DNA from: Pseudomonadota bacterium
Lineage (GTDB): Bacteria; Pseudomonadota; Gammaproteobacteria; Pseudomonadales; Moraxellaceae
Length of the DNA: 43,124 bases
Assembly (NCBI GenBank): GCA_021804485.1
Contig: JAJZHM010000006.1
Coordinates: 1-43,124 of the forward strand
Reading direction: 5' to 3'
Shown: piece by piece, positions 1-43,124 of the stretch
Numbering within the stretch: position 1 is the first letter of the stretch
Layout of the letters: every line of letters starts with the position of its first letter
The notes under the pieces: model-generated
What the model was told of the DNA's origin: nothing
Databases searched by the model: none
The model's input: the letters and a program-made list of their open reading frames with translations, nothing else
Made by a program: the position numbers and the translations under genes

Positions 1-214
1 GCTGCCCTTACCCCCAAAGATGGTCAGCGGAGCGGTGGCCGCGCGGCTTTGGACCCATGTCAAGCGTTATTTGATTGATTTTTATGATGTTATAATATGG
101 TTTCCTTAAGTTCGGTGCATTGGTGCCTGCGCCCCAGCGTTGATCTCGTACTACGGGTCCCCATTTAAAAAATGTTATAATTTTCCTGTCTGATGTTACC
201 GGAATGCAAATCTG

Positions 215-1174
215 TTGAAATTTCTATCCTGCACCCCCGATGGTATTAACGAGGCCACCATGATTCTGGACCAAGGTGGTTTGCTGGGTCTGCCGACTGA
301 AACGGTCTATGGACTTGCTGCCGATGCGCGTAATGAATCGGCACTAAAGCGAATTTTTCAGACCAAGGGACGGCCTGCCGATCATCCTCTAATCGTCCAC
401 ATTGGACACACCGAGGAAGTAGAGGAATGGGCACAGGATATTTCATCGCTGGCCAAACAATTGATGCAGCGCTTCTGGCCGGGACCATTAACCCTGATTT
501 TGCCTGCGCGTACGGAGGTTTCCCACTGGATCACCGGAGGACAAACGAAGGTTGCCTTACGTTGTCCTGCCCATGAAACAACTCTTGCTGTCCTGAATGC
601 TCTGGGGCGTGGCGTTTGTGCCCCCTCAGCAAACCGCTTCGGGCGGATAAGCCCTACCACGGCACAGCACGTCCAAGATGATCTGGGTGATTCCATTGAA
701 GCCGTTCTTGACGCCGGCCCTTGCCGGTTTGGGCTTGAATCCACCATCATCGACATGAGTACAGAGCCTGCCGTTATTCTGCGACCAGGTGCCTTGGCTG
801 CTGAATCGCTTGCGCAAGTGTTAGGCTACCTGCCGCAAACACTGCAGCGCGCCATTGACACGCGCGCATCTGGTCTTCTCGACAAACATTATGCTCCAGG
901 TAAACCTGTACATCTCTGTACTACGGAGCAACTACTGGATCCGAAGCATCTCTTTACAGATCGTCCGCATGCGGTCATTCTATCCATTTCCCAGCCAGCC
1001 TGGCCTGGGCGTTGGTTGGCGATGCCTTCCGATGCTGAACGTTACGCCCAGAGATTTTATGAACTTCTTCGGCAGGCTGATGCATCGGAAGAACTCTTAA
1101 TCGTGATTGAACGCCCTCCCCAACATCCTCAGTGGCAAGCTATCAATGACCGAATCGAACGCGCCTCCCGTTGA
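215..1174 (+). CDS. L-threonylcarbamoyladenylate synthase (Sua5/YrdC family)
   Basis: Protein starts KFLSCTPDGINEATMILDQGGLLGLPTETVYGLAADA with KGRPADHPLIVH; YrdC core plus C-terminal Sua5 extension. TTG start. Confidence 0.93.
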   Translation: MKFLSCTPDGINEATMILDQGGLLGLPTETVYGLAADARNESALKRIFQTKGRPADHPLIVHIGHTEEVEEWAQDISSLAKQLMQRFWPGPLTLILPARTEVSHWITGGQTKVALRCPAHETTLAVLNALGRGVCAPSANRFGRISPTTAQHVQDDLGDSIEAVLDAGPCRFGLESTIIDMSTEPAVILRPGALAAESLAQVLGYLPQTLQRAIDTRASGLLDKHYAPGKPVHLCTTEQLLDPKHLFTDRPHAVILSISQPAWPGRWLAMPSDAERYAQRFYELLRQADASEELLIVIERPPQHPQWQAINDRIERASR

Positions 1175-1850
1175 AAAACCGGTACCGATTCCTGAGTACC
1201 TGTCACACTATTATCTTTGGGCCTACGTATCCCGTAGAGCCATTCGTTTCTGGGATCATGGTATTCTGGTCCAGTTGATCCTTTTTGGTCAGTACTCTCG
1301 GTTAAAGAATAGGGTTCGAGCCCTGTTTTCCCGACAACCCGGTTCAGTCTTGCAGATTGCCTGTGTTTATGGGTCATTAACGTCTGAACTGGTGGCTGAT
1401 CTACACTCCTCCGAAACACTGACATTGGTTGATGTCGTACCTGACCAGTTAGCCAGAAGCCTTGGCAAAATCGATGATCAGCGGTTAAAAGCTGTCCTGG
1501 CCAACAGCGCTGATCTACCTTGTCCTTCGGGTCAGTTTGACAAGGTGCTTTTGTTCTTTTTGCTGCATGAACAGCCCTTGCAGGTACGCATAAGAACTGT
1601 TCAGGAAGCTTTACGTGTGCTTGGTAAGAACGGTCTTCTGGTAATCGTTGATTATGACCGACCGTGCATCGGGCATCCCTGCTACCTAATCCTCTCCCTG
1701 ATTTTTGCGTGGCTTGAGCCTTTTGCCCGTGACCTCTGGCGGCAGGACCTGTCCACATGGATCAGATCGTTTGCCCCCGGGACCGACATTAAGCGAACAT
1801 CTGTCTTTGGCGGTGTTTATCAGATTCTGGAGATCCGTAACCGATCCTGA
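1146..1850 (+). CDS. rquA: Class I SAM-dependent enzyme, RquA-like (rhodoquinone biosynthesis)
   Basis: Motifs IPEYLSHYYLWAYVSRRAIRFWD, VLQIACVYGS, LLFFLLHEQP, VIVDYDRP and LEPFARDLWR resemble the RquA family. ATG at 1146 overlaps the Sua5 stop. Confidence 0.75.
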   Translation: MTESNAPPVEKPVPIPEYLSHYYLWAYVSRRAIRFWDHGILVQLILFGQYSRLKNRVRALFSRQPGSVLQIACVYGSLTSELVADLHSSETLTLVDVVPDQLARSLGKIDDQRLKAVLANSADLPCPSGQFDKVLLFFLLHEQPLQVRIRTVQEALRVLGKNGLLVIVDYDRPCIGHPCYLILSLIFAWLEPFARDLWRQDLSTWIRSFAPGTDIKRTSVFGGVYQILEIRNRS

Positions 1851-1851
1851 T

Positions 1852-3276
1852 TCAGTTGTTTTCGGGATTCAGCAATCCCATATCTTCCAGCAAATCATCC
1901 TGACAATCATTCATCTGCGTAATCAGGGCTGCAGTTTTGTAATGGGCCTCTGCAGCCTTACTCTGTGCCATCAACACATCAACCTCAAGCATTGTGCCCG
2001 TCTGATTCTGAACCTGTGCCAGTTGCACTGCTTTGTCAGCATCATGCTCCAGTTGTCTTGACAGGGTGATTTGTTCCATAAGTGCAGAAGCCCGAGAGCC
2101 ATCAAGATTGAGGCGTGCACGTACATCATCAAGACGGTGTGCCATATCAAGGCTGACAACTCGATGCCTCGATATGGCAACTGCAAACTGAGCTTCCCAT
2201 TCAGGAGTGATCAGCCAGCGAACATTCCAGCTTTGGCGTGATTCCCGGATCAGTGTACTGGCGGTGCTTCCGGTCGGTGGAGCAGGTGCAAGCATGGCTC
2301 CCCCCTGAACCTGTGGGCTCAGCAAGGCTGCCATCAACTGCTGCCGGCGCAATTGACTTGATTGTATGCGGTCTCGGATAATCGCCAGATCGGGTCGGTT
2401 CATAATTGCCAGCGCCGAAGCCTGTTCAACATGAACAGGAATCTGCACAGACTTCTGGATTTGCAAGTCATTTTCGGGGGGGACAACCAGTAGATCAGGC
2501 TCAAGATGCAGTCGAACCACGAGATCCGACGAATGCTTATAAAACTGAATGCCGGCATCAAGCAGGTCCATTTTTGCCTTTGATTCTTGAGCACGGGCAC
2601 GTAGACGATCGATTTCAAGCCCAGTGCCTTGATTCCAACGTTGCTCTTCAAGCTGGGTCAAGGCTTCAGCCTGACGCAAACGGGCCTGAGCCAGCAACAT
2701 GGCGTGGCGCGACAGCATCAGGGCATTATAGTCTTGCAGGGTTTGATGAATAACGTCTTCAGTGATCAAGCGTTCCTGATCCTGACTCGTTCGCAGCGAT
2801 TGATGAGCCAACAAGAGGTCATACACGGCCTGGCCAGGATTGATGACCCAACTGAGTAAAGAACCGGCCCAAGCATAGGATTCTTCGGTAAGTACTGGTC
2901 CATGAGTGCTCGAAACCCCTCCTTCCACATGTACGGAACTCCATCCGGGTTGTAGAATGGGTACCAGATGTTGCCAAGCCGCTCGGTATAGTGCCCGATG
3001 CTCATGCACCCGTTCCTTTGCTTCAGCAATCTCCAGGTTATGGCTAAGCAACAGAGGAATCACTTCTTCTCGGCGAAGGGTGACGCCATGGCGCTCTGAC
3101 ATGGAAATCATGATCACGGTTCGATTTGATGGCAATTCTCTGAGGTGTTCCGGCACTGGTGCCGAACTGGAACATGAGATACAAGACACAGCAATGAGCA
3201 TGAATAGAGGCAAAAACCAGGCTGTTTTTATAAAAACCTCTCCATATACAGGACTGGAAAACCATTTATCGTTCAT
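1852..3276 (-). CDS. TolC-family outer membrane efflux protein
   Basis: Signal/lipobox-like N-terminus (VSCISCSSS) and OEP coiled-coil repeats; downstream of adaptor and RND pump genes. Confidence 0.85.
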   Translation of the reverse strand: MNDKWFSSPVYGEVFIKTAWFLPLFMLIAVSCISCSSSAPVPEHLRELPSNRTVIMISMSERHGVTLRREEVIPLLLSHNLEIAEAKERVHEHRALYRAAWQHLVPILQPGWSSVHVEGGVSSTHGPVLTEESYAWAGSLLSWVINPGQAVYDLLLAHQSLRTSQDQERLITEDVIHQTLQDYNALMLSRHAMLLAQARLRQAEALTQLEEQRWNQGTGLEIDRLRARAQESKAKMDLLDAGIQFYKHSSDLVVRLHLEPDLLVVPPENDLQIQKSVQIPVHVEQASALAIMNRPDLAIIRDRIQSSQLRRQQLMAALLSPQVQGGAMLAPAPPTGSTASTLIRESRQSWNVRWLITPEWEAQFAVAISRHRVVSLDMAHRLDDVRARLNLDGSRASALMEQITLSRQLEHDADKAVQLAQVQNQTGTMLEVDVLMAQSKAAEAHYKTAALITQMNDCQDDLLEDMGLLNPENN

Positions 3277-3288
3277 GGTTGCTCATCC

Positions 3289-4212
3289 TTAGGGTGCCGT
3301 CCTACCGATCGCTGATGATTTTGAAACCTTCAGAACGGGAACAATTCGGACATAAGCCCCAACAACATAGGCCTGGCGTTTATTGATGACATCAATTTCC
3401 ACGCGCATGCTTCGATTGTCCTCATTAATGCGATTGCCAAGCCGACTGATTTGGGCCATACGCTGAAGGCCCTCTGGCCCAAGGATCAGAACGTTGTCTC
3501 CCCGGTGTACCTGGTATAAATCTTTTTCAGGCACATAACAGACAATACGCAACCGGTCCTGAACCTGTATATTCCACAAGGGTGTGCTATGAAGACCTCC
3601 ACCTGCGGTAACAAGATCGCCTGGATTTACCCAGCGCCGGGTAATAACCCCGCGATATGGGGCACGAATCTCATCATAGTTGAGCAGTTTTTGCAGGCGC
3701 GCCAATTCAGCTTGGGACGCTTCAACAGCATGCATCGCAGCATTCTCTTCTGCTTTAGTTTGATCCAGTCGTGCCTCGGCCACATTCATGCTCGCCTGGG
3801 CCTCATCACGGGACTGCGCTGTGGTGGCATCGGAGCTAAACAAATGCAACAATCGCTGCAGGGAAACCTGCTTCAGCTTCAACTCCGCTTCTGCAGCACC
3901 GAAGTGACTGTGTGCAACCCGTACATTCGCTTCCGCCTGGGCCAGCAGGTATTTCGCTTGATCCATTCGGGAAAGAAGTTCCGGATTTTCCAGACGAGCA
4001 AGAAGTTCGCCTTTTTCGACGTGATCACCAATGTCATGGTATACCGCAGTGACATAGGCCACATCCTTCCCATACAAATCGGTCGAATAGAAGGCCTGTA
4101 CCGTGGCCGGCCAGAACAAACCGGCAGGACCATCGGCATGTATCCTCGCCGATATTACGATAAAAGTTATCAAAAACAGGCGGTTAATGGGCATGATCAT
4201 CATCCGGTACAC
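3289..4212 (-). CDS. RND efflux periplasmic adaptor subunit (HlyD/MFP family)
   Basis: Lipoyl/hairpin architecture (DIGDHVEKGELLARLENPEL ... IRAPYRGVITRRWVNPGDLV). Overlaps the RND gene by about 29 bp. Confidence 0.9.
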   Translation of the reverse strand: MYRMMIMPINRLFLITFIVISARIHADGPAGLFWPATVQAFYSTDLYGKDVAYVTAVYHDIGDHVEKGELLARLENPELLSRMDQAKYLLAQAEANVRVAHSHFGAAEAELKLKQVSLQRLLHLFSSDATTAQSRDEAQASMNVAEARLDQTKAEENAAMHAVEASQAELARLQKLLNYDEIRAPYRGVITRRWVNPGDLVTAGGGLHSTPLWNIQVQDRLRIVCYVPEKDLYQVHRGDNVLILGPEGLQRMAQISRLGNRINEDNRSMRVEIDVINKRQAYVVGAYVRIVPVLKVSKSSAIGRTAP

Positions 4213-7200
4213 ACTCCGAATTCAATAAAGAAAAACCAGGTACGGGTTGTCCCTTCTGAACCATGTTAAAAAGAAACGGCAAAACCAGCAGCGTGGTCGG
4301 CAAGGCACCTAGAAGCCCTCCCATTACAGCTCGACCCAATGAAGCTGCCTGTGCTCCTCCCTCCCCAAGACCAAGAGCCATTGGAAGCATTCCGGCCAGC
4401 ATGGCCAATGAAGTCATTAGGATAGGGCGTATGCGTGAGCTAGCTCCGTGCAACATGGATCGATAGGTACTGACACCTCTGCGCCGCAGATCAGAGCAAA
4501 ACCGAATAAGCAGGATGGCATTGGCGGTTGCCACCCCCTCGACCATAATGCTTCCAATCAGGGACTGGATGTTGATGCTGGTACCTGTCAGACCGAGAAG
4601 GATAGCAATTCCGGTAAATACTCCGGGCAAACAGGCCAGAACACAAAAGGCCAAGCGAAATGATTGAAAAAAACCACTCAGAACAAGAAAAATAGCCATC
4701 ATCGCGACCATACTTCCGGTTTTGAGACTCTCCAACATGGAATTCAATGGCTCATATAAACCACGTATCTGAATTTCATAACCTTGTGGAATCTGCACAG
4801 ACTTAATGGTTTGCTGTATGCGCGCATAAACACCTGCAAGATCATTACCGACATAACTGGCCTGAAGTGTTAGCACGCGCTGCATATTGATTCGATCAAG
4901 TTCTCCCAGAACCGTTCTCTCCTGAATGGAGGCCACGTCCCCAAGATACAGCGGGCCTGTCTGAGTCTGTGCAATGGGCAGACGTTCAAATTCCTGCACG
5001 GAAGACAAGTCTGCCTGAGGAACCTGAACCTGTACCCGATAACTGATTCCAGATTCTGGATCAGACCAAAAATTGGGCAAGGTCAAACGGCTTGATGCCG
5101 TAGCGGCAGCCATGCTCTTACTGATCGTACTGACCGGAATATCCAGTACGCCGGCAAGTGTACGATTAATGGCCACATGTATAGCGGGGATTTGTGCCAG
5201 TTGCTCCAGTTGCACATCACGCAGACACTTAAGGGCACCCAGACGCTGTTCTAATTGACCAGTAATTGCCTGAACAGTAGCCAAGTTTGAACCAACCACA
5301 TTGATCTCAACGGGTGTACGCGCGCCAAGGTTAAGAATCTGCTGCATGAGATCGGCTGCTTCGAAACTAAACGATACATCAGGAAAATGCTGGTGCAGAA
5401 CGCGACGTAAATACTCCTCAACCTGACTGTTCGTCCAGTGATGCGGAGGATTGATCTGCACATTCAAAACTGCTTCGTTTGAACCTGAAGTCCATAAATA
5501 GATCGCATTGATGGGATACGAAGGACTTTGGGTTCCAACATATGCCAGGGAGTAGGTTATCCCGCCTGGCCTCAGATCATGATTTATATCCTCCAGTACC
5601 TTTTGTACCCTTTGGCCTGTTCGTTGCAGCGATGACCCAGCGGGTGTATGAAGCCGAATCAGCAGTCTGCCTCCTTCTCCATGTGGAAATAGGCTCTCGC
5701 TCAAGGATGGCCACAGAAATATTCCTGCCAATGCACTTGATAATACGTAAACGAGAAGCAGTACAACTCGATACCGGAACAGCGACCTCAGAATTTGTTC
5801 ATAGTGCCGGCGCAGGAATAGCCCTTGTTCCAGTCCATGAGAAAGGACATTTTTTCGTTGATGAAGCCAGCTTAGTGCCAAAGGAACCCAGGATATCGAC
5901 AAAAAGTAAGAAGCAGTTAACGCATAGGCAACAGCAATTGCTAAAGGGATAAACAGGTAATGTATGGTTCCTTGCATGAAAAAAACCGATACAAAGACAG
6001 TCAGAATACTGACCAGAGCAACACCATTCGGTTCAATCGTGTGATTTGAACCGTAAACAACAGCTTGCAGATAGGAGGTACGCTGTTTTATGGAACTGTG
6101 CACATGCTCGATCACGACCGTCGACTGATCCACCATAATACCGACCGCAAGCGCCAAACCACCCAAGGTCATCATATTGAGTGACATGCCACTTAGCCAT
6201 AAACCAATCAGAGCCATAAGGACGGCCAGGGGAATCGACAGAATGACAACCATCGAGCTACGCCAATCCCTCAAGAAAATCAAAATCATGAGTCCACTAA
6301 GAAATGCCCCCAGAATTCCTTCCTGAGCCAGACTGGCCAGTGCCTGCTTAATTCGCTCTGACTCGTCAAACACAAAGTGCACATCCATCCCATACGGGAG
6401 CACGGACCGTACTTTAGGCAACAGGTTCTTGACCCTGGATACAATATCGAGCGTTGATGCCTCCGCTGTTTTTGCCACAGGGACATAAATTGTGGGCATT
6501 CCCTGAGCCAGCGCGATACCAAACTGTTCATCCTGATCATCGGCAATTTCAGCAATATCGCCAAGAAATACCGGTACACCCTGAATACGCCCAACTTCGA
6601 TGTGCTTCAAATCTTCCAACGCCACCACCGTTGCATTGGAAGGGACTGTAAGGAGACGCTGACCAATAAGTAAAGCTCCGGATGGTGCAATCACGTTGCC
6701 TTGGCCAAGCGCCTGCACAATCCGGTCAGGTGCCAGTCCATAGGAACGCATGGCATCCGGGTGAACACGAATGACAATAGTTCTCGGACTACCTCCAAAG
6801 GGTGGTGGAGCCATAAGCCCCTTAACCATTGAAAAAATTGGCCTGATCTTGAACAAAGCCGCATCCTGTAAGGCTTTGATCGGGTAAATATGGTGCGGAT
6901 CCTCAAAAACGAGTTGACCTACCGGTGCACTTCCTGCATCAAAGCGCAGGACATAAGGAGGGACGGTTCCTGAAGGCATATAGGCCCTGGCTCGGTTGAC
7001 ATAATTGACAACCTCTGCAAGAGCTGCCGACATATCCGTTCCGGCATGAAAAACCAGTTTGACCATGCCCAACCCCTGAATGGAACGTGACTCCATTCGT
7101 TCGAGATTGTTCAGATTGAGAAAGTGGTACTCATAGTTGTAAACCAGAAAGGATTCCATCTGCTCAGGCGACATTCCGGTATAGGGCTGTGCAACATAAA

Positions 7201-7348
7201 CAACCGGAATATGCAGATCAGGAAAAAGATCTTTGGGAATCCTTGTAATACTGAAAATTCCAATGACAACGATCGCGATAAGTATGGACACCAGCCAATA
7301 AGGCTTGCCTAATGCCCAACGAATCACCCACATGGAATATCTCAACAA
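4184..7348 (-). CDS. RND efflux transporter permease subunit (AcrB/HAE1-like)
   Basis: 1054 aa with two RND halves: IPKDLFPDLHIPVVYV, GLALAVGIMVDQSTVVIEH, and a C-terminal TM block with GEGGAQAASLGRAVMGGLLGA. Confidence 0.95.
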   Translation of the reverse strand: MLRYSMWVIRWALGKPYWLVSILIAIVVIGIFSITRIPKDLFPDLHIPVVYVAQPYTGMSPEQMESFLVYNYEYHFLNLNNLERMESRSIQGLGMVKLVFHAGTDMSAALAEVVNYVNRARAYMPSGTVPPYVLRFDAGSAPVGQLVFEDPHHIYPIKALQDAALFKIRPIFSMVKGLMAPPPFGGSPRTIVIRVHPDAMRSYGLAPDRIVQALGQGNVIAPSGALLIGQRLLTVPSNATVVALEDLKHIEVGRIQGVPVFLGDIAEIADDQDEQFGIALAQGMPTIYVPVAKTAEASTLDIVSRVKNLLPKVRSVLPYGMDVHFVFDESERIKQALASLAQEGILGAFLSGLMILIFLRDWRSSMVVILSIPLAVLMALIGLWLSGMSLNMMTLGGLALAVGIMVDQSTVVIEHVHSSIKQRTSYLQAVVYGSNHTIEPNGVALVSILTVFVSVFFMQGTIHYLFIPLAIAVAYALTASYFLSISWVPLALSWLHQRKNVLSHGLEQGLFLRRHYEQILRSLFRYRVVLLLVYVLSSALAGIFLWPSLSESLFPHGEGGRLLIRLHTPAGSSLQRTGQRVQKVLEDINHDLRPGGITYSLAYVGTQSPSYPINAIYLWTSGSNEAVLNVQINPPHHWTNSQVEEYLRRVLHQHFPDVSFSFEAADLMQQILNLGARTPVEINVVGSNLATVQAITGQLEQRLGALKCLRDVQLEQLAQIPAIHVAINRTLAGVLDIPVSTISKSMAAATASSRLTLPNFWSDPESGISYRVQVQVPQADLSSVQEFERLPIAQTQTGPLYLGDVASIQERTVLGELDRINMQRVLTLQASYVGNDLAGVYARIQQTIKSVQIPQGYEIQIRGLYEPLNSMLESLKTGSMVAMMAIFLVLSGFFQSFRLAFCVLACLPGVFTGIAILLGLTGTSINIQSLIGSIMVEGVATANAILLIRFCSDLRRRGVSTYRSMLHGASSRIRPILMTSLAMLAGMLPMALGLGEGGAQAASLGRAVMGGLLGALPTTLLVLPFLFNMVQKGQPVPGFSLLNSECVPDDDHAH

Positions 7349-7358
7349 TACAGAATCA

Positions 7359-7395
7359 CGAATAGATTATTAAATTAAATTTAATAATCGTCAAT
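7359..7395 (-). promoter_or_regulatory. Predicted promoter and operator of the RND operon
   Basis: Minus strand TTGACG-N17-AATAAT. A perfect 12+1+12 palindrome, GATTATTAAATT-A-AATTTAATAATC (7365-7389), covers the spacer and -10, just upstream of the ATG at 7348. Confidence 0.7.
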
Positions 7396-7544
7396 AGAAC
7401 TATAGTTTGAATCCGTGCAAAGGCTGATCAAATCTGTATGGTTTGTAAGCATGAATTCCAGAAATTTCAGTCAACCTAGTTCCAGCCCTGCTCCCGCTCA
7501 TCCAAGTCGCATCGCTGAAAGACTTCTCGGGAACTTGCGGATGG

Positions 7545-7712
7545 ATGACTATGAATCGCCGGTTCACCGCACTGCTTCAGCGCTGGATATGGGGAACGCA
7601 CCATGGGGTCGTACAGTCGACAAAGTTGGCATATTATTCAGATGAATCCGTATTTCGGTTTAACCGCCGTGCATCAAAATCGCGTTGTTGGCTCTTTTAC
7701 CGATTGCGTCAA
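7545..7712 (+). pseudogene. C-terminal remnant of an IS1595-family (ISXO2-like) transposase
   Basis: MNRRFTALLQRWIWGTHHGVVQSTKLAYYSDESVFRFNRRASKSRCWLFYRLRQ matches the typical IS1595 C-terminal pattern (FxFRFNRRxSxxRxxLFYRL). The rest of the gene is absent. Confidence 0.8.
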
Positions 7713-7925
7713 ATAGACGGTAACGTACAAGGCAGTCATAAGAAAGAGAAGCGAAAAATCGCAAACTTTAACTTTGTGGAGCTAAAAGGGATATCCCTTC
7801 AGCTAAGACAGCTATGAATCAAACAGCAACTGCATGCTGATATCCCTGCCCAGTTTCTTAACCCACATAGGATCTATGGAAATGGCAGGGTTTTAGGCAC
7901 AAACTGATAAAAGTAATGAGATTCC

Positions 7926-8936
7926 TCAATTTAACAAATCCTCAAGACAGGTTACTTCGAAAATAGCCTCGCTCCATGCAATCAATTCATCAGGACTCGC
8001 CGACTGCAGCCTTTGTAACGCCCATGCAGGCAACAATCCAAAGCGCTTGGCCAACTGGCGTTCAAGAATTTCAACCCGACCTAAATCACGGCCCCGTTCC
8101 ATGCCCCGTTCCATGCCGCGCTCCATGCCGCGCTCCATGCCGCGCTCCATGCCGCGCTCCATGCCACGCTCCATGCCACGTTTCATACCGCGTTTCATAC
8201 CGCGTTCCATGCCCTGTTCCCAACCATCGCTTAAAGCCTTCTGTCGGACGTTATTCCAACTCTCTGTGAAGAAAACACGCTGCTGCATGGCATCTTCTTC
8301 CTCACGGGTCATATTGGAATAGTCAGCAATCTCAAAAGCCCGCACAATACTGGGATTCTCTTGTAGGACTGGGGGAATCATCTTCAGATCACGGGCTTTC
8401 TTCAAAAAATACAGCCAGCGGTCCTGATCCGTAGACAACTGTTGTTCTTTTTTGGTGAACTTGGGCAATTCAACAAACACCAGTTCCAGATCATCATGAT
8501 AAACAGCTCCCTTGCTGCTACGCATTTTGAAGGTGTTGATGATTCCGACATCATCCTTGAACATCACAAAGTCCGTGATGGTCAATGCAATCACCTCCGT
8601 CAGCAAGTGATACGCTTCACTGCTGCCCAATTGATTGGCATAGGCCTTACAGGCGTTATACAACACTCGCTGTTCAAACCCTTGCATGTTTAAGACCTGC
8701 ATCTCGATAATGTAGTTCTTGCCGTTTTCATCACGAGCCCGCACATCTACAAAGCTTTCTTTCATTCCCTGAATGCGGGGCGCCTGATATGGGTCCAAAA
8801 TTTCCACCTCAGCAATGCAGTAGGGAGAGGATAATCCCAAGATGGCATTCAAAAAAGACACCAGAATCTCATGACTATGATCCGAGCCAAAAATCTTTTT
8901 GAACGCATAATCAGTTTTTGGATTAAGAAAACGCAT
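7926..8936 (-). CDS. Rpn family recombination-promoting nuclease/putative transposase (PD-(D/E)XK)
   Basis: MRFLNPKTDYAFKKIFGSDHSHEILVSFLNAILG ... YIIEMQVLNMQGFEQRVLYNACKAYANQL is characteristic of the Rpn/PDDEXK family. Confidence 0.93.
   Translation of the reverse strand: MRFLNPKTDYAFKKIFGSDHSHEILVSFLNAILGLSSPYCIAEVEILDPYQAPRIQGMKESFVDVRARDENGKNYIIEMQVLNMQGFEQRVLYNACKAYANQLGSSEAYHLLTEVIALTITDFVMFKDDVGIINTFKMRSSKGAVYHDDLELVFVELPKFTKKEQQLSTDQDRWLYFLKKARDLKMIPPVLQENPSIVRAFEIADYSNMTREEEDAMQQRVFFTESWNNVRQKALSDGWEQGMERGMKRGMKRGMERGMERGMERGMERGMERGMERGMERGRDLGRVEILERQLAKRFGLLPAWALQRLQSASPDELIAWSEAIFEVTCLEDLLN
8094..8213 (-). repeat. 12-bp in-frame minisatellite, about 10 units encoding GM(E/K)R
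   Basis: Repeated ccatgccgcgct-type unit. Translation: GMER GMKR GMKR, then GMER x7. Confidence 0.95.
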
Positions 8937-9082
8937 GACGCCATCGCTCCTCTACACACCTACGTACATTATCCATCACATCGGCTCAGGCTGTCATTCT
9001 CGACAGCAATTAAATTTCTCCAACGGCAACATCCTCCAGGTCACACGGAGAATTACAGCTCATCAGATCTTTTGAGCGAGCA

Positions 9083-9336
9083 GGCCAAATACGGTGCAAT
9101 AGAGCAGCGGACTCATCAAAAGGTGACTTGCTGCAGAAATGCAGCTTGAAAAATCGGGTTAATTCAGGGAAACCTAAAGCCAAAAGGCTAAGGCAATCCT
9201 GAGCCAAGCCAGAACTACAGTTCCGGAAGGTGCAGAGACTAGCGGAGAGGTTTAGCCCTCTTAATAACCGCCTTGAACGCCTGACACCTGAACAGGCAAT
9301 ATTGTGCCGAGTTCGACTCTCGGGGGGGGGCCACCA
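9083..9336 (+). pseudogene. tRNA-Ile(CAU)-like relic interrupted by a group I intron
   Basis: 5' piece GGCC...AGAGCAGCGGACTCAT. 3' piece has a perfect T-arm CCGAG-TTCGACT-CTCGG (9307-9323), then a G-run and GGGGCCACCA. D-arm and acceptor 5' strand are degenerate; the G-run has 2 extra G. Confidence 0.6.
9117..9298 (+). ncRNA. Degraded group I intron (tRNA/IC3-like core); 3' end approximate
   Basis: TTCAGGGAAACCTAAAGCC AAAA GGCTAAGGCAATCCTGAGCCAAGCC ... CGGAAGGTGCAGAGACTA matches the P/Q/R core of cyanobacterial tRNA-Leu and Azoarcus tRNA-Ile introns as recalled. P1 with U-G pair, P2 with GAAA loop, P3, P4 and P5a can be drawn. The 3' strand of P7 (S element) was not found. Confidence 0.75.
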
Positions 9337-9338
9337 TC

Positions 9339-9376
9339 TATCAAGCCCCCAGCTCTTGTCAGCTGGGGGCTTGATA
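9339..9376 (+). terminator. Perfect 16-bp inverted repeat directly after the tRNA-like CCA
   Basis: tatcaagcccccagct-cttgtc-agctgggggcttgata; no clear T-tract follows. Confidence 0.55.
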
Positions 9377-9456
9377 AAATCACCGAATAATCTGAATATC
9401 GGGAACAAGCAGGCGGGCGTGGATGAAGGAACCAGCGTGAGCCAACTTACGAACGA

Positions 9457-10518
9457 TCAATTACTCCAACCCGGTAAGCAGATTCGACCCGAATCCACGT
9501 TCAAGGCTGATTTTGCCCAAGAAAGGCTGTGCCAATCATGCGCCTTCGCCAATTCAAGCACATACGGCCACAACACACTCGACAAAGCTTCTGTCGAGGA
9601 TCGAGGCACGACACCAGGAAGGTTGGTAATCGCCGAATGAAGCACGCCTGCTTCGAGGTAATAAGGCTCTGAATGGCTGGTTGGTCGAATGGTTTCGATG
9701 CACCCCCCTTGATCAATCGCAATATCAATCACCACCGAACCAGGCTGCATCGCCTCGATCCAGCGGCGCGGCACGATCTTCGGCGCTTTGTTCCCGGGAA
9801 TCAGCACGGCACCAATCAGCAAATCGGCCTGAGCAATGGCCTGACGCATCGGTTCCTGCTCCGCAGGCAAAGCAGAGATACAGGGATGCAGCGCACTCAG
9901 CCGTTCCCATACACTATTTTTGCGGTCAAAGACGAGTACACGCGCACCAAGACGTGCAGCATTTAAAGCGGCCTGGGTGCCTGCCACACCACCACCAAGA
10001 ACCACGACTTGTGCAGGCGGTATTCCGGCAATGGCTGTCAGTAACTGGCCTTTGCCTCCGGATGAGCGACAGAGCAACTGTGCACCTAGCTGAATGGACA
10101 ATGCCCCAGCAATTCGACTCATGGGCACCAGCAAAGGCAGCTGACCCTGCTCATCCATCAAGGTCTCAAACGCTAAGGCTGATACACCCCGATCCGCCAG
10201 CGCCTGGGCTAATACCGGCTCGGCAGCCAAATGCAGGTAGCAAAAAAGCAGTTGGCCAGGCCTAAGCAAGCCAACTTCATGCGCCTGGGGTTCCTTGACC
10301 TTGACCAATAACTCAGCCTCAGCATAAACCGCTACCGCATCCCGACAGATTCGTGCGCCCGCGTTCTGATAAGCAACATCGCCAAATCCGGCAGCCACAC
10401 CCGCCCCTGCTTCAATCAGAACATCCTGACCCATTCGCATCAGCTCAGCAACAGCCCAAGGAGTCAGTGCCACCCTGCCTTCCTGATTCTTGCATTCCCG
10501 CACAATACCGATTCGCAT
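9457..10518 (-). CDS. ald: Alanine dehydrogenase
   Basis: MRIGIVRECKNQEGRVALTPWAVAELMRMGQDVLIEAGAG ... VVVLGGGVAGTQAALNAARLGARVLVFDR. The start at 10518 has an aggaggtttg RBS; the track ORF extends to 10593. Confidence 0.92.
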   Translation of the reverse strand: MRIGIVRECKNQEGRVALTPWAVAELMRMGQDVLIEAGAGVAAGFGDVAYQNAGARICRDAVAVYAEAELLVKVKEPQAHEVGLLRPGQLLFCYLHLAAEPVLAQALADRGVSALAFETLMDEQGQLPLLVPMSRIAGALSIQLGAQLLCRSSGGKGQLLTAIAGIPPAQVVVLGGGVAGTQAALNAARLGARVLVFDRKNSVWERLSALHPCISALPAEQEPMRQAIAQADLLIGAVLIPGNKAPKIVPRRWIEAMQPGSVVIDIAIDQGGCIETIRPTSHSEPYYLEAGVLHSAITNLPGVVPRSSTEALSSVLWPYVLELAKAHDWHSLSWAKSALNVDSGRICLPGWSN

Positions 10519-10598
10519 CACAAACCTCCTGCAGTCACGATCAGGTGTCTTCGGATCAGTATAGATCGAACGGCACAAGCCTCTTAAACACACAAGTT

Positions 10599-11279
10599 TC
10601 AGGCCGTTTGCTGCAAGGTTGAGCCTGTACCCGACATTGCCAAACCCTGACCGGCCATCTGTTGTTGCATATTTTGCAAAAAAGTCAGCAGCGATGAATT
10701 TGCCGAGCTTCCTGAACCCAGGGACTGGGTCAGATTCTGAAAACTGGACTGCAGCGAAGCCACAGCAGCGGACCCGGATCCCGACGTTGAGGCTGCTGAA
10801 ACCTGACTGATCAAACTCGCCAAACCATTCTGATCTGAACCATATGCGTTGGATGCTGCCGAGCCTCCGGAAGCATTAATGCTGGAATACAAGGACATCA
10901 TGAATCCACGCATCGCCTGCTGGGGCGACGCTGAACCTGCTGCTGTGACTTGGGACGAACCATCAGCATCACTACCAGATGGGTTGGCCGAGGAAGCTGG
11001 CTGCCCAAGGCCCGCCAGATTGACGCCCGTCTGTCCAAGTGCTGCGAGGACACTTTGTAGCATGGCTGCGCCCGCACCTCCACCATGATGATGATGTGCA
11101 CCCATCATCCCCGAAGTCGAAGACATACTTTGCACTCCGGTAGGAGCATACGAAGTACTGCCTTGTGTTAAAGAGGAAGCTGAACCCGAGCCAGACACCT
11201 GCGACGAAGGCGTCGAAGGCATGTACGGATAAAGCGATGAAGCATTCATGATATTGCTCATGGTCATGATTAAACCCAC
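10599..11279 (-). CDS. Hypothetical Ser/Gly/Ala/Gln-rich low-complexity protein
   Basis: Uninterrupted 226-aa ORF with composition bias, an HHHHGGG run and repeated SLQS/LLTFLQNMQQQ segments. Confidence 0.6.
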   Translation of the reverse strand: MGLIMTMSNIMNASSLYPYMPSTPSSQVSGSGSASSLTQGSTSYAPTGVQSMSSTSGMMGAHHHHGGGAGAAMLQSVLAALGQTGVNLAGLGQPASSANPSGSDADGSSQVTAAGSASPQQAMRGFMMSLYSSINASGGSAASNAYGSDQNGLASLISQVSAASTSGSGSAAVASLQSSFQNLTQSLGSGSSANSSLLTFLQNMQQQMAGQGLAMSGTGSTLQQTA

Positions 11280-11456
11280 CCAGTTATTATGGACTTTGTC
11301 AAAAAGCAGGATTCAGGCCACATAGATCATATGAAAAACCAAGTAATTATTTTTATGAAGGATATACCACCAGAACACATTCATTCTGATCGATTTGTGT
11401 ACAAACTCGGTGCTTCAATACGGCAAATTTTTTCCGAAATTGGAACAAAACATCCT

Positions 11457-11810
11457 TCAAATTTGACCCAGTATTGGCCATAAATTTTGACCCACCTCCA
11501 CCACTGAACCACCGCTCATTTTCTGCTTGAGACGGTAACTGTCACCGCCCAGCATAAAGACTTGGGCGTGGTGTATAAGCCGATCTACAATCGGAACGGC
11601 AATATTTTCGTCAACGAAGTAATCGCCCCAGCGGCTGAAATCCTTGTTGGTGGTCAAAATTACTGACCGGTATTTATACAAAGCATGGATCAACTGGAAC
11701 AGGTTGTGATTGTTCTGCCGGTTCATGGGCAGATACCCAAGTTCGTCAATCAAGACGAGATCGTAGCGGCATAGCTGGACGACACCTGTCTCGGTAACCG
11801 GACGCTGCAC
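11457..11810 (-). pseudogene. IS21-family IstB C-terminal remnant
   Basis: RYDLVLIDELGYLPMNRQNNHNLFQLIHALYKYRSVILTTNKDFSRWGDYFVDENIAVPIVDRLIHHAQVFMLGGDSYRLKQK. The N-terminus with Walker A is missing and no IstA was seen. Confidence 0.88.
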
Positions 11811-12110
11811 ACGGCATGGTCACGTGTCCTTCCTTCTCATTGATGCACTAAATGGCGGCTGGTCTACTTATCGTGGTGGGGTTGAGCCGGGGCGACGGAA
11901 TTTTCTGGGGGGCGGCTTAAAATCACTGTATTTCATTACTGCCTCAATACGGCAAATCGAAATACACAAAATAACCAACTAATTGTTAATCAATGATTTA
12001 TCTCAAAAAAACCAATAAACAACCATTGGAAGCATGCTAGACTTGTACTATATTTCAGTGATTCCGGACTGACCCGGCGGATCAAAGAACAAGAACAGGG
12101 ACCTCTGCAT

Positions 12111-14327
12111 ATGACCACGGCTAATGAGACCACGCTTTTTCAACAATCCATGCAGTTGCATCAGCAAGGAAATCTTGCCGATGCCGAAAAGGGTTATCTG
12201 CAGACGCTGCTTCAGGAACCGGCCCACTACGATGCACTGCACATGATGGGTGTTGTTTGTCTGCAGCGCTCAGAATGGACTCAGGCCCAAAGTTTCTTCT
12301 TGCGGGCTCGTGCAGTGCATGCAGAACAAGCAACTTTGCATTTTCACCTTGGACTTGCCGCTTATGGACTTGAGGCGCATGCAGAAGCGCTCGATGCCTT
12401 TAATCAGGCACTGCTGCTTGAACCTACCATGATAGAAGCCAAAGTTCGACGTGCTGAAGTTGCAACTTTGTTGGGTGCGTATGAACAAGCCCGCTCCGAT
12501 TATGAAGAAATCCTTCGAATTCATCCTGATGTTGCGGTTCTCTGGCTGCATAAATGCGACTTGTTGTGTCTCATGCGCGACTATCAGCAAGCCATCGCTG
12601 CCTATGACCAGTCATTAAAACTAGAGTATTCCGTCAAGGCCATTATCAACAAAGGGAATGCCTATGAAAACATGGGTTCAAGCAAACAGGCCTTTGAATG
12701 TTATCGTCAGGCAGAAGGGCAAGCCGAAGCGTACAAGGTTGAGCTTTTATACAATCAGGCCAACTGTCTGAAAACGCTGAAGCGTTTTGCGGAAGCCCAA
12801 AAGCTGCTCGACCAGCTTTTGGTTCTCGATCCTGATTATGCTAAGGCATGGCATGTACAGGGGCTGATTTTCAAGGAACAAAAGCGTTTTTCCGAATCCC
12901 TTGAAGCATTTCGCAGAGCGATGAGCTACGGTTTGGACATAGATTATCTGGCAGGCGAAAAGGCTGCGGCCGAGATGCGTTTGTGCAACTGGGATCAATG
13001 GTATGATCTGCCCGCACTACTGCCTCAACATGCCCATACCTTCTCGCCCTTTCTTGCCTTGTCCCTGACCGATGACCCTTTGCAGCAACGAGCCATCAGC
13101 ACGTCTTATACCGAACATCTTTATCCGGTACCAATGGGTGTTGAGAAACCTGCACATGCCCCTGACCTGCAGCATCGCCGCATCCGGATTGGTTATTTCT
13201 CAGCGGATCTGCGTTACCATGCCCTGACATTTCTTATGGCCGGAGTATTGGAAGCACACGACCGAAGTCTGTTTGAAATCCATGCTTATTCTTATGGCAT
13301 TGTCAGTCGAGATGACCCAATGCACAAAAAAATAAAAGAGGGTATTGAACACGTTCATGATGTTTATAACTGGACTGATGATGACATCCTGAACTTGGCC
13401 CGTTCGCATCAGCTTGATATAGCTTTTGACCTGACAGGAACTACTGCCCAAGGACGCCCAGCGCTGTTTGCGCGTCGCCTGGCTCCGGTACAAATCAATT
13501 ATCTCGGCTATCCGGGAACATCCGGTGCATCCTTTATGGATTACATGATCACCGACCGAGTGACTGTTCCTGAAGCTAATGCGGACGGAATCAGTGAGCA
13601 ACAGATTGTGATGCCCTACTGCTTTCAGGCGAATGATGACAAACGATTGATCGGTCCGATGCAACGGCGTGAGATTTATGGCATTAAGGAAGATGCCTTT
13701 GTATTTGCCTGTTTCAACAACTCCTACAAAATCAACCCAGACATCTTTGATGACTGGATGAAAATCCTCAAAGGTTCCCCTTCGCATGCAATTCTCTGGC
13801 TGATCGGAGAACGTCCCGAACAGACTGAGCGTTTGTGCCATGAAGCGATCAAGCGCGGAATTGATTCTGAACGCCTGATTTTTGCTCCGTACATTGAATA
13901 CAGCGCCCACCTGGCTCGATACGCCCAAGTTGATCTGGTTCTCGATACCTTGCCGTTTAACGGAGGGACAACCACCAGTGATGCTTTGTGGGGCGGTGCT
14001 CCGGTACTAACCTGTATGGGTCAGAGTTTTTCAGGACGAATGGCTGCCAGCCTGCTTACCGCCTGTGGCATGACATCCCTGATCTGTGAAGACCGTGCAA
14101 GCTACATTCAAAAAGCCATCGGATTTTCCAATACCCCTGGTGGCACTCGCATCTACAAGAAACATCTGGCCTTGCACAAACGTAACATGCCTCTCTTTCA
14201 AACCACTTTGTTCACCCGGCACCTGGAACAGGGATTACGTGCTGCTGTAGAAATCAGTGCCCAAGGCGGGATGCCTCGTCAGATCGTTGTTGAAAATCCT
14301 GAGGAGATAGCCCTTCCCAGCGTTTGA
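12111..14327 (+). CDS. TPR protein with O-GlcNAc transferase (SPINDLY/GT41) C-terminal domain
   Basis: N-terminal TPR repeats; C-terminal IRIGYFSADLRYHALTFLMAGVLEAHDR ... INYLGYPGTSGASFMDYMITDRVTVP ... DLVLDTLPFNGGTTTSDALWGGAPVLTCMG. Confidence 0.93.
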   Translation: MTTANETTLFQQSMQLHQQGNLADAEKGYLQTLLQEPAHYDALHMMGVVCLQRSEWTQAQSFFLRARAVHAEQATLHFHLGLAAYGLEAHAEALDAFNQALLLEPTMIEAKVRRAEVATLLGAYEQARSDYEEILRIHPDVAVLWLHKCDLLCLMRDYQQAIAAYDQSLKLEYSVKAIINKGNAYENMGSSKQAFECYRQAEGQAEAYKVELLYNQANCLKTLKRFAEAQKLLDQLLVLDPDYAKAWHVQGLIFKEQKRFSESLEAFRRAMSYGLDIDYLAGEKAAAEMRLCNWDQWYDLPALLPQHAHTFSPFLALSLTDDPLQQRAISTSYTEHLYPVPMGVEKPAHAPDLQHRRIRIGYFSADLRYHALTFLMAGVLEAHDRSLFEIHAYSYGIVSRDDPMHKKIKEGIEHVHDVYNWTDDDILNLARSHQLDIAFDLTGTTAQGRPALFARRLAPVQINYLGYPGTSGASFMDYMITDRVTVPEANADGISEQQIVMPYCFQANDDKRLIGPMQRREIYGIKEDAFVFACFNNSYKINPDIFDDWMKILKGSPSHAILWLIGERPEQTERLCHEAIKRGIDSERLIFAPYIEYSAHLARYAQVDLVLDTLPFNGGTTTSDALWGGAPVLTCMGQSFSGRMAASLLTACGMTSLICEDRASYIQKAIGFSNTPGGTRIYKKHLALHKRNMPLFQTTLFTRHLEQGLRAAVEISAQGGMPRQIVVENPEEIALPSV

Positions 14328-15285
14328 AGGCCCGGCGAAAATTGGCAGGATCTCCGTAGCCCAAGGTAAATGCAATTTCCTTGATGCTTAGGTTTGCTCG
14401 CCGCAGATGTTCAACAGCCAGCTTATGGCGAACCTCATCGAGCAACTGGTGAAAGGAAGTCCCCTCTTCAGTCAGACGACGATGTAAGGTCCGGCTGGTC
14501 ATCAGCATATGATGGGCAACAATGTCCAGTTTAGGGAATTGTGATTGCTGCGCGATCAAAAGTTGCCGAACCCGCCCTGCAAGTGAAACACGACCCTCCA
14601 TAAGTTGCAATTCCCGGGAACACAGGACCTCCGCTTCAGCAAAGGTACGAGGATCCGACATGGTCAATGGACGATCCAGCCATTGCCGTGCAATACAAAA
14701 GCCGTCCCAATCCGAAGCGTAGGAGACTGTACATCCAAAAAGACTAAGGGCTAATTTGTGGTTTCCTGTTGGACTTGAAAAAGCCACCTGTTCCACAGGA
14801 CACTGATCCATGGTGATAAAACTGAGTACGTTACGTATCGCTAACACAACTGCGTCCATGATGGGACCACGAACATCCTCAAGGGCGACATTTTCACGAA
14901 AAACAATGCGATAACTTACCTCATCCTCCTCATGCTCCATATGAACCAGCGTTGTTCTCAAGACCATAAATCGCTCAAAAAGATCGACAACCTGACGTAG
15001 TGTTGAACTGTTCAGTGCTGCATACCCCAGTATTCCATGAGTATGAGCCAAAAGTGTGGAGCCAACCAGAAGTCCAACGCCTGGCTCGCCCGTCAACTGG
15101 ACAATGCTTCGAACCATATCTTTGAACGATAACAAGGAGAGTTCAAGAAACGGCTCAGATAATTGCTCGGGCCTGAGTTGATAAGACTGGAGCCAGCGCT
15201 CGGTATCGAGCCCAAGTGCCCTGATTTGTTCATGAATCTGGCGCACGTAGTAGCCTGGAAGAATGAATGTGTCCATTGCAATCAT
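14254..15285 (-). CDS. AraC family transcriptional regulator
   Basis: C-terminal HTH MTSRTLHRRLTEEGTSFHQLLDEVRHKLAVEHLRRANLSIKEIAFTLGYGDPANFRRAFKRWEGLSPQDFQ. Divergent from alkB. Confidence 0.92.
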   Translation of the reverse strand: MIAMDTFILPGYYVRQIHEQIRALGLDTERWLQSYQLRPEQLSEPFLELSLLSFKDMVRSIVQLTGEPGVGLLVGSTLLAHTHGILGYAALNSSTLRQVVDLFERFMVLRTTLVHMEHEEDEVSYRIVFRENVALEDVRGPIMDAVVLAIRNVLSFITMDQCPVEQVAFSSPTGNHKLALSLFGCTVSYASDWDGFCIARQWLDRPLTMSDPRTFAEAEVLCSRELQLMEGRVSLAGRVRQLLIAQQSQFPKLDIVAHHMLMTSRTLHRRLTEEGTSFHQLLDEVRHKLAVEHLRRANLSIKEIAFTLGYGDPANFRRAFKRWEGLSPQDFQQRSDEASRLGH

Positions 15286-15367
15286 CAGTCAAATGTGATG
15301 GTCATTGTCAAAAAATGACCCCCTGTTGTCAATCCCTGCACTGCATGATTCAGCGGAAGCAGCATAT

Positions 15368-15389
15368 GATGACATCAGTTGATGTTATC
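15368..15389. promoter_or_regulatory. Inverted repeat in the araC-alkB divergent intergenic region
   Basis: gatgacatca-gt-tgatgttatc: 10-bp arms with 1 mismatch. Confidence 0.45.
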
Positions 15390-15439
15390 ATCACTCAATG
15401 CATCACAAATTACTGTAGCAATAAACGCAAGGGTGAATA

Positions 15440-16723
15440 ATGATGGGAACAAAAATCGCAGATGAGCAGGTTCAAGAAGCATTAGAGCAAAGCACGCCTC
15501 GCAAATCGTCCTGGCGAGACCCAAAACGTTATAAATGGCTGCTAAGCCCAGCCCTCCCCGTGATTGGCATTGCTGCCTTGAGTGCCTATGCAATTGCGCC
15601 CAAAAAGCTGCGGGCGCTGGCCTGGACCGGACCATTACTGGTGCATGGCGTGATTCCTGCCCTTGACCGGATGCTAGGTCAGGATGGCAGCAACCCTCCC
15701 GATGATGCCATCGCTGAGCTTGAAAAGGACCCCTATTACAACCTCATTACCAAAGCATTTATTCCTTCGCAATACATCATGACGCTGCTGGGAAGCTGGC
15801 TGGCAACCCGAGACAATGTGCCTATGGCGGATCGTTTGGGAATTGCCATTTCGGTGGGTGCCCTGAACGGCATTGCCATCGTAACCGGACATGAGCTTGG
15901 CCACAAACATGAACGCCATAATCGCATTGGCGCCATGCTGGCACTTGCGCCTACCTTCTATACCCATTTTGCGGTTGAACACAATTTCGGACACCACAAA
16001 CGCGTTGCCACACCGGAAGACCCCGCCTCAAGCCGATTGGGCGAGAATTTCTGGAAATTCCTGCCCCGTACCATGATTGGCGGTTTCAAGTCCGCGATTA
16101 ACATTGAAACCCAGCGACTTGCACGCCGTGGCAAGAGTTTTTGGTGCCTGGAGAATGAGTTGTTACAGGGTTGGGCCATTACCGCAGGATTTGTTGGCGT
16201 TACAACCCTGATTTGCGGGCCACGCGCCATCCCTTTTCTGGTTGTTCAGGGCGCTTACGGAGCCAGCCTTCTGGAAGTGGTCAACTATATCGAACACTAC
16301 GGTCTGCTCAGGGAAAAAACGGAGCAAGGCAAATACGAACGCACCAAACCCGAACACAGCTGGAACAGCAATTACAGCGTCACGAACCTGGTTCTTTATC
16401 AGTTGCAGCGGCATTCAGACCACCACGCCTTCCCGTCCCGAAGTTTCCAGTCGCTACGACATTTCCCGGAAGCTCCGCAACTACCAGGGGGATATGCATC
16501 AATGCTGTTACCTGCCTATATCCCGTCCTTGTGGTCTGAGATCATGGATCGGCGTGTTATCGAGTTCTATAAAGGCGACTTCTCTAAGATGAATATGGAC
16601 CCTGACCGCCGTGAAGAACTGATGCAGAAATATGGAACTTGGGCTGCGACGCTTCGGGAGCAGGCAGAGCGTGAATCCAAGGCTGAATATGCTGAGGTCG
16701 TCCAAACTGCCGTAGCAGTCTAA
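15440..16723 (+). CDS. alkB: Alkane 1-monooxygenase
   Basis: Histidine motifs HELGHKHERHNR, EHNFGHHKRVATPEDPASSR, NYIEHYGL and LQRHSDHHAFPSRSFQSLR. Confidence 0.96.
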   Translation: MMGTKIADEQVQEALEQSTPRKSSWRDPKRYKWLLSPALPVIGIAALSAYAIAPKKLRALAWTGPLLVHGVIPALDRMLGQDGSNPPDDAIAELEKDPYYNLITKAFIPSQYIMTLLGSWLATRDNVPMADRLGIAISVGALNGIAIVTGHELGHKHERHNRIGAMLALAPTFYTHFAVEHNFGHHKRVATPEDPASSRLGENFWKFLPRTMIGGFKSAINIETQRLARRGKSFWCLENELLQGWAITAGFVGVTTLICGPRAIPFLVVQGAYGASLLEVVNYIEHYGLLREKTEQGKYERTKPEHSWNSNYSVTNLVLYQLQRHSDHHAFPSRSFQSLRHFPEAPQLPGGYASMLLPAYIPSLWSEIMDRRVIEFYKGDFSKMNMDPDRREELMQKYGTWAATLREQAERESKAEYAEVVQTAVAV

Positions 16724-16731
16724 CCTGCTGT

Positions 16732-16765
16732 CGTGAAGAATCCGGGCATTTCCGGTTTCTTCACG
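16732..16765 (+). terminator. Hairpin after alkB
   Basis: cgtgaagaatccgg-gcattt-ccggtttcttcacg: 14-bp arms with 1 mismatch, 8 bp after the stop. Confidence 0.65.
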
Positions 16766-16959
16766 TTCCAATTCTAAAATCTTAAATCCGAAAGGCTCTT
16801 TTTTTGCAAACATCAACGCCACGTTTTATAATTGCAGCGCACTCCTCACGATCATTCCTCAAGTAAGATAGCCTCAACTCCCAAGGAGAAAGCGAGTCTG
16901 GCCATGTCGTGACATGGACGCTATCCCGTTCCCCCTAGGGAATTGACCCGCGCTAAAAC

Positions 16960-17442
16960 ATGAAAATAGATCAAGACAAGGTTGCCCACATCCATTACAC
17001 CCTTAAAGATGATCAAGGGCAAATTATCGATCAATCCTCGGAACAAGAACCCCTTGCCTACATTCATGGGCATGGCAATATCATTCCTGGACTGGAGCAG
17101 GCTCTGCATGGAAAACTTGCGGGTGACACCCTCTCAGTCAGCGTCGTTCCTGAGCAGGGATATGGTGAGCGCTACGACCATCTGACCCAGAAAGTACCCA
17201 AAAGCATGTTCAGTGGCATGGATGAGATTGAACCAGGCATGCAATTTCATGCTCAGACCGATTCCGGCGTACAGGTTGTCACGGTCGTTCGGGTCGAACC
17301 GGACGGTATCATACTGGATGGGAACCATCCACTTGCCGGACAAACACTGCACTTCGACGTCAAAATCATGCAGGTTCGTGAAGCAACCCAAGAAGAACTT
17401 GATCACGGCCATGTTCATGGTGAAGGTGGTCATCACCACTAA
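16960..17442 (+). CDS. slyD: FKBP-type peptidyl-prolyl cis-trans isomerase, SlyD-like
   Basis: YTLKDDQGQIIDQSSEQEPLAYIHGHGNIIPGLEQALHGKLAGD and a His-rich C-terminus HGHVHGEGGHHH. Confidence 0.9.
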   Translation: MKIDQDKVAHIHYTLKDDQGQIIDQSSEQEPLAYIHGHGNIIPGLEQALHGKLAGDTLSVSVVPEQGYGERYDHLTQKVPKSMFSGMDEIEPGMQFHAQTDSGVQVVTVVRVEPDGIILDGNHPLAGQTLHFDVKIMQVREATQEELDHGHVHGEGGHHH

Positions 17443-17504
17443 TTGTCAGACAAAAACCAAAAATTGGCATAAAATATAAAATTTATGCCTAATTGTCCGA
17501 CAAT
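17443..17504. promoter_or_regulatory. Two TTGTCNGACAA palindromes 50 bp apart flanking an inverted repeat
   Basis: TTGTCAGACAA (17443-17453) and ATTGTCCGACAAT (17492-17504), with AATTGGCATAAA/TTTATGCCtAATT between. Fits the GntR/FCD-type consensus TNGTNNNACNA. Confidence 0.5.
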
Positions 17505-17542
17505 ATGAGTGAATACATGTGTTCGTTTTGCTAAAGTAGTCC

Positions 17543-17737
17543 ACAGCAGGCGGTGCTGAAAAGACGAAACCTTCGCTCTTACAGCACACTCCCTGATGAA
17601 TCCATGACTTCACGAGTGTCTCGACTTTGTGTCTGATGACAGTATTCCGATGAAGTCACGGGGTTCCCTCGACCCCGTTGATTCTCAGCTTTATCGCCTG
17701 CTCCGTTTGGCTACCCACCCAGTCGAACGGTTTTTTT
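17543..17737 (+). ncRNA. Candidate structured small RNA with paired ends and intrinsic terminator
   Basis: Extended -10 TGCTAAAGT (17529-17537). Helices: AGCAGGCG/CGCCTGCT (17545-52/17695-702), GTGCTG/CAGCAC (17553-58/17582-87) with inner AAGA.CGAA/TTCG.C.TCTT, TGACTTCA/TGAAGTCA (17605-12/17651-58), ACGGGGT/ACCCCGT (17658-64/17672-78). Confidence 0.6.
17703..17737 (+). terminator. Intrinsic terminator
   Basis: CCGTTTGGCT-ACCCACCC-AGTCGAACGG followed by TTTTTTT; 10-bp stem with two G-U pairs. Confidence 0.8.
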
Positions 17738-17743
17738 ATTCCT

Positions 17744-17770
17744 GATTGGGAGCCTAAAAGGCTCCCAATC
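17744..17770. terminator. Second perfect hairpin
   Basis: gattgggagcc-taaaa-ggctcccaatc, followed by tttctc. Confidence 0.5.
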
Positions 17771-17840
17771 TTTCTCATGTATTCGTAATAATGCATTGTA
17801 GCAAACTTTCTAATGCCGATTGTTTTTATCACTGCAAATC

Positions 17841-17880
17841 GCAAAATCGTTTTGCCTTTGACTTAAACTCACCGTATAGT
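17841..17880 (+). promoter_or_regulatory. Predicted promoter of the Fic gene with palindrome over the -35
   Basis: TTGCCT (17852)-N17-TATAGT (17875-17880). GCAAAA-TCG-TTTTGC at 17841-17855. Direct repeats AAATCGCAAAA at 17836 and 17893. Confidence 0.6.
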
Positions 17881-17888
17881 TATTTTCA

Positions 17889-18728
17889 TTGAAAATCGCA
17901 AAAAGTGGTTTGGCCAACATGGAGCTTTTTAACGCACTTGGATTTCACTGGAACAGGACTGCTGTGCCCTCCGTTGTCCCAACCTACTCCATCGAAAGGG
18001 TCGGCTTTCGTTTTCATCGGATGCTGCCCGAGTTCGTTTGGGATGCCAGCGTACTCGAAGGCAACCCATTCACATTCCCGGAGGTCAAGACTCTGCTGGA
18101 TGGCGTAACGATCGGTGGGCGGAAAATTTCCGATCAAGATCAGGCACTAAACCTCGCTGAATGCTCCAAGCATTTGCTTAAACTAGTGAAAGGTGGTCAG
18201 TTCACAATGACAAAGACCACCTTCACGGCGCTTCACAGTATTGTCGCTCGCAATGAAGCGTTGGAATGGGGCGTGTTCCGAGGCGAGGGACAAGAAACAA
18301 ACTACACACCGGATGTTGGTCTTGGAGCGTATGACAGATACACCCCACAACGTACGGAAGCAGGTGCGCCAGAACTTAACCGGATATTTAATGAAGGTTT
18401 GGCCGCGCTGAATGAGTGCCCGCCCTTTGAGAAGGCGACAGCATTTTTCGTGTTCGGCGCATTACAGCTATTTTTCTTCGATGGCAACAAGCGCACCTCA
18501 CGCTTTATGATGAATGGCATTCTAATGTCGAACGGCATTGATGCGATCAGCGTTCCAGCCGCCAAGGCGCAAGCCTTCAACGAGAAGATGGTGCGGTTTT
18601 ATCTCACTCGGGATGCCACTGAAATGATGGCGTTCTTAGTCGATTGTCACCCGGAGGCAGCGCGGATTTATGCCGCGAATCCCGGCATCGCCAATGCTCT
18701 GTCTGAGAATGCTGGCCCCCTTAGTTAA
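17889..18728 (+). CDS. Fic family protein (degenerate catalytic motif)
   Basis: LFFFDGNKRTSRFMMNGILMSNG is the Fic motif; N-terminal DASVLEGNPFTFPEV resembles the (S/T)xxxE(G/N) inhibitory helix. Alternative start ATG 17919. Confidence 0.88.
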   Translation: MKIAKSGLANMELFNALGFHWNRTAVPSVVPTYSIERVGFRFHRMLPEFVWDASVLEGNPFTFPEVKTLLDGVTIGGRKISDQDQALNLAECSKHLLKLVKGGQFTMTKTTFTALHSIVARNEALEWGVFRGEGQETNYTPDVGLGAYDRYTPQRTEAGAPELNRIFNEGLAALNECPPFEKATAFFVFGALQLFFFDGNKRTSRFMMNGILMSNGIDAISVPAAKAQAFNEKMVRFYLTRDATEMMAFLVDCHPEAARIYAANPGIANALSENAGPLS

Positions 18729-18880
18729 AGTGGCCCCTTTAGTCAAAAGAAATTTACATCAAGTTTAAGATGGTCTCTTGCCGCAGCCGATCGGCGCTGC
18801 CACATGTCGCTTGTTCTGCTCCACCAGCTGCTCTAAGACCACCTTACCACGTTTACGAATACCCTCTTTTTCCAAACCAC

Positions 18881-19306
18881 TTAAGCAGCGTCGGCTTCAA
18901 TGACGAAATCGTGGGTGATCTGCACTCCGGCTGCGCCCAGCATGATCGATGCCGAGCAATACTTCTCAGCAGAGAGCCTGACGGCCCGTTCTACCGCAGC
19001 GGGGCTAAGGTCATGGCCAGACACTTTGAACAACAGATGAATACGGGTAAAAACCGCTGGAACACTGTCTGCCCGCTCAGCCTGCAGATCCACTTCACAG
19101 CCAGTAACCCTTTGCCGTGACTTTTTCAGAATGGAAACAACATCAAAGGAACTGCAGGAACCGAGCCCCATCAACAGCAACTCCATCGGACGAGGCCCAA
19201 GGTTGCGCCCGCCATGATCCGGCGGACCATCAACAACAAGGGCATGGCCACTCCCTGAAGTGGCCATGAATGTCACCTGCTCCACCCACTTGACCCGTGC
19301 CTGCAC
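18881..19306 (-). CDS. OsmC family protein
   Basis: DHGGRNLGPRPMELLLMGLGSCSSFDVVSILKKSRQ ... AVRLSAEKYCSASIMLGAAGVQITHDF. Confidence 0.9.
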   Translation of the reverse strand: MQARVKWVEQVTFMATSGSGHALVVDGPPDHGGRNLGPRPMELLLMGLGSCSSFDVVSILKKSRQRVTGCEVDLQAERADSVPAVFTRIHLLFKVSGHDLSPAAVERAVRLSAEKYCSASIMLGAAGVQITHDFVIEADAA

Positions 19307-19411
19307 AAACCACCTCCGAATATAGACTTTAGAGGGATCTTAGCACGTTGGAACGGAAGCTTACAGAACCCTCAATCACAACGCTCTTTACCACACTTCA
19401 TACCACAAGTC

Positions 19412-20596
19412 TTACCAGGCCTCATGCAGGAGTGCAAGCAGATCAGCAACGTCGGCCTCCCTTGGATTGAACAGGATCGAACCATCATTAACGGCCATTT
19501 CAGCAATTTGCTGCAACTGATTCTTTTTGACTTTAGCTGTTTCTGAAAGTGTGCGGGGTAATTTCGATCGCTGATAAATCTGATCCCGCAAGGTGCGGAT
19601 TTGAGCAATGGAGCGATTCGGCCGGGAAGATTCGGGGGTTGCTGCATAGATATCAGAACCTGCCAGCGGCAGCAACAGCGCACCTAGCCGGGGTCCAATC
19701 ATAGGCAGATTGTATTCCAGAACATACGGAAGGAAGAGGTTCATGCACAGACCATGGGGCAAATGGGCAACCGCACCAAGCGAATGACCAAGAGAATGCA
19801 CAAGCCCGACCATAGCATTTGAAAAAGCGATACCGGCCATGGTTGATGCTTCCGCCAGTTGCAAACGTCCCTCTGCATCCTGGGGGTGATCCATGACATG
19901 CAGCAAATTTTCGCTAATCTTGCGCACGGCATTAAAGGCATAAACCTCACTGATCGGATTACTGGCCAGACAGGTATAGGACTCAACGGCGTGGGTCATG
20001 GCATCCATGCCGGTCATGGCCGTCAAGTGAGCCGGCAAGGTGGTGGTCATACGAGGATCAAGAACAGCAGCATTTGGAAGCAGGAAATAGGAAGTAAACG
20101 GAACCTTGACCTGTTTTTCCGTATCGGAAATAACCGCCACCATGGTTACTTCTGAGCCCGTTCCTGAGGTCGTTGGCACAACAAACAGAGGCTTAAGCGG
20201 CTTTTTCAAATTATGGGCGCCAGCAAAGGCATGCAAATCATCCGAACCTTCCGAAACTAGAATATTCACACCTTTGCTGGTATCAATGACGGAACCACCA
20301 CCCACGGCAATCAGTGAATCACAACCCGATGAACGATACAGATCAGCTGCCTTGCGGACAGTATCCATACTACTGTCCGGAGGAACATCTTTGAAGAGCG
20401 CCCCAACTTCGATTCCAGCCCCCTGTAGAGCTTGCTCAACATAGGCCAGCAGACCAGCACCAATCACACCGGCATCGGTAATAATCATGGGACGGCGGGA
20501 CTGCAGAACCCCCAGCTCGAAAGGAATATGCTCAAGAGCCTTATGTCCGGATATGATTTTTACTGGGCAATAGAACTCATAAAATGATGCTGACAT
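19412..20596 (-). CDS. Iron-containing alcohol dehydrogenase
   Basis: GGGSVIDTSKGVNIL, PTTSGTGSEVTMVAVI, MTGMDAMTHAVESY, HSLGHSLGAVAHLPHGLC. Confidence 0.93.
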   Translation of the reverse strand: MSASFYEFYCPVKIISGHKALEHIPFELGVLQSRRPMIITDAGVIGAGLLAYVEQALQGAGIEVGALFKDVPPDSSMDTVRKAADLYRSSGCDSLIAVGGGSVIDTSKGVNILVSEGSDDLHAFAGAHNLKKPLKPLFVVPTTSGTGSEVTMVAVISDTEKQVKVPFTSYFLLPNAAVLDPRMTTTLPAHLTAMTGMDAMTHAVESYTCLASNPISEVYAFNAVRKISENLLHVMDHPQDAEGRLQLAEASTMAGIAFSNAMVGLVHSLGHSLGAVAHLPHGLCMNLFLPYVLEYNLPMIGPRLGALLLPLAGSDIYAATPESSRPNRSIAQIRTLRDQIYQRSKLPRTLSETAKVKKNQLQQIAEMAVNDGSILFNPREADVADLLALLHEAW

Positions 20597-20599
20597 GAA

Positions 20600-21133
20600 T
20601 CAGGCTCCTCGAAGCAGATTGAAAGCGAGTCTTTGATAGATCCGGGCACCTTGGATCAGTTTTTCGCGCACAGTGAGGTCGGGATAGCGCTTAACGGCCC
20701 GTTCTGCAACAAAACGCGGCAAAATAAGGGATTCCATACGATTAAGGCATCGCACCAAACGCAGGGCATAAGAAATATCACCATCCACATACATCCGGTC
20801 ATGGGCAAAAGCCGTTGCCGTACTCTCCTGGAAAGAAAGAACCAGAAAAGCATGAGACATATGCTTGAAGCGGATTCCGACATGAGCCGGGCCCATATGA
20901 TCATGCAATTGTTCCAGTACTCTGCCTGGTCCAACCCGAACCGTAAAACCCGGTCCTTCAGGCAATACCATCATCTGAATCAACGTTCCCGGAGCAAAAG
21001 AATTCAGTTCATTATTCATAACAGCATCAGTCTGACTGGCAGCGACCAGTCCTCGACCAACAACTTCCATCATTATTTGCACATACAGGCGCATGGATGA
21101 CTGCTCCAGCTGCCTGAGCCATGGCTTTTGCAT
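20600..21133 (-). CDS. Hypothetical protein (possibly SCP2-like lipid-binding)
   Basis: 177-aa ORF adjacent to and co-oriented with the Fe-ADH; LVLSFQESTATAFAHDRMYVDGDISYALRLVRCLNR is loosely SCP2-like. Confidence 0.65.
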   Translation of the reverse strand: MQKPWLRQLEQSSMRLYVQIMMEVVGRGLVAASQTDAVMNNELNSFAPGTLIQMMVLPEGPGFTVRVGPGRVLEQLHDHMGPAHVGIRFKHMSHAFLVLSFQESTATAFAHDRMYVDGDISYALRLVRCLNRMESLILPRFVAERAVKRYPDLTVREKLIQGARIYQRLAFNLLRGA

Positions 21134-21237
21134 GCCTTAACCCCCCAGAAGCAAAAAAATGGCAAAATTAGAGTATTTACTCTAATTGATTTGAGCAGGA
21201 AACTCCAGTACCCGCACACATGTTCATGCATTAAATG

Positions 21238-22422
21238 TTAATATAGAACCCCCGAAGACCTGAATTGACTGATTTCTTCAAGAGACCACCCGGCCTGTTG
21301 CAGAACCGCATCACGGTCGATGCCCAATTCAGCACCGGCGCGTTCATAAGAAGCGGGCGTTTTGCTAAAGTGCAACGGAGAGGCAACCTGTGTCAGTATC
21401 TCTCCAGTACCCGGTTGCGGCACCTCGACGATCATCTCTCGATCCCGCAGGGCTGGATGATCCATCGCCTGCCGGGCATCCAGAACCGGCTCAACACAAC
21501 AGTCGAGATTCTGAAGCAGTTCCAGCCAATAGGATCGGGGGTTTTTCAGCAGTTCATCCCGAATCTGTTGTTTCAGCCAGGATACCTGAACAGGATCAGT
21601 AACCGCCAAAAAAGCCAAAAGATCCTTCCGATTAATAACTTCAGCGAAGGAACTGAAAAAATTGGGTTCAAGTGGGGCAACGGCAAGATAAAGGCCATCC
21701 GAGCAGGCGTAGCAATCATAAAACCCTCCCCCGTTCAGAATACCGGTTTCAAGGCCTGGTGCTGCATCTCCTTCCAGAACCGCTGGATTACTGAGGACCT
21801 GCATACTGAACGCCGCATCCGTCATGCTCAGATCGAGATACTGTCCTTCACCACTATATTGTCGGTGTATCACTGCCGCAAGCAAACCCATGACCGCATG
21901 GTAAGCGCCTCCAGCAAGGTCAGCAACCTGCAGGCCATAGGGCATGGGCCCCTGCTCCTTTCGGCCATTGGCATGCAGGGCACCACTTAAGGCCATGAAG
22001 TTCAGATCATGCCCCGCTTTATGGGCATAAGATGAGGTTTGGCCATAGCCGGTAATGGAAACATAAATCAGATCAGGTCGGATCGCTCTGAGTTGTTCAT
22101 AATCAAGCCCCAATCGTTTCATGACGCCAGGGCGAAACTGCTCAATGACAATATCATAGTCGTTCAGGAATCGTTCAATGATGCTGCGGGCTGCAGGGTG
22201 TTTCAGATCCAGAGCCAGGCTTTTCTTGTTGCGGTTGATTGAAGCATGAACCACCGAAATTCCCGCTCGATAGGGTGGCATGACTCGCACCAGATCAGGT
22301 CGGTTTGGTGACTCAATCCGCAGGACATCCGCTCCAAGATCACCAAGAATCATGGTCGCAACCGGCCCCGGTAAAAGGGTACTGAAATCAAGAACCCGAA
22401 GACGACTGAGTGGCCCGGTCAT
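21238..22422 (-). CDS. CaiB/BaiF CoA-transferase family protein
   Basis: LRVLDFSTLLPGPVATMILGDLGADVLRIE ... NRNKKSLALDLKHP ... EQFRPGVMKRLGLDYEQL ... GYGQTSSYAHKAGHDLNF. Confidence 0.95.
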   Translation of the reverse strand: MTGPLSRLRVLDFSTLLPGPVATMILGDLGADVLRIESPNRPDLVRVMPPYRAGISVVHASINRNKKSLALDLKHPAARSIIERFLNDYDIVIEQFRPGVMKRLGLDYEQLRAIRPDLIYVSITGYGQTSSYAHKAGHDLNFMALSGALHANGRKEQGPMPYGLQVADLAGGAYHAVMGLLAAVIHRQYSGEGQYLDLSMTDAAFSMQVLSNPAVLEGDAAPGLETGILNGGGFYDCYACSDGLYLAVAPLEPNFFSSFAEVINRKDLLAFLAVTDPVQVSWLKQQIRDELLKNPRSYWLELLQNLDCCVEPVLDARQAMDHPALRDREMIVEVPQPGTGEILTQVASPLHFSKTPASYERAGAELGIDRDAVLQQAGWSLEEISQFRSSGVLY

Positions 22423-22488
22423 TAGGGTACCTCCATCAAGATTAGGGAAAACAGCTCATGGGTATACCCGAAAAGTGTACTGGGATGA

Positions 22489-24900
22489 TTGACTGAAATG
22501 ACTAAATATTTGGGCATATCTTCCAGTCCATTAAAATTTAGTCAGATTGTCAGACAATTACAGCCTGTAATCTGTTCGAATCTTCTAAAATCGAATTGTT
22601 TGCCTGTCATGGATGAAGATATGTTTCGAATCGGGCTGCTTTTTAAGCATCTGTACTCTTGGCTGAAATGCATGCAGGCACGACTGAATGCATCGCATAA
22701 GTGCAGCGTCGCGACACCCTATTGGCAAACCCTGCACATGACTGATCAGGCCATTTCAGCTATGCGCAGCGATGTGGCCTTACTTAAGGCCCAAGGCCTT
22801 GTTGGTGATCCGACCGAAGAACAATGGTCTATGATTCTGACCGGACACCCTGTCAACCGTGTTCTTGCCGCAGCAGGTTCCGGCAAATCATCAACCCTAC
22901 TGTTAAGACTACTGTTCCTTGTTCGGCATCTCTGCATTGAGCCTGAGCAGATCAGCGTATTTTCGTTTACGGCTGCATCCTGTGAACAGTTGAGATTGAG
23001 CCTCGGCCAGTGGGCTGCAGTACTTGGAATAGGCACAGAGGACATAAAAAAAATCGGTGCCTGCATCACCACCTTTCATGCGCGACTTCGCCAATCAACC
23101 CCTGACGGCCTAGAGCCTTTTGAATGGCTGGGACAATCATCGCGTGGCAGCAACCGGTCTACCAGTGTGGAATCGAACCTTAATGACAGTCAATTACGAT
23201 TAATTAATCAAGCATATATATTCGCATGTGCCCATGACTCCGACTTTACCGCGCAACTCGCTGAGCTTCTTGAACATACGCTGGACGATTCTGCACAGCA
23301 TGGAGGTTGGAATCAGGAATCATCAACACTGAATATTAAACTTGCCGTGCAACGGGATGAGTCGCTACGCCTTAAGATTCGTCAAACCCTCATGCAACGG
23401 GGATTATGGTGCGATGAGCTGGATACTTCGGAGGCAGCGACTTTTACGACCCGTCACTACCGGGTGGGTGCTACAGCGCAACTACCTGATGGCAGACTGG
23501 TATTTGTTGATCAGCTGATTATGCAGCAAAACTGGTTTCCTAAAGAGGACCAGACCCATTATTTCAGCACCCATGAAGGACTAAATGTCCGCATTCAGCT
23601 GATTTCCCAATACTGTTTCAAACCTTATGTTTTTGTGCGAAGCCTTGAGCAATGGCAGCAGATCATCCAGCATGTGCAAATGAACCAGCGCCGCCCCCAG
23701 GCACGCCAGCGCTCAAAGCCCCATACCCCTGATGAAGCGCCCTATTTCACACTATGTCTGGATGGTGAAACAGGTTATGGTACGGTCGCAATGCATGCGT
23801 ATCGCATCGGCAGCTGGATGCTCAGTTTGGGGCTTGACCCTCAGGTACCTTTGCGTACAAACCGACTCAAGCCTGTTGAGGGGGCATTTTTGAAGGTCTT
23901 GCCGGGATTCTGGAAGGCATTCAGAACCACCCTCTCCCACAACCAGCTTTGCCTCTATTCCGATCAGTTCCGTCAAAGCGCCAGCCGCATGCAGCCAGAA
24001 CCTTGGGCACAACATCTGATGATTGATGAATTCCAGGATGTTTCTCCGGAAATCATCAACTGGATCAGTGCACTTCAGAAACAGCACCAAAGTCATGGCG
24101 CAAGCCTGATGGTTATTGGCGATGACTGGCAGTCCATTTATGCTTGGCGAGGCTCTTCTCCCCGTATCCTTCTGGAACTGGAACAATATGCCGCTGCGCC
24201 TTGGTCCGAACAACCTGTGCGGACCATTACTCTTTCTGAAAATTTCCGATCTTCACAAGCAATCATTGATGACGCTGATAAAGTAATCCGGCACGTTCAG
24301 ATGCGCTCAGAAAAGGAAGTATTCTCTCGACGCCCCCATGATGACCATCATCCTGGGCTGCAGTTGTGGGATCTTAGTGAACAGGAGGCTCGACAGACGT
24401 TCATTCAGGGCCTGATACAACTGATCGATCATGAATTGCAGACTCTGGATCGTATGCATGGCAAAGATCGCGGAACTTTGCTGTTGATGGCTCGTAAACG
24501 GGATGTTCTCCGCAAGATTTCTGAACAAATGCCGAGGCACTGGCAATCACGTGTCCGACTGCACACCTTACACAGTGCCAAAGGGTTGCAGGCGGAAACT
24601 GCCCTACTTATTGATGACTGTATCGCAGATCATTCCGGAGCCATACGGGAACTGATCTATCAGCACGTTGATGATCGGATGCGCTATGAACAAATGCTTG
24701 TCGATGAGACGCACCGGTTGGCCTATGTCGGTATGACTCGTGCCATGCACCGGCTGATCTGGGTCATGCGTGACAAAAAGACCCACTCCAAGGGTGTGCT
24801 CAGGTACTTTATAGATACCCAGCTTCCTGTACGCACCATCCCAGTGCTCAATAAAACTGCTTTGCATCGCTCATCATTGGCAGAAATGACGCAAGACTGA
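22489..24900 (+). CDS. UvrD/Rep-like superfamily 1 ATP-dependent helicase
   Basis: LAAAGSGKSSTLLLRLL, MIDEFQDVSPEI, VIGDDWQSIYAWRGS, LSENFRSSQAI, LHSAKGLQAETALLID, YVGMTRAMHRL. TTG start in the track; ATG 22609 is a plausible alternative. Confidence 0.9.
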   Translation: MTEMTKYLGISSSPLKFSQIVRQLQPVICSNLLKSNCLPVMDEDMFRIGLLFKHLYSWLKCMQARLNASHKCSVATPYWQTLHMTDQAISAMRSDVALLKAQGLVGDPTEEQWSMILTGHPVNRVLAAAGSGKSSTLLLRLLFLVRHLCIEPEQISVFSFTAASCEQLRLSLGQWAAVLGIGTEDIKKIGACITTFHARLRQSTPDGLEPFEWLGQSSRGSNRSTSVESNLNDSQLRLINQAYIFACAHDSDFTAQLAELLEHTLDDSAQHGGWNQESSTLNIKLAVQRDESLRLKIRQTLMQRGLWCDELDTSEAATFTTRHYRVGATAQLPDGRLVFVDQLIMQQNWFPKEDQTHYFSTHEGLNVRIQLISQYCFKPYVFVRSLEQWQQIIQHVQMNQRRPQARQRSKPHTPDEAPYFTLCLDGETGYGTVAMHAYRIGSWMLSLGLDPQVPLRTNRLKPVEGAFLKVLPGFWKAFRTTLSHNQLCLYSDQFRQSASRMQPEPWAQHLMIDEFQDVSPEIINWISALQKQHQSHGASLMVIGDDWQSIYAWRGSSPRILLELEQYAAAPWSEQPVRTITLSENFRSSQAIIDDADKVIRHVQMRSEKEVFSRRPHDDHHPGLQLWDLSEQEARQTFIQGLIQLIDHELQTLDRMHGKDRGTLLLMARKRDVLRKISEQMPRHWQSRVRLHTLHSAKGLQAETALLIDDCIADHSGAIRELIYQHVDDRMRYEQMLVDETHRLAYVGMTRAMHRLIWVMRDKKTHSKGVLRYFIDTQLPVRTIPVLNKTALHRSSLAEMTQD
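22546..22558. promoter_or_regulatory. Third copy of the ATTGTCNGACAAT palindrome
   Basis: ATTGTCAGACAAT, followed by TTACAG-C-CTGTAA. Confidence 0.4.
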
Positions 24901-25036
24901 ACAGAACGATCATGATCCCGACGTCATTTTTCGGTCACTTAGTGGCGAATTTTTCGATTATCACACAAAAATCATCAAAAAAATCATTAAAACAACACGT
25001 TACAGAAGAAAAATCATTCAATTTCAAGAATTTTGG

Positions 25037-25059
25037 TTATCCACAAATTCTGTGGATAA
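25037..25059. promoter_or_regulatory. Inverted pair of consensus DnaA boxes
   Basis: TTATCCACA-aattc-TGTGGATAA in an AT-rich gap of about 530 bp. Confidence 0.65.
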
Positions 25060-25428
25060 GTCAGTGGAAGACTGGGTGTAATCAATCTGAAACCTAAGGC
25101 CAATGCGCCCTGTCTCGATTTGGTTGTTTTTTAACCAAAAAATAATTTATATATTTATCAGTAAGTTAAAAACCGCAAGAGCATTTTGAGCCGGGATATA
25201 AAAATATTCATTCAATTTTGTGGCCAATCACATAATGGGTATTACTGCAAGAGTTCTATTCTATTTAAATCAACCCACACTTACCTCAAACAAGTGCAAG
25301 AGTCTGCAAAAATCACGCATCCTCTGAGTGTTTTGTTGCTGTGTGTCAATATATTGTCAAGTTGAAAATGCTAGGAACTTCTGCTTAATTGCACTAGAAT
25401 TCAGTAAAACCATGGCGATCATGCCGAT

Positions 25429-26145
25429 GTGAAACGGAACGACTCTTCCATGAAAATTCGGGCACTCATGCAGCGAACAGCACGAACTGGCTTGGGCCGG
25501 CAAACTGCCTTACTGCTGGCTTTGCTCTTGTTCTGTCCCTCTGGAAGACCGGGGAAAATTTATACCTTCAGAGATGATCAGGGTAATTTTCTTTTTACCA
25601 ATATTGTCAATCAGGCCCAGCAACCGCAGGGCTCAGCGTTTCATGATTACCGGCACCTGGAAAGAATCACCTACTACAAGGACAGCAATATCCACAGCTA
25701 TCATGACTGGGGACATAGTGAATCTGCTGTACCCGCCAGTTTTAGCAAAAACCGGCATCGCTGGGACCCGATCATTCGTAGTGTGGCTCAGGAAGAAGGG
25801 GTGGACAGTGGCTTAGTCAAAGCCGTCATGCATACCGAATCCGGATTTAATCCAGTGGCGCGTTCATTGCCGGGCGCTGAAGGATTGATGCAATTAATGC
25901 CTTCAACAGCCCGTTTGTACCATGTGTCCGATCCCTACGACCCTGTTCAGAACATTCGTGCCGGCGCCCGTCATCTGGCTTATCTCATTCACAAATTTGG
26001 TGACATTCATCTGGCATTGGCAGCCTACAATGCCGGAATCAATAATGTTCAGAAATACGGTGGGATACCACCTTTTTCTGAGACTCAGGATTATGTGCGT
26101 CGAGTCCTCAGTCGTTATCATCACCTCTACGCCACGGGCGTTTAA
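25429..26145 (+). CDS. Lytic transglycosylase with N-terminal DUF4124-like domain
   Basis: GKIYTFRDDQGNFLFTNI; SLT core VKAVMHTESGFNPVARSLPGAEGLMQLMPSTARLYHVSDPYDPVQNIRAGARHLAYLIHKFGDIHLALAAYNAG. Confidence 0.93.
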   Translation: MKRNDSSMKIRALMQRTARTGLGRQTALLLALLLFCPSGRPGKIYTFRDDQGNFLFTNIVNQAQQPQGSAFHDYRHLERITYYKDSNIHSYHDWGHSESAVPASFSKNRHRWDPIIRSVAQEEGVDSGLVKAVMHTESGFNPVARSLPGAEGLMQLMPSTARLYHVSDPYDPVQNIRAGARHLAYLIHKFGDIHLALAAYNAGINNVQKYGGIPPFSETQDYVRRVLSRYHHLYATGV

Positions 26146-26255
26146 CCTCTTTATTCGTGAAAATTAATTTATAATCGTCTTTTGGATGATCTTTTTTCCA
26201 CTCCTTGACTACAGTAAAAACGGCAGCATTTGATCCTGATCAAGGAGGACTACTT

Positions 26256-27449
26256 ATGTTTCTACCACGTCGAATACTGAGTTTGTGCGCCATCTTGGGT
26301 TTTGGGCTAAACGGATATGCAGCCGATTTCAGTTTTTCCGGATTTGCCGATATGACGGCTGGGAAAGTACTGAGTGGTTCACTGCGAGGACAAGGTGCCA
26401 GTGGTGAATTTCCCAAAAACTACAACTGCCCTTGTTTTGTTTCCAATTATGAATATGGTGGGGTCTATCAGAACAATGGCTGGAATGCCGCCAACGAAAG
26501 CATGGTTGGCATACAGGCCAACGCTCATATCGATGATCAGTTAAGTGCCGTTGTTCAGCTTGATGCGAGAGGACTGAATGGCTATCAGGCTAGCGTTGAC
26601 TGGGCCTATGTCTCCTACAACCTCAATAACCAGTTTACTGTACAGGCCGGACGCAAACGCCTACCCCTCTACATGTACTCCGATTATGCCTACGTCGGTT
26701 ATGCCTATCCGTGGATCCGCCCGCCCGTTGACCTTTATGGCTGGGAAATCTATTCCTATGATGGCGCCAACCTGCAATACAACAACACCTTTGGAGACTG
26801 GGCGCTGTCCACCAACACTTGGGCAGGCAACAGCAGCCTGCCGAACGCCCCAGGGTTAATGAATATTTATCAGCAAGGAAGTGCCATTGATACTTCCTGG
26901 CGCGACATCATTGGTACCAGCTTTGATCTAAGCAATGACTATATCCATGTTCGAGCGGTGTACATGCAGAACAATTATGTTCAAAGCCTTCCTGTTGCCG
27001 GAGCCGTCAACACCCCCTATGCTGGTGGACGACAACAGGTCTGGGGAATGGCATTTAATGCCGACTACAACAACTGGATTTGGAAAAGCGAGTACAACTA
27101 CGTTCGTCGTCCCACTAACCCCTACAGCAACGGGGCCTATCAGCCCGGTTATGTTGCCCCTTCCTTTTTTACTGGTTTTGGCTACAAATACCAGCAGGTT
27201 ACCCTCATGTACACCTACTCCCAATATTGGGAGCATACCAGTGATCTGACCTATTACTCGTCACCGCAACGCGATAACACCCGTAGCGTTGTGATGCGCT
27301 GGGATTTTCACACCAACGCCGCATTGAAGATGGAATATGATCTTTTCAAGGATCACACCGCCCTGTATTCAAATGGCGTCGTTAGTCAGTTCCCCTATTT
27401 TGCAGGTGATAGCAAAATGCTTGCTGTCGGCCTGGATGTTATCTTTTGA
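26256..27449 (+). CDS. Outer membrane beta-barrel (porin-like) protein
   Basis: Signal peptide MFLPRRILSLCAILGFGLNGYAADFSFSGFADM, aromatic-rich beta pattern, C-terminal ...LAVGLDVIF. Start at 26256 has an aaggagga RBS. Confidence 0.8.
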   Translation: MFLPRRILSLCAILGFGLNGYAADFSFSGFADMTAGKVLSGSLRGQGASGEFPKNYNCPCFVSNYEYGGVYQNNGWNAANESMVGIQANAHIDDQLSAVVQLDARGLNGYQASVDWAYVSYNLNNQFTVQAGRKRLPLYMYSDYAYVGYAYPWIRPPVDLYGWEIYSYDGANLQYNNTFGDWALSTNTWAGNSSLPNAPGLMNIYQQGSAIDTSWRDIIGTSFDLSNDYIHVRAVYMQNNYVQSLPVAGAVNTPYAGGRQQVWGMAFNADYNNWIWKSEYNYVRRPTNPYSNGAYQPGYVAPSFFTGFGYKYQQVTLMYTYSQYWEHTSDLTYYSSPQRDNTRSVVMRWDFHTNAALKMEYDLFKDHTALYSNGVVSQFPYFAGDSKMLAVGLDVIF

Positions 27450-27459
27450 GGATGCCAAC

Positions 27460-27879
27460 ATGAAAAGGATCATACATATTGCTTTGGCAACTGCGTTGGG
27501 CATAACCATGCAGGACGCATGTTCAGGATTGGTAGTCATCGTCAATCCACTTAACCATAATCAAATGAATTTGGAGCAGATTCGCAACATCTTTCTTGGC
27601 AAGACCCGTAGCTTCCCGGATGGCTCGACCGCCATTCCTGTGGAAATATCGAATCAGTCGTCTCTTCGAAAGGATTTTGAAAAGGTTGTGCTGAAAAAAG
27701 ACGATGCTCAGGTTCGCGCCTACTGGGCGCAGATGGTTTTTACCGGCCGTGCAACTCCACCCAAGACCATATCAAGTGAAGCCGAGCTTCGTACGCTTAT
27801 TGCCAGCAATCCCAACCTTGTTGGGTACATCGATAGCGGAAGTGCCGACAATTCTGTTAAGGTTGTCCTGCAACCCTGA
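27460..27879 (+). CDS. PstS-like periplasmic phosphate-binding family protein (short)
   Basis: LVVIVNPLNHNQMNLEQIRNIFLGKTRSFPDGSTAIPVEISNQSSLRKDFEKVVLKKDDAQVRAYWAQMVFTGRATPPKTISSEAELRTLIASNPNLVGYID. Confidence 0.85.
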   Translation: MKRIIHIALATALGITMQDACSGLVVIVNPLNHNQMNLEQIRNIFLGKTRSFPDGSTAIPVEISNQSSLRKDFEKVVLKKDDAQVRAYWAQMVFTGRATPPKTISSEAELRTLIASNPNLVGYIDSGSADNSVKVVLQP

Positions 27880-27979
27880 GATTTATTGCGCAATTCGTTG
27901 ATTTGATTAGGAAACCACCCACCCAAGCAGGGGCTGGATACGTCGCAGCGTAGCCGGCCCCTGATGACTTAAGGGCGAC

Positions 27980-30364
27980 TTAAGTACGATTATGCATCTG
28001 CTGCGCCAGGAAGAACCAGGTATCCAGAACCGAGTCACGATTCAACGAAATGGAATCGATCCCCTGCTCCATCAACCAGAATGCCAGATCCGGATGATCG
28101 GAAGGTCCCTGTCCGCAGATGCCAACGTATTTGCCCGCTTTGCGACAGGTCTGAATGGCACGCGATAGCAGGAACTTTACCGCAGGATCACGCTCATCAA
28201 ACAAGTGCGACACAATCCCGGAGTCGCGGTCCAGACCTAGGGTCAACTGGGTCAAATCGTTGGAGCCAATGGAAAACCCGTCAAAATGTTCCAGAAACTC
28301 CTCAGCGAGCAAGGCATTGGTCGGCAGTTCACACATCATGATGATCTTAAGACCGTTTTCACCACGACGCAGACCGTGTTCTGCTAGCAGTTCAATCACT
28401 CGACGCGCTTCGCCAGGCGTACGCACAAAGGGAATCATGATCTCAACGTTGGTAAACCCCATGACATCACGTACCTTTTTCAACGCCTTGACTTCAAGTT
28501 CAAAGCAGTCGCGGAAGGTATTGGAGATGTAACGCGATGCACCACGGAAACCGAGCATGGGGTTCTCTTCATCCGGCTCGTATAATTTGCCCCCGACCAT
28601 CCCGGCGTATTCGTTCGACTTAAAATCCGACATACGGACAATAACCCTCTGTGGGGAAAATGCCGCAGCCAGTGTCGAGATTCCCTCAACCAACTTTTCT
28701 ACATAAAAATCGACCGGTGAGGCATATCCCATCCAGCGCTCATCCACAGCAAGCTTGATATCGCGCGGCAGGTGTTCGTAATTGATTAACGCTTTGGGAT
28801 GTACACCAATCATCCGGTTAATAATAAACTCAAGCCTTGCCAGCCCCACACCCTGATTCGGGATTTGTGCGGCTGAAAAAGCCGTATCCGGGCTGCCAAC
28901 GTTGAGCATAATTTTAAAGGGAAGTTTGGGCATGGATTCAATACTGTTGCTCTGAACCTCAAAATCCAGCTGACCTTCGTAAACAAAGCCGGTATCTCCT
29001 TCCGCACAGGATACCGTGACCGGTTGACCTTCCTTAAGCAGATCGGTTGCATTACCACAACCCACAATAGCCGGAACACCCAGTTCACGGGCAATAATCG
29101 CCGCATGACAGGTTCTGCCACCGCGATTGGTCACAATCGCTGCAGCCCGTTTCATAACCGGCTCCCAATCCGGATCGGTCATATCGGTCACCAGAACATC
29201 GCCAGGGCGCACCCGGTCCATATCCCGGATACTGGTCACAATACGCACTTCACCGGCACCAATACGCTGACCTATGGAACGGCCCTCACAAAGAACCTTG
29301 CTCTTTTGTTTAAGCAGATAGCGCTCCATGGTACCGAGTGATTGCCGGCTCTTAACGGTTTCAGGGCGAGCCTGAACGATATAGACTTTGCCATCATCGC
29401 CGTCCTTAGCCCACTCAATATCCATGGGCTGGCCATAATGTTTTTCAATGATGATGGCCTGACGGGCCAGAATTTCAATATCCTGATCACTGATACAGAA
29501 ACGGTGCTGTTCGGTACGTTCCACATCCACAACCTGAGTAGACTTACCGGTGTGTCCTTGGCTACCGTACACCATTTTCTGGGCCTTGCTCCCCAGATTA
29601 CGACGCAGGACGGACGGTCTGCCTGCTTCCAGCGTTGCCTTGTGAATGTAGAACTCATCAGGATTGACACTGCCCTGCACGACCATTTCACCAAGCCCAT
29701 AGGAAGCTGTAATAAAGACAACATCCCGGAAACCTGATTCAGTATCAAGAGTAAACATGACACCCGAAGTTCCCGTCTCGGAACGTACCATCCGCTGGAT
29801 GCCTGCGGAAAGCGCGACATGACGATGATCATAGCCCTGGTGCACACGGTAGGCGATGGCCCGGTCATTGAAAAGGGAAGCGAAGACTTCGCGTACAGCA
29901 ACCAGAACCTGTTCAATCCCACGAATATTCAGGAAGGTTTCCTGCTGACCGGCAAAGGAGGCATCAGGCAAGTCTTCTGCCGTTGCAGAAGATCGCACCG
30001 CAACCGCGACATCATCGGCACCCTGACACATCGTTGTATAAGACTCACGAATGGCTTTTTCAAGATCGGATGGAAGAGGCGCATCCATGATCCAGCCACG
30101 AATCTTCTTGCCGATTTCTGCCAACTGGATCACGTCATTGACATTCAGTGTTTCCAGGGTATCAGCAATCTTGCGGTTCAGGCCGCTCTGTTCCAGAAAA
30201 GATCGGTAGGCGTCTGCGGTTGTGGCAAAACCTCCCGGCACAGAGACGCCTGCATCGGTCAGATGCCGTATCATTTCGCCCAAGGAGGCATTTTTGCCCC
30301 CCACTGTTTCGACATCATGCTTACCAAGATTCTGCAGCCAGACTACTTGCTGATTCAAGGCCAT
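27980..30364 (-). CDS. ppsA: Phosphoenolpyruvate synthase
   Basis: [93 protein letters not shown]. Start at 30364 is supported by an RBS. Confidence 0.97.
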
Positions 30365-30720
30365 TCTCCTTAAAGACTGGGTCAATGCGACAGTACACTG
30401 GATCACAGTGCTGTTCACTTGGAAACCGTCCTGATTCAGGTACGATCATTGCTCCATCGGGTGACAGGTAGACACGACGGATTCATAACAGTGTAAACGA
30501 TGACCTTTGGTTTTTCCTGTTGTGGCTGTGCATCCATGATGTAATTCAAGCCAGCATTCTTGCATCATCAGGCTGGATACTTGAAGTATAAAGAATTGAT
30601 TTAATTTAGTTATTTTAGATTGCAAAGCACTGCAAAATAACAATAGGCACCTGAATTAGAATCACTACAGGCAATATCTAATATAGATTTAATGAATTAT
30701 GCTAGCGAACAACAAAAGTT

Positions 30721-32262
30721 CTAGTGGCCTCCGCCCTTCACTCCGGCAGAAAATGGAGGTTTCGTCAACCAGATGATACTGATCAGAGTGATAAAAATCA
30801 GGCTACCAGTACGAAAGACCTCGGCCGTAGCAATCATGTAACTATGGGTACTGAGTAGATTGAGTACATAGGCATCAGCATGCATCCCCTTAAGCCCAAG
30901 ATGATGCAACTGCTGGGTATAGGACGCAAAGGCCGGCACACCCTGCTGAATATGCTCGGAGAGGCGTAGCCGATGGAAGCGCATACGGTTATCCCAGAGC
31001 ATGACGACCAGAGAAGTACCAAAACTCCCTGAAAGGGTTCGGAAAAAATTGGATAATCCTGATGCAGCCGCCATACGTTCCGGAGCTATCCCTGAAATAA
31101 TGATGCTGTTGACCGGAATAAAAAAACAGGCAATGGCTGCGCCTTGCAGAATACGTGGCAACACCATAACCCGAAAGGGCGTATCCATGCTGAAGGTCGA
31201 GAACCAGAACGTCGTCACTGAAAAAATAATGAACGCCAAGCTGGCCAGAATTCTGAGGTCAACACGGGCAACATTACGACCAACGATGGGTGAAAATAAC
31301 AAGGCAAGAATACCTACTGGAGCCGTTGCCAGTCCTGCCCAACTTGCCGTGTACCCCAAAACAGTCTGCAGCCAGAGCGGAAACATGACATTCATGGCAA
31401 AAAAACACATGAATCCAAAGGACAAGGCGATGACACCCACTCCAAAATTTCGATGTCCGAGCAGAGTGAGATCAACCACCGGGTGCTCATCGGTCAGTTC
31501 CCAAACAACAAAGACAGTTAGGGCAATAACTGCGGCAATAGCCAGACCTATAATGATTCTTGAACTGAACCAGTCTAAATCATTGCCATTATCTAGCATC
31601 AGTTGCAGTGACCCAACCCCAACGATCAGCAGTACCAAACCAACAAGATCAATCGGTTGTCGCTGAATCGGACTTTCCTGATCACGAAGGAACTCCCAGC
31701 AGACCAGCCCTGCCAGGATCCCGACCGGAACATTGATGTAGAAAATCCATGGCCAGGTCATATTATCGGTGATATAGCCGCCCAGCAATGGACCACAAAT
31801 GGGCGCGATCACCACCGTCATGGACCAGATTGCCAAGGCCAGACCTCGCTTTTGCGGAGGATAAATACGCAACAGCAGTGTTTGCGACAAGGGGACCATC
31901 GGACCGGAAACCAACCCCTGGAACAGCCGGAAAGCAACCAGTTGCAGCAGACTGTGTGCCAGTCCACACATTGCTGAGGCCAAGGTAAACAGCAGTACTG
32001 AACTGACAAAAACCCGTACTTCCCCAAAACGACGGGCAATCCATCCGGTCAGTGGCACTGCAATGGCCGCTGCCAAGCCATAGGATGAAATAACCCAGGT
32101 TCCCTGAGTAGGACTGGCAGCCAGGTCACCTGAAATAGTCGGTACGGAAACATTAGCAATGGCTGTATCCAGAACCTCCATAAAGGTTGCAACCGCAAGA
32201 GCCACACTCAGAATGCCAAGTCGGGCACCGGCGATGGGGGGTGCTTCCTGGATGACGGCCAT
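30721..32262 (-). CDS. emrB: DHA2-family MFS drug efflux permease (EmrB-like)
   Basis: MEVLDTAIANVSVPTISGDLAASPTQGTWVISSYGLAAAIAVPLTGWIARRFGEVRVF; 14-TM pattern. Confidence 0.93.
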   Translation of the reverse strand: MAVIQEAPPIAGARLGILSVALAVATFMEVLDTAIANVSVPTISGDLAASPTQGTWVISSYGLAAAIAVPLTGWIARRFGEVRVFVSSVLLFTLASAMCGLAHSLLQLVAFRLFQGLVSGPMVPLSQTLLLRIYPPQKRGLALAIWSMTVVIAPICGPLLGGYITDNMTWPWIFYINVPVGILAGLVCWEFLRDQESPIQRQPIDLVGLVLLIVGVGSLQLMLDNGNDLDWFSSRIIIGLAIAAVIALTVFVVWELTDEHPVVDLTLLGHRNFGVGVIALSFGFMCFFAMNVMFPLWLQTVLGYTASWAGLATAPVGILALLFSPIVGRNVARVDLRILASLAFIIFSVTTFWFSTFSMDTPFRVMVLPRILQGAAIACFFIPVNSIIISGIAPERMAAASGLSNFFRTLSGSFGTSLVVMLWDNRMRFHRLRLSEHIQQGVPAFASYTQQLHHLGLKGMHADAYVLNLLSTHSYMIATAEVFRTGSLIFITLISIIWLTKPPFSAGVKGGGH

Positions 32263-32268
32263 TAGGCT

Positions 32269-33408
32269 CTACTCCCCCGCCTTGTTGACCATGTTCTGAG
32301 CAGCCTCTTCAGCGACCTGAAGCTGCTGCGCATATATATTGGTTTGCAAGGAAGTGACCGGAGCAATCACAGAAGGTGCCGGCTGGGAGCGATCATGCGT
32401 ATCAATGTTCACCTGCATCGACAAACCAATCCGCAGGGGGTGTGCCTGCAGTTCCTGCGGGTTCAATGCAATACGCACTGGCAAGCGTTGCACGACCTTG
32501 ATCCAGTTTCCCACGGCATTCTGCGGAGGCAACAGGGAAAATGCGCTCCCGGATCCAGCCGACAATCCGGCAACAACACCATGAAATACAATATGCGGAC
32601 CATACAGATCTGAATAGAGTCGCACAGGCTGCCCGACACGGACGTTGCCCAACTGGTTTTCCTTGAGATTAGCATCAACCCAAAGCTCATGCAGGGGGAC
32701 CACACTCATGAGGACATCTTCCGGAGTGACATGCTGACCAGGAACCGCCTGTCTGCGAGCAATCATGCCATTCACCGGAGCACGAATGGTTAACCGTTCA
32801 AAATCAAGATATGCGAGGGCATAATCAGTGCGGACCTGCTTCAGGCTTGGGTGTTTGGCTGGATGACAAGTGATGGCTCGAACCTGATCCACGTGCAGAT
32901 CCTGCCTGGTTTTTTGCAGGGCCGCCTCAGCCTCCTGCATCGCGTTCAGAGCATGAATTCGTGCTTCTGCCGCCAGAGCAGGGCTGTGCAACAGCGGTTT
33001 GCGACGTTCCCAGTCCCCCCGCACTGCATCAAGCTCAACCTGCCGCTGCTTTATGATCGCCTGATCACGCTCAATCGTGGCACAATTTTCACGAACCTGC
33101 CCAAGCAAGCGGACATATTGTTCAGCCAGACGGTCGAGATTAAGGCGTGCGCTGGCATCATCAAGCTGGACAATGAGTTGCCCGGCTTGAACGAGTTGGG
33201 TATCATCTGCCTGCACCGACACCACAGTTCCGGCTACCTGTGGGTGAATCGGCAGATCATAGCCCTGAACATAAGCATCTTCAGTTTCTTCCTTATACTG
33301 TCCCCAGAGATGCCAACGCACCCAAGCTGCCAAAGCTACCGCACCAAAAACCAGAAGCAGGATCAGCAGGGATTTTTTACGGCCAGGTTTAGCCGAGTTG
33401 TCCGTCAT
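32269..33408 (-). CDS. emrA: HlyD-family secretion/efflux adaptor (EmrA-like)
   Basis: TEDAYVQGYDLPIHPQVAGTVVSVQADDTQLVQAGQLIVQLDDA ... IRAPVNGMIARRQAVPGQHV. Confidence 0.93.
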   Translation of the reverse strand: MTDNSAKPGRKKSLLILLLVFGAVALAAWVRWHLWGQYKEETEDAYVQGYDLPIHPQVAGTVVSVQADDTQLVQAGQLIVQLDDASARLNLDRLAEQYVRLLGQVRENCATIERDQAIIKQRQVELDAVRGDWERRKPLLHSPALAAEARIHALNAMQEAEAALQKTRQDLHVDQVRAITCHPAKHPSLKQVRTDYALAYLDFERLTIRAPVNGMIARRQAVPGQHVTPEDVLMSVVPLHELWVDANLKENQLGNVRVGQPVRLYSDLYGPHIVFHGVVAGLSAGSGSAFSLLPPQNAVGNWIKVVQRLPVRIALNPQELQAHPLRIGLSMQVNIDTHDRSQPAPSVIAPVTSLQTNIYAQQLQVAEEAAQNMVNKAGE

Positions 33409-33417
33409 GTTTTTGCC

Positions 33418-34830
33418 TCACGGTAGGGCCTGACGACGGTCCTGAAATCCGCCGCCAAGCGCTTGAATCAAATCAAGATGGGCACCTAGTGCTTGCTGGC
33501 GCAGGTTTAATGTCTGATTTTGCAGGTCAAGAACAGCCAGTTGCGCCTCAATAACTGGCTCAGAATCGGATAGACCGGCATCAAAGCGAACTTCTGCATC
33601 CTGTTGTGCTTCAGTCAGCCGATGCAGTTCATCCTGCAGTGTCCCGATCTGATGCTGCGCTGACTGAGCGGCCTCCAAAGCCTGTTGAACCTCAAAGATG
33701 CTCTGGGTCAATACGGAGCGGTACTGGGCAACCGCCTGTTGCAGCCCGGCATCCTCAACCGCATAAGACTGTTTCAGTCGCCCCGAATCAAACAAGGGCA
33801 AGTTCAGGGCTGGTTGCACTCCGGCGACGAAAGAACCGCTGTTCACCAGACGATCAATCTGCAAGCTGGAAAAACCCAACAAGGCGCTCAGTCGAATGTC
33901 CGGGTAAAAAGCCTGATGGGCTGCATGACGCTGGTTCCAGTGCACCAGGACACGTTCTCGCGCCGCGGCCAGGTCAGCCCGACGAGCTAAAAGATCCAAA
34001 CCAGCATGTTGCGGCAAACCCGACACGGGTGCCGGTAACACTATTGGGTGCAATTGCAAGGCAGCAGCCTTAATCCCAGTAAGCGCCTGCAGCCGAACCC
34101 GGAGCAACTGCAGCCCAGATTCAACTTGCTCCGCATTTTCATTCTGCCCAAGGAGTTGGACTTGTGTATGAATCTGCTCATCAGATGCCTGTAGCCCAGC
34201 CTTGGCTCTGGATGATCTGAGTTCAGTCTGTTGACGAATCAGCGCTGAATTTTTGCGAATGAGCTCCTGACGCTGCAGATCAAGCTGATAAAGGACATAG
34301 GTTCGCACAACCTCAGCAGCGAGCGTCTGTTCGACCGCCACCGCCTCAAACTGCCTGGCACGGACTTCACCAAGATCCGCCTCGATGTGGGCTTGCTGCT
34401 TCCCCCAGAAATCAAGGTCCCACTGTCCATTCAAACCCAGCAAGGTGTCGTCATAGACCTTACCTCCATAGGGAGGAGGTATATAACTGTTGGCACTAAA
34501 CCGTTCATGATTTACAGAGGCAGAGGCATCAAGTTCAGGGCCCTTTCTTGATTTCTGCAACCCCGCTTGGGCTTCAGCAACAGCCAAACGCGCCCGAGCA
34601 GCAGCCAAATCCGGATGATCAGCAAGCGTTGCATCAACAAGATGATTAAGTTGTTCATCATGCCATGCCTGCCACCAGCGCTGCCCGGGCCAGGACATGC
34701 GCACTTCATCAGGCAACTGTCCTGCAGCCGGGATTGGTAAAGCGGGCACAGGTTTTTCCTGCGGAGCAGAACATGCCTGAATCAGCAAGGCAAAAGCCCC
34801 GGCAAGCAGCGCGCAGCGTTTAGCCCTCAT
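33418..34830 (-). CDS. NodT-family efflux outer membrane lipoprotein
   Basis: Lipoprotein signal MRAKRCALLAGAFALLIQACSA, OEP motifs and RADLAAARERVLVH. Start at 34830 overlaps the marR stop; the track ORF extends to 34983. Confidence 0.88.
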   Translation of the reverse strand: MRAKRCALLAGAFALLIQACSAPQEKPVPALPIPAAGQLPDEVRMSWPGQRWWQAWHDEQLNHLVDATLADHPDLAAARARLAVAEAQAGLQKSRKGPELDASASVNHERFSANSYIPPPYGGKVYDDTLLGLNGQWDLDFWGKQQAHIEADLGEVRARQFEAVAVEQTLAAEVVRTYVLYQLDLQRQELIRKNSALIRQQTELRSSRAKAGLQASDEQIHTQVQLLGQNENAEQVESGLQLLRVRLQALTGIKAAALQLHPIVLPAPVSGLPQHAGLDLLARRADLAAARERVLVHWNQRHAAHQAFYPDIRLSALLGFSSLQIDRLVNSGSFVAGVQPALNLPLFDSGRLKQSYAVEDAGLQQAVAQYRSVLTQSIFEVQQALEAAQSAQHQIGTLQDELHRLTEAQQDAEVRFDAGLSDSEPVIEAQLAVLDLQNQTLNLRQQALGAHLDLIQALGGGFQDRRQALP

Positions 34831-35350
34831 TGTTCCAGGTCCGACGACTGTCTTCAACCGCCAACAGCAGTCCCTGCAAACCCTCTTCGAGCTGAATACG
34901 CATCGTGTCTCCAAGACGGGCATACATCTGCTTGATCCGTTCCCGAAGCAGTGGCAAAACCTCTTGAATAATAGCAAGGCCATGATCAGTCAGAGAAAGA
35001 TCAATTCGCCGGCGATCAGCAGCATTCGTGACCCGTTTTGCCAAATCCCGACCAACCAGTTCATCACAAAGACGCGTCATGTTGGAGCGGGTTTCACCCA
35101 TGTTGTCGCACAATTCAGAAGGATTGATCGCATCATCACGACTGTACATCATGACCATGATCAGATAGCTTTTGTAGCAAAGCCCATAGGGCTTAAGCAA
35201 ATCCGACAGGGTGTCCGCAATCAGGCAACTGCAATGCTTGATCAGCAGATTGATGCGAATGACACCAAGTTCCTCACCCGTGGCCCGGCGATGTGCCCGA
35301 GCAACCAGATTTTCAGTGTCGTTAAAACTATGTTTGGTTGAATTATTCAT
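34820..35350 (-). CDS. MarR family transcriptional regulator
   Basis: NPSELCDNMGETRSNMTRLCDELVGRDLAKRVTNAADRRRIDLSLTDHGLAII. Start 35350 is preferred over 35395 because the promoter lies between them. Confidence 0.9.
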   Translation of the reverse strand: MNNSTKHSFNDTENLVARAHRRATGEELGVIRINLLIKHCSCLIADTLSDLLKPYGLCYKSYLIMVMMYSRDDAINPSELCDNMGETRSNMTRLCDELVGRDLAKRVTNAADRRRIDLSLTDHGLAIIQEVLPLLRERIKQMYARLGDTMRIQLEEGLQGLLLAVEDSRRTWNNEG

Positions 35351-35356
35351 TAATGT

Positions 35357-35385
35357 ATTATCTTTGCCTAAAGTCGATCTGTCAA
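35357..35385 (-). promoter_or_regulatory. Near-consensus sigma70 promoter for marR
   Basis: Minus strand TTGACA-N17-GATAAT with only 6 nt to ATG 35350. Confidence 0.75.
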
Positions 35386-35467
35386 ATGTTTTCAAGGCAT
35401 ACGAGCCAATATTCCTGCTTTTTACTGCTCATGATCTTTGCTAAACTGACGTATTGCGGAGGTCAGT

Positions 35468-36100
35468 GTGGATACAGGAATCAGCATAGTATATCAGGAT
35501 GAATACCTTCTCGTGGTTGACAAACCTGCCGGATTACTCAGTGTTCCTGGAAGACTTCCAGAAAATTTTGACAGTGTGGCCCTTCGCCTCAAAAATCATG
35601 TGCACGCGCAAGCGCGTATTGTACATCGACTTGACTGTGACACCTCGGGAATCATGGTCCTGGCATTGGATGCAGACAGCCACCGTGAACTGAGTCGACA
35701 GTTTCATGATCGCGAAGTTGCCAAGATATACGAGGCTCTGGTCTTCGGGGCTCCGCAAGCTAATGAGGGTGAAATCAATCTTCCCTTGCGTTATGATGCG
35801 GATCGAAAACCTCGGCATTGTGTTGACCACGTACAGGGCAAACCGGCCCAGACCTTTTGGAAAGTCCTTGATCGTGCGCCCCTGTTCACTCGTGTTGAAC
35901 TCAGACCCTACACGGGTCGGTCACATCAGCTGCGGGTGCATATGCTTTCCCTTGGCCACCCCATGCTGGGCGACAGCCTTTATGCTGATGGACTGGCCCT
36001 TGCCGCTGCTGCGCGTCTTTGCCTGCATGCCCGAGAACTACAGATTACCCATCCGGGATCAGGACAAAGCATGACGTTCTTTTCACCTACTCCTTTCTAA
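35468..36100 (+). CDS. RluA-family pseudouridine synthase
   Basis: VDKPAGLLSVPGR, RIVHRLDCDTSGIMVLALD, LRPYTGRSHQLRVHMLSLGHPMLGDSLY. Confidence 0.95.
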   Translation: MDTGISIVYQDEYLLVVDKPAGLLSVPGRLPENFDSVALRLKNHVHAQARIVHRLDCDTSGIMVLALDADSHRELSRQFHDREVAKIYEALVFGAPQANEGEINLPLRYDADRKPRHCVDHVQGKPAQTFWKVLDRAPLFTRVELRPYTGRSHQLRVHMLSLGHPMLGDSLYADGLALAAAARLCLHARELQITHPGSGQSMTFFSPTPF

Positions 36101-36110
36101 CCGGTGCGCT

Positions 36111-38888
36111 ATGAACGAACTTCCCAAAATCGGCCAACGCTGGATCAGCGAATCTGATGTTGAACTCGGCCTTGGTCTGGTCGTTGACGTTGATGAACGC
36201 ACTGCAACGCTTCTTTTTCCTGCCGTTGAAGACTCGCGTGTTTATTCATTGCGGAACCTGAGTATTGCCCGGATTCGATTTGCACCAGGCGACCGGCTTG
36301 AGTCCATTGATGGACGTGCCATCGTGGTGGATGAAGTTACCGAGTTTAAGGGCGTTCTGACCTATCACGGACATGAGACTGATGGTCGCAAGACATCCCT
36401 TGTTGAAACCCGACTGATTCACCAGATTCATCTTGCTCGCCCAGAGATCCGGATGCTGGCCGGCCAGATTGATGAACTGGGCTGGTACGATCTGCGTTTC
36501 GACGCGTTGCAGCATCAGCAGAAGTGGCTCGGTCACCCCTGTCGTGGTCTGATCGGTCCAAGAATTGACCTGTTACCTCATCAGCTTTATGTCGCTCATG
36601 AGGCTGGGCGCCGACATGCCCCTCGGGTCCTGCTTGCCGATGAAGTTGGTCTTGGCAAGACCATCGAAGCAGGACTCATTATCCACCGGCAATTGCAGGA
36701 TGAACGTATTAGTCGCGTTCTGATCGTTGTACCCCAGGCCCTGCAGATTCAGTGGATGGTGGAATTATTGCGCCGTTTTCAGCTGCGCTTTAGTCTGATG
36801 GACAAGGATCGCCTTGAGGCAGAAGAGCAATCCAGTGGAGGCAATCCCTTTGAGCAGGAACTGCTCATGCTGCTCAGCCTTGAACTGTTGGTCGAATCAA
36901 TCCCGGTACAGAACTGGCTGCTCGAGGCGAGCATTGACATGCTGGTTGTGGACGAGGCCCACCACCTTTACTGGAATGATGAGCAGCCATCTCCTGCCTA
37001 CCAGCAGATTGAACAGCTGGCCCGAAAAATCCCATCAGTTCTGCTGCTTTCCGCCACGCCAGAACAACTGGAGCCCATGGGTCATTTTGCAAGGTTGCGT
37101 TTGCTGGATCCAGACTGCTTCGCCTCTGCCGATCAGATCAAGTTGCGCCACCAGGCATTAGCGACTGTTGCAGACCTAGCAGTATTCCTTAACGACCCGG
37201 AACAACACATTGATGCTGAACATCAACGGCTGCTGGCTCAATTTCTGCCCGAATACACAGACCTAGAGCATACACCAGCCAACCGGCAATTATGGCTGGA
37301 TGCCCTGCTGGATCGGCACGGTACAGGACGGGTATTGTTCCGTAATACCCGCAAGACGGTACAAGGCTTTAAGGTGCGTCATTTGCACCAACATAAATTT
37401 GAATCAACACCAACAGAACACTTTCCTCATGACCGACTGATCGCGTTACTGGCTCTTCTGCAAACGCTTCGGCATGATAAAGTCCTGCTGATTACCCAGC
37501 ACGTCGCTGATGCGGAAATCATGGAGCGCTTTTTGCGCGTGCAGAAAGGATTTCGCACCTCGCTTTTCCATGAAGGCATGTCCCTGATTGAACGTGATCG
37601 CGCTGCTGCCTACTTTGCTGAATCCGATCAGGGTGCCCAGATCATGATCTGCTCTGAGATTGGCGGTGAAGGACGTAATTTCCAGTTTTGTCATCATCTG
37701 ATCATGCTTGATCTGCCTGATGATCCCAATCTGCTCGAACAACGTATTGGCCGTCTGGATCGTATTGGACAACACGAGGATATCCAGATTCATGTTTTTA
37801 TCAACGATACGGAACATGGGGCCTTTGAAGAAGAAAACCGTCGAGTCGACTGGTTCCATCGTGGTCTGAATGCCTTCGAGCAGATCTGCCAGTCAGCCAG
37901 TCAACTGGTTCAGCTTCTTGGTGCGGAACGTGCATCCTGTCTGCATGCACCCCAGGAACAATGGGAAGCCTTTATTCAGAGAACCCATCAGCAACGCCAA
38001 GCTCTTGATGCACTGATGCATGAAGGTCGTGACCGCCTTCTGGAACTGACCTCCTGTCGCAACCATGTCGCCGGGCAGTTGCGCGAATCACTGCAGACGA
38101 TGGACGAGGATAGCAGCCTGCGCCACTTTCTCGAACAGTTCTTTGACCGATTTGGCCTTGACCTTGAAGAACATGGTGATGAAGATGTCTGGCTGCTCCG
38201 TCCGGCTGAACACCGGATGATTCAGCCCCTCCCTGGATTTGATGAAGAGGGCATGACACTGACCTGGAGCCGAAAAAAAGCCCTGATTCGGGAAGACATT
38301 CACTTTCTTAGCTGGGAACATCCACTGGTTCGCTCCTGTATCGACATGCTGGTTACTACCGAACTAGGCAACAGCAGTTTGGCCTGGATTGTGAACCCTG
38401 CACTCCCCGCTGGTACCATACTCTTGGAAATGCTGTTCTTGCCTGACATCCAGTTGCCTGCATCCTTAAAGGCATTGATGGACAATTCTGCCGGTTTTAT
38501 CCGGATTTTGCTGGATGGCGACGGACGGACGTTATCTGACCGGGTCAATCACGCCACTCTGCGCCGGCAGTTACGCGGCATGGAACGCAGCAAGGCCCGT
38601 CAACTGATTCATCAGAATCACCTTCGTATTCAGGAACGGGTGGCACAAGCCAGTCAGTTGGCTGCCCGGAAGTGGCAAGAACAGCGCGCCTCCATGCTTG
38701 CCTCACTCGAAAACCATTGCGCTTTTGAGAAGAACCGGCTGCGATCGTTGCAAATGATTAACCCGAGTGTCCGTGAAGACGAAATCACCCACTTCGACAC
38801 AAGCCTTGAACAGGCGCGCTATGCCTTGCAGCATGTTGAACCAAGTTTGCACGCCATCAGGATGATGGTCGCGGCCCCTGTTTCATGA
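36111..38888 (+). CDS. rapA: RNA polymerase-associated protein RapA (SWI2/SNF2 ATPase)
   Basis: FAPGDRLESIDGRAIVV, LADEVGLGKTIEAGLI, VVDEAHHL, LLLSATPEQ, EIGGEGRNFQFCHHLIMLDLPDDPNLLEQRIGRLDRIGQ. Confidence 0.96.
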   Translation: MNELPKIGQRWISESDVELGLGLVVDVDERTATLLFPAVEDSRVYSLRNLSIARIRFAPGDRLESIDGRAIVVDEVTEFKGVLTYHGHETDGRKTSLVETRLIHQIHLARPEIRMLAGQIDELGWYDLRFDALQHQQKWLGHPCRGLIGPRIDLLPHQLYVAHEAGRRHAPRVLLADEVGLGKTIEAGLIIHRQLQDERISRVLIVVPQALQIQWMVELLRRFQLRFSLMDKDRLEAEEQSSGGNPFEQELLMLLSLELLVESIPVQNWLLEASIDMLVVDEAHHLYWNDEQPSPAYQQIEQLARKIPSVLLLSATPEQLEPMGHFARLRLLDPDCFASADQIKLRHQALATVADLAVFLNDPEQHIDAEHQRLLAQFLPEYTDLEHTPANRQLWLDALLDRHGTGRVLFRNTRKTVQGFKVRHLHQHKFESTPTEHFPHDRLIALLALLQTLRHDKVLLITQHVADAEIMERFLRVQKGFRTSLFHEGMSLIERDRAAAYFAESDQGAQIMICSEIGGEGRNFQFCHHLIMLDLPDDPNLLEQRIGRLDRIGQHEDIQIHVFINDTEHGAFEEENRRVDWFHRGLNAFEQICQSASQLVQLLGAERASCLHAPQEQWEAFIQRTHQQRQALDALMHEGRDRLLELTSCRNHVAGQLRESLQTMDEDSSLRHFLEQFFDRFGLDLEEHGDEDVWLLRPAEHRMIQPLPGFDEEGMTLTWSRKKALIREDIHFLSWEHPLVRSCIDMLVTTELGNSSLAWIVNPALPAGTILLEMLFLPDIQLPASLKALMDNSAGFIRILLDGDGRTLSDRVNHATLRRQLRGMERSKARQLIHQNHLRIQERVAQASQLAARKWQEQRASMLASLENHCAFEKNRLRSLQMINPSVREDEITHFDTSLEQARYALQHVEPSLHAIRMMVAAPVS

Positions 38889-39756
38889 ATGGCATGAACT
38901 GTTCCCAGAACGCATCATAGGCATGGATAATGAGCAATGCCTGGCGCATAAAGGCTGCTTCGTCAGGCTTGTCAAAAAAGTACCAAGATTCAATAAAATG
39001 TTGCACCAGAGCACTATTTTCACGCGCTACTAGCAGCATGGTATCAAAAAAACGTAATCCCGGAACGGGCAGATCGGTATCCTGACAACGTTCCACCGAA
39101 TGACGCAAACGCAGACTGACATCGTTACTCAGGGCATTTTCCAGCACATACATGGTAGCCAGGGCTATGGACAATTCATCATTAAGGTAATCCTGTTCGA
39201 TCACCCGACACAACTGCCGGGTTGCAGCTTGAGCATGACGCATGTCCGGCATCAGGACACCCAACTCCGGCAAAAGACTCTGGCACGATTCCCACCAGCC
39301 ATGAACCTGATCATTGGTACGTAACAACAGCTCAGCCGGGTTGGGCTGTTCCTTGGGAGCCTGCCAGACACCCGAACCCTCATGGTCATAACTGAGTTGC
39401 CGGCGCACGGTCATCACCGGAGACTCGGCCAGACGAGCCCAGCGCGAGTCCCCCAGCATCTCAATCATCAATTGCTGACGGGACAGCATCATCTGGCTGA
39501 TGACCAGTGACCATTGCGGCAAGAACCAAGGTAGCAGCTGACGAGTACCTTCATCATGATCCAGCAATTCTAGAACCGGATTATTGACGACACAGACATG
39601 ACGGGACAACTCTTCGTTCAAAAGCCCCTGAAAAGCAACAAACCGACTCAACAGACGTCCACTTAAACGTCGGTCTCCCACGACGTTCAGCCGGGGCACA
39701 CTCACCCAAGCCACGCTGTGGTCGGGTCGCTGAGAGGGTTCACGTGATAAAGTCAT
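38857..39756 (-). CDS. Conserved-looking hypothetical protein, overlapping the rapA 3' end
   Basis: 299-aa ORF with normal codon usage, mostly helical; overlaps rapA by 32 bp. Confidence 0.7.
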   Translation of the reverse strand: MTLSREPSQRPDHSVAWVSVPRLNVVGDRRLSGRLLSRFVAFQGLLNEELSRHVCVVNNPVLELLDHDEGTRQLLPWFLPQWSLVISQMMLSRQQLMIEMLGDSRWARLAESPVMTVRRQLSYDHEGSGVWQAPKEQPNPAELLLRTNDQVHGWWESCQSLLPELGVLMPDMRHAQAATRQLCRVIEQDYLNDELSIALATMYVLENALSNDVSLRLRHSVERCQDTDLPVPGLRFFDTMLLVARENSALVQHFIESWYFFDKPDEAAFMRQALLIIHAYDAFWEQFMPFMKQGPRPSS

Positions 39757-40147
39757 AGGCCGTATAATTCAGGACTGTATGCATTGACGATAGTTGCAAA
39801 TGGCTGAAACGCAACACCGCTGAGCGTGTCCTTCATTCATCATTAATGATCAGTAGACTATTTCGGACGCATCTGAGCCAACTATAGTCATTCACCATGA
39901 CAAAGCTGAAATCATCTGGACCAACAATCAATAGCAAAATGAATTTCCATAGAATTTAAGAAGATTTGATCATGTGTTCATTTATTCAGGTTAAATCAGC
40001 ACCCACCGCCACTGCACATTGTCATCATTGGCGAACAACACCTTATCTGTAACAAATCATGAACACTTTTTAACCATTCCCTTGAAATAGACAAGGGGCA
40101 AGCGCGCAACTCGGCGAGCACAGACCTTATCTAAGGCCCATTGGCGG

Positions 40148-41167
40148 TTAGGAATCAAGTCCCGTTGTGTTTTTAACACCTGTCACCCATAAACCCGTAC
40201 ACGCAGCAAGTGCAGTAACAAGTGCGGAAAAGTCATTATGGCATTGCTGCACATTGGATTGATGCGCACCAATTGCTCCATCGGCATAGGTCAGACTAAA
40301 CATAGGTTTGCGAGCTTCCATTGCCATTGGCATAAGACTTCGATAATGCTTCATGCGATAAATCTGATGGTCATCGGACCCAGTGCCACAATTCCCTTCC
40401 CCCAAGACACTTTCACGGTAGACTAGCGGCAACCTTGCATGCCTCTTGGCATAAGCCTTGGTGGGCCTGCCATAACGTTCTGCATGTTGCATCAGTACAT
40501 ACCCTACCGGATTCATGCTGCCTTGCGGCATCTCCCCAAGATTGCGTGGCGCTTGGGAAGATGCCGCCGCCCAAGTGCTGCGCCACTTCCGCAACGTGGG
40601 CCCTAGGTTTTTTAAACCTTGCAGTGAAAGCAAATCCGGTGCTACGGGCATGACCACATGACTGGATGCCAACAGTGCTGAGCGATTGATGGCCCCAAGA
40701 TTTGGTCCAACATCCAGCAATACCGCATCAGCTTGATGTCGCTTCGCTGCATCAGCAATCACCCGCCAAAACGCCGTAGTGACACGAAAAGCACGCTCAC
40801 GCCCTTCGAGGCAACGAGGCCATTCAGTTGAAAGGTCATCCTCGATACGTGACAGTGCCAGATCACCGACCAGCAATCCAAGGCGGTCGCTTAATGGCTC
40901 AATATGCACGGGCTGCACGTCGCCTGTACCATCAAACAAGGGAGCGAGCGCGCCAAAAATCGTGAGCGGATGATGATCATCATCCGGCCATAACTCCTCA
41001 AGCCTGCATTCATCCAAGGCCATGATGGACAGGTTTGACTGGGGATCGAGATCTACTGCCAACACACGCACACCCAACTCGGCAAACATGAAGGAGCAGT
41101 GATAGACCAATGAAGTCTTGCCCACCCCCCCTTTGTTGTTGAAAAACGCAATATGGGCTGCTGTCAT
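40148..41167 (-). CDS. ParA/MinD-like P-loop ATPase
   Basis: IAFFNNKGGVGKTSLVYHCSFMFAELGVRVLAVDLDPQSNLSIM (deviant Walker A) and DAVLLDVGPNLGAINRSALLASSHVVMPVAPDLLSLQGLKNL. Confidence 0.92.
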   Translation of the reverse strand: MTAAHIAFFNNKGGVGKTSLVYHCSFMFAELGVRVLAVDLDPQSNLSIMALDECRLEELWPDDDHHPLTIFGALAPLFDGTGDVQPVHIEPLSDRLGLLVGDLALSRIEDDLSTEWPRCLEGRERAFRVTTAFWRVIADAAKRHQADAVLLDVGPNLGAINRSALLASSHVVMPVAPDLLSLQGLKNLGPTLRKWRSTWAAASSQAPRNLGEMPQGSMNPVGYVLMQHAERYGRPTKAYAKRHARLPLVYRESVLGEGNCGTGSDDHQIYRMKHYRSLMPMAMEARKPMFSLTYADGAIGAHQSNVQQCHNDFSALVTALAACTGLWVTGVKNTTGLDS

Positions 41168-42366
41168 AAATCCATTCCCTGTATAATTGCAGCCACAACA
41201 CTGGGCTGGACTTCAAAGCGCAGCCGCGATCCGAGTGCTTTACGAGCTATGGCAATACCTGCACCAAACCTCTGCACATAGCCCAGAGCTCGCAGCGATT
41301 CAGCCAAATTGGGGTTGCGATAGTCAGTAATGCCCGGCTGCCCAAAGTTCTCAGGAGTCACACTACCGAACGGTCCACCAGGGTTATGAATTTCAATACG
41401 ATCATCGAACCAGTACACCCGAACAGGGGTATTCGTTGCCTCATAACTGCGATGCATACAGGCATTACGTACCAATTGGCGCAAGGCATCCAGTGGATAA
41501 GTTTCACTACGATCCTCAGTAGCAACATCGTGGAAACGGACGCTCCGCAAGTTATGCACAGCAAGCTTTTCTTCCAGCCGCCGAATCTGATCGGCCACGG
41601 TACCATGAATAGACTCACTATCCACCACTGGCGCAGTCAGATCATCACCAGCCAGCCGCAGAAATTGCGTATAAGCCCCTGGCAACCAATCGGAGGGGGA
41701 CTTGCCGATTACCAGCAATCCCAGAGTCGTAGGTGTTGGCTCTTCTTCACCCAGGATCATCTTCGTGGCGGCTAACCTCTGTTCATAGCTGCGCCCATTG
41801 GAATCCAACACATCACGCGCCACCAGTGCAGGCAGATACTCTTGTTCAAATCGCAGCCGATCAAGCTCCGTCAGAGCAGCATCATGCACCGGCTGTACAT
41901 CAAAAGGGCGGTCATGATGACGACGACGCTCATTCAGAATGCGCTCATCCTGTGCTGTCGCCAGTCCTCGGCGCGGCCCCCAACGTACATGAATACGTCC
42001 CTGGTAGCGGACAGGGGGGGAATCACAAGGCAAGACCGTAACGACCGCCACCTCGCCACCTCGTAACAAGCGCTTTTCAACAAATAAAGAGGGCGGTGGC
42101 ACGATATTCCCATCGGTCTTAATGCCGGCGAGGCTCAGTAATAATTCATCGCTAACCTTAAAACCAGGCATTATGGTTCCGTTGTCGTGCACGCCAATCA
42201 GAACCACGCCCGGTGCACCATGCCCTGCCAGGTCATTAGCAAAAGCACAGACAGCCTCTCGCACTTTCTTAGACGATTCTCCCTGAAATAACTGCTTGCG
42301 CTCCACAAAATCTGACTCAAGGTCAGTCATCATGGTTTCCAGTTGTAGGTCACTGTAATGATTCAT
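41164..42366 (-). CDS. AlbA_2 (Schlafen-like) domain / putative ATP-binding transcriptional regulator
   Basis: DFVERKQLFQGESSKKVREAVCAFANDLAGHGAPGVVLIGVHDNGTI ... LRQLVRNACMHRSYEATNTPVRVYWFDDRIEIHNPGGPFGSVTPENFG ... GYVQRFGAGIAIARKAL (HATPase_c_4-like). ATGA overlap with the ParA-like gene. Confidence 0.92.
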   Translation of the reverse strand: MNHYSDLQLETMMTDLESDFVERKQLFQGESSKKVREAVCAFANDLAGHGAPGVVLIGVHDNGTIMPGFKVSDELLLSLAGIKTDGNIVPPPSLFVEKRLLRGGEVAVVTVLPCDSPPVRYQGRIHVRWGPRRGLATAQDERILNERRRHHDRPFDVQPVHDAALTELDRLRFEQEYLPALVARDVLDSNGRSYEQRLAATKMILGEEEPTPTTLGLLVIGKSPSDWLPGAYTQFLRLAGDDLTAPVVDSESIHGTVADQIRRLEEKLAVHNLRSVRFHDVATEDRSETYPLDALRQLVRNACMHRSYEATNTPVRVYWFDDRIEIHNPGGPFGSVTPENFGQPGITDYRNPNLAESLRALGYVQRFGAGIAIARKALGSRLRFEVQPSVVAAIIQGMDL

Positions 42367-42468
42367 TACGACAGACTCCATCGTCATCGAGCAGCGAACC
42401 TTGCTGCTCACGTGCCGCTGCCTACTTCCTGTCACACCCCACGAACAGGACCCACCAGACAGATTGCT

Positions 42469-42503
42469 GGTATCATGCAATTATACATAATTATCATGAT
42501 ACC
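42469..42503. promoter_or_regulatory. Large inverted repeat upstream of the AlbA_2-ParA cassette, containing a minus-strand TATAAT
   Basis: GGTATCATG-c-AATTAT-ac-ATAATT-at-CATGATACC; minus strand reads TATGTATAAT inside it. Confidence 0.7.
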
Positions 42504-42685
42504 GTTTTTTGCTGCAAGTGTTTGCTCCTTTCCCATAACTGTGTTTGGCCTTTTCTGAACCTCAGGCTTTCAGTCTGTTGGATGTTGATCAAGACCACTG
42601 TGTCATCCCCACCCACCGTTCTGTCAATTTGTCCAAATCAGACTACAATGAAAGGCAAAGATCATCAGACTCTCAGGTCCACTCC

Positions 42686-43124
42686 ATGCCTCAACTCATT
42701 CGGGAAGATGCTGCATTCTATAGTGAAGGTACACTGTGTCGGGCATGGTTTTACCGGCCGGAATCCAACTCTTTTGACCAACGTCCCTGTATTGTCATGG
42801 CGCATGGCCTCGGAGGGACACGCGATGCAGGACTTGAACCCTATGCCGAGTGTTTCGCCAAGGCCGGTTTTTGTGTGCTGCTGTTTGATTACCGATTCCT
42901 AGGTAGTAGTGATGGAACTCCTCGTCAGCTTATTTCGGTCCCTAATCAGTTGGAAGACTGGCAGGCAGCTGTTGCCTATGCACGCCGGATCCGTCATGTT
43001 GATCCCGTTCGGGTGGCTTTGTGGGGATCTTCATTTTCGGGGGGGCATGTTTTGGTGACGGCAGCCCGCGATCCTAGTATTACGGCATTTTCAGCACAAT
43101 GTCCGATGATGGATGGCCTTGTCG
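42686..43124 (+). CDS. Alpha/beta hydrolase, N-terminal part (runs off the window)
   Basis: My translation from ATG 42686: MPQLIREDAAFYSEGTLCRAWFYRPESNSFDQRPCIVMAHGLGGTRDAGLEPYAECFAKAGFCVLLFDYRFLGSSDG ... VALWGSSFSGGHVLV. Absent from the ORF track because there is no stop. Confidence 0.9.
   Translation, partial: MPQLIREDAAFYSEGTLCRAWFYRPESNSFDQRPCIVMAHGLGGTRDAGLEPYAECFAKAGFCVLLFDYRFLGSSDGTPRQLISVPNQLEDWQAAVAYARRIRHVDPVRVALWGSSFSGGHVLVTAARDPSITAFSAQCPMMDGLV

Follow-up and report, generated by a model that had tools for sequence, protein, structure and literature searches.

The Azoarcus tRNA-Ile intron is a small, ORF-less group I intron that is inserted after the CAU anticodon and has a U-G pair at the splice site, a GUG guide and a GAGACTA core. 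In Azoarcus sp. BH72, this tRNA-Ile(CAU) group IC3 intron is reportedly of the type of Reinhold-Hurek and Shub. Its crystal structures are cited in PMC3984707. The window analyzed here, a stretch of 43,124 nucleotides from a draft genome of the Moraxellaceae, contains a copy that shares with the Azoarcus intron the insertion after CAU, the U-G pair and GUG guide, the GAGACTA core, the small size and the lack of an ORF, but differs from it in having no P7 3' strand, no P9, no 3' splice site and only half of the tRNA (Table 1). Cyanobacterial tRNA-Leu(UAA) group I introns, compared by way of their Rfam family and of L005 and L006, two tRNA-Leu introns of proteobacteria, belong to the same broad class and exhibit the same core motifs, but they occupy another tRNA and another insertion site. 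We interpret the locus as a recently inactivated tRNA-Ile(CAU) gene, with a probability of roughly 0.9; it is an ordinary gene relic, a pseudogene that is well documented and of a familiar kind.

Table 1. Features of the tRNA-Ile(CAU) relic and its group I intron, in window coordinates
Feature	Position	Strand	Description
Remnant sigma70-type promoter	9072-9100	+	TTGAGC-17-TGCAAT, homologous to TTGACC-17-TACAAT of the intact G002 gene (locus L002)
5' exon remnant, tRNA-Ile(CAU)	9101-9116	+	D-stem end, anticodon stem 5' strand GCGGA, CAT at 9114-9116
Remnant of group I intron (Azoarcus-type), from P1 to 5' half of P8	9117-9307	+	RF00028, 53.9 bits; 94% to G002 intron
P1	9113-9126	+	TCAT/GTGA, U-G at 5' splice site; kept in relatives
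P2	9130-9145	+	GCTGCA-GAAA-TGCAGC
P3 5' strand TCGGG	9154-9158	+	Partner CCTGA at 9280-9284; Rfam alignment
P4 (TTCAGG/CCTGAG) around P5, with P5 tip AGCC-AAAA-GGCT	9163-9203	+	
P6/P6a region with GAAC-TACA-GTTC	9203-9231	+	Rfam alignment
P7 5' strand GACTA	9237-9241	+	3' partner TAGTC deleted
Extra hairpin between P7 and P3	9242-9271	+	GCGG-AGAGG-TTTAGC-CCTCT-TAATAA-CCGC; covariation
P3 3' strand CCTGA	9280-9284	+	Derived C to T at 9282, giving G-U
62-nt deletion junction	9302-9307	+	P8-loop TTGTGC fused to tRNA variable loop/T-stem TTGGTGC
tRNA 3' remnant	9307-9336	+	T-arm CCGAG-TTCGACT-CTCGG, over-long G-run, acceptor 3' strand, CCA
Near-perfect inverted repeat, 3' of relic	9340-9376		

A degraded group I intron core had been predicted for this site, with the absence of a hit to the Rfam Intron_gpI covariance model (RF00028) as the outcome that would speak against it. 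The search was run, and the model matches 9104-9295 (E 4.7e-11 for the window) above its gathering score of 50 bits, this being the sole gathering-level match to an RNA family in the 43 kb and the sole group I match in the genome. Every motif quoted in the original prediction lies where it had been placed, and P1, P2, P4 and P5 form; P1 with its U-G at the 5' splice site, P3, P4 and P6 are all present, and the P4/P5 element carries a variant tetraloop-receptor-like CCUAA..UAAGG. Only the P3 helix has to be redrawn: the Rfam alignment pairs TCGGG with CCTGA instead of GGGTTAA with TTAGCCC, and the bases of TTAGCCC vary across relatives and sit in the separate covarying hairpin at 9242-9271. The P7 5' strand indeed lacks its partner, no TAGTC occurring between it and the tRNA 3' end, which leaves the guanosine-binding site incomplete, and the 3' splice site (terminal G, P9.0/P10) is missing from this copy, as it lies inside a 62-nt deletion. 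Judged from these elements of its sequence, the intron is a group I remnant and not a working member. Assignment to IC3 of the Azoarcus tRNA-Ile type is consistent with the insertion after the CAU anticodon, the small size and the lack of P5abc in the window sequence and intact relatives; the L9 tetraloop that would dock with the P5 receptor is missing from the window, where P9 is deleted, and P9 of the intact intron in the same genus (L002) is of the GTTGGGGAAACCCAC type. A c-di-GMP-I riboswitch at 9147-9222 was rejected, its 19.7 bits (E 0.17) being below the cut-off of 35.

The predicted host was a tRNA-Ile(CAU) gene, and this is what the intact relatives in the genus and family are, each with the same intron. 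In the window, 9101-9336 reads, in order, the D-stem end and 5' anticodon strand with CAT, the intron core, the T-arm, a run of nine G and CCA; the 5' exon remnant matches query positions 23-39 at 100%, and the 3' remnant matches query positions 49-72 at 100%. The CAU anticodon, the T-arm and CCA are thus all in place, and the T-arm is perfect, as had been noted, and is followed by G9-CC-ACCA. With the acceptor strand aligned, the run reads G9CC versus G6CCC of the intact gene, which agrees with the two surplus bases first suspected. ARAGORN called no tRNA in the window, and a complete acceptor stem, D-arm and anticodon stem pairing are absent, the 5' acceptor and 3' anticodon strands having been deleted. 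The D-arm had likewise been described as unpaired; in the comparison with L002, its 5' half falls within a 32-nt deletion. Upstream, 20 of the 29 promoter bases are identical to those of L002, a level matched by none of 3000 shuffles.

Intact versions were found by the RF00028 search of 98 genomes (that of the window plus relatives) in G002 of the same genus (78.8 bits; JAJZUM010000004, L002) and in G004 (L004) and G019 (L003) of the same family. The L002 intron, of 243 nt, is inserted after CAT in a perfect cloverleaf, GGGCCTC...GCGGA-CTCATAA-TCCGT...CCGAG-TTCGACT-CTCGG-GGGGCCC-A-CCA, in which all acceptor and anticodon-stem pairs form. The same intron occurs at the same insertion site in Herbaspirillum sp. 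RV1423 (L076), a Methylophilaceae MAG (L075) and another beta MAG. The introns of L002, L004, L003, L076 and L075 exhibit 85-95% identity to the window over the core and share with it the insertion site and an extra hairpin, but they are complete, whereas the window copy has two deletions. Against L002, the window is 94% identical across 9100-9300, with no nucleotide match to the remainder of that locus; beyond ald and its neighbor, no synteny was found, either with the intact G002 locus or with the region around ald in G001 and G002. Among 349 genomes of the family, the intron is present at this site in three genera only (g1, g3 and g12), many other members matching the tRNA exons without an intron, and related introns were found in a further 20 genomes of a class sample and 7 of an order sample. 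TAGTC is kept in every related intron with a readable core motif (the script found no motif in L149 and L158), and no other truncated form was found among the family genomes and the class and order samples, introns cut by contig ends aside.

Comparison with L002 also reveals how the gene was broken. Directly after the -10 box, 32 bases of L002 are missing, so that the window goes straight to D-stem AGAGC, and with them went the acceptor 5' strand and the D-arm 5' half. A further 62 bases are missing between the near-repeats TTGTGC (P8 loop) and TTGGTGC (variable loop/T-stem); this deletion takes the 3' strands of P8 and P7 (the latter TAGTC), all of P9, the 3' half of the anticodon stem and the 3' splice site. 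Both gaps, their content and the existence of intact relatives can be read directly from the aligned sequences. The idea of a decayed intron and tRNA therefore holds as far as the loss of parts for splicing and tRNA folding is concerned, but not as gradual erosion, since two discrete deletions are seen instead and the surviving core is almost without mutations. This core, of 189 bases, is about 95% identical to that of L002, with nine aligned differences, about four of them apparently derived in the window; no helix is broken by a substitution, and the change at 9282 turns G-C into G-U. Because the helices are unbroken and the core is so well conserved while the adjacent ald is far more diverged from its G002 counterpart (79% identity in protein, 73% in DNA), the intron appears to have been under constraint until recently, which would make its decay recent. 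The small number of core mutations, however, counts on the other side, in that it gives no sign of long-standing neutrality.

The history we propose begins with a normal tRNA-Ile(CAU) gene that would have had a sigma70-type promoter and contained, behind its CAU anticodon, a group I intron of the Azoarcus tRNA-Ile type that was small and had no ORF. The shorter deletion would have brought the -10 box of the promoter up against the D-stem, and the longer one, between the near-repeats, the P8 loop up against the T-arm. If still transcribed, the relic RNA would be expected neither to bind guanosine nor to fold as a tRNA: from group I chemistry, loss of P7 would abolish the guanosine site and loss of the 3' splice site would abolish exon ligation. 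Having no P7, no 3' splice site and no tRNA fold, the locus is probably dead and should neither splice nor yield tRNA. It may provide a snapshot of the joint death of a self-splicing intron and a tRNA gene, in which the intron was neither excised nor eroded; rather, the deletions would have locked it in, breaking gene and ribozyme together. Relics of such tRNA genes escape tRNA finders.

Loss of this gene might have been tolerated through an intact gene in an unassembled gap, perhaps beside contig C101. The check for a second tRNA-Ile(CAU) found none in the 94%-complete assembly, so any compensating copy is unseen. However, this draft assembly has 175 contigs, and elongator tRNA-Met, tRNA-His and tRNA-Ile(GAU) are likewise absent among its 31 tRNA matches; since tilS, encoding TilS, is also present and AUA codons are in use, an intact tRNA-Ile(CAU) copy presumably exists elsewhere in the organism. 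When the sole trace of a tRNA in a draft genome is a relic, this can hint at an assembly gap. Contig C101 begins 3 nt beyond the expected CCA end and is 96.5% identical to window 9343-9627. Its positions 1-488 (L092) form a second copy of the relic's downstream sequence, with most of ald deleted, and there the counterpart of the inverted repeat reads as a terminator for an opposing ald. These data would fit a duplicated segment with ald retained in one copy and, maybe, the tRNA in the other; they would also fit C101 being a co-binned strain variant.

A rival view is that the gene is really intact and that two segments were dropped in assembly, for example because two copies were collapsed into one or strains were mixed. 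The similar second segment on C101, the G9 homopolymer and the ending of two relatives' contigs at this very intron (G001:C87 and G013:C21), besides the number of contigs, would all lend themselves to such an artefact, but two separate deletions, the changed G-run and the substitutions would all have to be erroneous, and the flanks are continuous and differ from those of the intact loci in other genomes; we regard an artefact as very unlikely. Slightly less probable still is a truncated RNA that continues to be transcribed and has been retained as a regulatory or non-splicing RNA, for which one might point to the promoter-like element, the few core substitutions, the unbroken helices and a folding z-score of -2.4. 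Recent decay accounts for the same features, however, and nothing similarly truncated recurs in the 349 family genomes or the class and order samples. That the locus still yields a working tRNA, its parts supplied in trans or by a permuted gene, would suit an assembly that lacks an intact copy but is scarcely credible, as the missing 3' intron part and exon and the missing 5' exon are nowhere else in the assembly, and at the locus both the 5' anticodon strand and the acceptor 3' strand are without the opposite strand with which to pair.

The recently inactivated gene also led to a conserved element of its intron family. Nearly all related proteobacterial introns seen have a hairpin between the P7 5' strand and the P3 3' strand, built from two stems, one outer and one inner, with a conserved UUAAUNA bulge on the 3' side, which the Rfam model handles as an insertion, of 34 bases in its alignment. 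It is carried by window 9242-9271, L002-L004, L074-L076 and L134-L160; the tRNA-Leu intron L005 has it too, with compensatory stems, and L006 lacks it. In 18 sequences, picked for short loops and including related ones that share events, 97.5% of cells are paired, and covariation is 0.613 versus 0.252 in shuffles (0 of 500), falling to 0.22 or less in slid versions. L074-L076 were retrieved by a pattern that fixes the 5' strand, and the weight therefore rests on the GCGG/CCTG group switch and the inner-stem changes. To our knowledge, the Azoarcus structure has no such extra hairpin, whereas the window copy and its relatives have one. It might be speculated, although we are doubtful, that the hairpin, in a position comparable to P7.1/P7.2 of group IA, sets apart a structural subtype among the tRNA-Ile(CAU) group I introns of proteobacteria that has yet to be described; a search of the open-licence literature brought up neither an account of a relic like this one nor one of an IC3 intron with a hairpin between P7 and P3.

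Other group I introns were met in the course of these comparisons. In another genus of the family (L008/L016, G031:C39 about 63164-63490; also G006 and G021), a different group I intron splits tRNA-Ile(CAU) at a nearby site, apparently just 5' of the anticodon. In L141 and L146, an intron with the same core lies in a tRNA resembling tRNA-His(GUG); neither its exact splice site nor the usual U-G pair is obvious there. An origin of the relic from a mobile element or phage was rejected, there being no plasmid match, no exact match to a viral contig and only a distant relative in jumbo phages. In Klebsiella phage Muenster (302849-302995; L128, 1501-1647) and related jumbo phages, an unannotated sequence shares about 75% identity with the tRNA-Ile exon and intron together and lies within a phage tRNA cluster, near an HNH endonuclease gene. 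Close to the relic, window 11457-11810 holds a truncated fragment of the IS21 ATPase IstB, which points to transposon decay, and a PD-(D/E)XK nuclease of the transposase family (Rpn-type), which includes a GMERGMERG repeat tract, adjoins the relic at 7926-8936.
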